From: Arachidicoccus sp.
GTDB lineage: Bacteria; Bacteroidota; Bacteroidia; Chitinophagales; Chitinophagaceae
Direction of reading: 5' to 3'
DNA length: 64,000 nt
Assembly: GCA_028283605.1 (NCBI GenBank)
Contig: JAPWKH010000026.1
Span: 1 to 64,000, forward strand
Under the pieces are notes generated by a model. It made no database searches. It saw only the letters and a program-made list of their open reading frames with translations, and was not told where the DNA came from. Positions 1 to 64,000 of this stretch are shown one piece after another. The number at the start of each line of letters is the position of its first letter. The stretch's first letter is position 1. The position numbers and the translations under genes were made by a program.

Positions 1-2
1 CA

Positions 3-2933
3 GCTATATCAAAGCAACCCGAGCGACAAGAAATTGATCTTCTCGAAGATAACCGCACGAAATATAAAGTGGGCGTTGTATTGCAAGCCGATGAAAATAA
101 TTATCCTTTTATAAAACTTATTCCCATAAAAGGAGAAACAAATGAAGAGGGAAATTCTTTTATCGGATCAGTGGAAGAAATTGATATAAACAAATTCGTT
201 AGCCCTGAACTGTTTGATGAAGCCGACAAGCAATTGCTTCATCAAATACGTAAAATATCACCATCGGAAATATCAAAATTCGTAAATCGAAATTCACCAT
301 TTTCCGGAATATGGGAAAATATTATACATCAGGAAGATGAACCATTAACGGAAGATACACGGAAATTAATCATCGAATATTTATACCCGAAATTTAAAGC
401 GCTGTTTAAGTCTACAGCTGAAAATTATTTTACGTATTATCTTCCGCAGGGAAAAATATTCCGCACAGATAATATTGCACTGGCAAATTATTCACTGAAC
501 TATGCAGCGCTTGTATTTGAAGTAAAATCTACACAAGACGGTTATGATGTGGAATGCTATGCCGAAACGCTTTTGGGTAATAAAAGAATTGATGACAATG
601 AAATGTCGGGAACGTTCATTTTCCAGATTGAGAACCAGTTTTATTTATGGCAAAATGCGGAAGATGCATTGCTTGCAGATAAATTTTCATCATCAGGAAA
701 AATAGTTTTTGAAAAAGGAAAGGAAAATGAATTGTACGATTTCGTATTGCCATTATCAAAAAATTATAAAGTAAATTTTACAGGCATTGCCCAAGATGTA
801 CTCAAAGATATAGAACCGGAAGTAAGAATTAATTTATCCGAAAAAGGCGAATACCTCATTATTGAGCCGGTATTTGTTTATCTCAACCATATTATTAAAA
901 AAGAAGATAATGATAAAATAGTTCTGCCGCAAATCGACAGGATTTTAATCATTCATCGCAATAAAGAAGCGGAAAATATTTTCTTCCAAAAAATAAAGAA
1001 CCTTCATTCCGGATTTGCCGTAGTAAACCAGCATTCACTTGCTTTACGTGCTACAGAAGTTTTAAAAAACAATTGGTTTTTTCTTTTTACAGATGCGTTG
1101 CGCGACATGAATGTGCCACTTTACGGATTTGAAACTTTAAAGAAATACAGGTTTAATACATCAAAGCCTACCACGTTAATTTCTTTACAAAGCAATACCG
1201 ATTGGTTCGATGCAAAAGTAAATATCAATTTTGGCGGACAAAAAGTTTCGCTTACGGATATACAAAGCGCACTCAGCCAAAAGCAACAATTTGTAGAATT
1301 GCAAGATGGCTCGCTGGGTGTATTGCCCGAAGAATGGCTGAAAAAATATTCATTGCTTTTTCAGGTAGGCAGTGCGCAAAACGGCGACACGCTTCAATTG
1401 AGCAAATATCATTTCAGCGTCGTGGATGAATTGTATTTGCAGCGCGATGAGTCTGAACTTACTTTCCAGCTGGAAGAAAAATACGAAACGATAAAGGAAA
1501 AATATTCCATCGAAAATATTGAAGCGCCACAACATTTAAGGCACATTTTACGGCCTTATCAATTGTCCGGTTTTCAATGGTTGAATTACTTAAGCGATAT
1601 TCGCTGGGGAGGAATTTTGGCGGATGATATGGGTTTGGGTAAAACCATTCAGGCGCTTACTTTTCTTTCGCATTACAAAACGAATAAAGAATATTTAAAA
1701 GCCTTGGTTGTATGCCCCACTTCATTGTTGTACAATTGGGAAAATGAAATAAAAAAATTCACGCCATCGCTGTCTTATTCTATCTATCACGGTGGTTCGC
1801 GTATTGCTTCCCATTTAAATGATGAAAATACAGACATTATCATCACTACTTACGGCACATTGAGAAGCGATATAAAAGAGTTTGCCTCCATTCGTTTTTC
1901 TTATGTGATACTTGATGAAAGCCAGGCTATTAAAAATCCTTTAAGTAAAATATCCAAAGCGGTAAATTTACTCAATGCCGACAACCGCCTGTGTTTGAGC
2001 GGAACACCTTTGCAAAATAATACGTTTGATATTTATGCACAGATGAATTTTCTCAATCCCGGTTTGCTGGGGAGCATAGATTGGTTCAAACAACAATTTG
2101 CTGTGCCGATAGATAAATTTGGTGAGCAACAGCAGAAAGATCATCTCCGTAAAATATTGTTCCCTTTCATTCTTAGAAGAACCAAAGAGCAGGTAGCAAA
2201 AGATTTGCCTGAAAAAACAGAGCAAGTTTTATTTTGTGAGATGGGTACACAGCAAAGAAGAATTTATGATGCATATAGAAATGATGTACGCGACAAAATT
2301 CTCGGGCTGATAGAAGATCAGGGTGTGCAACGTTCTCAATTATCTATCCTCCAAGGACTGATGAAATTGCGCCAGATATGCGACAGCCCTGCGATTTTGA
2401 AAGATGATGATTATCCTAATCATTCCGTTAAGATAGATGAACTGGCAAATGAATTAACTGAAAATCTCAGCAATCATAAAGCATTGATTTTTTCACAGTT
2501 TCTCGGTATGCTTGCATTGATAAAAGCCAAGCTGCAAGAACTTGGAATCAAGTATCAATATTTCGATGGCAGCACATCCATCAACGACCGCGAAAAAGCC
2601 ATTCAGAATTTCCAGACGGATGAAGAATGCCGCGTATTTCTTATTTCTTTGAAAGCCGGTGGCGTAGGTTTAAATCTTACCGCTGCAGATTATGTGTATA
2701 TCGTAGATCCATGGTGGAATCCTGCGGTTGAGCAACAAGCTATTGACCGTACACATCGTATTGGACAGACAAAAAATATTTTTGCTTACCGGATGATTTG
2801 TAAAGACACGGTTGAAGATAAAATTTTGCAATTGCAGGAAAAGAAGCGCGCACTTGCCAACGATCTCATCTCTGACGATGGCGGCTTTGTTAAGAACCTT
2901 ACCAAAGAAGATATAGAATACTTGTTCAGTTAA
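3..2933 (+). CDS. SNF2-family DEAD/DEAH helicase, 5' partial
   Basis: The reading frame is open to the left edge of the window, so the true start lies upstream. A GTG at 69 is only the first start-like codon inside the window. Numbered from that GTG, the SNF2 ATPase core begins around residue 500: Walker A GLGKT near residue 520, a DESQ box at about 616 in place of DEAH, and LSGTPLQNN as motif III. The C-terminal helicase lobe holds motif V (GVGLNLTAADYV) and motif VI (QAIDRTHRIGQ). The long N-terminal half resembles the poorly conserved region before the ATPase in bacterial SNF2 proteins, many of which start with a SWIM zinc finger; any such finger would be outside the window. The likely role is ATP-driven remodelling of nucleic-acid/protein complexes; the substrate is unknown. 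Family assignment is firm. Confidence 0.93.
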   Translation, partial: AISKQPERQEIDLLEDNRTKYKVGVVLQADENNYPFIKLIPIKGETNEEGNSFIGSVEEIDINKFVSPELFDEADKQLLHQIRKISPSEISKFVNRNSPFSGIWENIIHQEDEPLTEDTRKLIIEYLYPKFKALFKSTAENYFTYYLPQGKIFRTDNIALANYSLNYAALVFEVKSTQDGYDVECYAETLLGNKRIDDNEMSGTFIFQIENQFYLWQNAEDALLADKFSSSGKIVFEKGKENELYDFVLPLSKNYKVNFTGIAQDVLKDIEPEVRINLSEKGEYLIIEPVFVYLNHIIKKEDNDKIVLPQIDRILIIHRNKEAENIFFQKIKNLHSGFAVVNQHSLALRATEVLKNNWFFLFTDALRDMNVPLYGFETLKKYRFNTSKPTTLISLQSNTDWFDAKVNINFGGQKVSLTDIQSALSQKQQFVELQDGSLGVLPEEWLKKYSLLFQVGSAQNGDTLQLSKYHFSVVDELYLQRDESELTFQLEEKYETIKEKYSIENIEAPQHLRHILRPYQLSGFQWLNYLSDIRWGGILADDMGLGKTIQALTFLSHYKTNKEYLKALVVCPTSLLYNWENEIKKFTPSLSYSIYHGGSRIASHLNDENTDIIITTYGTLRSDIKEFASIRFSYVILDESQAIKNPLSKISKAVNLLNADNRLCLSGTPLQNNTFDIYAQMNFLNPGLLGSIDWFKQQFAVPIDKFGEQQQKDHLRKILFPFILRRTKEQVAKDLPEKTEQVLFCEMGTQQRRIYDAYRNDVRDKILGLIEDQGVQRSQLSILQGLMKLRQICDSPAILKDDDYPNHSVKIDELANELTENLSNHKALIFSQFLGMLALIKAKLQELGIKYQYFDGSTSINDREKAIQNFQTDEECRVFLISLKAGGVGLNLTAADYVYIVDPWWNPAVEQQAIDRTHRIGQTKNIFAYRMICKDTVEDKILQLQEKKRALANDLISDDGGFVKNLTKEDIEYLFS

Positions 2934-3092
2934 AAATATTGCTTTAATAATCCATTTTAAAATCCTACAAATAAATGTGGGGAATAATCTTTAAACTCCT
3001 TATCTCCAAGTGAATATATTGCAAATTTTTGGCTAAATAAGTATTATCATTCTTTAAACGAAAGCTTTATTTTTGGGATTCAATCCTAAATC

Positions 3093-5894
3093 ATGAAGAA
3101 AAGAAGTTTAGCACTTTTAACACTAATTGTTTTATTATTCTTAAATAAATATTCGCTCGCACAAGTTGAGCAAATTCGACTAAAACATTTTCAACTGCAG
3201 TCATCTACGCAAGTGCCTAATGACGGTAAAATACTTTCTTCATCCGATTATCGTCCGAATATTTCGTGGTACAAAGCGGAAGTCCCGTCAACTGTTTTAA
3301 CGTCACTTGTAAAAAATAACATTTATCCCGATCCTTATACAGGACTAAACAATATGTTGATTCCCGATGCTTCAGATACATTCAATGCAAAATATGATTT
3401 GGAAAAATATTCTTATCTGCCCGGCATAAAAAATCCGTGGAAAGATGCTTATTGGTATCGTACAAGTTTTGATGCAACAAGTGAAGATAAAGGCAAAACC
3501 ATTCAATTGATTTTCGATGGGATCAATTACCGCGCGGAAGTGTGGCTGAACGGAAACCGCATTGCCGATTCTTCACAAATGGTTGGCATGTTTCGTGGCT
3601 ATAATTTTGATATAAGCAAGTTTGTGGCTTACGGAAAGAAAAATTATCTCGCAGTAAAAATATATCCGTTGGATTTTGCAGGCGAGCCGGACAATGAACA
3701 GCTGAAAGCTTTCGGACCATTTTTCTTAAACGGCGGACCAACAGGCGATATAGGAAAAAATGTAACCATGCTGTGCAGCGTAGGCTGGGATTGGGTTCCA
3801 CCTGCACGCGACAGGAATATCGGAATCTGGCAGCCGGTTTATATTCGTAAAACAGGAGGAACAACAGTAAGTGATATTAAATTAACAACGGATTTACCGA
3901 ATCTTCCTGACACCAATACAGCCAAACTAAATTTATTGTTATCAATTAACAACCATACGACTACTGCCATAAATGAAAAAATAAAAATCACTATTGCGCC
4001 GGAAAATTTTTCGGATAATACTATTCAGCCTTTTACGGTTACACAATCTGTTGATATTAAAGCACTGGAAAATAAAACCATACAATTGGATGCTTCATCC
4101 GTCAAAGAATTTATTATTAATCATCCAAAACTTTGGTGGCCCAATGGCTATGGCGATCCGAATTTATACAAAATAAAAATTCAATTGCTGGCTAATAATA
4201 CCGTTTCCGATGACACAAGTTTTCTCTTTGGCATTCGCACCGTCAGCACAAAAACATTCACGGAAAACAATAGATTCAGAAGAGAGTTTTATGTAAACGG
4301 AAAAAAGATTCATCTTGTAGGCGGCGCTTGGGTTCCTGATTTTATGCTTAACAGAGATTCCCTGCGCAACGATTATGAATTGCATCTTTGTCAGAATGCA
4401 AATTTGAATCTGATAAGAATCTGGGGAGGCGGCGTTACTCCGGAAGAACCTTTCTGGGAAGCCTGTGACAGATATGGATTGCTTGTGTGGAACGACTTTT
4501 GGGTAACAGGAGATACGCAAGGCGAATTCAAAGGCTCTCCTGATTATCCTTATCAAACAAATGTCTATATTGATAATGTAAAGAGTTCTATTTTACGTGT
4601 TCGTAATCATCCGAGTTTATTGGTTTGGACCGGCGGCAACGAAGGCCATGCGCGTAAAGAATTGTATGATGCCATGCGCAAAGCCGTGATCGATTTAGAT
4701 GGAACAAGGCCCTACATTCCAAGCTCATCAGGTTTTGCAAAAATGCCCGCAGGCTGGGATTTATCTTATCCCGACAATCAATTGCCCGGCGTTTACAGCG
4801 GCGGCCCGTATGCATGGAAAGATCCGAAAGTATATTACGGCTTAGCCGATTCCGCCAAAGATTGGGGCTTTAAAGATGAAACGGGCATTCCGTCTTTGCC
4901 GCCATTAAATACATTAGAGAAAATAATTCCCGACCATTCGTGGGATAAAACTTTGCCTTTCCCGTTCAATAATTCCTGGGGCTATCATGATGCGTGTACC
5001 GGTGCTGCAATGTATGATAAGTATTATGATGACATGATTCAACGCTACGCAACACCGACAGATTTAGACAGTTTTGTAAACAAAATGCAGTTGATGAATG
5101 CCACAGGCTATCAGTCAATATTTGAAGCAGCGAATTCAAAAATAAATACAACCGGCGGTGTAATGTTGTGGAAGCTGAATGCAGCATTTCCAAGTGTAGT
5201 GTGGCAAATTTATGATTGGTACTTAAATCCAAATGCAGGATATTATTTTATGAAAAAAGCCTGCGAGCCTTTGCACATTCAATTTAATCAGGATGATTCG
5301 AGCGTAGCGGTTATTAACCGCTCAAGGTTTGACTACAATGCAGTTGAGCCAAATGTAAAAGTATATAATATTAAAGGGGACTGCATTTTTAGAAAATCAT
5401 TAGTTATAGACCATCCTCATGCCATGAATTCAACTTTTGCATTTTCGTTAAAAGAAATTTTAAAACAGCATCCCGAGTTCAATTTCATTGTTCTTTCTTT
5501 AGAAGGTGCAGAAGAAGAAAATAACGGTAAAATATATTCCAAAAATATCTATTGGACTGCGAAAGATAATAATTACAAGGCTTTGAACAATTTATCTTCT
5601 ACAAAATTGCAGGCAACAATTATAAAATCATCAATTGTAGGAACAGAAAAAATAATTAACCTGAAAGTAAAAAATACAGGAAATCAAATTGCTTTCTTCA
5701 ACCATTTGCAATTGATACAAAACGGAGAAGAAGTATTTCCAAGCTTCTGGAGCGATAATTATTTTTCTTTATTGCCGGGCGAAGAAAAAATTGCAGCGGT
5801 AAGCATACCGGCTGCTGAGATCAAAAATAAATTACCAACAAGTATACAAATTAAAGGCTGGAACACGGAAGTTGGTATAAAGAATATTGAATAA
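3093..5894 (+). CDS. Secreted glycoside hydrolase family 2 (exo-beta-glucosaminidase/mannosidase-like)
   Basis: The 933-residue protein starts with a lysine-rich, hydrophobic signal peptide ending near LAQ, so it is exported. The GH2 order is visible: an N-terminal jelly-roll (YWYRTSFDA and FDGINYRAEVWLNG), an Ig-like beta-sandwich, then a TIM barrel entered at GAWVPDFMLNRDSL. GGNEG places the probable acid/base Glu at residue 517. The Glu of KDETG at 596 is the probable nucleophile. The barrel sequence (RIWGGGVTPEEPFWEACDR) is typical of exo-beta-D-glucosaminidase and mannosylglycoprotein endo-beta-mannosidase relatives rather than LacZ. Two more beta domains follow. The gene stands alone, with no SusCD pair nearby, so the substrate (chitosan or N-glycan fragments) cannot be inferred from context. 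Confidence 0.85.
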   Translation: MKKRSLALLTLIVLLFLNKYSLAQVEQIRLKHFQLQSSTQVPNDGKILSSSDYRPNISWYKAEVPSTVLTSLVKNNIYPDPYTGLNNMLIPDASDTFNAKYDLEKYSYLPGIKNPWKDAYWYRTSFDATSEDKGKTIQLIFDGINYRAEVWLNGNRIADSSQMVGMFRGYNFDISKFVAYGKKNYLAVKIYPLDFAGEPDNEQLKAFGPFFLNGGPTGDIGKNVTMLCSVGWDWVPPARDRNIGIWQPVYIRKTGGTTVSDIKLTTDLPNLPDTNTAKLNLLLSINNHTTTAINEKIKITIAPENFSDNTIQPFTVTQSVDIKALENKTIQLDASSVKEFIINHPKLWWPNGYGDPNLYKIKIQLLANNTVSDDTSFLFGIRTVSTKTFTENNRFRREFYVNGKKIHLVGGAWVPDFMLNRDSLRNDYELHLCQNANLNLIRIWGGGVTPEEPFWEACDRYGLLVWNDFWVTGDTQGEFKGSPDYPYQTNVYIDNVKSSILRVRNHPSLLVWTGGNEGHARKELYDAMRKAVIDLDGTRPYIPSSSGFAKMPAGWDLSYPDNQLPGVYSGGPYAWKDPKVYYGLADSAKDWGFKDETGIPSLPPLNTLEKIIPDHSWDKTLPFPFNNSWGYHDACTGAAMYDKYYDDMIQRYATPTDLDSFVNKMQLMNATGYQSIFEAANSKINTTGGVMLWKLNAAFPSVVWQIYDWYLNPNAGYYFMKKACEPLHIQFNQDDSSVAVINRSRFDYNAVEPNVKVYNIKGDCIFRKSLVIDHPHAMNSTFAFSLKEILKQHPEFNFIVLSLEGAEEENNGKIYSKNIYWTAKDNNYKALNNLSSTKLQATIIKSSIVGTEKIINLKVKNTGNQIAFFNHLQLIQNGEEVFPSFWSDNYFSLLPGEEKIAAVSIPAAEIKNKLPTSIQIKGWNTEVGIKNIE

Positions 5895-6055
5895 AGCGAT
5901 TCATTCATTGGTGCATTTAGCTTGCTGTTAGTTATTTTAAATCGCGAATTATAATCTGTTCATTTTTAATGCACATTATATGCGAATTAAAAATTCGCCG
6001 ATAGGACTTTTATATTGCAAATGTAGAAGAGCAAGAGTTAAATAAAAGTACAAAT

Positions 6056-6928
6056 ATGGCGATAATTGAAATTGATAAATTTAAGGCTTACTTAGGTTTA
6101 GACGGCACGAAATCCATTATTGTTAATTCGGATCAAATAGAGGAATGTATGCGAATCTACATTGAAAATAATCTGGATGGTGTTGCTATTACCACTTCGC
6201 ATGATTATAAACTTCAAAATGTAGACTTCCTTGCCAATTATCCAAACATAAAACAATTGTCCATATCGGATGGGATTGAAGATATAAGTGCAATTAATAC
6301 CCTACATGACTTGGAGTCCTTGATGATATCAGGCAAAAACAGAAAAGTAGATTATGCTTGGTTTCCGAAACTCAAACAATTAATTGCTGATTGGAGTCCT
6401 CATTTTTTAAATATGGATAAATGTAAATCTCTAAAAAATCTGTCTCTTTACGGTTATAATCCAAAAACAAAAGATTGCTCAAGCATATCAAATATTCCAT
6501 GGATTGAAAAATTAAAAATTGTGCATTCTCCAATAAATACTTTAAATGGGTTAGAGCATTTTAACCAACTTAAGGAATTGGAATTGGCTTATTGCAGCAA
6601 ATTGGAAACACTATGCTGTATTGAAAATAGTAAAGAGTCTTTAGTTACCTTGTTCTTAGACCATTGTAAGGGGATAAAAAATATTGAATATGTAACTCAA
6701 TTTTATAATTTGAGAAACTTGGACTACAAACACGGTGCATTATCCTCAATAAAATTTATTAAGAACATGAAAGCATTGAAGTCTTTCATTTTTGTCGGAA
6801 CCGACGTAGCTGATGGTGATATAACTGCTTGCATTGGACTTAAATTTGTAAACTTTTCTAACAAAAAACATTTTTCCCATACGATGGAAGAAATAAAAAA
6901 ACTAACTGCAAGTATGCGGAATGTGTAA
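6056..6928 (+). CDS. Leucine-rich-repeat-like protein, candidate orphan immunity protein
   Basis: This 290-residue protein has no signal peptide. It consists of irregular repeats of about 22-24 residues with LxxLxLxxC/N character (for example LKELELAYCSKLETL and LRNLDYKHGALSSI), suggesting a short cytoplasmic LRR solenoid. It lies directly upstream of two headless Rhs toxin cassettes, in the position where an immunity gene of a lost preceding toxin would sit. LRR proteins occur as immunity proteins in polymorphic toxin loci, so that role is plausible, but it is inferred only from position. It could equally be an unrelated LRR protein. The next recognisable sequence downstream is an Rhs core remnant with no start codon. 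Confidence 0.6.
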   Translation: MAIIEIDKFKAYLGLDGTKSIIVNSDQIEECMRIYIENNLDGVAITTSHDYKLQNVDFLANYPNIKQLSISDGIEDISAINTLHDLESLMISGKNRKVDYAWFPKLKQLIADWSPHFLNMDKCKSLKNLSLYGYNPKTKDCSSISNIPWIEKLKIVHSPINTLNGLEHFNQLKELELAYCSKLETLCCIENSKESLVTLFLDHCKGIKNIEYVTQFYNLRNLDYKHGALSSIKFIKNMKALKSFIFVGTDVADGDITACIGLKFVNFSNKKHFSHTMEEIKKLTASMRNV

Positions 6929-6962
6929 TGAGTTCCAGTTTTCCGTCTTGGTACCCCAATTA

Positions 6963-6985
6963 GCGCGAGTGTTTTTCACTCGTGC
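6963..6985. repeat. Short hairpin (GTG/CAC stem, T5 loop)
   Basis: Nine-base arms at 6963-6971 and 6977-6985 pair around a five-T loop, with one G-T pair. The hairpin is followed by A residues rather than T on the plus strand, so it is not a plus-strand intrinsic terminator. It sits between the LRR gene and the first Rhs remnant. Confidence 0.45.
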
Positions 6986-7040
6986 AAAAAAAATAAGAAA
7001 TTATAACCATAGTTCGTGTTGCGCAGCACACCAACAATAC

Positions 7041-7273
7041 AAGTTCTTTCACATAATAAAAATTTAACCCTTACCAGTACGGCAACGGCAGCGAGTTCAA
7101 CGATGTAACGGGCTGGAATGAATATGCTTTACGCGACTACGACCCGCAGATAGGGCGTTTTGTACAAGCCGATCCTTTTGACCAGTTTGCCAGCCCATAT
7201 TTAGGCATGGGCAACGACCCGATAAACAACGCTGACCCAAGCGGGGGATTCTCTGTGCCGGGTGCGTTGATAG
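7041..7273 (+). repeat. Rhs core repeat, copy 1
   Basis: The segment encodes the end of an Rhs core in one open frame from 7060: YQYGNGSEFNDVTGWNEY, then LRDYDPQIGRF, then GMGNDPINNADPSGG. There is no ATG before 7207, and an in-frame TAA lies at 7057-7059. Copies 2 (8977-9213) and 3 (10793-10906) repeat it, including the untranslated lead-in around 7041-7060. This is the conserved boundary after which Rhs C-terminal toxins diverge. Confidence 0.85.
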
Positions 7274-8214
7274 GCTCGGGAACCGGCTTTGTATTGGGCA
7301 TGGCTTATGGATTTTTCCATAACAATGATGGTGGCGCCATGCTAAAAGATGGTCTCATAGGTGCGGCTATCGGTGCGGCTGCAGGAGGATTTAGCGGTGA
7401 TTTGTTTGGTGGTGCAGGCGGAGCGGGCAATGCAAGTATGAGTAATGTATTGAATGCAGTAAGTAGTAAGGCCGCCAACATAGCTCCTATTGCTGTAAAT
7501 GCTGCAAACGGTGCGGCACAAATGACCGGTAATTTTGGAGTGGACAATGCTTATAATCAACAATCTTTTGATAATTTTAAAGGTCAATATGCCGATAACG
7601 TAGAATGGAATGACCTTTCTAAATCTGATTTGACGAATTATTTTAAGTCCACTTTTCACACAGATCCGACAGCAAAACAATTGGGCGACGAATATGAAAA
7701 AATTTATTATAATTGGGAGAATTCACAACCTGAAGCAAAGGGACATAATTTTAAAATGAATAAAGACCCATGGGAAGATGCTAATGATAGGAATACTGTT
7801 CCTGACATGACCGCAACCAAAAATTTTCATCGTTTTGAAAATATTACTCCAGGAAGCCATATTGAAACCATCGAACCAATAAAAAATGGTGCTATTTTTG
7901 AAATAAAATCTGGAAAAAATGGAATTTATTTATCATCTAATGATAAGCAAATTTTAGGACACTTGGATAATTTGGCAGTAAGATTCAAAGAACTAATTGC
8001 AGAGAGATTCAACCCTAGCTTTACACTTGTTACAACTGCTGATGTTCCGTATTCTACTAATATAGGCTCATATGCGTCAAATCTAAAGATTAATTACTAT
8101 CATGACGTAGGACAATATCGAATTATAAAAGGGAGGTGGGAGTTTCGATTTGTTAATAATTTAATAAGGAAATTATGGTGGTCATTTAAACAAGCATTTG
8201 GGCATTCATTATGA
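7207..8214 (+). CDS. Headless Rhs C-terminal tip with nuclease-like toxin domain
   Basis: This is the C-terminal piece of an Rhs protein. The frame is open from 7060 and covers the Rhs core hallmark, but the first ATG is at 7207, inside the core, and the N-terminal delivery part is missing. After the core comes a glycine/alanine-rich hydrophobic linker (PGALIG, AAIGAAAGGFSG) shared with the next cassette, then a unique tip. The tip contains VPD with Asp200, FEIKSGK with Glu232 and Lys234, and Gln248 in KQILGHL. That D...ExK...Q spacing fits a PD-(D/E)xK (Tox-REase-like) nuclease; the motif is seen, the fold is inferred. The stop overlaps the next gene's start (ATGA). Without its N-terminus it is probably a silent cassette used for recombination into a full-length rhs gene, or possibly expressed alone. 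Confidence 0.7.
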   Translation: MGNDPINNADPSGGFSVPGALIGSGTGFVLGMAYGFFHNNDGGAMLKDGLIGAAIGAAAGGFSGDLFGGAGGAGNASMSNVLNAVSSKAANIAPIAVNAANGAAQMTGNFGVDNAYNQQSFDNFKGQYADNVEWNDLSKSDLTNYFKSTFHTDPTAKQLGDEYEKIYYNWENSQPEAKGHNFKMNKDPWEDANDRNTVPDMTATKNFHRFENITPGSHIETIEPIKNGAIFEIKSGKNGIYLSSNDKQILGHLDNLAVRFKELIAERFNPSFTLVTTADVPYSTNIGSYASNLKINYYHDVGQYRIIKGRWEFRFVNNLIRKLWWSFKQAFGHSL

Positions 8215-8942
8215 AATTCATTTTTTTAATCTTAAGTATGTGTATGATGCAGTCAAATTATCAAATATTGTCAGTTTTTGAGTTAAAAAAATATTTGAAT
8301 AAAAACGACAAAACGAGATTTGATTTTTATTTATCTACCAATTTGTGCTTTGTATATTGTTTAAAATCAGGAGAAGTGGTGCTACTACCAAATGAAAGGG
8401 CTGATACTTCTAAAGGAATTTTGTTTTCAGAAAAAAAATACTTTGATGAGTGTGTAGAAAACGACTCTTTCCCAATTGAAAATGAAGGGAAAGGAATGCA
8501 ACAACGCTATCAGGACGAAATAAAAACAATCAACACACAAACAGATAAGATGTTTTATGAGTTAAGTTCGAAATTAAGTCCTAAAGAAATTTTGGATGTA
8601 AACAATATCTCTTCTTTATCAAAATTACTCGATCTTACAAAGAAAAAATGGAAAAAACTTACCACTCAGGAGCAGTTTTATGCTACATTATTATTAGGTG
8701 AGTACGTCAGAAGAACATATAAAGGACGGTGGTTGCTTATAAAAAAATATGGAACATTTAATCCTTATTATGAACCTACCATACTTTATCCGGATAGTTC
8801 AATTTTTGAGTTAGGGCGCTATTTGAATCTGTATTTTAACCATTCAGTAACTCCGGAAATATATGTTACGCTTCCTCTTATAGCAGATCAAGGAATGAAA
8901 TTAAGTTCAATAAATCCGTCTATGTATAAAATATTGGAATAG
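8211..8942 (+). CDS. Candidate immunity protein for the upstream Rhs nuclease-like tip
   Basis: The 243-residue protein begins inside the stop codon of the upstream Rhs tip (ATGA overlap). This is the usual toxin-immunity arrangement. I do not recognise a family. The first 16 residues are hydrophobic (FIFLILSMCMMQ) and might be a weak signal or membrane segment, although a nuclease toxin would be expected to have a cytoplasmic immunity protein. The rest is charged and probably alpha-helical in the middle (residues 90-170). The next Rhs core repeat starts about 35 bases after the stop. The role is inferred from overlap and position only. Confidence 0.55.
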   Translation: MKFIFLILSMCMMQSNYQILSVFELKKYLNKNDKTRFDFYLSTNLCFVYCLKSGEVVLLPNERADTSKGILFSEKKYFDECVENDSFPIENEGKGMQQRYQDEIKTINTQTDKMFYELSSKLSPKEILDVNNISSLSKLLDLTKKKWKKLTTQEQFYATLLLGEYVRRTYKGRWLLIKKYGTFNPYYEPTILYPDSSIFELGRYLNLYFNHSVTPEIYVTLPLIADQGMKLSSINPSMYKILE

Positions 8943-8976
8943 GTCATCACTATGATTTGTGTCTGAACAAACCGGT

Positions 8977-9213
8977 AAAAGTACTTTCACATAATAAAAA
9001 TCTAATCTTTACCAGTACGGTAGCGGCAGTGAGTTTAACGATGTAACGGGCTGGAATGAATATGCTTTACGCGACTACGACCCGCAAATTGGGCGTTTTA
9101 TACAGAGCGACCCTTTTGACCAGTTTGCGAGCGGGTATGTTGGCAATGGCAACGACCCGATAAACAATGCCGACCCAAGTGGGGGATTCTCTGTGCCGGG
9201 TGCGTTGATAGGT
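8977..9213 (+). repeat. Rhs core repeat, copy 2
   Basis: This is a near copy of 7041-7273. It encodes YQYGSGSEFNDVTGWNEY, then LRDYDPQIGRF, then GNGNDPINNADPSGG. The same in-frame TAA occurs immediately before the core (8995-8997). The DNA match continues past the core into the linker (ggattctctgtgccgggtgc in both), then is lost. Confidence 0.85.
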
Positions 9214-10191
9214 GCAGGCGCAGGCTATTTTGGTGGTTTAGCATATACGGTTTTCTCGGGCAGAGACCAATTCAAAGATGTATTAATCGGCACTCTTGCA
9301 GGCGCAGTTATCGGTGGTTTTGCGGGTGATATTGGTAATATTAATTTTGGGAGCGGAATCGGCAGCAATGGATTAAGTGCCATGAATAGCAAAGTAGCCA
9401 GCTTTACTTCACTGGGGGTAAAGGCAGCAGATATAACTTTGGCTTTGGTAGCAACCAAATCTCCTGCCAGTTATTTAACACCTACGGTATTGTCTGGTGG
9501 ACCGGGGGTTGCTGTGACAATGGTTAAACCATACACGCCCCCTAGCATTTCTTCGGCTACAAATAACAATGTTTCTTTTGCTAGTAATGATGATGAAAGA
9601 GGAATAACACCTTCGATTCGAAAGGTCTTGGATTATATTTACGACAAGGAAGGAAGAGCGTATGAGGATACACATTCAAAGCCACCAACTGACCAGCCTA
9701 CAAAATTTGGAATAGATTTCGATATTTTTGATGATAATGCAGAAAACGCTTTAGGATTAACCCCATCAGTTACAAATCTGAAGCATTTAACACAAGTACA
9801 AGCAGATAAGTTTTATATGAATGTATATATATTGCCATTTGGTTACGAAAAATTAACTAATTTCCCCATTTTAAATGCTTTATTATCTCAAGCTCCTTTA
9901 GGTCAATACGGAGTGCAGGTTAATGCAAAAAAAGCATTGAATAAAGTTTTAGGAGGAGGATTTGACGTGAATACCAAAGCATTTACAAATTCTCAAGCTA
10001 GAGCAATAAATGGTCTAGGTAACAATACAGTCCAGTACATAAACACTTTTGGAGGTCTTCAATATAATTATTATATGGGGAAATATGATAAAAATCCTAT
10101 TCGAAATAAACAATACATTAATGGATGGATAAACCGTCTAAACGAGTTAATTAATCCCAAATATAATTTACCAGTTAAAAAAAACAAATAA
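9193..10191 (+). CDS. Headless Rhs C-terminal tip with GH108-like muramidase domain
   Basis: The frame is open from 8998 and includes an Rhs core. The only start-like codons are late, such as the GTG used here at 9193, so the delivery part is missing. After the shared Gly/Ala-rich linker, the unique tip from about residue 137 reads like a GH108 N-acetylmuramidase with its peptidoglycan-binding-3 part: helix plus KEG with Glu153 as the candidate catalytic acid, then PTKFGID, LTQVQADKFYMNVY, QAPLGQYGVQVNAKKALN and a C-terminal YINGWINRL. In phage and secreted GH108 enzymes the first motif is EGGY followed by TNFGIT. Here it is KEGRAYED...TKFGID, a diverged match. The predicted target is the periplasmic cell wall of a competitor. 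The stop overlaps the next start by one base. Confidence 0.72.
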   Translation: MPGALIGAGAGYFGGLAYTVFSGRDQFKDVLIGTLAGAVIGGFAGDIGNINFGSGIGSNGLSAMNSKVASFTSLGVKAADITLALVATKSPASYLTPTVLSGGPGVAVTMVKPYTPPSISSATNNNVSFASNDDERGITPSIRKVLDYIYDKEGRAYEDTHSKPPTDQPTKFGIDFDIFDDNAENALGLTPSVTNLKHLTQVQADKFYMNVYILPFGYEKLTNFPILNALLSQAPLGQYGVQVNAKKALNKVLGGGFDVNTKAFTNSQARAINGLGNNTVQYINTFGGLQYNYYMGKYDKNPIRNKQYINGWINRLNELINPKYNLPVKKNK

Positions 10192-10766
10192 TGAAAAACT
10201 ATTTTTTCCTAGACATGATAATTATTCAAACTGCATTAATATTATCTATGATTAGTTGTCAAAATTCTACATCCCTTAAACAAGGCAGTGATTCGATGCA
10301 AATCCATGATACATTAGAGAAATCCGACACTTCCCATCAAACCCAAACATCAATCACTTCGATAGACACTTCAATTATTTCCAAAATAACTGGTGGATGG
10401 TGTTATGTCGAAAAAGACACTTCTGATTCTACTATAATTCTCAAGGACTTTTCATTAACGCTAGTAGAGAAAGGAGATAGTTTATTTGGGGAATATAATT
10501 ATGTTTTTGCTAATGGCAGACATCTAAATTCGTCAGATGGTTGGTCATTTAAAATAAGAAAGGAAATAATTTTAGACAGTTCCACTTTTTTTCCTTTTGA
10601 AAACGCATATGATTATACTACTTTACATTTAAAGTTTGAATATGACAGAAACAATGACGTATTGAAATGGAAAATAAAAGAACCTTATGACAATAACAAA
10701 CATTGGCTACCTAATGAAATTAACTTACATAGGTGTGAACCAGATAAAACTAACAGCCTTAAATAA
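10191..10766 (+). CDS. Lipoprotein, candidate immunity protein for the muramidase tip
   Basis: The ATG shares one base with the stop of the muramidase tip (TAATG), so the pair is translationally coupled. The N-terminus is a lipoprotein signal: a hydrophobic stretch ending in LSMISC, with the lipobox Cys near residue 23. The Ser/Thr-rich spacer after it is typical of a membrane-anchored periplasmic domain. Residues 66-185 look like a small beta-rich domain (GGWCYVEKD, FSLTLVEKGDSLFGEYN). A periplasm-facing lipoprotein is the expected place for immunity against a wall-degrading toxin, which supports both assignments. No known lysozyme-inhibitor family is recognised. Confidence 0.62.
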   Translation: MKNYFFLDMIIIQTALILSMISCQNSTSLKQGSDSMQIHDTLEKSDTSHQTQTSITSIDTSIISKITGGWCYVEKDTSDSTIILKDFSLTLVEKGDSLFGEYNYVFANGRHLNSSDGWSFKIRKEIILDSSTFFPFENAYDYTTLHLKFEYDRNNDVLKWKIKEPYDNNKHWLPNEINLHRCEPDKTNSLK

Positions 10767-10792
10767 ATAACTCTTTTCCACCACGGACCGAT

Positions 10793-10906
10793 AAAGTTTC
10801 TTTGATATAATAAAGACTAAATCTTTACTAGTAAGTAGGGCGATGCAAGTGGTTTAACGATGTGACGGGTTGGAACGAGTTCGCCCTACGCGACTACGAC
10901 CCGCAG
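10793..10906 (+). pseudogene. Rhs core repeat, copy 3 (scar)
   Basis: This is a diverged third copy of the Rhs core start. It has the lead-in resembling those at 7041 and 8977, then FNDVTGWNEF and LRDYDPQ. A single-base deletion breaks the frame before FNDV. Homology ends abruptly after DPQ at 10906, 44 bases from the copA stop codon on the other strand. No toxin tip remains. It marks the right end of the Rhs cassette block. Confidence 0.8.
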
Positions 10907-10949
10907 TCTTATAGTTTGGGATTTACCATTCCAAAATATTATGTGCCTT

Positions 10950-13076
10950 TCAATCAACCGCTTTCCAACTTAGCCTTACAGAATTGATTCCGAGTGCAAT
11001 ATCGCTGAAGCCCATAGCCAGCGCGGCAAAAGACGGACTTAACAATCCGAAACAGGCAATTGGAATAGCAACAATATTATAAGCAAACGCCCAAAATAAA
11101 TTTTGCTTAATGGTTGTAAAAGTTGCCTTTCCCAAACCAAGCGCTAAAGGCAGATGAACCAATCCGTGATTCATTAAAACTACCTGTGCCGTTTGTATGG
11201 CAATTTGCGAAGAATCACTCAAACTTACGCCAATCGTAGCTTTAGCCAATGCCGGCGCATCATTGATGCCATCGCCAACCATAGCAGTTGCATTTTGTTT
11301 ATTGAGAGAATCTATTATATTTAATTTTTGTTCGGGCGTTTGTTCTGCATATACTTCATCTATGCCAAGTTCTTTTGCAACCGTATCGCATTTTGTCTTG
11401 CTATCTCCACTGAGTAAAACTGTTTTCAAACCTTTGGCGTGTAATTGCCCTATGATTTTTTTGGCTTCCGGGCGAATGGCATCTTGAACATCTACCCACC
11501 CGAGCAATTCATTGTTTTTAATTAAGTATAAATTATGCGATAAATCTTCCGTAATGCCCGTTGCTTTTTTGTAAGAGGCAAACCAAAAGATATTCCCATC
11601 TTTATCTTCTGCCGTTACACCTATACCTTTTACTTCTTTGATATTTTTCCAAACAATTGTACCTAAAGTTTTCCAATTTTTAATGATGGCTTTGGCTATC
11701 GGATGATTAGAAAATTTTTCCATCGAAACAATTATTTTCTTAAAATCATCTTCCTCCATATTTCCGGATACAAAATAATTTTTGATGGCAAATTCGCCTG
11801 TAGTAAGCGTTCCCGTTTTGTCGAAAACAATCTGCTTTATGTTTTTAAACACTTCCAGGCTGCGTGCATTTCTAAATAAAATACCGTGCTTGGCTGCACG
11901 CCCCAAACCTACGGCAATTGCAGCTGGCGTTGCAAGCCCCATCGCGCACGGACAAGAAATTACTAATACGGCAACGCTTCTCAATAAACTTTCTTCGAAT
12001 GTTTGCGAACCAATAAAATAGTTTATCAGAAAACATATCAAAGAAATAATTAAAACCGCCGGGACGAATATGGCGCTTATCTTATCTGCCAGTTGCTGCA
12101 TTGGTGGCTTATCGGCTTGTGCATCTTTCACCAATTGAAGTATTCTGTTCAGCACGGTGTCTTTTCCTGTTGCCGTTACATAGGCTTTTACAGTTCCTTC
12201 TGATAACATGCTGCCGCCGATTAATGCATCGTTCTTCTTTCTTTCCGCAGGCGAACTTTCTCCCGTAAGAATGGATTCGTCCACGCTTGCTGCGCCGGAT
12301 AATATTTTACAATCCGCAGGAACAAATTCTCCGCTTTTGATTAATACTAAATCTCCCGTTTTAAGATGTTCGCTCGCTACCGGCATTATGTGTTCATTGT
12401 GCTGCTCATCATAAACAATCATATTCGCTTCGCTCTTTTGTGATACAGCCAAACTGTTCAGGGCTTCCTGCGTTTTTTGTACGGAACGGTCTTCCAGCCA
12501 ATTGCCAAGAAATACCAATGTGATAATAGTGGCTGTAGTTTCGTAAAACATATAGTTCATCGGATTGCCGGAAAGCGTTCCATATAAACTATAAGCAAAT
12601 GAAGCAATAGCGCCAACGGCTACTAAGACATTCATATTTGGTGTGCCTTTTCGTAAACTGCGGAAACCGCTTTTTCCGAAAAAAATCATTCCTTCGATAA
12701 ATACAGGAAGCGTTAATGCAATTTGAAATAAAGGATTCATGAGCCAATGCACATTCGGCAAAAACATGTGCAGCCAAAGCGGAACAGTAAAGATTAAACA
12801 AAAAATAAAACGTTCGAAATGGTCGGATAATAATTTATTCTTTGCAGTATTTGCCTTATCGGAAGTTAGTCCATTTACAACATGATAACCCAAATCATCA
12901 ATCTCATTCTGAATAGTTTGCAGTTCTTGTGTTGGCGGCTTCACAAAAGATACTTCACCGCCAAGGAAATCAACGGCAACATTTTTAGCGCCAATTTTCT
13001 TCAACAATTTTTCAATCGATAATGCACAGTTGGTACAAGACATTCCTTCTACTTTCCATTGAATATTTTCCTGCAT
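10950..13076 (-). CDS. copA: Copper-exporting P1B-type ATPase
   Basis: The 708-residue protein begins with a heavy-metal-associated domain (GMSCTNC, metal-binding Cys14 and Cys17). All P1B hallmarks follow: an actuator-domain loop (ILTGESSPAE), the membrane metal site SCPCAMGLATP (the CPC motif of Cu(I) pumps), the phosphorylation site FDKTGTLTTGE, the HP pair (NHPIAKAI) and the hinge VGDGINDAPAL. Eight membrane helices are expected. It exports Cu(I) from the cytoplasm at the expense of ATP. No CsoR-type or CueR-type regulator is adjacent. Its 3' end lies 44 bases from an Rhs scar, so the toxin block was inserted or eroded up to its terminator region without touching the coding sequence. Confidence 0.93.
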   Translation of the reverse strand: MQENIQWKVEGMSCTNCALSIEKLLKKIGAKNVAVDFLGGEVSFVKPPTQELQTIQNEIDDLGYHVVNGLTSDKANTAKNKLLSDHFERFIFCLIFTVPLWLHMFLPNVHWLMNPLFQIALTLPVFIEGMIFFGKSGFRSLRKGTPNMNVLVAVGAIASFAYSLYGTLSGNPMNYMFYETTATIITLVFLGNWLEDRSVQKTQEALNSLAVSQKSEANMIVYDEQHNEHIMPVASEHLKTGDLVLIKSGEFVPADCKILSGAASVDESILTGESSPAERKKNDALIGGSMLSEGTVKAYVTATGKDTVLNRILQLVKDAQADKPPMQQLADKISAIFVPAVLIISLICFLINYFIGSQTFEESLLRSVAVLVISCPCAMGLATPAAIAVGLGRAAKHGILFRNARSLEVFKNIKQIVFDKTGTLTTGEFAIKNYFVSGNMEEDDFKKIIVSMEKFSNHPIAKAIIKNWKTLGTIVWKNIKEVKGIGVTAEDKDGNIFWFASYKKATGITEDLSHNLYLIKNNELLGWVDVQDAIRPEAKKIIGQLHAKGLKTVLLSGDSKTKCDTVAKELGIDEVYAEQTPEQKLNIIDSLNKQNATAMVGDGINDAPALAKATIGVSLSDSSQIAIQTAQVVLMNHGLVHLPLALGLGKATFTTIKQNLFWAFAYNIVAIPIACFGLLSPSFAALAMGFSDIALGINSVRLSWKAVD

Positions 13077-13236
13077 GTTCGTTCTTTGAAATACAAAGTT
13101 ACAAGCTATTATCTTCTCAAAAGGAAATCGGCTGTATCGTTTATTTTAACAAGGTTGCAAGCAGATGATTTTTTACAAAACCCTTACAATAAAAATTCCT
13201 TAGCATTAATTTAATAGAATACCGGTTGCGATGATG

Positions 13237-13244
13237 TAAATTTG
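13237..13244 (+). promoter_or_regulatory. Probable -7 promoter element of osmC-like gene
   Basis: TAAATTTG matches the Bacteroidota -7 consensus TAnnTTTG and lies 32 bases before the OsmC-family start codon. No clear -33 TTTG is seen at the usual spacing. Confidence 0.45.
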
Positions 13245-13276
13245 GGATATTAATTATTCATTAAAAAAATCATATA

Positions 13277-13690
13277 ATGAAACGCAATGCAACAGCCGTA
13301 TGGAACGGCACCATAAAAGAAGGAAGCGGAAATTTAACTACGGGCAGCACGACTCTAAATAAAACGCAATATTCTTTCAACAGCCGTTTTGCCGACGGAG
13401 TAGGAACTAACCCTGAAGAATTGATAGCAGCAGCTCACGCGGGATGTTTTACCATGAAACTTAGCGCAGATTTGTCGCAAGCAGGTTATACACCGGAAGA
13501 ATTGCAAACTACAGCTACAGTAACTTTAGATAATGGCAAACTTACAAAATCAGAATTGGTATTGAAAGGGAAAGTACCCGGAATTAGCGAAGAAGAATTT
13601 CTGAAATTTGCAAAAGGAGCAGAAGAAACTTGTCCGGTAAGCCAGGGATTGAATTTGGAAATTACCTTGGATGCTACATTTGTACAATGA
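13277..13690 (+). CDS. osmC: OsmC-family organic hydroperoxide reductase
   Basis: At 137 residues this is the standard size for OsmC/Ohr. Both redox cysteines are visible: peroxidatic Cys57 in AHAGCFTM and resolving Cys119 in EETCPVSQ. The N-terminal GTNPEELIAAAHAGC arrangement is OsmC-type rather than Ohr-type. The enzyme reduces organic hydroperoxides in the cytoplasm. It stands alone between copA (divergent) and comEC, with its own promoter-like element and a strong terminator hairpin, so it is probably monocistronic. Confidence 0.93.
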   Translation: MKRNATAVWNGTIKEGSGNLTTGSTTLNKTQYSFNSRFADGVGTNPEELIAAAHAGCFTMKLSADLSQAGYTPEELQTTATVTLDNGKLTKSELVLKGKVPGISEEEFLKFAKGAEETCPVSQGLNLEITLDATFVQ

Positions 13691-13719
13691 TTTAGAAATA
13701 GCTAATACAATTAAAATAC

Positions 13720-13754
13720 AAAAAAGAGAGTGTTGTACAGCATTCTCTTTTTTT
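13720..13754 (+). terminator. Intrinsic terminator after osmC-like gene
   Basis: The arms 13720-13733 and 13740-13753 pair (A6-GAGA...TCTC-T6, one G-T pair) around a short loop and run into T residues. Confidence 0.75.
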
Positions 13755-13784
13755 GTAAATTGAGATGTAATTAATTGCTTCAAC

Positions 13785-15860
13785 ATGAAAAATATTGTTG
13801 TTAAAAAAATCCCATTGCTTCCAAATTTAACTGCATACATTATAGGTATATGGTTCGAAAGTTATTTTAATATACGAATTATATATTTAGCTATTACTTT
13901 AATATGTATTTTTCTTTTTTACTTTTTATTTTCACTTACCTCTCCTCTATTCAAATTAAGATATAAATATTTTATAACTTCTTCATTACTTGTAATGATT
14001 TCGCTTCTTGGAAGTTTAAGAATATATATGATTGATGTGAAGAATGATAAACACTTTGCAGCGAACTATTCTTCTGCACAGTCTTACTTAGTCAGAATAA
14101 ATGAGCCTTTGCAACGAAAACCAAAATCTTATAAAACTACAGCAAGCTTAGAAAAAATATTTGCAAATGGCAACTGGCATAAAGCAACAGGTAATTTGTT
14201 TATATATTTTCGAGTTAATAATTTTAAAAGCAATATCAGTATAGGATCTCAAATCATTTTCAATAGAAAACCACAGCTGATAAAGAATGCCGGCAATCCG
14301 GGCGAATTTGATTATGCAACTTATTGTCATAGAAAAGGCATTTATTTTCAAGAATTTTTGAGTGATAAAGAATATGTTTCTTTACCGCAAAACAATACTT
14401 CTTTTTTTGAAGTATTACTAAACAATACACGCGAAAAAATTATTCAGACTATTGATGAAAATATTGCCGGCAAAGAAGAACAAGCTGTTGCTAAAGCGTT
14501 GCTAATTGGTTATCGCAACGATTTGGATAAAGATGTATTACAGGCTTTCGCAAACGCTGGCGTGATACATATCATAGCCATCAGTGGAATGCATTTAATT
14601 TTAATCGGCGGTATTTTCCTTTGGATTTTTTCTCCGTTGAAAAGATGGAAAAATGGCAAATTGATACAAGTCCTTTTGGTATTGTCGATTGTTTGGTTTT
14701 TTACATTTATTGCAGGTGGCGTTCCCTCTATCACGCGCGCAGCCATCATGTTTTCTGTTTTTATTTGTGCCGTTTTATTCGGAAGGCAATATGCGATTTA
14801 TAATTCACTGGCTTTTTCGGCTTTGCTGTTATTATTAATCAATCCGTATAATTTATGGGATGCAGGATTTGTGTTGTCATATGCGGCAGTATTGAGCATC
14901 GTGCTGTTTTATAAATATATTCATTCAGCCAAAAGCTTTGATAATAAAGTACTGAAAACTTTATGGGAATTAATAACCATGTCAATTGCAGCACAAATAT
15001 TAACGCTGCCATTCGTGCTCTATTATTTTCATCGGTTTCCGGTACTTTTTTTATTCGCAAACATAGTCGCCGTGCCGCTTTCAACGATTATTCTTTATAT
15101 GGAAATCATTCTGCTTGCAGTCTCTTTTGTTCATCCGGCAGCATTGTTTGCAGGAAAAATTGTCGCAAGCCTTATTTCATTTTTCGATATAATGATGCAA
15201 TACTTCGGAAACTTAAAGTTTGCCGTCATTGATTTTGCCGATATAAATATTGTGCAAATGCTACTGTTGATTTGTTGTGTTTTCGGGTTATATTTTTTCA
15301 TTGCTTTTAAAACGAAAAATGGTATAACAGTTTTTGTTTGCTGTTTATTGAGTTGTATCATTATCGGATCTGCGCAGTTTATTCGGCAATCGCATCAACA
15401 TAAACTTATTGTTTATAATATTCCAAAACATGCTGTAACGGATATTTTTAATGGGCATTCTTATGCTTCTTACAGCGATACATTATTGGATAAAAAATCC
15501 GACGAATATGCTTATACTTTAAAATTAACAAGAGAAAAATTTCATGTTTATTCTAAAAATGCCTCCAAAGAAATTTATGCAGATTTTCCTGAAATTATTT
15601 ACCGTAAAAAACATCTTTATGTACTTAATGAAAATTCCATAGATATTTTGAATACTTCTTCCAACCCAGATATTATTATTGTAGAAGCTATTAAATACTT
15701 GAATATACAAGAAGTTCACAACAGATTTCCAAAGGCTTTTTTTGTCTTTACAAATGCGAACAGTTTGTGGAAAATTGAACAATGGAAAAAAAGCTGCATA
15801 GGCTTACATTTGCACTTTCATTCGATACCCGACAAGGGTGCGTTTGTGATGAATATGTAA
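13785..15860 (+). CDS. comEC: ComEC/Rec2-family DNA uptake membrane protein
   Basis: The 691-residue polytopic membrane protein has N-terminal helices, then a soluble OB-like part (DUF4131-type) around residues 90-200, then the competence domain. The competence domain holds the diagnostic IHIIAISGMHL at about residue 265 and GGVPSITRAAIMF. The C-terminal 150 residues are soluble but do not show the metallo-beta-lactamase HxHxDH motif of the long ComEC form. Shorter ComEC proteins of this type are common in Bacteroidota. The expected role is passage of transforming single-stranded DNA across the inner membrane. purH follows after 20 bases, so the two may be cotranscribed. Confidence 0.88.
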   Translation: MKNIVVKKIPLLPNLTAYIIGIWFESYFNIRIIYLAITLICIFLFYFLFSLTSPLFKLRYKYFITSSLLVMISLLGSLRIYMIDVKNDKHFAANYSSAQSYLVRINEPLQRKPKSYKTTASLEKIFANGNWHKATGNLFIYFRVNNFKSNISIGSQIIFNRKPQLIKNAGNPGEFDYATYCHRKGIYFQEFLSDKEYVSLPQNNTSFFEVLLNNTREKIIQTIDENIAGKEEQAVAKALLIGYRNDLDKDVLQAFANAGVIHIIAISGMHLILIGGIFLWIFSPLKRWKNGKLIQVLLVLSIVWFFTFIAGGVPSITRAAIMFSVFICAVLFGRQYAIYNSLAFSALLLLLINPYNLWDAGFVLSYAAVLSIVLFYKYIHSAKSFDNKVLKTLWELITMSIAAQILTLPFVLYYFHRFPVLFLFANIVAVPLSTIILYMEIILLAVSFVHPAALFAGKIVASLISFFDIMMQYFGNLKFAVIDFADINIVQMLLLICCVFGLYFFIAFKTKNGITVFVCCLLSCIIIGSAQFIRQSHQHKLIVYNIPKHAVTDIFNGHSYASYSDTLLDKKSDEYAYTLKLTREKFHVYSKNASKEIYADFPEIIYRKKHLYVLNENSIDILNTSSNPDIIIVEAIKYLNIQEVHNRFPKAFFVFTNANSLWKIEQWKKSCIGLHLHFHSIPDKGAFVMNM

Positions 15861-15880
15861 ATTAATTCTCTAAAAATATT

Positions 15881-17389
15881 ATGCAAAAGAAAATCAATTC
15901 AGCGCTTATTTCCGTTTTTTATAAAACCGGGTTGGAAGCCTTAGTAAAAACTTTATCCGAACAAAATGTTACCATATATTCAACAGGCGGCACACAAAAA
16001 TTTATTGAAGATTTAAACATTAAATGTATTGGTGTGGAAGAAGTAACCACTTATCCTTCCATTCTCGGTGGCCGCGTTAAAACACTGCACCCGTCTATGT
16101 TTGGTGGCATTTTGGGAAGAAGAGATAATGAACAGGATTTGAAAGAAATGAAAGAATATAACATTCCTGAAATAGATTTGGTAATAGTAGATTTATATCC
16201 TTTCGAAGAAACCTTGCAACAAACAAATGAAGAAAAATTAATTATTGAAAAAATAGACATTGGCGGTCCTTCGATGATTCGCGCAGCTGCAAAAAACTTT
16301 AAAGACCTTACAGTTATTGCAGACAAAAATGATTATGAAGTATTGAACGAAATATTGAAAACACAGGATGGCGCTACAACGATTGAACAGCGCAAATCCT
16401 TTGCTGCAAAGGCTTTTGAAGTGGCGATGAATTATGATATTGCTATTAATAATTATTTTAACGGGACAATTATTAAACCGTTGAAAAATAAAACCGTTTT
16501 GCGTTATGGAGAAAATCCGCATCAGCAAGGAAGTTTTTATGGAGATTTGAATGAAGTGTTTGAGCAATTGAACGGAAAAGAATTGTCTTATAATAATCTG
16601 GTGGATGCAGACGGAGCCGTTCAGTTAGTTAAAGAATTTGATAAAGAACAAAAAGCTGTTTTTGCCATCTTCAAGCATACCAATGTGTGCGGCATTGCTG
16701 TACGCGATACGCTGAAATCCGCTTGGGACGCAGCTTTGGCCGGCGACCCGGAAAGTGCATTTGGCGGTGTGATTATTACAAATAAAAAAGTTGATGAAGA
16801 AACAGCCAACGCCATCAGCGAAATATTCTTTGAAGTTTTGATAGCGCCGACATTTGATGATGCAGCTTTGAATATTTTAAAATCCAAAAAGAACAGAATA
16901 ATTCTTCAATTGAAAAATTACAAAGCATCAGATAAACAATTTAAGTCGGTATTGAACGGGACTTTGGTGCAAGATAATGATGAAGGAAATTATATAGAAT
17001 GGAAAGAAACAGGCGGCAAGCCTTCCGATGAAAAGCAAAAAGAGGAATTGACTTTTGCAAACATTGTTGTAAAACATTTAAAAAGCAATGCAATTGCTTT
17101 GGTAAAAGATTTTCAGCTTGTAGGCAAAGGCTGCGGGCAAACAAGCCGTGTAGATGCTTTGCGCCATGCAATTGAAAAAGCAAAACAATTTAACTTCGAT
17201 TTAAAAGGTGCAGTATTAGCTTCCGATGCTTTTTTCCCTTTCGATGACTGTGTAAAATTGGCGCACGCAGAAGGTATTGATGCATTCATTCAGCCAGGCG
17301 GTTCCATTCGCGACAAAGACAGCATCGCTTATTGCGTGGAAAATAATTTAGTAATGATAATTACAGGGCAACGACATTTCAAACATTAA
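15881..17389 (+). CDS. purH: Bifunctional AICAR formyltransferase / IMP cyclohydrolase
   Basis: The 502-residue protein catalyses the last two steps of purine synthesis. The IMP cyclohydrolase domain is first (MGS-like fold, residues 1-190, with STGGT and GGRVKTLHP). The AICAR transformylase domain follows (LRYGENPHQQGSFY, FKHTNVCG with the Lys-His catalytic pair, and GQTSRVDA). The C-terminus ends in the typical ITGQRHFKH. Length and motifs are complete. It is not in a purine operon; purS lies separately at 29.7 kb. Confidence 0.97.
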   Translation: MQKKINSALISVFYKTGLEALVKTLSEQNVTIYSTGGTQKFIEDLNIKCIGVEEVTTYPSILGGRVKTLHPSMFGGILGRRDNEQDLKEMKEYNIPEIDLVIVDLYPFEETLQQTNEEKLIIEKIDIGGPSMIRAAAKNFKDLTVIADKNDYEVLNEILKTQDGATTIEQRKSFAAKAFEVAMNYDIAINNYFNGTIIKPLKNKTVLRYGENPHQQGSFYGDLNEVFEQLNGKELSYNNLVDADGAVQLVKEFDKEQKAVFAIFKHTNVCGIAVRDTLKSAWDAALAGDPESAFGGVIITNKKVDEETANAISEIFFEVLIAPTFDDAALNILKSKKNRIILQLKNYKASDKQFKSVLNGTLVQDNDEGNYIEWKETGGKPSDEKQKEELTFANIVVKHLKSNAIALVKDFQLVGKGCGQTSRVDALRHAIEKAKQFNFDLKGAVLASDAFFPFDDCVKLAHAEGIDAFIQPGGSIRDKDSIAYCVENNLVMIITGQRHFKH

Positions 17390-17552
17390 TTATTCATTGT
17401 TTTATTACGCAAAATAAAATTAGCAGAAATATCAATTTTAATTTTTTATTAAAAAATGGTTTATTAGTTTAGCTCCCGTTTTTGAGAAGCTTCTTATCGA
17501 TAATTGTTTTCTAATTATTTTTTTTAATGAATTAAAATTTATTTAATTGCGT

Positions 17553-18392
17553 ATGGTAGCTTATAATTTATACTTACCAAATCTTAAGCGTACAGTTTTC
17601 TTTTCCTTTTTATTGGCACTGATTTGTTATCCTGTTTTTTCGCCGGCACAATCCGGTAGATCTACTTTTTCAGCTAGGCTCATCAATATTGAGGCTGCTG
17701 CAAATGCCTCATTTTCTTATAATGCTAGTCTGAAAAACGGAACAGCCTCTTCACAGTACTATAATTTTAGTGCAAAAGTGCCTGATGGATGGACTGCGGT
17801 TTTCCGTGTAGAAGGCAGTCAGGTTGCGGCTTTTAAATTAGATTCTAATAAAACCGAAGAAGTAGCAATACAAATCACGCCGGCACCCAATGCAAAGCCC
17901 GGCAAATATGAAATTCCCGTAACCGCATTCTCTGCGGCAGATTCAGTAAGTTTAAATCTGGAAGCTGTAGTTACCGGCGCTTATAAACTTGAACTTTCTA
18001 CCCCGACCGGGCGATTAAGCGATGAGATCACGGAAGGCTCCGATAAAGAAATTATTTTAACCGTAACCAATTCCGGTACAATTGATTTAAATGATGTGCA
18101 ACTTTCAGCGCAAACTCCTGCGGAATGGCAAGCCACTTTTGAACCGGCGAAAATAGATCATTTGGAAGCAGGTAAAACTGTAAATGTAACTGCTACGTTA
18201 AAAGTGCCTGGTAAAACCATCACAGGCGATTATGTAACTACATTTTCAGCCAAAACTTCCAATGCCAATGCTGATGCTGCTTTCCGCATGACGGTAAAGA
18301 CTTCATTACTTTCCGGTTGGATAGGCATTTTGATTATACTTATTGCAATCGGTATTATTTATTATTTAATTCGCAAATACGGAAGAAGATAA
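17553..18392 (+). CDS. Membrane-anchored NEW3-domain protein of an ABC exporter
   Basis: I chose ATG 17553 over the upstream TTG at 17547. The protein has an N-terminal signal or anchor (FFSFLLALICYPVFSPAQS), two tandem Ig-like NEW3-type beta domains (residues 30-145 and 150-250, each with a VTNSGT-like or LKNGTASS-like strand), and a C-terminal membrane helix (WIGILIILIAIGIIYYLI) followed by RKYGRR. It faces the periplasm. The ABC ATPase begins 6 bases after the stop and the permease follows, so the three probably form one exporter. The substrate is unknown. Confidence 0.8.
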   Translation: MVAYNLYLPNLKRTVFFSFLLALICYPVFSPAQSGRSTFSARLINIEAAANASFSYNASLKNGTASSQYYNFSAKVPDGWTAVFRVEGSQVAAFKLDSNKTEEVAIQITPAPNAKPGKYEIPVTAFSAADSVSLNLEAVVTGAYKLELSTPTGRLSDEITEGSDKEIILTVTNSGTIDLNDVQLSAQTPAEWQATFEPAKIDHLEAGKTVNVTATLKVPGKTITGDYVTTFSAKTSNANADAAFRMTVKTSLLSGWIGILIILIAIGIIYYLIRKYGRR

Positions 18393-18398
18393 AGGCTT

Positions 18399-19421
18399 AT
18401 GGAAAATCCGATCATTGAGCTGAACGGATTGTCTAAATCCTACGGTTCTTTAAAGGCTGTGGATAATCTGAATCTTTCCGTTAGGAAAGGTGAAATATTC
18501 GGATTGCTTGGGCCGAACGGCGCCGGAAAATCTACTACGATTTTAATGATGCTTGGTTTAACGGAGCCCGATTCGGGCAAAGCCGTTATTGCAGGCCATC
18601 AGGCAGATAAAAATCCGATCGCTGTAAAAAAAATTGTCGGTTATATGCCCGACAGCGTAGGCTTTTACGATAATCTTACCGCACTCGAAAATCTTATATA
18701 TATAGGTAAACTCAACGGTATTCCCGAATCCGAGATAAAGCAGCGCGCCGAAGAAATGTTGGAAGATGTTGGCTTGGGTAATGATAAGCACAAAAAAGCA
18801 TCGGCTTACTCACGTGGTATGAAGCAGCGGCTCGGATTAGCTGATGTATTAATTAAGCAACCGGAAATTATTATCCTTGACGAACCTACATTGGGCCTTG
18901 ATCCAAGCGGTGTGAAAGATTTTTTATCGCTCATACGGCAAATGAGCCGCCAGCAAGGATTGACGGTTTTATTATCTTCTCATCATTTGCATCAGGTACA
19001 GCAGGTTTGCGACAGAGTGGGCATTTTTGTGGGAGGAAAATTATTGGCACAAGGAGATATAGATTCTTTATCGGGCAATCTATTTACCGGCGAACCTTAC
19101 GCGATAAACATCAGTCTGAAAAAAGGTTCTGTATTATCGGGAGAAACAAAGAATGTTTTATTGCAATTACCTTCTGTAAAAAAGATAATGCCGGATGAAG
19201 CAGACAGTTATAATTTTTACTGTGAAGAAGATGTTACGCCCGATCTTGTCCGCGCTTGCGTGCAGCAAGGATTGGATATAACTGGTGTGCAGAAAAAAGT
19301 TTACGGATTAGATGAGATTTATCAAAAATATTTTGAAAATAACTTAAAGGAGAACGTGCAAAATGAAAAATCAGGCGGTTTCTTTCAAAAGTCTTTTATC
19401 AAGCGGAACAAGAAGCAATAA
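18399..19421 (+). CDS. ABC transporter ATP-binding protein
   Basis: The ATPase has Walker A GPNGAGKST, Q-loop region VGYMPDSVGFYDNLTA, signature YSRGMKQRLGLA, Walker B IIILDEPTLGLDP and the switch His in LSSHH. The subgroup is that of ABC-2 type exporters (CcmA/NatA-like). About 100 extra C-terminal residues follow the ATPase core, as in drug or Na+ exporter ATPases of this class. The 3' end overlaps the permease start by 59 bases, which suggests coupled translation. Confidence 0.92.
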   Translation: MENPIIELNGLSKSYGSLKAVDNLNLSVRKGEIFGLLGPNGAGKSTTILMMLGLTEPDSGKAVIAGHQADKNPIAVKKIVGYMPDSVGFYDNLTALENLIYIGKLNGIPESEIKQRAEEMLEDVGLGNDKHKKASAYSRGMKQRLGLADVLIKQPEIIILDEPTLGLDPSGVKDFLSLIRQMSRQQGLTVLLSSHHLHQVQQVCDRVGIFVGGKLLAQGDIDSLSGNLFTGEPYAINISLKKGSVLSGETKNVLLQLPSVKKIMPDEADSYNFYCEEDVTPDLVRACVQQGLDITGVQKKVYGLDEIYQKYFENNLKENVQNEKSGGFFQKSFIKRNKKQ

Positions 19422-20379
19422 TCCCACAGCTGCAAGCCCGTTTTCCGTTATGTTCCGGAAAGAAGTGGCAGGCATCGTGCATAGTTGGCGATTTATTGTT
19501 TTGATTATATTAATAGGGCTTACGTTTTTCGGTTCCATGTATGTATCGCTCAGCAATATATCCAAAGCAATGGGCAACAGGCAAGATCCCGATCATTTAT
19601 TTATGTATCTGAAATTGCTTACAACGACCGATAATACACTTCCTGCATTTCATGTATTCATCAGTTTTTTAGGGCCTTTATTAGGTATTAGTTTAGGTTT
19701 CGATGCGATTAATTCCGAACAAAACAGCGGCACTTTAATACGCTTAATGGCACAACCCATTTACAGAGATAATGTACTGCTGGCAAAATTTTCTGCATCG
19801 CTGTTCGTCATATTCAGTTTGTTATTGTCATTATCATTATTAATGATTGGCGGCGGATTAATTATTACAGGAGTGCGCATGGAACCTTCAGAGTTTTTAC
19901 GAATAATTGGTTTTGTAATTGTCAGTACTATTTATGTAGGTTTCTGGATCAGCCTTTCCATTTTATTTTCTATCAAATTCAAACAGGCAGCCGCTTCTGC
20001 ATTAACAGCTATTGGCATCTGGATGTTCTTTACGATATTTTATCAGTTAATCATCAACCTTGTCGTAAAAGCTTTTTTGCCCGATCCGGCATTGCTTTCG
20101 CAAGATGAAATTTTATCTTACAATCATTTAATTCTGACTTTTTTGCGCTTCTCCCCAAGCCAGATATATTCCGATGCAGTAATTACTTTGCTGATGCCTT
20201 CGGTACGAAGCCTTGGTCCATTAACGATGGAGCAAATGTCGGGCGCTATTCCTGCTCCACTGTCTTTGCGCGACAGCCTGATGGTTGTATGGCCGCAAGT
20301 AACCGGGCTGATTGCTGCCACATTGCTATGCTTTGCATTATCCTACTATCTTTTTATGCGCAAAGAAATAAGAACATAA
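19363..20379 (+). CDS. ABC-2 type transporter permease
   Basis: The 338-residue protein has six or so membrane segments. The first (WRFIVLIILIGLTFFGSMYV) follows a cytoplasmic amphipathic MFRKEVAGI start typical of ABC-2 permeases. The GFDAINSEQNSGTL loop is characteristic of this class. The assigned ATG overlaps the ATPase gene by 59 bases. An internal ATG at 19450 just before FRKEVAGI would avoid the overlap and is a reasonable alternative start. It works with the two preceding genes. Confidence 0.88.
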   Translation: MKNQAVSFKSLLSSGTRSNNPTAASPFSVMFRKEVAGIVHSWRFIVLIILIGLTFFGSMYVSLSNISKAMGNRQDPDHLFMYLKLLTTTDNTLPAFHVFISFLGPLLGISLGFDAINSEQNSGTLIRLMAQPIYRDNVLLAKFSASLFVIFSLLLSLSLLMIGGGLIITGVRMEPSEFLRIIGFVIVSTIYVGFWISLSILFSIKFKQAAASALTAIGIWMFFTIFYQLIINLVVKAFLPDPALLSQDEILSYNHLILTFLRFSPSQIYSDAVITLLMPSVRSLGPLTMEQMSGAIPAPLSLRDSLMVVWPQVTGLIAATLLCFALSYYLFMRKEIRT

Positions 20380-20387
20380 ATTTTATT

Positions 20388-20408
20388 CGGAATGATTTTC
20401 CGGTTTTT
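20388..20408 (+). terminator. Possible weak terminator after ABC permease
   Basis: A five-base stem (CGGAA/TTCCG) with a five-base loop is followed by GTTTTT. The stem is short, so this is tentative. Confidence 0.3.
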
Positions 20409-20485
20409 CTGCATATTCTGTCCTTAACTTTTTATTTTTGATAAAAGGAATATATTTACGATAGATAAACAGAATAAACAATTAA

Positions 20486-23008
20486 ATGAGTACAGACGCT
20501 GTAAAGGTTAGATCTCGCGGAAATAAAGCAATTCGCATTATCTGGATTTTATTTTTTAGCGGGGTGATTGCTGTTATATTAATCTTGCTGATGGCTGATT
20601 GGGGTTGGCTTGGCGATATGCCGTCTATAGAACAATTACAAAACCCGAGCGCATCGGAAGCCAGCCAAATTTATGCAGATGATGGTTCTCTCATGGGAAA
20701 GGTCTTTAAAACAGACAGGGTAAATGTATCTTATGACCAGATAAGCCCAAATGTAATACACGCACTTATTGCAACGGAAGACGAGCGCTTTTATAAACAC
20801 AATGGTATTGACCCACGCTCATTTTTACGAGCAGTATTTTCTCTTGGCGGCGAAGGCGGTGGAAGTACCATCACAATGCAAACTGCCAAAAATCTTTTTA
20901 CGGATTATAAAAGAAATATATTCATTCGTTCCATTCAAAAAATAAAAGAATCTATCATAGCTGTAAAGCTCGAACGCAACTTTACCAAAGATGAAATCAT
21001 CACATTATATTTAAATACAGTTCCATTTGGAGATAATGTATATGGCATAAGAAATGCTGCAAAAACTTTTTTTCAGGTAGAACCATCGCAGCTTACAGTA
21101 GCGCAGGCGGCTGTATTGGTCGGTATGCTCAAAGCATCAACGGCTTATAATCCGCGCATCAATCCGGACAGAGCGTTGATGCGAAGAAATGTGGTGATCG
21201 GTCAAATGGTAAAGAATGGTTTTGTGCCACCGGCCGAAGCAGAAAAAATTAAACTTACACCTTTAGTTCTAAATTATCATAGATTAAATGAGGCTAATGG
21301 CATAGCGCCTTATTTCAGAATGATACTGATTCAGCAACTGAACGAATTGTGCAATACGCGCCTCAAAAAGCCGGATGGCACACCTTACGATCTTTACAAA
21401 GACGGCCTCAAAATCTATACAACCATTAATCCGCAATTGCAAAAATATGCTGAAGAAAGTGTTGCAAAACATCTCAGCTATATGCAAGAAGTATTGGATG
21501 AGCAAGATGATATAAAAAGCGGAAGTGTCTGGAAGGGGCACGAACGTACATTGGATTGGGCTATGCGGCATTCTGTAAGATGGCAAAATGAAAAAGATGC
21601 AGGCCTTTCTGATGATGAAATTGTAAAAACTTTCAACGTCAAAACAAAAATGACAGTGTTTGCATGGAATAAATTCCGGCATAAAGACACAATCATGACC
21701 CCGATGGATTCTATAAAATACCATAAAAAATTATTGCAAACCGGTTTTATGGCGATGGATCCTATTACCGGCGAAGTGAAAGCTTGGGTAGGTGGCATCG
21801 GTTTTAAAATGTTTAAATACGATCACGTAAATATCAATACTAAAAGGCAGGTTGGGTCCACAATCAAACCTTTACTTTACAGCCTGGCAATTGAAAAATC
21901 CGGGTTCACTCCCAATACGCCTGTCAATGATGAAAGGCAATATTTTGACGGATATGGCTATGTGCCCGCTACAGGTGCAAGCTGCACGGGAAGAACTATG
22001 CCGATGTCCGAAGCATTAGCCGAATCGAGAAACTGCGCTACGGCATATATAGAAAAACAAATAGATCCGAAGTCAAACGGAGGCGCTGTAAAATTTGTGG
22101 ATTTTCTGAAAGAGTGCGGTGTCACTTCAAAATTAGAACCCTATCCTTCCATCGTTCTTGGATCGGAAGAAATTTCTTTGTATGAAATGATGCAAGCGTT
22201 TTCCATGTTTCCCGGAAAAGGATTCAATGTTCAACCAATGATGATTACGCGTATAGAAGATGCTCACGGAACCGTTTTGTACACCAATACCCCGAAGAGA
22301 AAAGAAATTGTCAGTGATATTACTGCCTCTTCGATGGTTTCTATGATGCAGGATGTAATTAATTATGGAACAGGAAGAAGGTTGAATAATTATGATGTTC
22401 GCGGCGATATAGCCGGAAAAACGGGTACAACAAATGATAATGCCGATGCATGGTTTATTGGCTACACACCACAGTTATTGGTAGGAATATGGACAGGCTG
22501 TGATGACAGGTTTATACATATTCACAGCGAATCAGAAGGTCAGGGAGCGGCTGTGGCTTTGCCTATTTGGGCATACTTCTTGAACGCGGCTGAAGATGAT
22601 GAATCAACCGGCATCAATGTAAATCAGCGGTTTAATAATAATTATGATCAAAGTCAGTCATTGATTTATGATTGGGCAAACAATAAAGACTCTGCTGATA
22701 GCACGCAAAATATTTTACCGGTAATTCCCAAAAATGCATTGCCGCAGGATATTGGCCCCGAAAGCGATTCCGGAGATAATAATAATGACGACCAGCCGGC
22801 AGTAGGCGGCAGCGTGAATACGCAAAAACAAAATCAGGCTAAAAATACTCCAAAAACAAATCAGGAACCATCGCAGCAAACGGCTCAACCTGAAAAGAAA
22901 AAAGGACTTCTTAAAAAGATTTTTGGTGGAGGTAGTAAAGATAAAAAGCAAGAAGCAATTCCAAAAACTCAGAATCCAAATCAGCAGGTAAAGCCATTGA
23001 TTGAATAG
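20486..23008 (+). CDS. mrcA: Bifunctional penicillin-binding protein 1A (GT51 + transpeptidase)
   Basis: The 840-residue class A PBP has a membrane anchor at residues 12-38 and a GT51 glycosyltransferase domain (EDERFYKHNGID, catalytic Glu98; GGSTITMQ; KDEIITLYLNTV). The transpeptidase carries Ser458 in GSTIKPLLYS, an SRN motif, and KTGTT with Lys645. The C-terminus is a long low-complexity Asn/Gln/Lys tail ending in a basic stretch; such tails vary between species. It polymerises and cross-links peptidoglycan on the periplasmic face. It is preceded by its own leader region and followed by pepO. Confidence 0.95.
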   Translation: MSTDAVKVRSRGNKAIRIIWILFFSGVIAVILILLMADWGWLGDMPSIEQLQNPSASEASQIYADDGSLMGKVFKTDRVNVSYDQISPNVIHALIATEDERFYKHNGIDPRSFLRAVFSLGGEGGGSTITMQTAKNLFTDYKRNIFIRSIQKIKESIIAVKLERNFTKDEIITLYLNTVPFGDNVYGIRNAAKTFFQVEPSQLTVAQAAVLVGMLKASTAYNPRINPDRALMRRNVVIGQMVKNGFVPPAEAEKIKLTPLVLNYHRLNEANGIAPYFRMILIQQLNELCNTRLKKPDGTPYDLYKDGLKIYTTINPQLQKYAEESVAKHLSYMQEVLDEQDDIKSGSVWKGHERTLDWAMRHSVRWQNEKDAGLSDDEIVKTFNVKTKMTVFAWNKFRHKDTIMTPMDSIKYHKKLLQTGFMAMDPITGEVKAWVGGIGFKMFKYDHVNINTKRQVGSTIKPLLYSLAIEKSGFTPNTPVNDERQYFDGYGYVPATGASCTGRTMPMSEALAESRNCATAYIEKQIDPKSNGGAVKFVDFLKECGVTSKLEPYPSIVLGSEEISLYEMMQAFSMFPGKGFNVQPMMITRIEDAHGTVLYTNTPKRKEIVSDITASSMVSMMQDVINYGTGRRLNNYDVRGDIAGKTGTTNDNADAWFIGYTPQLLVGIWTGCDDRFIHIHSESEGQGAAVALPIWAYFLNAAEDDESTGINVNQRFNNNYDQSQSLIYDWANNKDSADSTQNILPVIPKNALPQDIGPESDSGDNNNDDQPAVGGSVNTQKQNQAKNTPKTNQEPSQQTAQPEKKKGLLKKIFGGGSKDKKQEAIPKTQNPNQQVKPLIE

Positions 23009-23117
23009 CAGGAAACATTATTCGTTACAATTATCCGAGATTTTTTCCTCTTATCATAATTTGGTAGACATAATATTCTTTATTAATTATCTTGTACACA
23101 TCAATAAACAATTTTTT

Positions 23118-25163
23118 ATGAATAATAATATTTTAGCTTCAATAGCTATTGGATCAATAGCTTGCGGATTATCTGCCTGTAATGGAACAAGCAATACGGA
23201 AAAAGATACAGCCCGTATAAATTTTATTGAGACAAAATTTATAGACAGTTCTATAAAGCCATCCGATGATTTTTATCGTTATGTAAACGGCAAGTGGTTA
23301 GATACTGCAAAAATTCCACCGGACAAAACGGCTATCGGTGGCTTTAACCAGCTTCATGACGACACGCAATTAAAGCTGAAAGATTTGCTTGAAAATGCAG
23401 AAAAAAATTCAGGGAAAACCGGCAGTATTGCACAAAAAGTTGGCGATTTCTATGCTTCAGGTATGGATACCGCAACAATTGATAAGCGCGGGTATGATCC
23501 AGTTAAACCCATTTTAGCAAAGGCAGATGCCATAAAAGATTTGCCTTCTTTATTACATTATGTAGCAGAGGAAGATAAAAACGGCGACCGTTCAATCATT
23601 GGTTTTGGCGTAGGCCCGGACCAAAAGAACAGCTCTATAAATATTGCCGGGTTGGGACAAACAGGTATTGGATTGCCGGATAGAGATTATTATTTTAAAA
23701 ACGATCCTGCTACAGTGGCTATACAAAACGCCTATAAAAAATATCTTTCCACCTTGTTCACACTTTCAGGAATAGATTCCGCAACTGCAGCGAAGAATAC
23801 GGACATAATTTATAATATCGAAAAACAAATTGCTTCATCGCACAAAACACGTGTACAAATGCGCGATGTAAGCGGCAATTACAATAAAGTTTCTGTAGAA
23901 TCTATCATCAAAAAACAACCAAATATCGGTTGGGCAGCTTACTTTAATGCAATTGACGCAAAGGTAGATTCTGTAGATATGGGACAACCCGCTTATTATG
24001 ACAAATTAAATCAACTTCTTGTTTCAGTTCCTCTTAATGATTGGAAAATATATCTAAAGGCAAATGTTTTGAGTAACTACGCCGGCCTGCTCAGCAAGCC
24101 TTTTCGAGATGCGGCTTTTGATTACGGAAAAATTTTATCCGGGCAAAAAGTGCAGAAACAACGCTGGGAACAAATGGCAGGCAGCGTAAACGGTCATCTC
24201 GGCGAAGCGCTTGGTCAGCTGTATATAGAAAAATACTTCCCTCCTGAAGCCAAAAAAAGGATAGATGAATTAGTCTCAAATCTTACTAAAGCATTCTCAA
24301 ACCGCATTCAAAAGCTTGATTGGATGAGCGATTCTACCAAAGCCATTGCTCAGGATAAACTGAAAGCAATTGTGCGCAATATCGGCTACCCGTCCAAATG
24401 GCGCGATTATAGTAAAGTAAATGTGGATAAGGCTACATATTTTGAAAATGTGGTATCTGCCAATAAAAATGATTTTGATTTCCAGTTGTCTCATTTAGGC
24501 AAGCCGGTAGATAAAACATTGTGGTATATGACACCGCCTACAATTAATGCTTACTATGACCCGACGATGAATGTAATCGTATTCCCGGCAGGTATTTTAC
24601 AATACCCTTTCTTTGATAAAGATGCTGATGATGCCGTAAATTACGGAGGTATAGGAATGGTAATCGGCCACGAAATGACACATGGTTTTGATGATCAAGG
24701 ATCTCAATATGACAAAGATGGCAATATCCATAATTGGTGGACTAAAGATGATAAAGAAAAATTTGATGCAAAGGTGAATCAAATACAAAGCCTTTACAGT
24801 ACTTTCACTATGCTTGACAGTTTGCATGTAAACGGCCAATTAACTACCGGAGAAAATATGGCAGATTTTGGCGGCGTTGCCATTGCTTACGATGCGTTCA
24901 AAATGACTAAGCAAGGTAATGATACTACGAAGATCGATGGATTTACACCCGATCAGCGATTCTTCATTTCACTTGCTCAGATATGGAGAGGAAAACAGAC
25001 TGATGAACGTACACGGCAGCTGATAAATTTAGATCCGCATTCTCCCGCGCAATGGAGGGTACTTGGGCCTTTGATGAATTTTGACCCATTCTATAAAGCA
25101 TTCAATGTGCAGCCAGGAGATAAAATGTATCGTGAAGAAAAAGACAGAATCAGGATATGGTAA
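23118..25163 (+). CDS. pepO: M13-family zinc metallopeptidase, lipoprotein
   Basis: The open frame extends back to 23001 inside the PBP gene. The ATG at 23118 gives a proper lipoprotein signal (GSIACGLSAC), so I chose it. The protein of 681 residues matches neprilysin/PepO size. The zinc site is complete: HEMTH with His518, Glu519 and His522, and GENMADFGG with Glu579 as third ligand. NAYYDPTMNVIVFPAGIL is the M13 substrate-binding strand. It is probably an envelope oligopeptidase. A clear terminator follows. Confidence 0.93.
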   Translation: MNNNILASIAIGSIACGLSACNGTSNTEKDTARINFIETKFIDSSIKPSDDFYRYVNGKWLDTAKIPPDKTAIGGFNQLHDDTQLKLKDLLENAEKNSGKTGSIAQKVGDFYASGMDTATIDKRGYDPVKPILAKADAIKDLPSLLHYVAEEDKNGDRSIIGFGVGPDQKNSSINIAGLGQTGIGLPDRDYYFKNDPATVAIQNAYKKYLSTLFTLSGIDSATAAKNTDIIYNIEKQIASSHKTRVQMRDVSGNYNKVSVESIIKKQPNIGWAAYFNAIDAKVDSVDMGQPAYYDKLNQLLVSVPLNDWKIYLKANVLSNYAGLLSKPFRDAAFDYGKILSGQKVQKQRWEQMAGSVNGHLGEALGQLYIEKYFPPEAKKRIDELVSNLTKAFSNRIQKLDWMSDSTKAIAQDKLKAIVRNIGYPSKWRDYSKVNVDKATYFENVVSANKNDFDFQLSHLGKPVDKTLWYMTPPTINAYYDPTMNVIVFPAGILQYPFFDKDADDAVNYGGIGMVIGHEMTHGFDDQGSQYDKDGNIHNWWTKDDKEKFDAKVNQIQSLYSTFTMLDSLHVNGQLTTGENMADFGGVAIAYDAFKMTKQGNDTTKIDGFTPDQRFFISLAQIWRGKQTDERTRQLINLDPHSPAQWRVLGPLMNFDPFYKAFNVQPGDKMYREEKDRIRIW

Positions 25164-25190
25164 TTTAATCTGATGTTTAATTCTTGATGA

Positions 25191-25225
25191 AAATCCGCTT
25201 CGAATGAGGAGCGGATTTTTTTATT
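25191..25225. terminator. Bidirectional intrinsic terminator between pepO and CAP gene
   Basis: Perfect nine-base arms aaatccgct (25191-25199) and agcggattt (25210-25218) are followed by a T-run on the plus strand. The A-rich 5' flank would serve the minus-strand gene. Confidence 0.85.
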
Positions 25226-25227
25226 TT

Positions 25228-25674
25228 TCATCTTGCAAATAGTTGTGTGAAAAACAATAAGCCTTGATCGTTTCGTGCAATGCCAATGCCTACCATTGTA
25301 AAGTTTCCCAATAAATTTTTTCTGTGCGGCGGGCTTTTAATCCATATATCTACGACTTCTTTAGCGCTTAAATTTCCGTAAGCAACATTTTCTCCCGTTG
25401 CAACTGCGCTCAATTTATTATGTAAATAATTTGTTCTTTGTTGAAAACCGATATGTCCAAAAGGCACTCTTCCGCTCGCCATATTTTGACTATGATTAGC
25501 GGCTTCATAACTTATAGCAGATACAAGTTTTAGAGGCGGCAAATTATTTTTCTCTCTGAAATGATTTGTATAAAATAAAATTTCGTCTTCAAATTTGACT
25601 GCGTTGCGACTCTGTGCAGTACAAGATAAAAATATTGATACACAATAAAATATTGCCCATATATTTTTCGACAT
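25228..25674 (-). CDS. Secreted CAP/SCP-domain protein
   Basis: The 148-residue protein begins with a signal peptide ending around FLSCTAQS; the Cys suggests it may instead be a lipoprotein. One CAP domain fills the rest: an early helix LFYTNHFREKNNLPPLK, then AANHSQNMASG, GENVAYG and IWIKSPPHRKNLL. His in NHSQNM and His in PPHRKN match the two conserved CAP histidines. CAP proteins of this kind are common in bacteria and their function is mostly unknown. The gene converges on pepO over a shared terminator. Confidence 0.88.
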   Translation of the reverse strand: MSKNIWAIFYCVSIFLSCTAQSRNAVKFEDEILFYTNHFREKNNLPPLKLVSAISYEAANHSQNMASGRVPFGHIGFQQRTNYLHNKLSAVATGENVAYGNLSAKEVVDIWIKSPPHRKNLLGNFTMVGIGIARNDQGLLFFTQLFAR

Positions 25675-25744
25675 AAATTTTTATGTTAAAAAGAATTGCT
25701 GTGAAATTCTTTCAAAGATAATTAATTTAAGTTGCTGTTTAAAA

Positions 25745-26040
25745 TGTGGTCCATATTGAATGGACAAGCTACACATAGCTCTCGCAAACCAGAATAAAGC
25801 CAAACTCAACAGTGACGCCCTTGTTAATATCTGTACTTTTACTCCGTAAAAATATCTGCGCATACTGCTTTGTTTACCTCACCATTACATACCTTTCAGT
25901 ATCCTGTTGCACGATATCCTAATACTATCACACACCGACACCGGAAACGAACCTATCACATAACTGCTGTCTCTGCTGATGTCTTTCAGATATTACCCGA
26001 GTTGAAAATTCCTCGTAATAAATCATCAAACAAAATATTC
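25745..26040 (-). pseudogene. Degraded IS982-like transposase fragment
   Basis: No single frame is open, but reading the minus strand across frames gives a recognisable order: FDDLLRGIFNSGNI, stop, YVIGSFPVSVCDSIRIS with the DSFPV..CDNIRI-like core, stops, RRYFYGVKVQILT, then after a frame change KGVTVEFGFI. This succession resembles the central DDE part of IS982-type transposases. Both ends and the terminal inverted repeats are missing. It fills most of the 330 bases between the CAP gene and the simple repeat at 26163. The family is inferred from memory of the motif order; a transposase origin is fairly likely. Confidence 0.5.
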
Positions 26041-26162
26041 TTGTAACTTTGTCATTATTTAGCATTGTAGATCGCTTTTAAGCTTCGTAACTCAAAAATA
26101 TCTTTTATGCTCTTCTCTTTTTTATCTTTATAAAAAGCAACTTGGGGATAAGTAGTAAAAGT

Positions 26163-26198
26163 AAAGAAAGAAAGAAAGAAAGAAACAAACAAACAAAT
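26163..26198. repeat. Tetranucleotide microsatellite (AAAG)n(AAAC)n
   Basis: About five AAAG units are followed by four AAAC units, lying just downstream of the sorting-domain remnant on the minus strand. No gene reads through it, so there is no sign of phase variation. Confidence 0.8.
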
Positions 26199-26200
26199 TA

Positions 26201-26463
26201 TTATTCGATTATTACAGATGATTTCGCTACTTGTTTTCCTGATGAAGAATAAACTATCACAAAATATATCCCTTTGGAAATTCCACCTGTAGAAAGAGAT
26301 ATGTTTTGAGTGGAAGGATAAGTTTCTGACAGAACCACTTTACCTGCTTCATCTATTAATTTTACACTGTAATTATTTAGTATATTTAGACCTATTGTAA
26401 TATTATTTCCTTCAGTTACCGAATTTGGAAATACTTTAATTTCTCCTATTTGTATGCCAATTT
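26201..26463 (-). pseudogene. Orphan T9SS C-terminal sorting domain
   Basis: The last roughly 87 codons read as a type A Por-secretion C-terminal domain: EIKVFPNSVTEGNNITI, NYSVKLIDEAGKVVLS, then GISKGIYFVIVYSSSG and a Lys/Ser end. This domain normally ends a large secreted protein, but no passenger is present. Upstream the frame merges into the antisense of an AraC remnant. It is a truncated leftover, and shows that the lineage has, or had, type IX secretion. Confidence 0.7.
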
Positions 26464-26473
26464 TTATAACTGA

Positions 26474-26566
26474 TACAAAACCGGCTTTAACGATCCTAAA
26501 TATTTCGGAAAAGAATTTAAAAAACAATTTGGTGTATCGCCTTCGGAATATAGCAGGAAAAAATAA
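26474..26566 (+). pseudogene. C-terminal remnant of an AraC-family regulator
   Basis: After an in-frame stop, 30 codons read [18 protein letters not shown] followed by [12 protein letters not shown] and a stop. This is the second helix-turn-helix end of an AraC/XylS regulator. The rest of the gene is gone. It directly abuts the sorting-domain remnant on the opposite strand (junction about 26464-26473). Confidence 0.75.
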
Positions 26567-26632
26567 AAATACTAAGCAAGTTTTCGAAAGAAATACAACA
26601 TGTAAACAATTCGTCATACAAAATATTAAAAA

Positions 26633-27424
26633 ATGAAAATTGCCGTAGCCACGCCGTCTTATCCGGCAAACTTAGAAAACGGATTGGAGCAATTAAATAC
26701 TTTGGTAATAGAAGCTGCAAATCGGCAAGCTGACATTATTTGTTTTCCCGAAACATATCTTCCCGGTTATCCGCTAAATGGGATTCACGAAAAGAAATAT
26801 ACACATGAAGAATTACAAAATGCATTGGACAAAGCCTGCGCCGTTGCAAAAGAAAATAATATCGGCATTATTCTTCCGTCAGACTGGTACATTTTAGGAA
26901 AAATATATAACGTGGCGCACGTAATTTCCAACCAAGGAGAGCATCTCGGTTTTCAAACAAAAAATCAATTGGATCCTTCAGAAGACGATTGGTGGAGCGC
27001 GGGAACGGAAAGGCATTTGTTTGAAATAAAAGGATTAAAATTCGGTATCAGCATTTGTCATGAAGGCTTTCGTTATCCGGAAACGGTAAGATGGGCGGCA
27101 TACAATGGCGCGCAAATTGTCTTTCATCCATTCTGCGCGGGCAACGATGACAACGGAACATTATTGAAAGAATGGGCGCAGAAAGAGGCGCCTTATTATG
27201 AAAAAGCACAAATGTCTCGGGCTTTGGAAAATACGGTTTATGTAGCTACTTCGAATTATGCATTTCGTTTTCAGGAAGCAACTGGCGCAATCATCGATCC
27301 CAATGGCAATTGCATCAATCATCAGCCTTACGGCAAAGCAGGCGTTTTGATTGCAGACATAGATATAGAAAAAGCAACAGGATTTTTGGCAAAAAGATTT
27401 AAGCCTGCACTATACAAATATTAA
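26633..27424 (+). CDS. Carbon-nitrogen hydrolase (nitrilase superfamily)
   Basis: The 263-residue cytoplasmic enzyme has the nitrilase triad Glu40 (CFPETYLPGYP), Lys110 (FQTKNQLDP) and Cys142 (ISICHEGFRYPE). The EGFRYPE motif after the Cys and the absence of extra domains suggest an amidase or omega-amidase-like branch rather than NAD synthetase. The substrate cannot be told. The start ATG lies about 65 bases after the AraC remnant. Confidence 0.88.
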   Translation: MKIAVATPSYPANLENGLEQLNTLVIEAANRQADIICFPETYLPGYPLNGIHEKKYTHEELQNALDKACAVAKENNIGIILPSDWYILGKIYNVAHVISNQGEHLGFQTKNQLDPSEDDWWSAGTERHLFEIKGLKFGISICHEGFRYPETVRWAAYNGAQIVFHPFCAGNDDNGTLLKEWAQKEAPYYEKAQMSRALENTVYVATSNYAFRFQEATGAIIDPNGNCINHQPYGKAGVLIADIDIEKATGFLAKRFKPALYKY

Positions 27425-27458
27425 TTTTTATATAGGATATTTAACGAAAAAATCGTTG

Positions 27459-28427
27459 ATGGCTGAATCAAATATTTCAAATGTTCAGAAGCATTTAGTC
27501 TTTGCAATCATTGTCAATTATAATTCATCCCACTGGATAAAAAAATGTATTGAAAGTCTCCGAAATTCAGATTTATATATCCACATTGTAATTGTTGATA
27601 ATAATTCAAAAGATGATTCAATAAAAATTATCAAACATACTTTCAACGATGTAAAAATATTTTTGTTGAAGAAAAATTACGGTTTTGGAAAAGCAAATAA
27701 TATTGGAATCCAATATGCAATAAATCAAGGCGCGGAATACGTTTATTTAATAAATCAGGATGCGTGGATAAAACGTGACACCATATCAACTCTTATAAAA
27801 GTTCAAAAAAAACATGAAGAATTCGGCATTGTAAGCCCCATGCATGTAACGGCAAAAGAAGATAAGTTTGATCATTATTTCCAAAGTTATTGCAGCCCTC
27901 CTTTATGTCCTGACATGTTACCTGATTTATATTTCAACAGATTACATGAATTATATGAAACCCGATTTGTAAATGCTGCACACTGGCTGATTACAAGAGA
28001 ATGTATCTCGGCTGTTGGAGGGTTTTCTCCGTCATTTTATCACTATGACGAAGATGGGAATTATGTAGACAGAGTTCATTATCATGGTTTCAAGGTAGGT
28101 CTTTGCCCTCATTCTGTTGCAATACATGATCGGGAAACCCGAGAAATTAATTCTCAAAAAGTTATGTATTCCACATTGCTGGCAAGACGCATAAATGCTT
28201 TTAGCATCATCACAAGAAAAACAAACTTTTTTAAAAATATATACTCGTTTCTTAATTATATTTTTCAGACACCATATTATATCTATAAGTTTAAATCTTT
28301 CATGCCGATTGTATATTTATTTAAATTCTTTTCTTTAATTCCTTCTTTAGTCAAAAACAAAAACATCACAAAAAAAAGAGGCGCTAATTTTCTTGATTTG
28401 GAAATATCTAAGTACCAAAAAGATTGA
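27459..28427 (+). CDS. Family 2 glycosyltransferase (rhamnosyltransferase-like)
   Basis: ATG 27459 is preferred to the TTG at 27456. The GT-A fold opens with FAIIVNYNSSHWIKKCIESL, followed by IVDNNSKDDS and GFGKANNIGIQYA. The metal/nucleotide-sugar site region is LINQDAW, the variant common in rhamnosyltransferases of the WbbL type. The C-terminal part is hydrophobic and basic, suggesting peripheral membrane association. It is a lone gene, not within a polysaccharide cluster. Confidence 0.88.
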   Translation: MAESNISNVQKHLVFAIIVNYNSSHWIKKCIESLRNSDLYIHIVIVDNNSKDDSIKIIKHTFNDVKIFLLKKNYGFGKANNIGIQYAINQGAEYVYLINQDAWIKRDTISTLIKVQKKHEEFGIVSPMHVTAKEDKFDHYFQSYCSPPLCPDMLPDLYFNRLHELYETRFVNAAHWLITRECISAVGGFSPSFYHYDEDGNYVDRVHYHGFKVGLCPHSVAIHDRETREINSQKVMYSTLLARRINAFSIITRKTNFFKNIYSFLNYIFQTPYYIYKFKSFMPIVYLFKFFSLIPSLVKNKNITKKRGANFLDLEISKYQKD

Positions 28428-28502
28428 TTGGATTTTTTATGAAATAATTCATTCCTATATTAACGCCTTTTAAATCGGCATATTAACCTCAACTATTTAC
28501 CT

Positions 28503-28510
28503 TACTTTTG
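28503..28510 (+). promoter_or_regulatory. Probable -7 promoter element of ychF
   Basis: TACTTTTG fits TAnnTTTG, 23 bases before the ychF ATG. No good -33 box is seen. Confidence 0.45.
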
Positions 28511-28532
28511 CAGCCGCAAAATTATAATAAGA

Positions 28533-29636
28533 ATGGCTTTACAAGCAGGCATCGTAGGACTTCCGAATGTTGGAAAATCAACACTCTTCAACGCGCTCAG
28601 CAGCGCCAAAGCACAGGCTGCAAACTTCCCGTTTTGTACAATCGAACCGAATGTCGGCGTTATTACTGTTCCCGATCAACGTTTGGTGGAATTGGAAAAA
28701 TTAGTAAATCCGCAACGCGTTGTTCCAACGACTGTTGAAATTGTAGATATTGCCGGTTTGGTAAAAGGCGCGAGCAAAGGCGAAGGTTTGGGCAATCAGT
28801 TTTTGGGAAATATCCGCGCAACCGATGCTATTATTCACGTTGTACGCTGCTTTGCGGATGATAATGTGATTCATGTAGATGGAAGTGTGAATCCTGTTCG
28901 TGATAAAGAAATTATTGATACGGAATTGCAGTTGAAAGATTTAGACACAGTAGATAAAAAAATTTCACGCTCCGAGAAACAAGCCAAAAGCGGCGGCGAC
29001 AAAGATGCACAGCGCGGGGTAGAAATTTTAAAAGAATTAAAACAACATCTGGAAAGCGGCAAGAACGCCCGCTCTTTCGATATTTCCAAAGAAGAAAAAG
29101 AAAAGTTTTTAAATGAACTTTCTTTACTTACCATAAAGCCGGTTATTTATGTATGTAATGTAGATGAGCAATCCGTTATCTCCGGAAATGAATATACCAA
29201 AGCATTGACTGATATTGTGAAAGATGAAAAAGCCGAAATATTATTCATCAGTGCGGCAATAGAGAGCGAGATTGCAGTAATGGAAAGCTATGAAGACAGG
29301 CAAATGTTTTTGGAAGAAATGGGCTTAAGCGAAAGCGGCGTGGCACGTTTAATTAAAGCTACTTATAAACTATTAAATCTTGCCACATACTTTACGGCGG
29401 GCGTGCAAGAAGTTCGTGCCTGGACGATTACAAAAGGCGATACAGCCCCTCAAGCCGCAGGCGTTATTCATACCGATTTTGAAAAAGGATTTATTCGTGC
29501 GGAAGTAATCAAATACGAAGACTTTTTGAAATATAAATCGGAAGCAGCTTGCAGGGAAGCAGGCAAATTATCCGTACAAGGAAAAACGTATATTGTGGAA
29601 GACGGCGATATTATGCACTTCTTGTTTAATGTATAA
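28533..29636 (+). CDS. ychF: Redox-regulated ATPase/GTPase YchF
   Basis: At 367 residues it has full family length. It holds the G1 loop GLPNVGKSTLFN, a switch region FCTIEPNVGVITVPD, G3 DIAGLVKGAS and a C-terminal TGS domain (AWTITKGDTAPQAAGVIHTDF). YchF (OLA1) is a ribosome-associated P-loop protein that prefers ATP. Confidence 0.97.
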   Translation: MALQAGIVGLPNVGKSTLFNALSSAKAQAANFPFCTIEPNVGVITVPDQRLVELEKLVNPQRVVPTTVEIVDIAGLVKGASKGEGLGNQFLGNIRATDAIIHVVRCFADDNVIHVDGSVNPVRDKEIIDTELQLKDLDTVDKKISRSEKQAKSGGDKDAQRGVEILKELKQHLESGKNARSFDISKEEKEKFLNELSLLTIKPVIYVCNVDEQSVISGNEYTKALTDIVKDEKAEILFISAAIESEIAVMESYEDRQMFLEEMGLSESGVARLIKATYKLLNLATYFTAGVQEVRAWTITKGDTAPQAAGVIHTDFEKGFIRAEVIKYEDFLKYKSEAACREAGKLSVQGKTYIVEDGDIMHFLFNV

Positions 29637-29687
29637 AAAATTATATTCGAAATTTTCTTCTAATTTTACGACCTAAAATATTTTACG

Positions 29688-29942
29688 ATGCTTTATACTG
29701 TACTGATTAATGTAATGCCGCTTAAAGACTTGTTAGACCCGCAGGGAAAAGCCGTTCTCGGCGGTTTGAAAAACCTGCAGATAAATAACGTTAAAGACAT
29801 CCGTATAGGCAAGCATATATCTCTGCAAATCGAAGCCGGTGATGAGGCTGAAGCAAAAAACGTCGCCGATATTGCAGCATCAAAACTATTGGCAAATCCT
29901 GTAATGGAATATTACGAAATCAACGTGATTGCTAATTCATAA
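29688..29942 (+). CDS. purS: Phosphoribosylformylglycinamidine synthase subunit PurS
   Basis: The 84-residue protein matches the small PurS subunit, which bridges PurL and PurQ in the split FGAM synthase. Hallmarks are the N-terminal strand VLINVMPLKDLLDPQG, the central VKDIRIGKHISLQIE and the C-terminal VMEYYEINVI. No purL or purQ is adjacent. rsmI starts 5 bases after the stop. Confidence 0.92.
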   Translation: MLYTVLINVMPLKDLLDPQGKAVLGGLKNLQINNVKDIRIGKHISLQIEAGDEAEAKNVADIAASKLLANPVMEYYEINVIANS

Positions 29943-29947
29943 CGCGG

Positions 29948-30613
29948 ATGCTCTACATCGTTCCCACACCTATCGGCAATCTTAAAGACATCACGATTCG
30001 TTCCATTGAAGTATTGCAATCGGTAGATGTTATTCTGTGTGAGGACACCAGAACTTCCGGGAAATTATTACAGCATTACCAAATTCAAAAACCGCTTCTC
30101 CCCTATCATCTGCACAACGAGCACAAAGTAGTTCAAAACTTAACAGCCGAATTACTGAGCGGTCGGAATATGGCGCTAATTACAGATGCAGGCACGCCGG
30201 GCATTTCCGATCCGGCATTTTTACTGGTAAGAGAATGTGTAAAAAATAATATCGAAGTAATCAGCTTACCGGGCGCTACGGCTTTTGTTCCGGCGCTTGT
30301 GAACAGCGGCATTCCGTGCAACCGTTTTTCATTCGAAGGCTTTCTTCCAATTAAAAAAGGCAGGCAAACTTTATTTAAAAAGCTGGCCGAAGAAGAGCGT
30401 ACTATGATTTTTTATGAAAGCCCGTTGCGCCTTATTAAAACCTTGCAGGAAATGATGCAGTATTTTGGCGAAACCCGCCAATGCAGCGTGAGCCGCGAAT
30501 TGACTAAGATGTTTGAAGAAACCAAGCGAGGCACATTACAGGAAGTGATTAATTATTTCAGTCAAAAAAATATTAAGGGCGAAATTGTAATCATAGTGGA
30601 AGGAAAGAATTAA
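29948..30613 (+). CDS. rsmI: 16S rRNA (cytidine(1402)-2'-O)-methyltransferase
   Basis: The 221-residue tetrapyrrole-methylase-fold protein begins MLYIVPTPIGNLKDITIR, the canonical RsmI start. It carries LCEDTRTSGKLLQHY, ITDAGTPGISDP and LPGATAFVPALVNSG. It methylates the ribose of C1402 in 16S rRNA using SAM. It is 5 bases downstream of purS and probably cotranscribed. Confidence 0.96.
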   Translation: MLYIVPTPIGNLKDITIRSIEVLQSVDVILCEDTRTSGKLLQHYQIQKPLLPYHLHNEHKVVQNLTAELLSGRNMALITDAGTPGISDPAFLLVRECVKNNIEVISLPGATAFVPALVNSGIPCNRFSFEGFLPIKKGRQTLFKKLAEEERTMIFYESPLRLIKTLQEMMQYFGETRQCSVSRELTKMFEETKRGTLQEVINYFSQKNIKGEIVIIVEGKN

Positions 30614-30681
30614 TTTGTTTTAATGAACTAAACCCGCCTGACATTTCGTTCTGTATAAAAAAATAAAGACCTTTGCATGTA

Positions 30682-31725
30682 ATGAAAAATATGCTTACGA
30701 AATATCATTTGCTCATCACTATTCTTGTCATGCTTTTTTGTACAGGATCTTACGCACAAGTAACCGGCAATAATGAGCAAAAAAATATTAATCCGCAAAT
30801 AAGCAATAAGCACGATTCATTAAAGAAAAACACTTCAAATAATACAAAGGATACACTAAAAGAAAATAGAACTGATACTTCAAAAGCATTTATTTCATCT
30901 GTCTCAAACTCTGATACTTCCCGCATAACAAGTGCAGAAAATACAGTACTAAAACAACAAATCCGCAAACCGGTAAGTTTAAAAGAAAAATATGCCTTTT
31001 ATTTACCGGCACGTTTTTATGACAAAGGCGTTTATTACGATGCATCGCTTTTAAATTTTCACAATTCTTCTGATAATGATGATATCCTTTTCTATAGCTT
31101 AGCAGTAATTTTATTTTTTTTAGGCATCATAAAAGTTTCCTTCCCAAAATATTTCAGGCATATTTTTCAGTTTATTCTTCAGCCCGGCTTGCGAAAAAAA
31201 AATGCGAAAGATGGCTTTGGCGCTACAAACATAGTTCCTTCATTTTTATTCAATCTTGTATTCATCGTTACAGGAAGTTTATATTTAATCATCTCCGGAA
31301 ACAAAAATTTCACTACAGATGAAGGAAGAATGTACTGGATACTTTGTGCCTTGATATTGGCATGCGTGTATGTAGTTAAATTTTTTGTAGTAAAGCTTTC
31401 CGGATGGATATTTAATGCTCAGACAGCGGCGAATATTTATAATTACGTAGTTTTTTCCGTGAATAAAATTATCGGTATTATTCTAATTCCCATTATCATT
31501 ATAATGGCTTACAGCAACAGCTCTTTAAGTGATAATTTATATATATGTACAGGCTTTATAATAGTAGGATTGTTACTATACCGTTACATTGCTTCTTTTA
31601 TATTAATTCGGGGAGATTTAAAAGTAAGCATATTGTACTTTTTTCTTTACCTTTGCGCGATTGAAATTTTACCTTTGCTGATTATTTATAAGATTTTATT
31701 GATGAAATTCGGTAAAATCATTTAA
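30682..31725 (+). CDS. DUF4271 membrane protein
   Basis: ATG 30682 gives a good signal peptide (LLITILVMLFCTGSYAQ), so I prefer it to the TTG at 30673. A Lys/Ser/Thr/Asn-rich spacer (residues 25-95) leads into a soluble stretch. From about residue 130 there are six to seven membrane helices with the DUF4271 pattern. The function is unknown. The gene sits just before hemD, an arrangement I recall as frequent in Bacteroidota. Confidence 0.75.
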   Translation: MKNMLTKYHLLITILVMLFCTGSYAQVTGNNEQKNINPQISNKHDSLKKNTSNNTKDTLKENRTDTSKAFISSVSNSDTSRITSAENTVLKQQIRKPVSLKEKYAFYLPARFYDKGVYYDASLLNFHNSSDNDDILFYSLAVILFFLGIIKVSFPKYFRHIFQFILQPGLRKKNAKDGFGATNIVPSFLFNLVFIVTGSLYLIISGNKNFTTDEGRMYWILCALILACVYVVKFFVVKLSGWIFNAQTAANIYNYVVFSVNKIIGIILIPIIIIMAYSNSSLSDNLYICTGFIIVGLLLYRYIASFILIRGDLKVSILYFFLYLCAIEILPLLIIYKILLMKFGKII

Positions 31726-31765
31726 TTGGCAGTATCATTTTATCCATACTGAGTTTAAGAAAAAT

Positions 31766-32584
31766 ATGATAAATAGCATTGGAAATAGTTTGGTACCTCC
31801 CAAAACAGATCTTACAATTTTAATTACACAGCCGGCACCCACATCAGAAAAATCGCCTTATTATGACTTGGCGCGCAAGCACAATGCATTATTGATTTTT
31901 CAGCCGTTTATCAAATTGGAAGGACTTACTGCAAAGGAATTTCGTAAGCAAAAAATAGATATTTCTGCTTTTTCTGCTGTAATATTTACAAGCCGCAATG
32001 CCATAGATCATTTTTTCAGAATGTGCGACGAAATGAAGATATCCGTTGGGCAGGATACAAAATATTTTTGTATCACGGAAGCTGTGGCGCTGTATCTCCA
32101 GAAATTTATTTTATACAGAAAAAGAAAAGTATTTTTCGGCGCAGATGGAACAAACAAAAGCCTTTTTGATGTTTTTAATAAACATAAGGAAGGAGAAAAG
32201 TTTTTATATGTGTGCAGCGAAAACCAGCAGGATAATGAAATAGTAAACTGGCTGAAAAATAACCAATGCGAATTTGAACTTGCTTTCATGTATCGTACAG
32301 TAAGTAATGATGTGAAAAGTATTATGGAACGCCATCATTACGACATAATATGTTTTTTCACACCAAGCGGATTAAAATGCTTGCTGGACACATATCCCGA
32401 TTTTCCAAAATCCAAGGTTATTTGCGGAACATTCGGAAGTGGTACTGAACGGGCTTGCGAAGAAGCCGGGATTAAACCCAAAATAGTGGCTCCTTCCAAA
32501 AATACTCCCAATATGGCAGTTGCACTTGATATTTACTTATCTACAGAATCTACCTTAAAAAAGAAAAAAACGGCCAAAGTATAA
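31766..32584 (+). CDS. hemD: Uroporphyrinogen-III synthase
   Basis: The 272-residue protein shows the two-domain HemD pattern in its diverged Bacteroidota form: LITQPAPTSEKSPYYDLA, then VIFTSRNAIDHFF, then a second half FLYVCSENQQDNEIV, CFFTPSGLKCLL and VICGTFGSGTERACEEAG. It cyclises hydroxymethylbilane to uroporphyrinogen III for haem synthesis. A terminator hairpin overlaps its last codons. Confidence 0.85.
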   Translation: MINSIGNSLVPPKTDLTILITQPAPTSEKSPYYDLARKHNALLIFQPFIKLEGLTAKEFRKQKIDISAFSAVIFTSRNAIDHFFRMCDEMKISVGQDTKYFCITEAVALYLQKFILYRKRKVFFGADGTNKSLFDVFNKHKEGEKFLYVCSENQQDNEIVNWLKNNQCEFELAFMYRTVSNDVKSIMERHHYDIICFFTPSGLKCLLDTYPDFPKSKVICGTFGSGTERACEEAGIKPKIVAPSKNTPNMAVALDIYLSTESTLKKKKTAKV

Positions 32585-32600
32585 TTTCAGCCGTTTTTAA
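32566..32600. terminator. Bidirectional terminator between hemD and DUF4290 gene
   Basis: The arms 32566-32574 (aaaaacggc) and 32590-32598 (gccgttttt) pair perfectly around a 15-base loop. The hemD stop codon is inside the loop. The A/T ends allow use on both strands. Confidence 0.8.
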
Positions 32601-32622
32601 AATAATTAATAAAGAATTTCCG

Positions 32623-33315
32623 CTAATAACGTTTTTTGAAATTATTGCGGTTATTCGAGTTGCGGTTATTGCCATTATTATTTTTACCGTTACGGTTATT
32701 GCCATTATTATTTTTACCGTTTGAATTATTGCGTACAGTAAATATTTTTCTCCCGTTTGCTGGTTTGGCATCTTCTCTGTCTTTGCGAATAGTTGGCGTA
32801 TTATTAAACACGAGCTGCCCGCCGGATATAGAATCCAGTTCATTTTGAATGGCCTGGTCGGAAACCGATTCTTTATGCCAGTTGCTGTACGAAAGTTTCA
32901 TGTAATAAGCAATGGCATTTGCCAGTCCTTGTTTTTTATCTTCGTTTGTTTCCTTTAAAGCCTTGCCAATGATTTCCTCAACATTTTTCCCGAGATGCCT
33001 GTGGTTGGGATATCTTTTAGGATAGGGTAAAGGATCCGGTTTTACCTTGTATGTTTCTTTCGTCGGAATGGGATATGGGCTGTCTACTTCTAATTTAAAA
33101 TCGCTCATATAGTACAAATGATCCCAAAGCTTGTGGCGAAAATCTTCAACATTTTTTAAATGTGGATTTAAAAATCCCATCAGCTCAATCAGTATTGCAG
33201 CTTGTTCCTGGCGTTTTGGTTTGTCTGAAATATTTAATAAATAATCGACCATTTTTTGAATATGCCTGCCATATTCTTTCATGCTCAGATGCGAGCGTTG
33301 GGTATTATATTCCAT
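32623..33315 (-). CDS. DUF4290 protein with Asn/Gly/Lys-rich tail
   Basis: The first 170 residues of the 230-residue protein match the Bacteroidota-specific DUF4290 family (start MEYNTQRSHLSMKEYGRH; PYPKRYPNHRHLGKNV; IAYYMKLSYSNWHKE). The function is unknown. The last 40 residues are a low-complexity Asn/Gly/Lys/Arg tail encoded partly by a 30-bp tandem repeat. It is cytoplasmic, with no signal. Confidence 0.85.
   Translation of the reverse strand: MEYNTQRSHLSMKEYGRHIQKMVDYLLNISDKPKRQEQAAILIELMGFLNPHLKNVEDFRHKLWDHLYYMSDFKLEVDSPYPIPTKETYKVKPDPLPYPKRYPNHRHLGKNVEEIIGKALKETNEDKKQGLANAIAYYMKLSYSNWHKESVSDQAIQNELDSISGGQLVFNNTPTIRKDREDAKPANGRKIFTVRNNSNGKNNNGNNRNGKNNNGNNRNSNNRNNFKKRY
32662..32720. 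repeat. 30-bp in-frame tandem repeat, two copies
   Basis: Two units of 30 bp with nearly identical sequence lie at 32662-32690 and 32692-32720. They encode ten-residue NGKNNNGNNR units in the DUF4290 tail. The length is a multiple of three, so copy changes would keep frame. Confidence 0.85.
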
Positions 33316-33557
33316 ATAAAGTTTATAGTACGAATGTAATGATTTATAATTCAGTTTAGCTGTTGAAAATTACAGAGAGCATCGTAATATTTGTTATGTT
33401 TTCTATCTGTCTTTTCTTTGGAAAACAATCTTTTTACAGACATTATTTGCTTAGTAATTAAGAAAATATAACAAGCAAATTATTTTATAACCGCAAGAAT
33501 ATTTATTTATATGCCATTCAAGCATAAAAACGAGAGTAATAAAATTTTACGTGATAA

Positions 33558-34223
33558 TTATTTTTCATTTGGATTCATCTTGCCGGCCAACAGCTTTTCG
33601 AGCGTAGACTCCACGCGCTTTTGCTTTGTATCTGCACGTTTTGCTCCTTGAATCCAGGTAACGTATTCTTTTTGATTGGATGAAGGAAGAGAGCTGAAAA
33701 ATTCTCTTGCTTTTTTATTCTTTATAAACAACGAATCCAATTCGTCAGGAATTACAGATAATTTTTTGTCAAAGCTTTTTGCTCTGGTTTTTGGTTGAAA
33801 TTCAGCTGCTTTTTCCGGGCAGATTTCTGAACCGATATTGGCTTTTTTAAAGCTAACAGCAGCCCATACAGAATCCAACTCTATTTCTTCCTGGTTTTGA
33901 AAACTGTTTTTTATAAAAATCTCCCACGAGCAATTTCTGTTCAGGTCGCTTACTATTTTGCTGGTAGATTTCGGGTAAGCAATCCATACTTTTGTGTTGG
34001 AATGCAAAGCCGGAAATACATCTTTTAAAATAGAACAAAGCTGATTGTGATTGATTGCAAATATCAAAGCAAAATCAATTTTACGGATCTTCAAAAGAGG
34101 TGTGATGCTCTTGCAAAATGCAATCTTTAAAAACTGCTTTTCTAAAGATGAAGGCAACCCCTGAATTAAAATATTTTTTTCGTTTTCGTAATGAAGCTTT
34201 TCAAACAAATCTTGGTTTGACAT
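33558..34223 (-). CDS. YdeI/OmpD-associated family protein with DUF3052-like N-terminus
   Basis: The 221-residue protein has two parts. Residues 1-120 resemble DUF3052-type domains (LPSSLEKQFLKI, ALIFAINHNQ, WIAYPKSTSKIVSDLNR). Residues 140-221 are a YdeI/OmpD-associated domain (IPDELDSLFIKNKKAREFFSSLP, KEYVTWIQGAKRADTKQKRV). YdeI proteins have been linked to resistance to antimicrobial peptides; the molecular role is unsettled. About 240 bases of AT-rich sequence without a visible gene separate it from the DUF4290 start. Confidence 0.8.
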   Translation of the reverse strand: MSNQDLFEKLHYENEKNILIQGLPSSLEKQFLKIAFCKSITPLLKIRKIDFALIFAINHNQLCSILKDVFPALHSNTKVWIAYPKSTSKIVSDLNRNCSWEIFIKNSFQNQEEIELDSVWAAVSFKKANIGSEICPEKAAEFQPKTRAKSFDKKLSVIPDELDSLFIKNKKAREFFSSLPSSNQKEYVTWIQGAKRADTKQKRVESTLEKLLAGKMNPNEK

Positions 34224-34376
34224 TCCTTAAAGCTATTTTAAGGTTAACAAAAAATCATGTGCAAAAGTATGAAAAATATATCATTTTTTTCAACATAGCT
34301 TACCAAGAGGAGCTTTTTTTAACGAATATTAACTAATTATGTCTTAAAATTGAATAATAATTACAATAAAGTAGGT

Positions 34377-35630
34377 TTAGCGCAAAATTTTCATCTTCGC
34401 GCGGTCTACTCTTGTATCTGTTACCGAAAGGATTTCGAACTCGTAATTATCAATAATTATACGCTCATTTTCTGTAGGTATTGCTTTATTAGCATTTACG
34501 ATATAGCCGGATAAGGTTTCGGATTCGTCTTCAGGAAATTCCAAATCGTATTCATCATTCAGGTATTCCAGTTCCAGACGACCGGAAAATATATATTCCG
34601 TATCAGAAATTTTTTGTTCTATTAAGTGTTCTTTATCAAATTCATTGAGTGCTTCGCCAAATAATTGTGTCAAAACATCCTGAATGGTTATGATGCCGGC
34701 TGTGCCGCCAAATTCATCAATTACCCACGCGAGGCTTTTTTTCTCTTTGGAAAATCTTGTCAGCAAATCTACAATATTCATACTTTCGGGAACTGCAAAT
34801 ACCGGCAACAGCATATCATTTATGAACGATGGATTGTCGAATAGATTGCGCTCATCTACATACCCTAAAATATTATCAATAGAATCTTCGTAAACCAGTA
34901 ATTTGCTTTGCTGTAGAAATTGCTGCTGCAACTCACTTACCGGCGTGTTGATGGAAACGCCAATGATTTCCGTACGCGGCACAAGACATTGACGTATTTT
35001 TATGTTGGGCAACGTAAGGGCTTTTTCGAACAAATACGTATTAATATCCTGTGTAGAGTTGCCTTGTGCGTCTTTTGCCTGCTGAAATAAATGTTCCAGT
35101 TTCATCCGGTCAAAAGGCTGTCTGTCTGCCTTTATTTTTACATTAAAAAGATACTTTAAAATTCCTCCCGAAAACGTAATGAATAATTTGATGATGCCGT
35201 GAAATAAACTGTAAAATACATTAAAGAAAGAAAGAAATGCATAAAACAATTTTTCACTGCGGTTGAAAAATAATTTGGCCAGAAATCTTCCGGAAAAAAC
35301 GACAAATATGGTAGAGACAACGGAATTTATAAACAGCAATAAGAGTTCATTATGAATACCAAACTGGCTCCATAATATCTTATTCATATAAGTGTTAAAA
35401 AACAAACCGTAAAATACCAAGCTTAGTATAGTGCCGAATACACTTGTGCCGATAAAGGAAGTGGGGTTTTCTGCAAAGCGCGAAGAAAGTATGCCTTCGC
35501 TGATACCTTGTTTTTTCTTTAATTCAATATTTAAACGGCTCGCGGTGAGAAACGCAGTTTCCATACCCGCAAAAAACAGGATAAACAAAAGCGTGATAAT
35601 AATTCCGGTAAGCGCTACAAATTGGCTCAT
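34377..35630 (-). CDS. CNNM/CorC-type transporter-associated protein (GldE-like)
   Basis: The 417-residue protein has an N-terminal DUF21/CNNM membrane domain (four helices, starting FVALTGIIITLLFILFFAGMETAFL). A CBS pair follows (VPRTEIIGVSINTPVSEL; IDEFGGTAGIITIQDVL), then a C-terminal CorC/HlyC domain (LSGYIVNAN). The family includes Mg2+ efflux proteins and the Bacteroidota gliding accessory protein GldE. No gldD or ssb neighbour is present to support the GldE name, so I leave the symbol empty. lptC and coaX lie upstream on the same strand. Confidence 0.87.
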   Translation of the reverse strand: MSQFVALTGIIITLLFILFFAGMETAFLTASRLNIELKKKQGISEGILSSRFAENPTSFIGTSVFGTILSLVFYGLFFNTYMNKILWSQFGIHNELLLLFINSVVSTIFVVFSGRFLAKLFFNRSEKLFYAFLSFFNVFYSLFHGIIKLFITFSGGILKYLFNVKIKADRQPFDRMKLEHLFQQAKDAQGNSTQDINTYLFEKALTLPNIKIRQCLVPRTEIIGVSINTPVSELQQQFLQQSKLLVYEDSIDNILGYVDERNLFDNPSFINDMLLPVFAVPESMNIVDLLTRFSKEKKSLAWVIDEFGGTAGIITIQDVLTQLFGEALNEFDKEHLIEQKISDTEYIFSGRLELEYLNDEYDLEFPEDESETLSGYIVNANKAIPTENERIIIDNYEFEILSVTDTRVDRAKMKILR

Positions 35631-35699
35631 GCTTTAATTAAGTAATATTGGCTAAATTAAGAGAATTTAAACAATTTAAATCGTATATGATTTATTTTT

Positions 35700-36293
35700 T
35701 TACAAACCCGTTGCCGAGCTGTCCTGTTGCATGATTCCGTTGTTTACATTATTAAAAATAAATTCCGTAAAATCTTGTCTGGCGCTAAATCCATTTTGGC
35801 TTGGCGTTATTCCATAAGGATTGGATTGCTTTAAGATGGTTGGCTTAGAGCCGTAAATCATTTCGGTGTTTTGATCCCACCAAAGCTCGGTTGTGCGCAA
35901 GGTATCGCCATTTATATTTGTACCGATAATACTGTCTTTAAGATAAACTTTTTTTAATGATTTATAATAAATGCCGTATTTGGCAAATAAGAAAGTAGTT
36001 GGCGCGCCGGTAGAATCGTCGTAAAAAATCACATGCAAAGTTTTTGGAAAAATCATTTTCATCGTATCTTTTTCTGTACTTACCATTAGCGGCGCAGTAA
36101 GCCGCGCTTTGGTTTTGCCTCCTACGCTTAAATAACTTTCTATATTCACGGCTTCTTCCGTATTTATGCCTTTGCTATTCAGCGCATTTACTTCGTTAAT
36201 ATCATTTTCGCAGGAAAACAATATCAACGAACCGATAACGCAAAAAAACAGCGACCGGAATTTATAATGATGAGTTGTACAACTGATAATCAT
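35700..36293 (-). CDS. lptC: LPS export protein LptC, Bacteroidota type
   Basis: The N-terminal segment CVIGSLILFSCEND is a lipoprotein-like anchor. The LptC beta-jellyroll follows (LSVGGKTKARLTAPLMV, FPKTLHVIFYDDSTGA, AKYGIYYKSLKKVYLKDS, TTELWWDQNTEMIY). LptC links the LptB2FG extractor to the LptA bridge. Its ATG immediately follows the coaX stop codon without a gap, so the two are translationally coupled. Confidence 0.88.
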   Translation of the reverse strand: MIISCTTHHYKFRSLFFCVIGSLILFSCENDINEVNALNSKGINTEEAVNIESYLSVGGKTKARLTAPLMVSTEKDTMKMIFPKTLHVIFYDDSTGAPTTFLFAKYGIYYKSLKKVYLKDSIIGTNINGDTLRTTELWWDQNTEMIYGSKPTILKQSNPYGITPSQNGFSARQDFTEFIFNNVNNGIMQQDSSATGL

Positions 36294-37019
36294 TTACTGT
36301 GCATTATTCTTACTGATATAATAAAGCCCTTTATAAATCAAATATGGATCGGATATAATTTTGCTGCGTATATGATTATGGAAAAACGGCAAATCGCCGC
36401 CTGTAATCAGTACGTTTAAGTTATTGTATCGTTCTTTATATTCTTCTATCACGCCGTCGATTTCTTTACTCATTCCAAGTATCACGCCACTTTGAATATT
36501 GGTTTTTGTATCATAACCTATCAAAGGGAAATTCCAATTCGGTTCTACCATGGGCAATAAGGCCGTATAATCGTTCAGGGATTTTAACCGCAAATACAAT
36601 CCGGGAGAAATAGCGCCGCCCAGAAATTCATTGAATTTATTGATAAAATTAAAAGTAATACATGTCCCAAGCCCCACAATAAGATTATGTTTTTGGGGAA
36701 ATTGTGCAATGGCGCCGGAAAGCATCGCCCATCTGTCGGCTCCTACGGTTTTTTCCTGCCCGGAAGGCACGGTAATATTGAGTTTGCATTCGGAAGAAAC
36801 TTTCACAAAATGCCCATATTCTTTGATTACGTTTTCTATAGCTTCGTCGTGGTTTACAACGGAAGCAAGAATGGCATTGTCGGGCTTTTCCTGTTGCAGT
36901 AATTGTTGTATTTGGCTGATATCATTATTCAGAATAATTTCTTTTATAAAACTGCCATCTTGCATCACACCACATTTGTAGCGTGTATTACCGAAATCAA
37001 AGCAAAGCGTTTTTTGCAT
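36294..37019 (-). CDS. coaX: Type III pantothenate kinase
   Basis: The 241-residue ASKHA-fold protein has the phosphate-1 loop CFDFGNTRYKCG, GADRWAMLSGA and the phosphate-2 loop VGLGTCITFNFI, ending with LITGGDLPFF. Type III kinases do the first committed step of CoA synthesis and are the usual PanK in this phylum. The stop abuts lptC. Confidence 0.95.
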   Translation of the reverse strand: MQKTLCFDFGNTRYKCGVMQDGSFIKEIILNNDISQIQQLLQQEKPDNAILASVVNHDEAIENVIKEYGHFVKVSSECKLNITVPSGQEKTVGADRWAMLSGAIAQFPQKHNLIVGLGTCITFNFINKFNEFLGGAISPGLYLRLKSLNDYTALLPMVEPNWNFPLIGYDTKTNIQSGVILGMSKEIDGVIEEYKERYNNLNVLITGGDLPFFHNHIRSKIISDPYLIYKGLYYISKNNAQ

Positions 37020-37165
37020 GGGTATATTTTTCGCAGAAAAAAATTGAACAACAAACTTCGGGTTTTATCATCAAATTAAAAATCTAAAATTCAAATTCGA
37101 AAATTACTATGCCAAATTAGTACACTACTGATTTTTAATTTTACAATTGTTCCAATGATCTAAGC

Positions 37166-38002
37166 GTGTCAGTCTATTTATTCACTTTGATTATATTTAT
37201 TGGCGCCTGCGCGGCAGGCCTGATTGGTTCACTTACCGGTTTGGGCGGCGGCGTTATTATAATTCCGTTGCTCAGTTATATGGGCATAGATTTCCATTAT
37301 GCCATCGGTACGGCATTAGTGGCTGTCATCGCCACTTCATCCGGTTCCGCCGCAGCGTATGTAAAAGAAGGTGTTACAAATATGCGTATTGGTATGTTTT
37401 TGGAAATTGCAACCACTATTGGCGCTGTTGTTGGCGCATTTTTGGTAGCTTCCAGAATTGTTCCTTTAAATATTGTAGCTATTATTTTTGGATTGATATT
37501 GATTTTTTCTGCTATTAATTCTATCAGAAAAAAGAATGAAATAATACTTTCAACATCCAGCCAACAAGCTATCAGGCTCAAGCTGAACGGCTCTTACCCT
37601 TCCGGGCATGGAGAAATAAAATATGGTGTTACGAATATTATCGGTGGTTTTTTCATGATGCTGCTTGCAGGCATTTTATCGGGTTTATTAGGAATCGGCA
37701 GCGGCGCCATGAAGGTAATCGCTATGGATAATGTAATGAAGATTCCATTTAAAGTATCTACCACAACAAGCAATTTTATGATCGGCGTTACAGCGGCAGC
37801 CGGCGCATTTATTTATTTGCAAAAAGGATTTATTACTCCGCAACTTTGCTTTCCTGTGGTGGTTGGCGTTTTGCTTGGCGCAATGATAGGTTCTAAGATT
37901 TTATTGAAATCAGATACGTCAAAATTAAGGAAAGTTTTTGCCGTAATTATTTTTGCAGTAGCCATAAATATGATTTACAAAGGCATTGCAGGAAACGTAT
38001 AG
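37166..38002 (+). CDS. TauE/SafE family anion exporter
   Basis: The 278-residue protein has about eight membrane helices and two TauE/SafE half-repeats (GLIGSLTGLGGGVIIIPLL and GILSGLLGIGSGAMKVIAM). The GTG at 37166 is the best start, since there is no ATG before the first helix. Members export sulfite, sulfoacetate or related anions; the substrate here is unknown. A DUF1634 gene follows 10 bases later. This pairing is common, and the two may form one transporter. Confidence 0.88.
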   Translation: MSVYLFTLIIFIGACAAGLIGSLTGLGGGVIIIPLLSYMGIDFHYAIGTALVAVIATSSGSAAAYVKEGVTNMRIGMFLEIATTIGAVVGAFLVASRIVPLNIVAIIFGLILIFSAINSIRKKNEIILSTSSQQAIRLKLNGSYPSGHGEIKYGVTNIIGGFFMMLLAGILSGLLGIGSGAMKVIAMDNVMKIPFKVSTTTSNFMIGVTAAAGAFIYLQKGFITPQLCFPVVVGVLLGAMIGSKILLKSDTSKLRKVFAVIIFAVAINMIYKGIAGNV

Positions 38003-38012
38003 TATATTGCTA

Positions 38013-38402
38013 ATGGAAAAAATTAAGGATAAAGATATTACCATACTTCTGGGAAATGCGCTCCGCGCCGGTGTGTATTTATCATTAACCGTAGCGCTGA
38101 TCGGCAGTATTATTTATTTATCTCGTCATGGACACGAGAAAAATATTTTCATTGGCCAGAAATTTGTGGAACGGGACGAAAATATTGCCGGTTTGCTGCA
38201 TGATACTTTCAACGGTATTAAACAAGGCCGCGGATACTATATTATACAATTAGGCGTGCTTTTGCTCATTGTTACGCCATTGGTACGCGTTATACTTTCC
38301 CTTATCGCTTTTGCTTTTGAAAGAGACGGATTGTATGTAATTATTACCGCAATTGTTTTATTTATAATTACCCTAAGCATACTTAGCGGATTTGGCGGAT
38401 AA
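38013..38402 (+). CDS. DUF1634 membrane protein
   Basis: The open frame extends back into the TauE gene. ATG 38013 removes the overlap and starts the conserved part (MEKIKDKDITILLGNALRAG). The 129-residue protein has three membrane helices, with GIKQGRGYYIIQLGVLLL and VRVILSLIAFAFERD matching DUF1634. It is probably a partner subunit of the preceding TauE/SafE protein. Confidence 0.85.
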   Translation: MEKIKDKDITILLGNALRAGVYLSLTVALIGSIIYLSRHGHEKNIFIGQKFVERDENIAGLLHDTFNGIKQGRGYYIIQLGVLLLIVTPLVRVILSLIAFAFERDGLYVIITAIVLFIITLSILSGFGG

Positions 38403-38497
38403 TACTGATATTTTAAATATTACGAATTAAGATATTTGTTATACATTACCGGATAAATATTTTTTCGGATAAACATAATTTTTAGGCATCCAACGCT

Positions 38498-38505
38498 TAT
38501 CTTTG
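38498..38505 (+). promoter_or_regulatory. Probable -7 promoter element of the atp operon
   Basis: TATCTTTG fits TAnnTTTG, 20 bases before the atpB ATG. Upstream TTTTTAGG around 38479 is a poor -33 candidate. Confidence 0.45.
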
Positions 38506-38524
38506 CCGAAAATTTTAAAAAGGC

Positions 38525-39607
38525 ATGGCTTCGAAATTCGCCAAACTATTACCCATATTGACTTTCAGCTTGTTTTTATCATTGTTTTCTTTTCCTGCAA
38601 ATGCAGCAGAAAAAGGGGAAAATGAAGGTAAACTGAATATTTCACACGAAATATTCGGACATATTGAAGATGCTTATGAATGGCATTTTTTTTCTGTGGG
38701 TGATTTTGAAGCGTCCATTCCTCTGCCTGTAATTTTATACAGTCCCTCAAAAGGGCTATCTGCTTTTTCTGCCGCAAAATTTCATCATGGAGAAGAAGCA
38801 TATAACGGTTATAAAATAAATGAAAAGGGCAAAATCGAAGCAATAGACGGAAGTAAGTTTTACGATTTTTCTTTAACGAAGAATGTTGTAGCCATGTTTA
38901 TTGCCGTTATTATCCTGCTCGTTGTATTTATAAGAGTTGGCAAAACATATACAAAAAATGGTTCCGACAAAGCTCCTTCAGGATTTCAGAATGCGGTAGA
39001 AGCTTGTGTGGTTTTTGTAAGAGACGAAGTTGCCAAGCCAAATTTGGGAGATGCTTATAAAAAATATATGCCTTTCCTTCTTTCTTTATTTTTCTTTATA
39101 TGGCTCGGTAATTTATTAGGCCTTATTCCGGGCGGAGCAAATTTAACCGGAAATATTGCATTTACTTGTTGCCTTGCTGCTGTTTCGTTTTTGGTAATGT
39201 TGTTTACGAGCAAAAAAGATTTCTGGAGCCATTTATTCAATCCGCCGGGAATGCCTTTCTTTGTAAAAGTAGTACTTGTACCAATTGAATTAATCTCTCT
39301 GATCATTAAGCCAATAGCATTGACAATACGTTTATTTGCCAACATGCTTGCAGGCCATATTGTGGTTGTTTGTTTTATCTTGCTTATATTTATTTTCGCG
39401 GGATTAAACAAATTTGTAGGTATCGGATTTGCGCCTATATCAATTGGATTATCTGTATTTTCTACATTGATAGAAGTATTAGTAACAGCCATTCAAGCAT
39501 ATATTTTCGCAAATCTGGTTTCAGTGTTTATCGGACAAATGATCGAAGATCATCATTCACACGATGGAATGGATCATGTACATAGCGCGAATGAAATTTC
39601 GGCATAA
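38525..39607 (+). CDS. atpB: F-type ATP synthase subunit a
   Basis: The 360-residue protein has an N-terminal signal-like helix and a long soluble extension (residues 25-115). This extension is typical of Bacteroidota subunit a. The membrane core follows, with the essential Arg in ALTIRLFANMLAGH and the late helix VLVTAIQAYIFANLVSVFIG. It forms the proton half-channels against the c-ring. The His-rich end (DDHHSHDGMDHVH-like) is unusual but seen in relatives. It is the first gene of atpB-E-F-H-A. Confidence 0.95.
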   Translation: MASKFAKLLPILTFSLFLSLFSFPANAAEKGENEGKLNISHEIFGHIEDAYEWHFFSVGDFEASIPLPVILYSPSKGLSAFSAAKFHHGEEAYNGYKINEKGKIEAIDGSKFYDFSLTKNVVAMFIAVIILLVVFIRVGKTYTKNGSDKAPSGFQNAVEACVVFVRDEVAKPNLGDAYKKYMPFLLSLFFFIWLGNLLGLIPGGANLTGNIAFTCCLAAVSFLVMLFTSKKDFWSHLFNPPGMPFFVKVVLVPIELISLIIKPIALTIRLFANMLAGHIVVVCFILLIFIFAGLNKFVGIGFAPISIGLSVFSTLIEVLVTAIQAYIFANLVSVFIGQMIEDHHSHDGMDHVHSANEISA

Positions 39608-39626
39608 GAAAATTTTTAGTAAATAG

Positions 39627-39905
<279 letters not shown>

Positions 39906-39913
39906 AAAAGTAA

Positions 39914-39953
39914 AAACCGCGTTTGATGCACAGGGCAAAAGGCGCGGTTTCTT
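39914..39953 (+). terminator. Intercistronic hairpin between atpE and atpF
   Basis: The arms 39914-39921 (aaaccgcg) and 39943-39950 (cgcggttt) pair perfectly around a 21-base loop. Only a weak T-run (tttctt) follows, so this is more likely a partial terminator or mRNA-stabilising structure. Either would help keep subunit c in excess over the others. Confidence 0.6.
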
Positions 39954-39992
39954 ATAACAGAATTATTCAGAATCATATAATTTACATATAGA

Positions 39993-40487
39993 ATGGAATT
40001 ACTTACTCCCGGACTTGGTTTATTTGTTTATACACTGATAGCATTTTTGATTGTATTTTTCATTTTGAAAAAATTCGCGTGGAAGCCTATTCTTAGCTCA
40101 TTGAACGATCGTGAAAAATCCATCGCAGACAGTTTGGCTACAGCTGAGAAAGCACGCAGCGAAATGGCTGCGCTAAAAAGTGAAAACGAAACGCTTTTAC
40201 AAAAAGCCCGTGAAGAAAGATCATTGATGATTAAAGAAGCCAAAGAACAGGCAGATAAAACGATAGCCGATGCACAGTCAAAAGCTAAAGCCGAATATGA
40301 AAAAATTGTAGCTGATGCACAACTTGCAATCGAACGCCAAAAAAATGCTGTGCTTGCTGAAGTAAAAAGCCAGGTTGGCACATTGGTAGTTGAAGTTGCG
40401 GAAAAAGTTTTACGCAAACAATTATCAGATAAGGCAGAGCAGGAAAAATATATTTCTGGATTGATCAATGATGTAAAATTGAATTAA
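39993..40487 (+). CDS. atpF: F-type ATP synthase subunit b
   Basis: The 164-residue protein has one N-terminal membrane helix (GLFVYTLIAFLIVFFILKKFAW) and a long charged coiled coil, rich in Ala/Lys/Glu, to the C-terminus. This is the classic peripheral stalk b subunit. Confidence 0.95.
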   Translation: MELLTPGLGLFVYTLIAFLIVFFILKKFAWKPILSSLNDREKSIADSLATAEKARSEMAALKSENETLLQKAREERSLMIKEAKEQADKTIADAQSKAKAEYEKIVADAQLAIERQKNAVLAEVKSQVGTLVVEVAEKVLRKQLSDKAEQEKYISGLINDVKLN

Positions 40488-40558
40488 TATGCCAATGTGC
40501 CAAATAGCTCATCAAAAAGCTATTCGCATATTTGCACATTTGCAAATTATAATACTAA

Positions 40559-41123
40559 ATGCAAAACCCACGTTTATCCGGCACTTACGCAAAAAGCCTT
40601 GCCGATGTTGCAGTAGAAACAAATCAGTTTGACAAAGTATATAACGATATGCTTTACATTAAAAATGTATGTAAAGCAAGCAGTGACTTTGTATTGCTGA
40701 TGAAAAGCCCGGTAGTATTTGCAGACAAAAAGCAACAAATATTCACGAAAATCACCAAAGGCAACATTCAGGAATTAACCGCAAAATTTGTTTCTTTATT
40801 AATAAAAAAAGGAAGAGAAAAATATTTGCCCGAAATCGCCGATGCATTCATTACGGAATACAACAAACGAAATGGTATCAATTCGGTAAAAGTAACTACT
40901 GCTGAACCTTTAAGCGAAGAAGCAAGACAGCAACTTCTCCAAAAATTAAAAACGGAAGCTGGTTTTTGATAAAATAGAACTGGAAACTTTTGTAAAAGAA
41001 AAACTGATAGGTGGCTTTGTTTTAGAATATAATAATAATCTTATCGATGCAAGCATAGCACGCGACCTGAAAGATATTAAAAAGCAGTTTCAACAAAATT
41101 TTTATATCCAAAGCATTCGATAA
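40559..41123 (+). CDS. atpH: F-type ATP synthase subunit delta, +1 frameshift
   Basis: Frame 1 runs from 40559 and stops at TGA 40967-40969 after 136 residues, ending KTEAGF. Shifting by one base at the T5 run (40963-40967) lets the frame continue as DKIELETFVKEKLIGGFVL, then NNNLIDASIARDL, to the TAA at 41121-41123. That supplies the missing OSCP C-terminal domain, including the GGFVL...IDASI hallmark. The joined length of about 187 residues is normal for the family. So there is one extra T, either a real mutation, a homopolymer sequencing error, or a TTT-TGA slip site. Delta joins F1 to the b stalk and is needed for a working enzyme. That makes an error or recoding more likely than loss. 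Confidence 0.9.
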
Positions 41124-41159
41124 AATATTTTCAAATACTATATAAACTATAAATAGAAT

Positions 41160-42737
41160 ATGGCAGAAATTAATCCGGATGAAATATCAGCAATACTGAG
41201 ACAACAACTCAGTAATTTCAATGGAACAGCTGAACTGGAAGAAGTAGGGACTGTATTACAGGTGGGCGATGGTATTGCACGTGTGTATGGACTCAACAAT
41301 GTCCGCTCCGGCGAACTTGTAGAATTTGAAGATGGTGTAAAAGCTATAGCGCTAAACCTGGAAGAAGATAATGTAGGTGTGGTATTAATGGGCGAGAGTA
41401 AAGAAATAAGAGAAGGCTCCAAAGTACGACGCACCGGTGAGATTGCTTCCATAAAAGTAGGTGAAGGCTTGATTGGCCGTGTAATCAATATGCTTGGCGA
41501 ACCAATTGACGGCAAAGGCCCAATTACCGGCGAGTTATACGAAATGCCGCTGGAACGTAAAGCGCCCGGCGTTATCTTTCGTGAACCTGTAAAAGAACCA
41601 TTGCAAACAGGAATTAAAGCTATTGATGCCATGATTCCTATAGGTCGCGGACAACGTGAATTGGTTATCGGTGACAGACAAACCGGCAAGACGGCAATTT
41701 GTATCGATACCATTATTAATCAAAAAGAATTTTACGAAGCAGGCAATCCTGTTTACTGCATATATGTTGCTATCGGTCAAAAAGCATCTACTATTGCTGG
41801 TGTAATGAAAACGTTGGAGGATAACGGAGCTATGGCTTATACAACTATTGTATCTGCTTCAGCGGCCGATCCTGCACCGCAACAATTCTACGCTCCTTTT
41901 GCAGGCGCTGCGATCGGGGAATTTTTCCGCGATACAGGCCGTCCGGCATTGATTATTTACGATGATCTTTCTAAACAAGCCGTAGCTTATCGTGAAGTAT
42001 CTTTATTGCTTCGCCGCCCGCCGGGTCGAGAAGCCTATCCCGGAGATGTATTCTATTTGCACAGCCGCTTATTAGAGCGCGCAGCAAAGGTCATCAGCAA
42101 TCAGAATGTGGCAAAAGAAATGAATGATTTACCGGATTCTATCAAACATCTTGTGAAAGGCGGCGGTTCATTAACGGCATTGCCGATCATTGAAACTCAG
42201 GCCGGAGATGTATCTGCCTATATTCCTACGAACGTAATTTCCATTACTGACGGTCAAATATTTTTGGAAAGTAATTTGTTTAATGCAGGTATTCGCCCTG
42301 CCATTAACGTGGGTATTTCCGTAAGCCGTGTAGGTGGTAATGCGCAAATTAAATCCATGAAAAAAGTTGCCGGCACATTGAAACTCGATCAGGCTTTGTA
42401 CCGCGAAATGGAAGCATTCTCGAAATTCGGTGGCGACTTGGATGCAGCTACCAAAAACGTGTTGGACAAAGGTGCACGCAACGTGGAAATTTTGAAACAA
42501 CCGCAATTTTCTCCTTTATCGGTTGAGCAACAAGTAGCTATGATCTATTTAGGTACTAACGGATTGTTGCGGGATCTGGCAGTAAAAAATGTAAAAGCAT
42601 TTGAAGAGCAATTCCTTCTGGAAATGAAAAACAAATTGCCCAATGTTTTGGCTGAATTCAAGAAAGGAAATTTACCCGAAGACGGAATAAAACAAATGGT
42701 TGATTTAGCAAAAGGTATTATTGCCCAATTTAAATAG
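41160..42737 (+). CDS. atpA: F-type ATP synthase subunit alpha
   Basis: The 525-residue subunit has Walker [31 protein letters not shown]-type core sequence, the alpha signature [14 protein letters not shown] and a full C-terminal helical domain. It carries the non-catalytic nucleotide sites of F1. A strong terminator follows 34 bases after the stop. No atpG, atpD or atpC is present in the window. Confidence 0.97.
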
Positions 42738-42770
42738 CATTATACTTTTAAGTTAGATTAAAATATACAA

Positions 42771-42814
42771 AAAGAATGTCCACATCTCTTTATGATTTGT
42801 GGACATTCTTTTTT
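42771..42814 (+). terminator. Strong intrinsic terminator after atpA
   Basis: The arms aaagaatgtccaca (42771-42784) and tgtggacattctt (42799-42811) pair almost perfectly and run into a T-tract. This ends the atp operon. Confidence 0.9.
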
Positions 42815-42870
42815 ACATCAGTTTTATATAATACCATTTAGACATTAAAATTGTATTGTAATATCTCCGC

Positions 42871-42898
42871 CGTCATTCCCGCGAAGGCGGGAATCTCC
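42871..42898. repeat. Palindromic repeat ATTCCCGC-GAAG-GCGGGAAT
   Basis: Perfect eight-base arms lie at 42875-42882 and 42887-42894. It is GC-rich in an AT-rich intergenic stretch, like the dispersed REP-like palindromes of many bacteria. The 311 bases from 42738 to 43048 hold only this, the atpA terminator and the next hairpin. Confidence 0.65.
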
Positions 42899-42933
42899 TG
42901 TCGTGCAAAATATAATTTTGCCATGAGATGAGA

Positions 42934-42952
42934 TGCCGAAACGAATTCGGCA
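42934..42952. repeat. Short perfect hairpin near the 3' end of the HAD gene
   Basis: Seven-base arms tgccgaa and ttcggca pair around acgaa. It has no T-run on either side and no assigned role. Confidence 0.5.
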
Positions 42953-43048
42953 TAAATGATATTGTTTCTATGTTTAATTTGTATAAGAATTTTCCCGCGA
43001 ATAAATATTTTGGTTAAAGAGCAATATTCAATAAGCCGGTATAATAAT

Positions 43049-43750
43049 TTAAAAAATATTTTCCAATTCTTTCAAATGCCTGATTTCAAATGTGGGAGTT
43101 ATATTACTTGCATCCATGTGAATATGATTGACAAAAATGGTATCCATTCCAAAATTTTGAGCGCCTTTAATATCTGCTTCTATGTTGTCGCCAATCATGA
43201 TGCTTTCCTCAACAGAAGCATTGGTTTTCTTTAAAGCAAAAGAAAATATTTCTTTATCAGGTTTCAAACTTCCACTTACTTCTGAGGTAATTACTTCTTC
43301 AAAGAAGTCAGTCAAATCGGCATTTCGAAGCTTATTGTATTGTATTTCGTTGAAACCGTTTGTGATAAGATGAAGCCGGTATTTTTTATTTTTCAGGTAA
43401 TTCAAAATTTCATAAGTATATGGAAAAACTTTTTTTTGCTGAGGAAGAATGCTAAGAAATTCTCCGCTCATTTTTTTTGCTAAATGCTCATCGGCGATTT
43501 TAAAATCAAGCAAAGCCAGCCATATTCTTTTCCATTTCAATTCATCTTGCTTAATAAAACCTTTGGAATATCTGTCCCATAAACGATGATTATGTTCGCT
43601 GTATTTTTCATAAAACAATTCATAATCGGGAATGCCTTTGTTAAACAGATTATTCTCTCTGAAACTTTGACACATCGCTTCTTTCGCATTTGTTTCAAAA
43701 TCCCAAATCGTATGATCGAGATCGAAAAAAAGATGATTGTATTTTTTCAT
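43049..43750 (-). CDS. yjjG: HAD-superfamily nucleotidase, YjjG-like
   Basis: The open frame extends 32 codons upstream to 43846, but that stretch is a repeat element. The ATG at 43748-43750 starts the real protein (MKKYNHLFFDLDHTIWDF). The HAD motifs are DLDHTIWDF with nucleophile Asp, LITNGF, KPDKEIF with the Lys, and MIGDNIEADIKGA. The cap and the WDF signature match YjjG, a pyrimidine 5'-nucleotidase that cleans up noncanonical nucleotides. Confidence 0.88.
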   Translation of the reverse strand: MKKYNHLFFDLDHTIWDFETNAKEAMCQSFRENNLFNKGIPDYELFYEKYSEHNHRLWDRYSKGFIKQDELKWKRIWLALLDFKIADEHLAKKMSGEFLSILPQQKKVFPYTYEILNYLKNKKYRLHLITNGFNEIQYNKLRNADLTDFFEEVITSEVSGSLKPDKEIFSFALKKTNASVEESIMIGDNIEADIKGAQNFGMDTIFVNHIHMDASNITPTFEIRHLKELENIF

Positions 43751-43762
43751 TGAATAAGGACA

Positions 43763-43840
43763 TTTCACGCAAAGAAAACAAAGATTATGAAGAAACAAAG
43801 CCTTTGCAAACTTTATATTCGTGCAGGTCTTTGCGCGAAA
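43763..43840. repeat. REP-like imperfect palindrome (CACGCAAAG / CTTTGCGCG)
   Basis: Outer arms tttcacgcaaag (43763-43774) and ctttgcgcgaaa (43829-43840) pair with one mismatch. An inner caaag/ctttg pair sits near 43796-43805. Palindromes built on CGCAAAG are frequent dispersed repeats in Bacteroidota. It separates the Wzi-like gene from the nucleotidase. Confidence 0.6.
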
Positions 43841-43845
43841 TAGCA

Positions 43846-45564
43846 TTAAAAATTAAACTCTCTCCGTGCCATATTCCATCGCAATCCTATCATAAACATT
43901 TTTGCAGATGTAGTCAGTATGCTTTCAATAGCGCTTTTCCTGTAAGTAAAATTGGCATCTATATATAAGTTTTGCACCAGTTCCCAGGAAGCAGTTATGG
44001 AAGCTAAACTCACTTTGTTTAAAATTCCGTTTGCATAACTATATCCATCTTCCGATAAACGCTGGTCGTTGTAGTTTCTGAAAATATCTCCTCCGTGATT
44101 TGCCGCATCTACGGCATGTGCAAACTCTGCAGTTGTATCCAATCCTTTATGGAAGAAAATTAGTTTAGCATTAATATTTAATTTTGGCAAAGGCTGGTAA
44201 TTGGCAATTGCATCCACTTCTTTAAAATTAGCGCCTAACGGATCTGCTAACGGCTGGTTATAATGCGTAAAATTGTTTTGCGCCCATTTATCCGTATAAG
44301 TAAACGGACGAACGAAATTCCCTTCCAATTGCAAGTCCAGATTCTTAACAGTAAAGGCGTCTATATATTTTCCGCCGAGTTGGAAACCGAATTTATTTAC
44401 CCAACTTCCATTACCAAATTTAAAAACCTGATCAGCATGAAATTCGTTTATCAGCCATTGGCCATAAGCCACAAAATGTTTAGCAAAATTGGCTTTAAAA
44501 TCCAAGCCTATACTTGATTTAGCACTGTTGCCCGTAGCTTGCGACATGTCTTTATTGAATATAGCAGGATTCAAATATGTTACTTGCAAACCGCCGTTGA
44601 TTTTGGAATTAAACATGGTGTTTTCATAAAATCCAATCTTCAGCCAATCTGTTGCCTGCCAGTTCAAATAATGAAACATCATATAATTTCTCGGCCGCGT
44701 AGAGTCTGCTGTATAAAACGAAGGGAAAGGGGCAATGGTCTGCGAACCGACAGCTGTGTATTGCACGCGTCCCGCATGTACCTGAAATTTTAAAAAATAG
44801 AAAGGTGCGCTAAAATCGCTGAGGAACAAACTGCGATAGCCATCGCCGATAAAAAATTTATCGTACCCGATTTGGAAATCCAGATATTTTCCTCCGTGAA
44901 AAGTAACGCCGCCACGAATATCGAAATAATCATAGCCATTTTTCCCGTAAGGTTTTATGTAAGCTTCTCCGGGTAAAGCATTGCGATCATTTTGATATTG
45001 CCTAACATATAATGGATCTCTTTCCTGATTGTCCGTAAGGAATAAATAATAGCCTACACGGTTATCTACCTGACCGCGCACGCGTATTCCGCGGCTATTT
45101 ACATAAGTATTTGTGCCGTCGCTTGAATGGCCAAACTGAAAGTTCAATAATGGATCTACGATAATACTGTAATCACCACTGTTTTGTTCATATAAATGCG
45201 CGGGATTAGTAAAAAAAACTTTGAAAATGGGATGTTTAGCATCAAACTCATCCTGGAATCCATCTGTCCAGTCACGGTTATTCATCAACAGGCTTTGCAA
45301 ATTGTATTTATCTACATCGGTCAGTTGCTGATCATTAATAAAATCCAAGCTATAGATGCTTTCGGCAGCTTGGGTTATTCGCTTGCGGCTGTAAGGCTTC
45401 ATAGTTGTCCATTGCAATGCGGAATCGCCACGAAATTTTATATCCAGCCTGTTCAGCAATATATTTTGTTTATCACTCAGTTCGATATTATCAGATTGCG
45501 CCTTAACTTTAAACGCTATTAAAAACAGCACAATAGATAAAATACAGATGTTTTTTCTTTGCAT
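43846..45564 (-). CDS. Outer-membrane beta-barrel protein, Wzi-like
   Basis: The 572-residue protein has a signal peptide ending FKVKAQS. The mature part is rich in alternating aromatic strands ending in aromatic residues, and the last residues ARREFNF fit a barrel end. NSRGIRVRGQVDNRVGYYL, FFIGDGYRSLFLSDFSAPFY and FKANFAKHFVAYGQW resemble the capsule assembly protein Wzi family. No capsule genes are nearby, so the job is uncertain. Other possibilities are a generic porin. Confidence 0.65.
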   Translation of the reverse strand: MQRKNICILSIVLFLIAFKVKAQSDNIELSDKQNILLNRLDIKFRGDSALQWTTMKPYSRKRITQAAESIYSLDFINDQQLTDVDKYNLQSLLMNNRDWTDGFQDEFDAKHPIFKVFFTNPAHLYEQNSGDYSIIVDPLLNFQFGHSSDGTNTYVNSRGIRVRGQVDNRVGYYLFLTDNQERDPLYVRQYQNDRNALPGEAYIKPYGKNGYDYFDIRGGVTFHGGKYLDFQIGYDKFFIGDGYRSLFLSDFSAPFYFLKFQVHAGRVQYTAVGSQTIAPFPSFYTADSTRPRNYMMFHYLNWQATDWLKIGFYENTMFNSKINGGLQVTYLNPAIFNKDMSQATGNSAKSSIGLDFKANFAKHFVAYGQWLINEFHADQVFKFGNGSWVNKFGFQLGGKYIDAFTVKNLDLQLEGNFVRPFTYTDKWAQNNFTHYNQPLADPLGANFKEVDAIANYQPLPKLNINAKLIFFHKGLDTTAEFAHAVDAANHGGDIFRNYNDQRLSEDGYSYANGILNKVSLASITASWELVQNLYIDANFTYRKSAIESILTTSAKMFMIGLRWNMARREFNF

Positions 45565-45587
45565 AGATAAATTTTAGCTAATTACAA

Positions 45588-46973
45588 ATGAATAATTATT
45601 TAATTAAGAATGCCAAAATTGTAAACGAAGGTAATGTTTTTGAGGCTGATGTATTGCTTCGTAACAATAGAATTGAACGCATTGATAAAAATATTCAAGT
45701 TGATTTTTTAATTACTGAAATAAACGCAGAAGGCATGCATTTATTGCCCGGCGTTATTGATGACCAGGTACATTTCCGCGAACCGGGCCTCACACACAAA
45801 GCAGATATATATTCTGAATCGAGGGCAGCCATTGCCGGCGGGGTTACGTCTTTTATGGAAATGCCCAATACAAATCCGCCCGCGTTTACCTTGGATTTGC
45901 TGGAACAGAAGTATGCACGGGCCGCCCAAACTTCTTTGGCAAATTATTCTTTCTACATCGGAACTTCTAACGATAATATAGAAGAAATACTACAGGCGAA
46001 TAAAAGGAAAAATGACCTGTGCGGCGTAAAAATATTCATGGGTTCTTCAACAGGAAATTTATTGGTAAACGATCCTTTGGTTTTAGATAAAGTGTTTGAA
46101 GGCAGCGAAATGCTGATAGCCACGCATTGCGAGGAAGAAAGCATGATCAGAGAGAATTATGAAAAATTGAAATCCGTAAAACCAAATCTTGCAGCGAGCG
46201 ACCATCCGATTATTCGCGATGAAGAAGAATGTTTCGAGTCTTCTTTTAAAGCTATACAGTTTGCGAAAAAACACAATAGTCGTTTGCATATTTTGCACAT
46301 TTCAAGCGGTAAAGAATTGCAGCTCTTCGGTAATATGTTACCATTGGAAGATAAAAGAATAACATGCGAAGTATGCGTACATCACTTGCACTTTACAGCA
46401 GATGATTATGCCAAAAAGAGTTATCTTATAAAATGCAATCCTGCCATAAAAGCCTCAAACAATCGTGATGCGATTTGGAATGCTTTGTTAGATGACAGAT
46501 TGGATATAATTGCCACAGACCATGCACCGCATTTATTATCCGAAAAAGGATTTATAAGAAATGATGCAGGCAAATTAATTCAATTGAATGATGCATCTTA
46601 TGAACATGCCCATGCAGGCTTGCCTTTGATACAACATTCTCTGCAACTCATGTTGCATTATGTAAAAGAAGGAAAAATTTCTATTGAAAAAGTTGTAGAC
46701 AAAATGTCTCATGCTGTGGCGAAATGTTTTCAAATAAAAGAAAGAGGATTTGTCCGTGAAGGATATTTTGCGGATCTGGTTTTGGTTGATTTAAACAAAG
46801 CATACAAAGTTTCTCAGAAAAATATTTTATACAAATGCGGATGGTCGCCGTTGGAAGATTTTGTTTTTCCCGCAACGATAGAAAAAACTTTTGTAAACGG
46901 GCATCTGGTTTATGGAAATCATGGCTTTGATGAATCTATAAAAGGAGAAAGATTGAAGTTTGAAAGAGACTAA
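45588..46973 (+). CDS. pyrC: Dihydroorotase
   Basis: The 461-residue amidohydrolase is of the class I dihydroorotase/allantoinase type. The metal-site strand reads DDQVHFREPG, where most class I enzymes have DxHVHFREPG, so the first His of the HxH pair is Gln here. Other site residues are seen: NTNPP, the metal-site histidines in ATHCEE and ILHISSGKE, and the catalytic Asp in IATDHAPH. I recall the DDQVHFREPG form as common in Bacteroidota dihydroorotases. It makes dihydroorotate in pyrimidine synthesis. It diverges from the Wzi-like gene. Confidence 0.88.
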   Translation: MNNYLIKNAKIVNEGNVFEADVLLRNNRIERIDKNIQVDFLITEINAEGMHLLPGVIDDQVHFREPGLTHKADIYSESRAAIAGGVTSFMEMPNTNPPAFTLDLLEQKYARAAQTSLANYSFYIGTSNDNIEEILQANKRKNDLCGVKIFMGSSTGNLLVNDPLVLDKVFEGSEMLIATHCEEESMIRENYEKLKSVKPNLAASDHPIIRDEEECFESSFKAIQFAKKHNSRLHILHISSGKELQLFGNMLPLEDKRITCEVCVHHLHFTADDYAKKSYLIKCNPAIKASNNRDAIWNALLDDRLDIIATDHAPHLLSEKGFIRNDAGKLIQLNDASYEHAHAGLPLIQHSLQLMLHYVKEGKISIEKVVDKMSHAVAKCFQIKERGFVREGYFADLVLVDLNKAYKVSQKNILYKCGWSPLEDFVFPATIEKTFVNGHLVYGNHGFDESIKGERLKFERD

Positions 46974-47064
46974 TCAGTTCACGCGAATCGTACAAAGTAA
47001 ACAATGAGAAAAAAGAAACTATTTTTTATTTCCTCATATCGTTGTGTGAAAAAATATTTCATAT

Positions 47065-48378
47065 ATGGACATCGATAATGCCACACTCCACGACCTCGAT
47101 ATTTTCGGCAGAAATGAGAATGAAACTATTCTCCATCTGCTGGATTTTACACGAACGATAGACGGAAAAGAGACACTTAAAAAAAAGTTTTCCGAACCTT
47201 TTGGAACGATGGAAGAAATTATCGAATCGCAAGAGGTTATTAAAGCGTTTATTAAAATATTACCGCAATTTCCCGAAACGATTACCAACGGAACAGCAAT
47301 GGTTTTGGATAAATATTATACAGCGCCCGTAAGCACTATCCCGCAAGGCACTGGAGCCGTAAACAGTTTTATATATAAAATATTCAGTAGGACAGATTAT
47401 ACAATTATACGCTATTCGATGAAGCATTTCATTGATTTCATAAAAGGCATGTTTGAATTATTACGATTGCTTCCTGATGAACAATATGCAAAACCTTTGC
47501 AATCTGTATTGAATGAAATAAAAAAATTATTAAACAAACCCACCTATCAAAAGATTGATCAATTTTCAAAAGGATATAAACCTTCGCCTTCGGAAAATCT
47601 TTCATTGGCAGCATTTTTTAATCATAATAAACTAAACGTTCAAGCGCTGCAAGATCTTTTTTATACAATAGATGCATGGTATTCTCTTGCAAAAGCAACT
47701 GTTGAGCACAACTTCCATTTTCCGGAAATAGTTGCAAGTGAAACGCCTTTGATTATTGCTGGAAATTTATATCATCCCTTAGTTGAAAATGCCGTCAGTT
47801 ATAATTTTTCTTTAGATGAAAAAAATAATTTTCTTTTTCTTACAGGCGCAAATATGGCAGGTAAAAGTACATTTATTCGTGCTGTAGGCATATCGGTTTA
47901 TATGGCTTCTCTTGGCATGGGCGTACCTGCAAACGCAATGCAGATGAGCTGTTTCGACGGATTACTTAGCAACATTGATATTTCTGATAATACAATGAAA
48001 GGCGAAAGCTACTTCTTCAACGAAGTACAAAGAATAAAAACTACCGTAGCAAAAATTCAGAACGGAAAAAAATGGCTTATACTGATAGACGAATTATTTA
48101 AAGGCACAAATATTCAGGACGCAATGAAGTGCAGCACAACAGTAATTGAAGGATTACGAAAAGTAAAATCCTCTTTGTTTATATTATCAACTCATTTGTA
48201 TGAGATAGGGGAAAATCTGAAAAAATATTCGAACATACAATTTCGATATTTCGAAACGGAAGTAAAAGACGATAACCTCATTTTCAGTTATCAATTGAAA
48301 GAAGGAATCAGCAACGACAGATTAGGATATTTAATTTTGCGGAGAGAAAAAGTAACAGATATGTTGGATAAATTATAA
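47065..48378 (+). CDS. MutS-like ATPase lacking the mismatch-binding domain
   Basis: The 437-residue protein has a MutS core/lever region (residues 1-230: LHLLDFTRTIDGKETLKKKF). The MutS domain V ATPase follows: Walker A TGANMAGKSTF near residue 263, then SYFFNEVQRIK, Walker B WLILIDELFKGT, and the N2 motif LFILSTHLYEIG. There is no N-terminal mismatch recognition domain and no Smr nuclease. Short MutS paralogs of this layout are widespread in Bacteroidota and their role is not established. Confidence 0.85.
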   Translation: MDIDNATLHDLDIFGRNENETILHLLDFTRTIDGKETLKKKFSEPFGTMEEIIESQEVIKAFIKILPQFPETITNGTAMVLDKYYTAPVSTIPQGTGAVNSFIYKIFSRTDYTIIRYSMKHFIDFIKGMFELLRLLPDEQYAKPLQSVLNEIKKLLNKPTYQKIDQFSKGYKPSPSENLSLAAFFNHNKLNVQALQDLFYTIDAWYSLAKATVEHNFHFPEIVASETPLIIAGNLYHPLVENAVSYNFSLDEKNNFLFLTGANMAGKSTFIRAVGISVYMASLGMGVPANAMQMSCFDGLLSNIDISDNTMKGESYFFNEVQRIKTTVAKIQNGKKWLILIDELFKGTNIQDAMKCSTTVIEGLRKVKSSLFILSTHLYEIGENLKKYSNIQFRYFETEVKDDNLIFSYQLKEGISNDRLGYLILRREKVTDMLDKL

Positions 48379-48453
48379 AGGTTGCTGCAATATAAGTATC
48401 TGTGTTTATTATTAATTATCTTCGTTCTTTCACATACTACAAAACAAGTTTTA

Positions 48454-48951
48454 ATGAAAAGAGTTTGTGTACCGGTTGTTTTATCTTTCATCTGTATTCT
48501 TTCTATCATGACAAGTTGTAAGAAATATTATTCTACAACAGACACGCAAGTATTACAAGCATTAACCGATACATTCTCTATAGATTCTTCTCAATGGGTA
48601 AAGGTTGATGATCATTTTCAATACACCGATTCCAATATAGCCAATCTTCGATCCAACGATACAAATTCAAGTATAATCGATTCCGGCGCGGTATTAATAT
48701 ATCTTTCATCGGATACCGGTAAAACATACGAATTACTTCCATCCGATTATAACAACGGGCATAATTTTAAAGCGAGCGCAGGAGATGGAGAAGTAACTGT
48801 ATTTGCTTATCCGAGTCCCGATACTTCTTACCCGACATTTCTGGCTACTATAAAAATAATTTCCATCCCATCTAATATTGCATATAAAACGATTAATTAC
48901 AATCCGCAAGATTATCAAGATGTGGAAAGAGCTTTTCATCTGAAAGAATGA
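48454..48951 (+). CDS. Small lipoprotein, paralog of the next gene
   Basis: I placed the start at ATG 48454, which gives a lipoprotein signal MKRVCVPVV followed by LSIMTSCKK, rather than the TTG at 48382. The 165-residue protein has a beta-rich globular part after the lipid Cys: DSSQWVKVDDHFQYTD, GAVLIYLSSDTGKTYELLP and NPQDYQDVERAFHLK at the end. The next gene has the same layout and ending. The family is not recognised by name; the function is unknown. Confidence 0.75.
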   Translation: MKRVCVPVVLSFICILSIMTSCKKYYSTTDTQVLQALTDTFSIDSSQWVKVDDHFQYTDSNIANLRSNDTNSSIIDSGAVLIYLSSDTGKTYELLPSDYNNGHNFKASAGDGEVTVFAYPSPDTSYPTFLATIKIISIPSNIAYKTINYNPQDYQDVERAFHLKE

Positions 48952-49019
48952 ATTGCAACATGCATTCAATAATTTCTCAGAAAGGAATTTATATTTTAAT
49001 TTTAACTATAAAAAAAACT

Positions 49020-49514
49020 ATGAAAAAGATCAGTTTGGTTTTTATTGCCATTTTCAGCTTCGGAATTTTGTTTACAAGCTGTACAAAAGATAAAACAATT
49101 ACCAATGTTGTAAATAATTCTTATTCAGATTTTATAGATGCTACTCCGCAGGATTGGCAAATCAGCCAGGACGGAACCAGTTTTCAAATTACATACGACG
49201 CATCTTCTGTTCCTAATGGATTTGTTTTTAATACAGATGGTGTTTTAATTTTTGCAAGCGGAGATAAAATTACTTATTCTCCTTTGCCATTAACAACAGC
49301 AACTATTAATAATTTCTATATAGATTTTTATCTGCAAGATAACAAAGTAATCATCGAACTCCTTCCTTCAGATGGCAGCAGCGCTACGAGTGCAAACAAA
49401 CCTACATCTGATTTTTATTTTAATATAATATTTATACAGCCGCAGGATTTGACAAGTTCAAATATTAATACAAAAGATTACAATGCTGTAAAAGCAGCAT
49501 TTCATATCAAATAA
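49020..49514 (+). CDS. Small lipoprotein, paralog of the previous gene
   Basis: ATG 49020 starts a lipoprotein signal (MKKISLVFIAIFS... LFTSCTKD). The 164-residue protein parallels the upstream lipoprotein: QDWQISQDGTSFQITYD, GVLIFASGDKITYSPLP, and a C-terminal NTKDYNAVKAAFHIK matching NPQDYQDVERAFHLK. The two probably arose by tandem duplication and are cotranscribed, with a hairpin terminator after this one. Confidence 0.75.
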   Translation: MKKISLVFIAIFSFGILFTSCTKDKTITNVVNNSYSDFIDATPQDWQISQDGTSFQITYDASSVPNGFVFNTDGVLIFASGDKITYSPLPLTTATINNFYIDFYLQDNKVIIELLPSDGSSATSANKPTSDFYFNIIFIQPQDLTSSNINTKDYNAVKAAFHIK

Positions 49515-49537
49515 ATTTCATTGTAGCTTTTATAGAA

Positions 49538-49571
49538 AAGAAATCCGAAGCAATTATGTTTCGGATTTCTT
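49538..49571. terminator. Bidirectional terminator between lipoprotein and pcm
   Basis: Perfect 12-base arms aagaaatccgaa (49538-49549) and ttcggatttctt (49560-49571) lie between two converging genes. Confidence 0.85.
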
Positions 49572-49595
49572 GTATTAATCCTCAATGAAAATTTC

Positions 49596-50261
49596 TTATT
49601 GTTCTCCTTTCAACATGGGCACAAAAGAAAATTTATCAAACACTTCCTCCTCCCATGTTCCATCATCATTTTTTGTAATACGCATCATGGTTTGGGCATC
49701 GTCAAAATCTTGTATAGGAATTACCATTTTCCCTCCGACTTTTAGTTGAGCCATCAATTTTTCCGGTATATAAGGTGCTGCGGCAGTAATCAATATTTTA
49801 TCAAAAGGCGCATAATCCGGCAAGCCCTGATAGCCATCGCCGTAAAAAAAATGTATATTCGGATATTTTTCTTTCAAAGGAAATTCCTTCTGCGCATCGA
49901 ACAATTTCTTTTGCCGTTCGATTGTAAAAACATCCGCTCCCATTTCGGCCAAAACAGAAGCCTGGTATATGCTTCCGGTACCAATCTCCAAAACGGAATC
50001 GGTATTTTTTATTTGTAATAATTGCGTTTGGTAAGCAACCGTATAAGGCTGGGAAATCGTTTGCCCGCTCTCAATAGGAAAAGCGCGATCCTCGTAAGCA
50101 ATTCTATCAAATGCGGAATCGAGGAAAAAATGCCTCGGCACATTATTTATAGCACGCAATACAGATTCATCTTTAATCATGCGCGTTTCTCTTAAATAAT
50201 CCACCAATTGTTTTCTTAATCCTTTGTGCAAATAACTGTCTTCGTAGTTTCGTTTGGCCAT
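49596..50261 (-). CDS. pcm: Protein-L-isoaspartate O-methyltransferase
   Basis: I start at the ATG of MAKRNYEDSYLHKGLRKQL (50261), four codons inside the open frame. The PIMT hallmarks are VPRHFF, GQTISQPYTVAYQTQLL and the SAM loop VLEIGTGSIYQASVLAEMG (usually GTGSGYQA; here Ile replaces Gly). DKILITAAAPYIPEKLMAQL and GGKMVIPIQ complete it. It repairs isoaspartyl residues in aged proteins. Confidence 0.92.
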   Translation of the reverse strand: MAKRNYEDSYLHKGLRKQLVDYLRETRMIKDESVLRAINNVPRHFFLDSAFDRIAYEDRAFPIESGQTISQPYTVAYQTQLLQIKNTDSVLEIGTGSIYQASVLAEMGADVFTIERQKKLFDAQKEFPLKEKYPNIHFFYGDGYQGLPDYAPFDKILITAAAPYIPEKLMAQLKVGGKMVIPIQDFDDAQTMMRITKNDDGTWEEEVFDKFSFVPMLKGEQ

Positions 50262-50369
50262 AATCAAACGCAAGATAATGAGAAGTTGAAACGGAACATG
50301 ATAATTTTTCCCACACGGAAGAATACTTAATGGAATACTTTTTTGCCATTAATATTTTGGATTAATATA

Positions 50370-50399
50370 TTGTTCTGTTTTAATTCTTTGCTACTTTTG
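50370..50399 (+). promoter_or_regulatory. Promoter of tRNA-Ala (TTG-N19-TAnnTTTG)
   Basis: TTG at 50370-50372 and TACTTTTG at 50392-50399 are 19 bases apart, the Bacteroidota -33/-7 arrangement. The tRNA starts 8 bases later. Confidence 0.7.
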
Positions 50400-50406
50400 C
50401 GCACTC

Positions 50407-50480
<74 letters not shown>

Positions 50481-50494
50481 CGATGAAAATCAAT

Positions 50495-50526
50495 ATCTTA
50501 CAAATTATTTCGTAAGATTTTTTTAT
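50495..50526 (+). terminator. Terminator after tRNA-Ala
   Basis: The arms atcttac (50495-50501) and gtaagat (50512-50518) are followed by a T-run. Confidence 0.7.
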
Positions 50527-50633
50527 TGAGGGTAACCTTTTTGAATTAGTTTTATTGAGTCGTTTTGTTGTTTATATATTAAAGGTTGATTTTTTCGAGA
50601 TAATTTAGTCGAGAGATACTATTTTTTGGAAAC

Positions 50634-51969
50634 TCACTTCCCTACACTCGTACCCTTCACGATATTGTAATAAAAACGCTGAAGTAAGCGCATATTCTTT
50701 GTAATCACAAGTGCATCAGCTTTAAGACCATTCTTGTATTGAATAGTTTTATGTTGATTTGTTTGTAAGCCATCACTAAGTTGAACAATAGCAAGGTAGC
50801 CACTATCAGAAGCAACTTTAGATATATAATTGAGATTACCTTTTACAAAACCGACTTCCTGATAAGGGTAAGCATCGAAACGAAGCTGCACCTGCATTCC
50901 CGAATCAATCTTACCAAGATTATTTTGCGGTAAATAAACCTGAGCATAGAATTTACTATCCGATGGATTTACATAACCCAATAATTTTCCTTGTTCGATG
51001 AATTGATTTTGCTGCAATGGTTGATTAAAAAAGATTGTACCATTCAATGGTGCAGTAATAATGTATTGATGTTTCCAATCATCTACATTACTCTTTAAAG
51101 TTTGTAATGCTTGCTCAAAAGTTATTTTTTGTTGAGCAACATCATGATTCAATTGTTCTAATTCTTTTAGCTTATCTCTTTGTTGATTTTGATTAGAAAG
51201 AATACTGGAATTAATTTGCGGTATCGACATTTGCTTATTGACCAATTTGCTTTGCTCTTGTCGGTATTCTTCGGCAGAAATTACTTTCTCATCAAACAAG
51301 TTTCTTATTCATAGCATAAGTTTGTTGAGAAAGTTCATTGTCCTGCTCGGTTAATTGTTTTTGTTGCTTTAAAGAACTATTCATCTGATTAATGGCAGAC
51401 ATGTCATTCAATATCATATTTTTTTGACGGGCATAGAACCCATTAACTAAATAATCGTTGAATTGCTGCAAAGCAGTTGAATAAGTTTGATAGGATGATT
51501 GAAGGCTTCCGAGATTTTGAAAATGTTCGTTAAATAATGCAGCAATTTTATCAACTTTGCCAAGCGCAAGCAGGTGAGTACTGCTATCCAACTGTTTAGA
51601 TAACTTTAAAGCTTCTTCTGGATTGGCAGTACTTTCTATCCAACCAATCATATCGTCTTGTTTTACCGGATGTCCGTTTTGGACAAATAATCTTATCAAC
51701 CTTCCTGTTTGTAAAGGCATGATTTCTTTTGGTCCATTATACGCCGAAAGGGTTGCTCTTGTTTGTACAATATCGGGATATCGGATAAACCATGTTCCTG
51801 CAAGCAAGGCAAGCAAAACACCTAAGAAAATAAATAGAGCCCACTTTTCTACAAAATCAGGCTTGCGGCTGATAATTTCTTGTGCAGAGTCAGAACGATT
51901 TTGGAAATTTCCAACAGCGATGGTTTTAAAATCATCATTTATATAAATTTTTGTGTCTGTTTTTGGCAT
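50634..51969 (-). CDS. HlyD-family adaptor of the peptide exporter, +1 frameshift
   Basis: The gene is split into two frames of 225 and 221 residues. The first ends MNKKLV at a TGA. Skipping one base at about 51297-51302 continues as FDEKVISAEEYRQEQ, and the total then fits a normal adaptor of about 444 residues. Features are a cytoplasmic start, one membrane helix (LFIFLGVLLALLAGTWFIRY), the lipoyl-like half QTGRLIRLFVQNGHPVKQDD, a coiled coil, the second lipoyl half ITAPLNGTIFFNQPLQQNQFI, and beta-barrel GMQVQLRFDAYPYQEVGF. This is the membrane-fusion partner of the C39 ABC exporter just upstream. The extra base is either a true mutation or a sequencing indel. Confidence 0.88.
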
Positions 51970-52050
51970 ATTGTTTTTGTTTTTCTATTAACTTGAAGAC
52001 GTACAATGCGACTTCAAGCTGCAAAACACTTTATAAAATCAAAGCAAATT

Positions 52051-54304
52051 TTAATTTCCCAACTCCAATTGATTTTTCACCAATTCATAATATTTCCCTT
52101 TAACGGAAGTCAGATATTCATGTGTACCTTCTTCTACAATTTTGCCTTTATCCAAAACCACAATTTTATCCGCATTCTTTACTGTGCTTAGTCTGTGTGC
52201 AACTACAACAACGGTTTTACCAGTAAAGAACTTTTCAAGATTTTCAACAATTTCTTTTTCATTGTTGGCATCTAAAGAATTAGTGGCTTCATCGAAAAAC
52301 AAATATTCGGGATTTTTATAAACAGCTCTCGCAATAAGCAAGCGTTGTTTTTGTCCTTGACTTAATCCCGTTCCTTCACTTCCAAGCTGTGTATAAAAAC
52401 CATTAGGCAAAGATTCTATAAAAGAATAAATATTGGCAATTCTACAAGATTGAATTAGTTTTTCATATTCGATTTCTTCTTGACCAACTGCGATGTTTCT
52501 TGCAATCGTGTCATTGAAAATATAACCGTCTTGCATTACCGCTCCGCAAATTTGTCGCCAATAACTATGACTTATATAATCAAAACGAGTGCCACCCTCG
52601 AAACTGTTATTTGTTATTTGTTTTCCGGTATCCATTTTCAATTGCTCATTATCAATTGCTCCGATTCTTATTTCTCCATCATATTGTTCATATACTTTCA
52701 AAAGAATTTTTAATAAAGTTGTTTTGCCGCTTCCGCTAATACCTACAATCGCTGTCACTTTTCCTTGAGGAATGTATAAATTAATATTTTCTAAAACAGG
52801 GTCGTTACTGACTCCGGGATAAGTAAAAGAAAGATTGTTGAACGCAATACTTTTGTTATCCGATAATTGTTGGACATACATTTTTTTAGCATCTTCTTCA
52901 TCGGGCAATTGATGAATTTCATTTAAACGCTCCATACTTATTTTTGCATCCTGCGCACTTTGTACAAAACCAACCCATTGCCCGATTGGCCCGCTTAACT
53001 GCCCGATGATGTATTGCACGGCAAGCATAGATCCAAGTGTTAATTGCCCGTCAATTACTAATTTGGCAACGATAAAACTGATCGCAATATTCTGTATTTG
53101 ATTAATGAGTGTTGCGCCTGCTGATTGCCATTGACTGTAATTGAGTGTTTTGAAATTCAGTTTAAAAACAGAAGCCTGTATATTCTCCCAATCCCAACGT
53201 TTTTGTTTTTCTGCGTTGTTTAATCTTATTTCCTGCATTCCTTGTACTAATTGCAAAGTGGCATTGTTTTCTTTGGAAGAAAGATGAAAAGTTTGATAAT
53301 TTATCTTTCTACGAATGCGCAAGAATATTTGCACCCAAGCAAAATAGATAAGACTGCCAATCATAAAGACAAAGAATAATTCTACATTGTACATCATCAA
53401 TACAATAGCATATACCACAAAAGTAAAAACAGAAAACATCGTGTTTAATGCCGTTCCTGTCAAGAAAGTTTTGAATAGTTTTATGGTCACCGATTCTTTG
53501 TAAAGTATCGCCTGTATGATATACATCAAAATAAGAAAGGGGTAATCTTGTGAGCTTTATCCAAAAATCCGAAAGAATCTGAATATTCAGAATATTGGAT
53601 ATTCGTAATAACAATCGACTGCGAATAAAATCAACAATGGTTTGACTGAATGTAAGCATGAGTTGTGCTATCAATACAATCACAACAAATTGCAGGTTCT
53701 GTGTATTAATGCCGGTATCCACGATGCTTTGTGTAAGAAACGGAACAACTAATTGAAGTAGCGAAGTAATAATCAACGCGATAAAAACTTGGGTGATTTG
53801 AAAACGACTTTGTGCTAAATATTGAAACACCAATCTCCAACTTAGTTTGTGTTCTTTCTCTCCGTCTGCATCAAAGAAAACGGGCGTGGTTTCTAAAAGC
53901 AAAGCAACACCCACTTGTTCTCCTTCGGTTTCCGAAGAAATCCAATGGTGCAAAAAATCATTTTTAGATAAAGTAATTACACCCTTTCCCGGGTCAGCAA
54001 TCTTTGCTTTGTTTTTGGAAATATCTGTCAACACCACAAAATGATTTTGATCCCAATGCAGAATACAAGGAAGTGCTATTTGGGATAATTGGAAATAATC
54101 AATTTTTACACCTCTTGTTCTGAAACCGATATTTTCTGCAGTCTCGCTTATGCCAAGTAGCGAAACTCCTTCTTTACTGAATCCTGTTCTTTGTCTTAAT
54201 GTATCTGCATTATAATGCCTCCCATAGTATTTAGCCACCATCCTTAAACAGGTTGGCCCACAGTCCATTGCGTTTAATTGTTTGTAGTAAGGGAAGGGCT
54301 GCAT
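52051..54304 (-). CDS. C39-peptidase-containing ABC exporter (PCAT), +1 frameshift
   Basis: The N-terminal C39 protease has Cys15 (MDCGPTC), His88 (DQNHFVVL) and Asp104 (IADPGKG), so it looks active against GG leaders. The ABC membrane domain follows. The first frame goes off-track after KTIQNFL near 53458-53462. One base of shift resumes as TGTALNTMFSVFTFVVY. The ATPase has Walker A GISGSGKTT, signature LSQGQKQRLLIARA and Walker B YLFFDEATNSLD. The joined length of about 750 residues is normal. The protein removes the leader and exports the peptide across the inner membrane with HlyD. The two genes are 81 bases apart. Confidence 0.92.
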
Positions 54305-54347
54305 TGTAAAATCGAATTAATTCATCAAAAATAGATCGAAGAGAAAT

Positions 54348-55493
54348 TTAATGAAGTGAGTTTAAAAAATTATCTAACTCTTGTCCATAAATGTTTTGTT
54401 TTATTATCTTACCATTGGCATCTACGACAACATTGAAAGGAATAGATTCCAATCTCAAATACTTTACAACGGGAGATTCCATTGCTTTTAAATCGCTAAT
54501 TTGCAACCAATTGGTTTTATCTTCATTAATTGCTATTTTCCAGGACTCGCCAGAATTATCCAAAGAAACTCCCACCAAAAAAACGCCTTTTTCTTTAAGT
54601 AAAAGCTCCTTTTTTATTAAATCTTGATTGATTCTCCTACAGGGCCCACACCAACTTGCCCAAAATTCTATTAGTGAATATCTATGTCGTTTATAAAAAT
54701 TCTTATTTAAAGTATAGTTGTTAAAAGCTGTATCAATTCCTATAATAGTTGGTAATTCAGCTTCTTTTTCATTATTCTTTTCATTGGCTTCTACGTTTTT
54801 TGTAGCCATAAGACGACTGTAAAAATTTCTTCCATAGAAAGAATTTTTTACGCTATCTGGAAGGGATAGATACATTAGATAATATTTCTTGTACGAAAAA
54901 TCGGGAATATTAGGAAAAGCATAAGCTACAAGATAACTTCCTGGGTTTTCTTTGGCGAATTTATCATATATTATTATAAGGCTATCATCAATCTCCTTTA
55001 TTTTAGTGGCATAAAAAAACATACTATCTCTACTTTGGGTGTGCTGTAAAGAATCTTGTAGTAAACTTTTACGTTCATTCAATGGAACTCGTATCTTTCT
55101 AAGATTGTCAAATTTATTATAGAAAACCGATTTTGTTTTAATTTCTCCTCTATATTCTCTATTTGCACTATCATCTTCAACAAGGGATAAATAAAATTCA
55201 TATCTACTATTATCTATATCGAAAGAAAAACCGCCATATTTATACTCAAGCATTGCAATAGATGGATAAGGCACTTGACCTTTAATTTCAAACGAATCGT
55301 TTTTTATATATGCTGTATCGATTTTCGAAATATTTAAAAAACGCAAAATAACTGTATCATTGTCTTTTAAATTCGATTTGCCTAATGGTTCTATTTTGTT
55401 GTTAATATATCCCTTAATGTCAAAATTATATTGAGCAAACGTACTTAGGGTAAAAAAATAATTTAATATTAAAATGAATAATATTCGTTTCAT
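54348..55493 (-). CDS. TlpA-like thiol-disulfide oxidoreductase with DUF4369-like N-terminus
   Basis: The 381-residue protein has a signal peptide (ILFILILNYFFTLSTFAQ) and an N-terminal beta domain (residues 22-110) like the DUF4369 region common in Bacteroidota TlpA proteins. It then has a helical linker and a thioredoxin fold with SWCGPC and a cis-Pro loop (LESIPFNVVVD). It is periplasmic. Lying between peptide 2 and the exporter, it probably acts on disulfides of the exported cysteine-rich peptides; direction (oxidation, isomerisation) cannot be read from sequence. Confidence 0.87.
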   Translation of the reverse strand: MKRILFILILNYFFTLSTFAQYNFDIKGYINNKIEPLGKSNLKDNDTVILRFLNISKIDTAYIKNDSFEIKGQVPYPSIAMLEYKYGGFSFDIDNSRYEFYLSLVEDDSANREYRGEIKTKSVFYNKFDNLRKIRVPLNERKSLLQDSLQHTQSRDSMFFYATKIKEIDDSLIIIYDKFAKENPGSYLVAYAFPNIPDFSYKKYYLMYLSLPDSVKNSFYGRNFYSRLMATKNVEANEKNNEKEAELPTIIGIDTAFNNYTLNKNFYKRHRYSLIEFWASWCGPCRRINQDLIKKELLLKEKGVFLVGVSLDNSGESWKIAINEDKTNWLQISDLKAMESPVVKYLRLESIPFNVVVDANGKIIKQNIYGQELDNFLNSLH

Positions 55494-55519
55494 ATATTAT
55501 GTTTATTCTACAAAATTAA

Positions 55520-55561
55520 GCAAAGAAAAAGGGTATAAGTAACCCTTATAAACTTATACCC
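55520..55561 (-). terminator. Hairpin with U-tract after peptide 2 (attenuator-like)
   Basis: Perfect ten-base arms gggtataagt (55531-55540) and acttataccc (55552-55561) lie 8 bases past the peptide 2 stop. On the minus strand the hairpin runs into TTTTTC. Partial termination here would make more peptide mRNA than exporter mRNA. Confidence 0.75.
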
Positions 55562-55568
55562 TAATCAA

Positions 55569-55865
55569 TTAATCTGCAATGGTACTTTGAGTAAATGTAT
55601 AGCTATAATTTGCACAATCCCCACCTGCTTGATTTGCGCCTTGACAATATGTGTTACAGCCACTTTTACAGTCAGCATCTGTTGTCCACTGGCTTGTAAC
55701 GTTATCAGGTAAAGATAACTTTACCCCTCCTGAACTTTTTAAAGTACAAGAGCAAGAGGTCGATCCTCCTGATGGCGCTATTCCACCCAAAACGTTTTTC
55801 ATTTGTTCTCTTGAGAGAACTGTACCGCCTGCAAAATTGTGCAGGTCAAATTTTCTTTTGTGCAT
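55569..55865 (-). CDS. Double-glycine-leader cysteine-rich peptide 2
   Basis: The 98-residue precursor has a 28-residue leader MHKRKFDLHNFAGG then TVLSREQMKNVLGG, with cleavage expected after Gly27-Gly28. It shares the xKFxLHxFxGG...LSREzMKNVxGG pattern and exact length with peptide 1. The mature 70 residues hold six Cys (38, 40, 66, 70, 74, 84), so three disulfides are possible. No lanthionine or radical-SAM enzyme is nearby. Together with the C39 exporter and thiol oxidoreductases, this suggests a disulfide-stabilised secreted peptide (bacteriocin or signal). Its core is not a recognised family. Confidence 0.82.
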   Translation of the reverse strand: MHKRKFDLHNFAGGTVLSREQMKNVLGGIAPSGGSTSCSCTLKSSGGVKLSLPDNVTSQWTTDADCKSGCNTYCQGANQAGGDCANYSYTFTQSTIAD

Positions 55866-55942
55866 TTTTTAAATTTAAAATTTAATAAATAACAGCCTTA
55901 TTATTTTAATAAGACCGACTTTCTTTCTATTTATAGTCGACA

Positions 55943-56434
55943 TTAAACAGAAAAAAAATATTTTAAATCAGCTACCGAATATTGCTCCGGTAACTGATAC
56001 GAATTTACAAAAAATGTAGGCGTAAAAGCTATTTCCGTTTTATAACACCAATCACTCATCGCTTTTATCTTACTGCCCTGCTGCTTTAATTCTCCGTTTA
56101 TCGGATATTTAGCGGCAAAAGCAGCGTAATCTTTCTTTTTTGAAATATCAATCAAAACTACAAAGTGATTTTGATCCCAATGAAGAATGCAGGGAAGCGT
56201 TATGTCTGAAAGTTGAAAATAATCAATCTTTACACCTCTCGTTCTGAATCCTATCTTCTCGGCTGTTTCACTGATACCGAGTAGCGTAACGCCTTGCTTA
56301 CTGAACCCTGCTTTTTGGCGAAGCGTATCTGCGTTATAATGCCTTCCATAATGCTTGGCCACCATGCGCAAGCAAGTTGGCCCGCAATCCATGGCATTCA
56401 ACTGTTTGTAGTAGGGAAAGGCATTAACTCGCAT
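55943..56434 (-). CDS. Chimeric ORF: C39 peptidase N-part fused to thioredoxin C-part
   Basis: Residues 1-97 parallel the N-terminus of the PCAT (NAFPYYKQLNAMDCGPTC; Cys17 and His90 kept). From about residue 98 the sequence switches to the C-terminus of the VKOR-thioredoxin protein (KKDYAAFAAKYPINGEL, TEIAFTPTFFVNSYQLPE, VADLKYFFSV). The catalytic Asp of C39, the whole ABC part and the thioredoxin CxxC are absent. Both halves differ clearly at DNA level from the intact genes in this cluster. It therefore probably formed by an in-frame deletion between a second, diverged exporter gene and a following VKOR gene. It is likely non-functional, or at most a peptide-binding remnant. Confidence 0.85.
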   Translation of the reverse strand: MRVNAFPYYKQLNAMDCGPTCLRMVAKHYGRHYNADTLRQKAGFSKQGVTLLGISETAEKIGFRTRGVKIDYFQLSDITLPCILHWDQNHFVVLIDISKKKDYAAFAAKYPINGELKQQGSKIKAMSDWCYKTEIAFTPTFFVNSYQLPEQYSVADLKYFFSV

Positions 56435-56452
56435 TTATAATTTGAGTAATTT

Positions 56453-58795
56453 TTATTCTATTATCTTTTCGACATATACAGGCGTTCCGTCCGCTTTTAA
56501 CCCTTCTATTATTACCCTGAACTTCTTTGAATAGTCATTGTTATAAAAGGATATTTTCACTTTTTTATTATCTTTATCATCCATCCCCATTTGCGGATTC
56601 CAGTACAAAGTTTTGCGCTTATCTGTAATACTATCGTTTTCTGTGTTATAAGCAGGCTCGTAAAACTTTTTGGATATAGTATAACCAATTATTATGTTTC
56701 TTTGTTTTGTATCGTTTTCGCCTTTTTCTGCCTGAGAAAACTTTTTGGTATAAATAGCAATCACACCTCTTGGTAATTTCGTATCTGTTGTTACACCTCC
56801 GCCTCCCGGCGCTAAAACAAAGTAATCTGGAAAATATTTTATAAATGCTATGTCTGGATAAGATATTGTATTATTCACAACATCAATTGGTATGAGGGAT
56901 TCATCTACAAAAACATATGGAGGAGAAACCTTGCTGTCATTTAATCGTGGTACTCTTCCCCGTAATAAATCTATAATGGAACTTCTAGGCCCACCATAAC
57001 TATACAATATCGGGTTATTTTCTAAGACTACTCTGTACCCTGGAGCATTTTTAAAAACAGAACTTGCATATATATCTTCAATACTATCCATTGTTGTTTT
57101 TCTTGTAGCAGTAACCGTAACTGTGGTCAGCATTTTGCCCGATGTATCTCCATAATAATGATTCAACCATTGAGATACACGAATGGTAGCGTGTCCATTT
57201 GCCTTAAACAATTCAAACGGATATTCATTAAATGCTGCTTGGGGTAATTGTTCAAAATTTAAAGTAAGATGACTTTGCTTGCCAGGATGATAAGCCAGCT
57301 TCGTAGTGTCTGCAATTATCATGGTACTATCTGCAAAACTGCCGTCTTTGTTTGTTTTTACATTATACTTTCCAAAACCGATTCTGTCGTTGAGGATAAA
57401 AGAAAGACTATCAGGATAATGTTTCTTTTTATCTGCAATATTTCCTCTCAGAAAAAAATAATTACTGTCTCTCGGATATTTTATTGCTGGTTGAGTTCCC
57501 TGAGCTATTTCATGCCAATTGTATTTTCTCCAGCCATTCGTCAGCATTACCAAATCAAGTTGTTGTTGTCTTGTAGATGTTGTGTCTTCAAAATAATAAG
57601 CAGGATTAATGATTTTGCCTTTTAATTGTCCTGTCAAAAGCAGGTAGGTAATAATATTTTCGGTTGAATCGTTTGGAATATCGGCATCTGTTACAGCTAT
57701 GGATAAATCGGTGGCTATGCTGTCATCATAATTTAACGTAATGCTGTTCAATCCTTTTTTTTCTGTGCTTGTTTTTTCTATGGAGAGATTTGGTAAATGA
57801 CTGTCAATATCATTACCTCTTACAAAAGAAATGCGTTCTGTCAAAGGATGCCAGTCTTTGTCTAAAACAGTAAAAGTAATAATGCCAGAAGGCAGGTCAT
57901 TGGTCGGAATGATGGATACTGCGCTGTCTCTTGTGCTGAGGTCTATTTTGGCAAGATAGTCCACTATGCCGTTCATCGTAGCAAGCAAATAAACCTGACT
58001 GAGTTGTTCTGTGTTGTGTTTTTGGATAATGATTTTTCTCTTGTCTTGTTCTAAGAGAACCTGCATATTAACTCCCCATGATTGAGCTTCGGGTAGATTA
58101 ACTGTTGGTTTAGTTGAATCATATTCGGCAACATAAGTTGTTGTTGCTTTCGGTGTAAGATAAAAAGTGCCCATGCCGTCATGTATGGTTATGAAACTTG
58201 TAACAGAATCGTTATGGTTATCCTTGATGGTTCCGTTGAGTTCTATCGGGTTACCAAACTGGTCGGTTGCCTTAAATGCGACTTTATTCTGTACGCCTGC
58301 AACTAAATTACCGCCTTCGGGGAAGAATTGTAAAAGTATTTTTTGTGGTTCTGTTTTTTGTATAGGCAAACTTGCTTTGGCAGAAAGAACAGGAATTGTT
58401 TTATGAAACAGATATGCCGTATCATCATTGAGCATCCATCTTGTATAGGCAAGCACTTCTATCTGATTACCCTCGATTGTTTGAGGAATGGCAAACTGTC
58501 CGTAAGTTGCTCCCTGTACAATCGGGTAAGCCTGGTGCTGCAACAGCTTACCTGTGGCATCGAACCAATCTACATAAAGGTTCTTACTATAAGAAGATAC
58601 AAAACCATTAGCAGTTAAATAGCCTTTAAACCACACCGTGTCATCAGCCGAATATAAATTGTTGTCTAAATGAAGATACACTCGCTCAAAAGGATGCCCG
58701 CTGAAATAATCATTCAGAGTTTTATCTATTGTTTGAGCGTTTATAATAGACAAAAAACATAAAGAATAACTTAAACTGAAAATCTTTTTCCTCAT
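56453..58795 (-). CDS. Large secreted protein with MG2-like and TonB-plug-like regions
   Basis: The 780-residue protein has a signal peptide (SLSYSLCFLSIINAQ). Near the N-terminus HPFERVYLHLDNNLYSADD and WFKGYL are typical of Bacteroidota proteins with macroglobulin-like MG2 domains. Near residues 560-690 there is a TonB-receptor plug-like stretch (VTVTATRKTTMDS, IIDLLRGRVPRL, PYVFVDESLIP, GVIAIYTKK) but no beta-barrel after it. It lies in the peptide cluster, 18 bases upstream of the chimera. It might help the peptide cross or dock at the outer membrane; that role is inference. Confidence 0.7.
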   Translation of the reverse strand: MRKKIFSLSYSLCFLSIINAQTIDKTLNDYFSGHPFERVYLHLDNNLYSADDTVWFKGYLTANGFVSSYSKNLYVDWFDATGKLLQHQAYPIVQGATYGQFAIPQTIEGNQIEVLAYTRWMLNDDTAYLFHKTIPVLSAKASLPIQKTEPQKILLQFFPEGGNLVAGVQNKVAFKATDQFGNPIELNGTIKDNHNDSVTSFITIHDGMGTFYLTPKATTTYVAEYDSTKPTVNLPEAQSWGVNMQVLLEQDKRKIIIQKHNTEQLSQVYLLATMNGIVDYLAKIDLSTRDSAVSIIPTNDLPSGIITFTVLDKDWHPLTERISFVRGNDIDSHLPNLSIEKTSTEKKGLNSITLNYDDSIATDLSIAVTDADIPNDSTENIITYLLLTGQLKGKIINPAYYFEDTTSTRQQQLDLVMLTNGWRKYNWHEIAQGTQPAIKYPRDSNYFFLRGNIADKKKHYPDSLSFILNDRIGFGKYNVKTNKDGSFADSTMIIADTTKLAYHPGKQSHLTLNFEQLPQAAFNEYPFELFKANGHATIRVSQWLNHYYGDTSGKMLTTVTVTATRKTTMDSIEDIYASSVFKNAPGYRVVLENNPILYSYGGPRSSIIDLLRGRVPRLNDSKVSPPYVFVDESLIPIDVVNNTISYPDIAFIKYFPDYFVLAPGGGGVTTDTKLPRGVIAIYTKKFSQAEKGENDTKQRNIIIGYTISKKFYEPAYNTENDSITDKRKTLYWNPQMGMDDKDNKKVKISFYNNDYSKKFRVIIEGLKADGTPVYVEKIIE

Positions 58796-58902
58796 ATCAA
58801 GATAATTAACACATTAGAATATTAGGCAGGATTTCTCTCTATTACAGCTATTTATAAATAAGCTAAAATATAAAGAAAAATCCTACCTTGCTTTGCTTCT
58901 TG

Positions 58903-59130
58903 CTAAACAGCTTCGTCACACCTGTAAACTATATTGTCATTGGACAATGAATACCCATTACAAACCAAGCCAGGACAGCAAGCCTTTCCAGAAACCTCAT
59001 CACATGCTCCATTCAAATTGGCACAAGTACCACCCGGCTCCGGATTTCCACCGGTAACATTTTTCATTTCTTCTCTTGAGAGCCTTCTACCGCCCGTAAA
59101 ATCGTGCAGGCTAAATTTTTTGTTTTGCAT
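58903..59130 (-). CDS. Double-glycine-leader knottin-like peptide 1
   Basis: The 75-residue precursor has the leader MQNKKFSLHDFTGG then RRLSREEMKNVTGG, with predicted cleavage after Gly28. The 47-residue core has exactly six Cys at 36, 43, 51, 52, 57 and 71: spacing C-x6-C-x7-CC-x4-C-x13-C, with ACCPGLVCNG around the doublet. That spacing meets the inhibitor-cystine-knot pattern of animal and plant knottins. The knot itself is inferred. It sits between the VKOR-thioredoxin gene and the MG2/plug gene, all on one strand, so folding enzymes and product are encoded together. Confidence 0.8.
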   Translation of the reverse strand: MQNKKFSLHDFTGGRRLSREEMKNVTGGNPEPGGTCANLNGACDEVSGKACCPGLVCNGYSLSNDNIVYRCDEAV

Positions 59131-59282
59131 TTTAATGAAATTTAATTTGTAAAAAATGAAATTTATTCTTTTACCACTTTGGCAGGTATCGCCTCAAATA
59201 TTGCGACAATTGTGGCAATGTTTGAAAAGGTATTTATTGACTTTAATTTTTCATTACCTCCTTTTTCTTTTTTTAAGTTTTT

Positions 59283-60926
59283 TTAAACAGAAAGAAAATA
59301 TTTTAAATCGGCTACCGTGTATATTTCCGGCAACTGATAACCATTTACAAAAAATGTAGGCGTAAAAGCAATTTCCGTTTTGCTGCACCATTCAGCCATC
59401 GCATTTATCTTATCATCTTGACGCTTCAATTCGCCATTCATTGGATATTTCGCTGCAAATGCTTCATAGTCTTTTTTATCTGCCAAATACCAATCATCTA
59501 ATGCTTGTTTCGTTTGTTGTTCATTGTTTTTTTCATTTATGGCAAGTAAGTGCTTTACTGGTGGAGTTTTGAAGTCTTTTTCATCGTCCGTCGCTGTGAA
59601 AAGAATTTGAACTTGCACTTCAGTATTATTTTCCAATAATTCTTCAATTGCAGGATGTGCCCTAGCACATGGACCGCAATATGGGTTACATACTTTTACG
59701 AGTTTGTATTTTGCATTCGGATTGCCCAAACTTATTCCCAAACCATCTGTTGGTTCAGTAATAGTTTTTTGTTTTACAAGCAGCGCTTCAAATATTTGCG
59801 GATTGTGTTTTAAGCGTTGGAGTTCATTCTTGTTTTGTTTGTTTTCTTTGGCTTGGCGCAAAGCAGGCAACAAAAGGCTTACTACTAAAAAAGGAATGGA
59901 AAAGAAAACAAGAATTGTAGCAACACTCGATATTTGAATGTTTGATAAATTGTCAACAATATGAAATTCTCCAAATAAAGCCGTGATAAATTGCAATGCA
60001 AGAATTACTTGTACAGTTAAACATAATACACACCATTGCTTGGCAATTCTTGATTGATAATATATAGAGAATAGAATATAGGGAAAAGCCAGTACATTTA
60101 ACCAAAAAAGAATAAATAATATGGAAGTATTATAAATTCCCGAAACTAAAAGACTTATTAAACTGCCTGCGAAATAAGTAAAACCAATCGCACTCCAACT
60201 AATACCGAAAATCTTAGAAGCAGTAGAACTAAGTATAGCATTACAATTAGTTTTGCTTCCGCCTGTACATATTTGTTGCAATGCTGCATTATATTTATCT
60301 ACTTCGTACCAAAGCAATAATGTACCAACGATTGTTCCTGCAAGTGTGAGTATTGCGTACAATATAGACCAAACAGAATCTATTCCATTTTTTGCAAAAC
60401 AAATACCACAAGCAATTATCGTTAAAATGGGAACGACAGCAACTGAAAGTATCTTGGTTAATTGCAATCGCTTTTCTTCTTGTAAGTGCGTGGTATAATC
60501 CTTCTCGCCTGCGGTGTCTGATTTCTCTGCAAGCAATACAATACCTGTAAATATTTTATCGAATTCAGCTTTTGAAAAAGTTGTTTCTTTCTTTTCCAAA
60601 GGATGGTAAAATTTTATTGAATCGTTTTCAACATTTGATACAACACAAAATAAACTTTCGTACCCTACTTTTATTTGTGCAATAAATGGTGTTGGAAATT
60701 CATTCAAAGAATTTATATCGGATTTAAGGGCAATATTTTCTATTCCTATGTTTTTTAAAACATCGCTTACAGATAACAAACTCGTATAATCAGGATGTTC
60801 TTCTAATTGTTTTTGAATGGTTGTTTTGGTAACGAGAATCTCTAATTTCTGACAAAGCATAAAAGTTACACTCTCAGGATTTCCATAAGGAGAAAGAAGG
60901 TCTTTTAAGGTTCGAATTGGGTGCAT
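59283..60926 (-). CDS. C39-like / VKOR / thioredoxin fusion membrane protein
   Basis: The 547-residue protein has three parts. Residues 1-140 look like a C39 peptidase fold without the catalytic Cys-His pair (degenerate, possibly leader-binding). Residues 165-360 form a VKOR domain with several helices, a loop Cys pair (CTGGSKTNC) and the redox motif WCVLC. The C-terminus is a thioredoxin domain with CNPYCGPC and a TPTFFVNGYQLP cis-Pro loop. VKOR-Trx fusions oxidise thiols using membrane quinone. First in the transcription order and next to peptide 1, it is the probable disulfide-forming engine of the cluster. Confidence 0.88.
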   Translation of the reverse strand: MHPIRTLKDLLSPYGNPESVTFMLCQKLEILVTKTTIQKQLEEHPDYTSLLSVSDVLKNIGIENIALKSDINSLNEFPTPFIAQIKVGYESLFCVVSNVENDSIKFYHPLEKKETTFSKAEFDKIFTGIVLLAEKSDTAGEKDYTTHLQEEKRLQLTKILSVAVVPILTIIACGICFAKNGIDSVWSILYAILTLAGTIVGTLLLWYEVDKYNAALQQICTGGSKTNCNAILSSTASKIFGISWSAIGFTYFAGSLISLLVSGIYNTSILFILFWLNVLAFPYILFSIYYQSRIAKQWCVLCLTVQVILALQFITALFGEFHIVDNLSNIQISSVATILVFFSIPFLVVSLLLPALRQAKENKQNKNELQRLKHNPQIFEALLVKQKTITEPTDGLGISLGNPNAKYKLVKVCNPYCGPCARAHPAIEELLENNTEVQVQILFTATDDEKDFKTPPVKHLLAINEKNNEQQTKQALDDWYLADKKDYEAFAAKYPMNGELKRQDDKINAMAEWCSKTEIAFTPTFFVNGYQLPEIYTVADLKYFLSV

Positions 60927-61080
60927 AGAAGAGTTTTCTATCGTTTTCTATTCCAATTGTTTTTTCAAATCGCAACACCAAATTAATGACAGTTATTTAT
61001 TATTTCCAAAATAATTTCTTCTAAGTAAGAAATATTTTATTTACCCATACATTCGGAGAAAACCCGAAAGTTTTATTTTT

Positions 61081-61476
61081 TTATTTTTCCGAATTAAATA
61101 ATTTTTCTAGAAATTCTTGATGTTTTTTATCCTGTCCATTATAAAGTTCTTGCCAAGCTTGTTTACAAGGCTGAAAATCTTCCTTAATATAATAGTTGAT
61201 AATAAAGATTAAAGTCAAACTAATGACTAAAATGGTTAGCCATTTAAAAAGATTTTTGTATATTGATTTATAAATATCACTTTGCGACCAATGCGAAAAA
61301 AGATAAAGTTTCCATTCATGCATAACAGGAATAGTAACTTTATCTGTCAATGATTTTACAGATTTGTAATTATCATCCACACTTTTTACAATTTTGCCAT
61401 TCATTTGAGTTGTATCATTTTTGATTACTTCCACATCCGTTTTTACTTGCATGGACTGAACACTTAATTCATCCAT
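61081..61476 (-). CDS. Small single-helix membrane protein, unknown
   Basis: The 131-residue protein has a Lys/Asp/Val-rich N-terminal half that could form a coiled coil (VKTDVEVIKNDTTQMNGKIV). One strong membrane helix follows (WLTILVISLTLIFIINYYI), then a charged tail. I do not recognise a family. The layout resembles accessory proteins on Bacteroidota mobile elements, and the decayed gene upstream supports that context weakly. It starts 10 bases after the stop of that remnant. Confidence 0.55.
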   Translation of the reverse strand: MDELSVQSMQVKTDVEVIKNDTTQMNGKIVKSVDDNYKSVKSLTDKVTIPVMHEWKLYLFSHWSQSDIYKSIYKNLFKWLTILVISLTLIFIINYYIKEDFQPCKQAWQELYNGQDKKHQEFLEKLFNSEK

Positions 61477-61485
61477 TTTATCATA

Positions 61486-61954
61486 CTATTTTTCAATAGC
61501 AAGCATAAGCAAACCATCATCGTCTTGCTTTTGATTAATTTTGGACATTTCTACCAAAACTTCTTGTAATATTTCTTGTTCCACATCGGCTATAATTTTA
61601 GTTTTAATTGTTTTTGAGGAATTTTTATATTGATAAATTCGGTTGTATTTGTTGTTGCTTGTTCATTTGATTGCTCAAATTTTTATGTTCCACTTTTGTA
61701 GAATGGTTGTTGGAAAGGTTTTGATTTTGTGCTAATAATTTTTCAATCTTAGCAAGCGAAAAGCCTATATTGCTTCCTTTCACTTTGACTTTAATGCTTT
61801 GTAATTGATGTTTTGGTAAATTTTCATTTTCCACAAAACTCAACGTAATATGTAATACAGGATAGCACCCGTAACGACATTCAGGCGAAAGAAGAAATTT
61901 TCTGATAGGTATGTTTCCAGCCTTTGGTAATGTTCTTTGGACATGGCGGACGAT
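61486..61954 (-). pseudogene. Decayed mobile-element-type gene with frame breaks
   Basis: No frame is open throughout. From an ATG at 61944 the minus strand reads MSKEHYQRLETYLSENFF then FRLNVVTGAILYY and stops. The neighbouring frame carries on as FVENENLPKHQLQSIKVK and GSNIGFSLAKIEKLL to 61625. A third stretch, back in the first frame, reads IYQYKNSSKTIKTKIIADVE to a stop at 61486. The YLSExFFFRxNVVTG start resembles the N-terminal module of VirE/primase-like proteins carried by Bacteroidota mobile elements, as far as I recall it. The assignment is weak, but coding origin and decay are fairly clear. Confidence 0.4.
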
Positions 61955-62100
61955 TTAAGGTTATCTTCTTCCTATGACTATATCATTGAATGTCAATGAG
62001 GTTAAAAAATATTTTTGTGGATTAAGTTGTGAGTAGGTAAAAGGGGAAAATAATGAATATATAGTCTATCATTCTATAGAAAAAATACATCTCCTATGAG

Positions 62101-62531
62101 TGTTCAATTCGGTCGTGAATATGTTCAATTCACTTTACTTCTCATTTTCGGTCTTGAATAGCATATTGAACTTTGCCTAAACAAAAAATAAAAACTATGT
62201 ACAGAAAAATTTTATTCGCAGCAATGATATTGATTAGTACCGTATCATTCGCTCAATCACAAAATGACATAATCATCGGAAAATGGAAAGATGACGCAGG
62301 TGACAGAACTATCGAATTTGTAAAAACAGATGCAGGTTACAATGCAATCATCCGCACAGCCGAAGATGCGTCTTTGGTCGGGAAAATACAAATCTCACAT
62401 CTGCAAAAGAAAGATGCAACACATTATATTAACGGCACTTTGTACATAATTACAAAAAACAAAATGGCAAAATGTTCTGTGGAAGCGGACAGCAATAACG
62501 AACTAGTAATTACAGGGAAAATGGGAATGTT
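62101..62531 (+). repeat. Long direct repeat, copy 1 (promoter region plus gene)
   Basis: This is nearly identical to 63570-64000 at a constant offset of 1469 bp, with only about a handful of substitutions. It covers the 96-base upstream region and the first 335 bases of the DUF2147-like gene. The right boundary cannot be seen because copy 2 runs out of the window. Confidence 0.92.
62108..62160 (+). promoter_or_regulatory. Repeated TTCGGTC(G/T)TGAATA boxes
   Basis: Two copies of a 14-base box (62108-62121 and 62147-62160) lie 39 bases apart, with TTCAATTC/ATTGAAC words around them, ahead of the DUF2147-like gene. The same pair recurs upstream of the second gene copy at 63577. This is an operator candidate; the binding protein is unknown. 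Confidence 0.45.
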
Positions 62532-62568
62532 TTCCAAATCGCAAAAATGGACAAGGGTAGATGATTAA
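62197..62568 (+). CDS. Secreted DUF2147-like protein, copy 1
   Basis: The open frame extends eight codons upstream, but ATG 62197 begins a standard signal peptide (MYRKILFAAMILISTVSFAQ). The mature part of about 104 residues shows IIGKWKDDAGDRTIEFVK, NGTLYIITKNKMAKC and a C-terminal GMFSKSQKWTRV, which fits the DUF2147 lipocalin-like small-protein pattern. It is probably periplasmic. The function is unknown. A second, nearly identical copy starts at 63666. Confidence 0.72.
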   Translation: MYRKILFAAMILISTVSFAQSQNDIIIGKWKDDAGDRTIEFVKTDAGYNAIIRTAEDASLVGKIQISHLQKKDATHYINGTLYIITKNKMAKCSVEADSNNELVITGKMGMFSKSQKWTRVDD

Positions 62569-62616
62569 TATTCATTCCTATTAATCATGTTATAAAAAAC
62601 GTTTAAAAAATGCAAG

Positions 62617-63384
62617 ATGAAAAATATAACAAAGCTATTCATACCAATGTTACTTTCATTCACATATGTAAGTAATATCAATGCTCAGGTTAGTGTGAGA
62701 GTTTCTATTCGTATTGCACCACCTGTTATCCCTGTTTATCAGCAGCCGGTATGCCCTACAGAAGGATATTTATGGATTCCCGGTTATTGGGGTTATGGGA
62801 CTTATGGTTATTATTGGATTCCCGGTTATTGGACGACCCCTCCGAAAATTGGTTATCTGTGGACGCCCGGCTATTGGACTTTTGTAGAGGGATTTTATAA
62901 ATGGACGCCCGGTTATTGGGGTGTTCATGTAGGATATTACGGTGGTATAAATTATGGATTTGGTTATTATGGAACAGGATTTGTCGGAGGCATTTGGAAA
63001 GGAAGTGTATTTTGTTATAACACGGCTGTAGTTCATGTAAATACTGTCGTAGTACATAATACATATATCAATAAAACAGTTGTTGTACATACACCGGCGA
63101 CTTGTTACAGTTATAACGGAATAGGCGGCGTAACGAGGCAAGCCACTCATACAGAAACAATATATTCAAACGAAGCGCATATCCATGCGACTTCTGTACA
63201 AACGCATTATGTTTCTGTTGCGGGTTCCAACAAAACCCAATATTATTCGAACAATCATGGTGTTCCGCCAACTACGGTTGTAACAAATGACAATACAGAA
63301 TATAAAAGTTACAATAAAACGTCTGTTCGAAAAATAAATAATGGTGTACATGTAGAAAGAACGCGCGTGCGTGTCCGAAAATAA
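62617..63384 (+). CDS. YXWGXW-repeat secreted protein
   Basis: The 255-residue protein has a signal peptide (FIPMLLSFTYVSNINAQ). Four or five repeats of the form (Y/L)WxPGYW follow, spaced by about 14-20 residues, the hallmark of YXWGXW proteins. Then comes a Tyr/Gly-rich segment and a Val/His/Asn/Thr-rich low-complexity C-terminus ending in basic VRVRK. The family is probably envelope-associated and its function is unknown. It lies 48 bases after the DUF2147-like gene and inside the duplicated interval. Confidence 0.85.
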   Translation: MKNITKLFIPMLLSFTYVSNINAQVSVRVSIRIAPPVIPVYQQPVCPTEGYLWIPGYWGYGTYGYYWIPGYWTTPPKIGYLWTPGYWTFVEGFYKWTPGYWGVHVGYYGGINYGFGYYGTGFVGGIWKGSVFCYNTAVVHVNTVVVHNTYINKTVVVHTPATCYSYNGIGGVTRQATHTETIYSNEAHIHATSVQTHYVSVAGSNKTQYYSNNHGVPPTTVVTNDNTEYKSYNKTSVRKINNGVHVERTRVRVRK

Positions 63385-63569
63385 TTAATAATAAACGTTG
63401 ATAAAAGCCTTCGGGTATCGGAGGTTATTTGGTATATAATATCAAAAAAGTGATACTATATAATCGCATACGCATAAAAATTATGTTAGAATCTTCTATT
63501 GGCTTCTCTACAACAAATCATTTTTATAATAGTTAAAATATTTATTCTAAAAAAAAATTATTTAACAAT

Positions 63570-64000
63570 TGTTCAATTCGGTCGTGAATATGTTCAATTC
63601 ACTTTACTTCTCATTTTCGGTCTTGAAAAGCATATTGAACTTTGCCTAAACAAAAAATAAAGACTATGTACAGAAAAATTTTATTCGCAGCAATGATATT
63701 GATTAGTACCGTATCATTCGCTCAATCGCAAAATGACATAATCATCGGAAAATGGAAAGATGACGCAGGTGACAGAACTATCGAATTTGTAAAAACAGAT
63801 GCAGGTTACAATGCAATCATCCGCACAGCCGAAGATGCATCTTTGGTCGGAAAAATACAAATCTCACATCTGCAAAAGAAAGATGCAACACATTATATTA
63901 ACGGCACTTTGTACATAATTACAAAAAACAAAACGGCAAAATGTTCTGTGGAAGCGGACAGCAATAACGAACTAGTAATTACAGGGAAAATGGGAATGTT
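63570..64000 (+). repeat. Long direct repeat, copy 2 (continues past window)
   Basis: Second copy of 62101-62531. It begins at tgttcaattcggtcgtgaat after unrelated sequence, so the left boundary of the duplicated unit is at 62101/63570. The 185 bases between the YXWGXW stop and this point hold no gene that I can see. Confidence 0.92.
63666..64000 (+). CDS. Secreted DUF2147-like protein, copy 2, 3' partial
   Basis: Same signal peptide and mature start as copy 1. Within the visible 335 bases I see one replacement (Met to Thr in ITKNKTAKC) and a few silent changes, so the duplication is recent and both copies have been kept intact so far. The gene is cut by the right edge of the window. Confidence 0.75.
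   Translation, partial: MYRKILFAAMILISTVSFAQSQNDIIIGKWKDDAGDRTIEFVKTDAGYNAIIRTAEDASLVGKIQISHLQKKDATHYINGTLYIITKNKTAKCSVEADSNNELVITGKMGM

What the first reader, a model, noticed from the sequence alone, without database searches (positions are those of the whole stretch)
50634..60926. Dedicated export and oxidative-folding locus for cysteine-rich GG-leader peptides
Seen: eight same-strand genes comprising two double-glycine precursors with six Cys each, a C39-peptidase ABC exporter, HlyD, a TlpA-like thioredoxin, a C39-like/VKOR/Trx fusion and a secreted MG2/plug protein. Known: C39 exporters cut GG leaders, and VKOR-Trx fusions make disulfides. Inference: the locus makes, oxidises and exports disulfide-locked miniproteins, with no classic RiPP-modifying enzyme present. 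The combination of VKOR and knottin-like cargo may be an undescribed bacteriocin or signalling system.
Basis: partly seen in the sequence, partly recalled or inferred. Interest (0 to 1): 0.9.

Follow-up and report, generated by a model that had tools for sequence, protein, structure and literature searches.

The report
Factory for disulfide-locked bacterial miniproteins
This stretch of a Bacteroidota genome carries a peptide-making kit, recurrent in its phylum, in which a membrane enzyme appears to grip small cysteine-rich precursor peptides and lock them with disulfide bonds, probably inside the cell and before they are exported.

Summary
On the minus strand, 60926-50634, lie a C39-like/VKOR/DsbA-like fusion, two double-glycine precursors with six cysteines each, an MG2-like secreted protein, a TlpA-like thioredoxin, a C39 ABC exporter and HlyD. 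The 'C39/Trx' ORF (56434-55943) is a deletion chimera. Exporter and HlyD genes are each split by a frameshift, possibly assembly error, because atpH in the window is split too.

The association is real. Of 86 loci with the fusion, 62 have the exporter and 57 strict cysteine-rich GG-leader peptides; 101 of 105 distinct cores have 4, 6 or 8 cysteines. Around C39 exporters, GG ORFs with at least six cysteines occur in 16 of 23 stretches with the fusion and 2 of 57 without. All 18 genomes found with NCBI's 'bacteriocin-like' leader NF047798 carry the fusion.

New inference: the fusion's N-terminal domain is a C39 fold lacking the catalytic residues, and in 75 of 75 homologues positive charges cluster on the active-site side, opposite to the four canonical VKORs examined. 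It probably docks leaders and makes disulfides at the cytoplasmic face before export; one AlphaFold2 feature disagrees. Peptide activity is unknown. Closest known: bacteroidetocins.

The parts
59283..60926 (-). Fusion oxidase, 547 aa: degenerate C39-like domain (about 1-140), two hydrophobic helices, VKOR domain (C220, C228, C299, C302) and DsbA/ScsC-like thioredoxin domain (C417GPC420)
   Evidence: Pfam VKOR 3.5e-14, Peptidase_C39 6e-14, Thioredoxin_4 1.6e-9; these six Cys invariant in 75 of 75; AlphaFold2 mean pLDDT 94.9; C39 and DsbA folds
58903..59130 (-). Precursor 1, 75 aa: leader ending GG at 28, then a six-Cys core with inhibitor-cystine-knot-like spacing
   Evidence: Toxin_7 3.6e-4, below cut-off; NF047792/NF047798 similarity, below cut-off; relatives aligned; model mean pLDDT 67, residues 41-75 71-83; top PDB matches are animal toxins, E 0.08 or worse
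56453..58795 (-). 780-aa MG2-like protein with apparent signal sequence, role unknown; homologue in 10 of 86 loci
55943..56434 (-). In-frame chimera of about the first 100 residues of an exporter C39 domain and the last 67 of a VKOR fusion: deletion remnant
   Evidence: a more decayed remnant of the same make at C9; none detected in 167 loci
55569..55865 (-). Precursor 2, 98 aa: same leader type, six-Cys core of another scaffold; a similar core start (SCSCTL) occurs in Mucilaginibacter rigui (L096, eight Cys)
54348..55493 (-). TlpA-like thioredoxin with DUF4369, apparent signal sequence and WCGPC motif; homologue in 30 of 86 loci
53309..54304 (-). N-terminal part of the C39 peptidase ABC exporter (catalytic C15, H88, D104 present)
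   Evidence: Peptidase_C39 4.6e-36; conservation in 53 sequences
52051..53529 (-). C-terminal part of the same exporter (membrane and ATPase domains) in another frame
51292..51969 (-). N-terminal part of the HlyD adaptor
50634..51299 (-). C-terminal part of the HlyD adaptor in another frame
   Evidence: HlyD_3 4.7e-12

Best explanation
The locus belongs to a recurrent Bacteroidota system that makes hypervariable, disulfide-rich miniproteins from double-glycine precursors. Proposed order: (1) precursor with conserved leader [seen in sequence]; (2) the degenerate C39-like domain of the fusion binds the leader without cutting it [inferred from fold and loss of catalytic residues]; (3) the VKOR and DsbA-like domains of the same protein oxidise the core, passing electrons to quinone [inferred from family and invariant cysteines], probably on the cytoplasmic face because C39-like domain, VKOR cysteines and thioredoxin domain lie on the same, positively charged side of the membrane [inferred from sequence, bias in 75 of 75]; (4) the C39 ABC exporter cuts after GG and exports the folded product through HlyD and an outer-membrane channel [inferred from family]; (5) the exported TlpA-like protein reshuffles or protects disulfides in some loci [guess]. 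The products are most likely narrow-spectrum bacteriocins, less likely signals [inference from leader type and scaffold diversity]. In this strain the local exporter genes look broken; either the assembly is wrong or export relies on another copy (the C9 exporter also looks broken).
For: Neighbourhood: 86 loci with the fusion: exporter 62, HlyD 51, strict Cys-rich GG peptide 57. Parity: 101 even versus 2 odd among 103 distinct cores with at least 4 Cys, against 269 versus 126 in control ORFs of the same loci; 93 spacing patterns. Stretches around C39 exporters: a loose GG ORF with at least 6 Cys in 16 of 23 with the fusion versus 2 of 57 without; strict peptides with at least 4 Cys 25 of 40 versus 1 of 20. 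NF047798 leader in 18 of 390 genomes, all 18 among the 40 of 395 with a near-full-length fusion (read by eye). Of 47 distinct cores behind NF047798 leaders from five such genomes, 42 have an even number of Cys (2, 4, 6, 8), 39 of them at least four; 5 have five. In one search, 32 of 32 fusion genomes have a C39 exporter, about 50 of 264 others (by eye). Fusion: catalytic Cys position is Asn in 55 of 75, no conserved His; six redox Cys 75 of 75; folds. Topology: two hydrophobic 17-residue windows before the first VKOR Cys in 75 of 75; K+R 15.6 per 90 residues on the active-site side versus 1.0 per 32 on the other, same sign in 75 of 75; four canonical VKORs (two genera) show the opposite (by eye).
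Against: Nothing biochemical was measured. The AlphaFold2 model draws residues 144-209 as one unbroken helix, whereas two membrane helices are needed for the same-side topology; the dip between them is below zero (7-residue hydropathy) in only 56 of 75. 16 of 87 loci showed no peptide even with loose criteria (some are short contigs), and 14 of 40 strict GG peptides in fusion stretches of the control set have no Cys. One convincing 8-Cys GG peptide (L195) sits by an exporter in a genome without the fusion. Five of 47 NF047798 cores have five Cys (four of these one family) and three have two. Exporter and HlyD are split here. No immunity gene and no target are known.
Confidence: 0.67

Rival explanations
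1. Same system, but conventional orientation: the fusion's VKOR and DsbA-like domains face the periplasm and oxidise the peptides after they cross the inner membrane.
For: Canonical VKOR and DsbA enzymes work in the periplasm (established knowledge; the four proteins fit it); bacteroidetocin loci carry a thiol oxidoreductase thought to make the disulfides (PMC6671954); AlphaFold2 shows one continuous helix 144-209, which as a single span would restore this topology.
Against: Charge bias 75 of 75 the other way; the leader is removed at the inner membrane, so a periplasmic domain could not see it (family knowledge); HlyD-type export bypasses the periplasm (family knowledge); no signal sequence is apparent before the C39-like domain (read by eye).
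Confidence: 0.27
2. The fusion is a general disulfide-forming enzyme that merely sits beside peptide genes.
For: 16 of 87 loci show no peptide, 2 of 48 long-flank loci neither peptide nor exporter.
Against: Patchy distribution (0 of 5 same-genus genomes; 40 of 395 in the phylum); exporter in 32 of 32 fusion genomes; cysteine-rich GG peptides tied to the fusion; even a divergent, split fusion on a Parabacteroides plasmid between housekeeping genes has a six-Cys GGG-type small ORF, annotated hypothetical, about 1.2 kb upstream.
Confidence: 0.06
3. The cysteines are for thioether or other RiPP chemistry (lanthipeptide-like or radical-SAM) rather than disulfides.
For: LanC-like and galactosyltransferase-type genes at C9, lantibiotic dehydratase near an Emticicia locus; weak TIGR04149 similarity.
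Against: No such enzyme among the ten proteins of this locus; even Cys parity and ICK-like spacing fit Cys-Cys pairing; a dedicated redox enzyme instead.
Confidence: 0.07
4. At this particular locus the system is dead: frameshifted exporter, frameshifted HlyD and a C39/Trx chimera mark a decaying array.
For: a second, more decayed C39/VKOR-tail remnant with stops at C9.
Against: atpH, normally an indispensable gene, is split the same way, so indel errors are likely; precursors and fusion are intact.
Confidence: 0.35

Closest known systems
Bacteroidetocins (proposed class IIf; Coyne et al. 2019, PMC6671954; passages and sections 7 and 14 read)
   Same: Bacteroidota GG-leader peptides with disulfides, C39 ABC exporter, locus-encoded thiol oxidoreductase whose deletion attenuates activity
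   Different: Theirs: 15-16 aa leader, mature peptides of about 42-48 aa in the closest members, four Cys in A and B (at least two in all), four genes including an uncharacterised five-TM protein. Here: 28-aa leaders, cores mostly of 6-8 Cys in 93 spacing patterns, one C39-like/VKOR/DsbA fusion, HlyD, TlpA. Whether their TM protein is a VKOR was not tested
NCBIfam NF047798 (bacteriocin-like leader) and NF047792 (CCPGW putative bacteriocin)
   Same: Related leader and, for CCPGW, a C..C..CC..C-type core; every genome found here with NF047798 has the fusion
   Different: The entries as shown by the tool name only precursors; the window's precursors score below or at the cut-off
C39 exporters (PCAT1) and C39-like domain of HlyB (PDB 3zua)
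   Same: The fusion's N-domain has the C39 fold without the catalytic residues, like the HlyB C39-like domain (Z 14.1)
   Different: Here it is attached to a VKOR-DsbA oxidase, not to an ABC transporter
VKORC1/thioredoxin protein of PDB 3kp9/4nv6 (cyanobacterial, recalled)
   Same: VKOR four-Cys core plus thioredoxin domain
   Different: First matched Cys near residue 50, room for about one helix before it, canonical orientation (recalled), no C39-like domain
Inverted VKOR/DsbB (Hatahet and Ruddock 2013; only title in reference lists and one passage citing it seen; content recalled)
   Same: Disulfide enzymes can be made to face the cytoplasm
   Different: There engineered (or archaeal, recalled); here it would be natural and peptide-dedicated
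Inhibitor-cystine-knot (knottin) toxins
   Same: Cys spacing of precursor 1; top structural neighbours (that these are ICK is recalled)
   Different: No significant homology; connectivity unknown; most cores of the system do not fit the ICK pattern (13 of 105 do)

Membership tests
VKOR family | Loop Cys pair plus CxxC, VKOR domain | tested here: met
   Pfam PF07884 53.5 bits over 27.5; C220, C228, C299, C302 in 75 of 75
VKOR family | Active site on the periplasmic side, as in canonical bacterial members | tested here: inconclusive
   Charge bias says no in 75 of 75, four canonical members as contrast, but AlphaFold2 shows one continuous helix 144-209; needs experiment
C39 peptidases | Catalytic Cys, His, Asp in the fusion's N-domain | tested here: not met
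   Aligned Cys position is Asn in 55 of 75, Cys not among its six commonest residues; Cys at neighbouring position 17 in 11 of 75; no conserved His. The fold itself is C39
C39 peptide exporters (PCAT/type I) | C39 catalytic triad, ABC membrane and ATPase domains | tested here: met
   Domains found, in two frames in this assembly; triad C15 53 of 53, H88 53 of 53, D104 52 of 53
C39 peptide exporters (PCAT/type I) | Outer-membrane TolC partner | not tested
   not searched
Bacteroidetocins | 15-16 aa leader and four-Cys-like core of 42-48 aa | tested here: not met
   28-aa leaders, six Cys against PMC6671954 section 14
Bacteroidetocins | Five-TM accessory protein | not tested
   sequence of their TM protein not compared
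Bacteroidetocins | Kills Bacteroidales, BamA target | not testable with these tools
   PMC8546649 seen as search listing only
NF047798 leader | Score over 23.5 bits | tested here: inconclusive
   Precursor 1 scores 22.8 as a protein and 23.7 in the genome search; precursor 2 18.5
TIGR04149 rSAM-modified RiPP | Score over 25 bits | tested here: not met
   18.7 for precursor 1
Lanthipeptides | LanB/LanM/LanC enzymes in the cluster | tested here: not met
   None among the ten proteins of the locus; LanC-like at C9
Inhibitor cystine knot | ICK Cys spacing (ranges recalled) | tested here: met
   Precursor 1, C-x6-C-x7-CC-x4-C-x13-C
Inhibitor cystine knot | ICK fold | tested here: inconclusive
   Model pLDDT 67; ranks 1-6 in PDB are animal toxins (ICK, recalled) with E 0.08-0.75
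Inhibitor cystine knot | 1-4, 2-5, 3-6 disulfide connectivity | not testable with these tools
   needs chemistry or a structure

The most novel reading that the evidence does not exclude
A natural, peptide-dedicated disulfide factory in the bacterial cytoplasm: an inward-facing VKOR-DsbA fusion uses a dead C39 peptidase domain as a leader receptor, oxidises venom-like, hypervariable miniproteins before export, and hands them to a C39 exporter; genomes of one lineage (f24/g109) scatter 20 or more such precursors that share it in trans.
Probability: 0.5. Interest if true: 0.88.

Novelty: new variant of a known kind. Interest (0 to 1): 0.78.

Why it matters
It would give a large, mostly unnamed set of Bacteroidota peptides (those on the Emticicia plasmid are annotated 'hypothetical protein') a common maturation machine and a search handle, the fusion. 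If the topology is right, it would show that bacteria fold disulfide cargo in the cytoplasm with a natural inverted VKOR, which would explain how exporters that bypass the periplasm can deliver disulfide peptides. It also suggests a genetically encoded way to make knottin-like peptides in bacteria.

Tried and rejected
Programmed frameshifting in exporter and HlyD: rejected, exporters elsewhere are single ORFs (52 intact ones of 650-820 aa) and other genes of the assembly are split too. The C39/Trx ORF as a functional small enzyme: disfavoured; one search found no such junction in 167 loci, and one search shows a more decayed one at C9 (missed because too short). Bacteroidota promoter motif (-33/-7, recalled): no match to the TTTG form on the strand of the genes, two loose matches inside genes, not used. 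First leader pattern was miscounted and found nothing, corrected (four places). On dispersed NF047798 peptides, a first regex was too strict (3 ORFs), a second found 21 ORFs in 15 of 40 regions (20 even, one with 1 Cys probably spurious); both are superseded, which reads on from each of the 48 leader hits (47 distinct cores: 2 Cys 3, 4 Cys 13, 5 Cys 5, 6 Cys 25, 8 Cys 1). A script for canonical VKORs printed nothing, replaced by a plain listing read by eye; these four were the VKOR-only rows I saw in the capped list, three of them of one genus. Solved-sequence search with precursor 2 gave only weak, unrelated matches. No match in phage records. No VKOR entry appears among the 50 rows shown, which says nothing; the VKOR relation rests on sequence. 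Literature: ten searches in open-access PMC listed no paper that I recognised as describing a C39-like/VKOR/thioredoxin fusion with GG peptides; subscription papers and preprints are largely not covered. Papers: PMC6671954 passages and sections 7, 14; PMC10352776, PMC4555120, PMC4460558, PMC5471842 passages; the rest search listings only.

Limits of counts. The strict leader regex was written after seeing the window's leaders and favours that type; the control uses it on both arms, that a looser one. In genomes with several exporters I usually took the one nearest the fusion, so the fusion arm is enriched for its own locus by choice. Loose matches include evident chance ORFs (for example in L048, L064, L091, L103) and were not added to the 57. 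The window's own two precursors are not in the 105 cores. A single very long hydrophobic stretch would also pass the two-window test; membrane segment borders were set by eye. Counts of genomes were made by eye from capped listings; G395, with only a broken fusion, was left out of the 40 (if counted as 'other', 51 of 264). Relatedness was not corrected; genus g109 supplies 6 of the 18 genomes, so the hypergeometric value (2.5e-20) overstates the evidence.
Full report
What is there. The window is part of contig C3 of a 3.59 Mb draft genome in 35 contigs. On the minus strand, in transcription order: fusion oxidase (60926-59283), precursor 1 (59130-58903), MG2-like protein (58795-56453), a C39/Trx chimera (56434-55943), precursor 2 (55865-55569), TlpA-like thioredoxin (55493-54348), C39 ABC exporter (54304-52051, in two frames) and HlyD (51969-50634, in two frames), followed by a tRNA-Ala on the plus strand at 50407-50481. 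Both precursors have six cysteines after the double glycine. Contig C9 holds a second fusion (66% identity), a C39 exporter, HlyD and three more GG-leader genes.

Damage or error. Exporter and HlyD are each split by one change of frame. The same kind of break occurs in atpH of this window, in the C9 exporter and probably in one C9 precursor, so assembly error is likely, decay not excluded. The C39/Trx ORF is different: 79% DNA identity to the start of the window's exporter over 291 bases and 79% to the end of the fusion gene over 214 bases, in one frame. It is best read as the scar of a deletion between neighbouring cassettes. One search found no such junction in 167 other loci; one search shows a shorter, decayed one at C9.

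Is the association real? A scan of reference genomes gave 77 loci with a relative of the fusion, and ten more loci came from the own genome and unnamed relatives; 86 of the 87 contain the fusion. Of these 86, 62 have the exporter, 51 HlyD, 57 a strict GG-leader peptide with at least four Cys, 30 the TlpA-like protein and 10 the MG2 protein. With at least 9 kb on both sides (48 loci): exporter 40, peptide 34, both 28, neither 2. The strict rule found 106 peptides, 105 distinct cores: 76 with six Cys, 21 with eight, 4 with four, and one each with 0, 1, 7 and 9. Among those with at least four, 101 are even and 2 odd; small control ORFs in the same loci, which include chance frames, are 269 even and 126 odd. 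The cores use 93 spacing patterns; 13 fit an ICK-type pattern. The number of cysteines is held even while the scaffold varies, as expected for disulfide pairing.

Controls. I took one stretch around a C39 exporter from each of 80 unnamed Bacteroidota genomes, before looking at peptides: 50 without and 30 with the fusion (in genomes with several exporters usually the one nearest the fusion). Sorted by presence of the fusion in the stretch these are 57 and 23. Strict GG peptides without the fusion: 20, with Cys counts 0 (6), 1 (2), 2 (9), 3 (2), 4 (1), mostly glycine-rich and hydrophobic. With the fusion: 40, with 0 (14), 2 (1), 4 (10), 6 (11), 7 (1), 8 (3). Stretches with a looser GG ORF of at least six Cys: 16 of 23 versus 2 of 57. 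One of those two (L195) is a convincing exception. The fourteen without Cys are mostly a family with GNG-type tails, so the exporters are not limited to disulfide cargo. Independently, NCBI's leader model NF047798 was found in 18 of 390 genomes and all 18 are among the 40 of 395 with a near-full-length fusion, read from the listings. In genus g109 up to 22 leader genes, the scoring cap of the tool, are scattered through one genome. Reading on from 48 such leader hits in five genomes gave 47 distinct cores: 2 Cys in 3, 4 in 13, 5 in 5, 6 in 25, 8 in 1; four of the five odd ones are one family. In the exporter survey 32 of 32 fusion genomes have a C39 exporter (split in the own genome), against about 50 of 264 others (by eye).

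Wider occurrence. Eight plasmid records carry the fusion. On an Emticicia plasmid two cassettes of fusion, six-Cys GG peptide(s) and TlpA stand in tandem. On a Parabacteroides plasmid the fusion is annotated as two genes; a small ORF upstream, annotated hypothetical, has a GGG and six Cys. No phage record matched. None of five same-genus genomes has the fusion.

The fusion protein. Its six redox cysteines (C220, C228, C299, C302, C417, C420) are invariant in 75 sequences. The N-terminal domain has the C39 fold (ComA peptidase Z about 15, HlyB C39-like domain 3zua Z 14.1; profile match to PCAT1 3e-8) but not its catalytic residues: the Cys position is Asn in 55 of 75, the His is not conserved, and a HPDYPSLLxISD motif is conserved instead. 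The exporters keep Cys, His and Asp. A dead C39 domain that keeps the leader-binding fold suggests a leader receptor. The C-terminal part resembles ScsC/DsbA (Z about 17).

Topology. Between the C39-like domain and the first VKOR cysteine there are two hydrophobic windows in 75 of 75; the solved VKOR-thioredoxin protein has room for about one helix there. Two helices put C39-like domain, both VKOR cysteine pairs and thioredoxin domain on one side. On that side K+R average 15.6 in 90 residues, on the other 1.0 in 32; the bias has this sign in 75 of 75, also without the cysteine loop. Four canonical VKORs of the phylum (two genera) without the C39-like domain show the reverse: 3 to 5 positive residues in the loop that is bare here and none in the loop before CxxC, which has two in the window's protein (by eye). 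By the positive-inside rule the fusion faces the cytoplasm. This agrees with logic: leaders exist only in the cytoplasm, and a HlyD-type exporter gives the periplasm little access to the cargo (family knowledge). Against it: AlphaFold2 draws 144-209 as one helix; the region has a polar dip below zero in 56 of 75 and polar or charged residues at the dip in 72 of 75, Pro in 27.

Knottin question. Precursor 1 has ICK-like spacing; its closest solved sequences are small animal toxins at E about 0.08; the model (mean pLDDT 67, 71-83 from residue 41) has a two-strand hairpin; structure ranks 1 to 6 are spider and sea-anemone toxins, E 0.08 to 0.75 (that they are ICK is recalled). Suggestive, not significant. 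Precursor 2 is another scaffold.

Compared with what is known. The nearest described system is the bacteroidetocins (PMC6671954, passages and two sections read): C39 exporter, thiol oxidoreductase, GG leader, but shorter leader, fewer cysteines and a different accessory protein. NCBI curators have named parts of the cargo. Ten open-access searches listed no paper that I recognised as describing the fusion with its peptides. I therefore rate it a new variant of a known kind, with a potentially new mechanism (cytoplasmic oxidation by a leader-docked, inverted VKOR).

What remains open: whether peptides are made, their disulfides, activity, immunity, the role of TlpA and MG2 proteins, and whether this locus still works.

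Noticed in passing
40559-41140: atpH (ATP synthase delta) is split by a frame change at a run of T, a sign of indel errors in this assembly.
   Followed up: yes
55943-56434: In-frame chimera of exporter C39 domain and VKOR-fusion tail; a shorter, decayed remnant of the same make around G000:C9:76472-76579.
   Followed up: partly
L123 9605-12379 (G000:C9): LanC-like gene, a galactosyltransferase-type gene and a 287-aa gene without Pfam hit next to the second exporter and a six-Cys GG peptide.
   Followed up: partly
L162 (Emticicia oligotrophica plasmid pEMTOL02): Two tandem cassettes fusion - GG peptide(s) - TlpA on a plasmid, with lantibiotic dehydratase, LanC-like and DUF6734 genes nearby; the peptides are annotated hypothetical.
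   Followed up: partly
L163 6582-9531 (Parabacteroides distasonis plasmid): Fusion annotated as two genes between housekeeping genes; upstream a small ORF with GGG and six Cys and a 6-bladed beta-propeller gene, downstream a galactosyltransferase-related gene.
   Followed up: partly
L228, L230, L234, L236, L237, L240: Cysteine-free GG-leader peptides, most with short Asp/Pro/Gly/Asn-rich (GNG-type) tails, six in tandem in L237, near fusion and exporter loci.
   Followed up: no
L195 1238 (-): Convincing 8-Cys GG-leader peptide near a C39 exporter in a genome without the VKOR fusion: which enzyme oxidises it?
   Followed up: no
7207-8942 and 9193-10766: Two ORFs with PGALIG-type starts, the first with an Rhs-like NDPINNADPSGG segment (motif recalled), each followed by a small gene: possible orphan Rhs tips with immunity genes.
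   Followed up: no
G001-G005: None of five same-genus genomes has the fusion, which suggests horizontal gain or loss.
   Followed up: no
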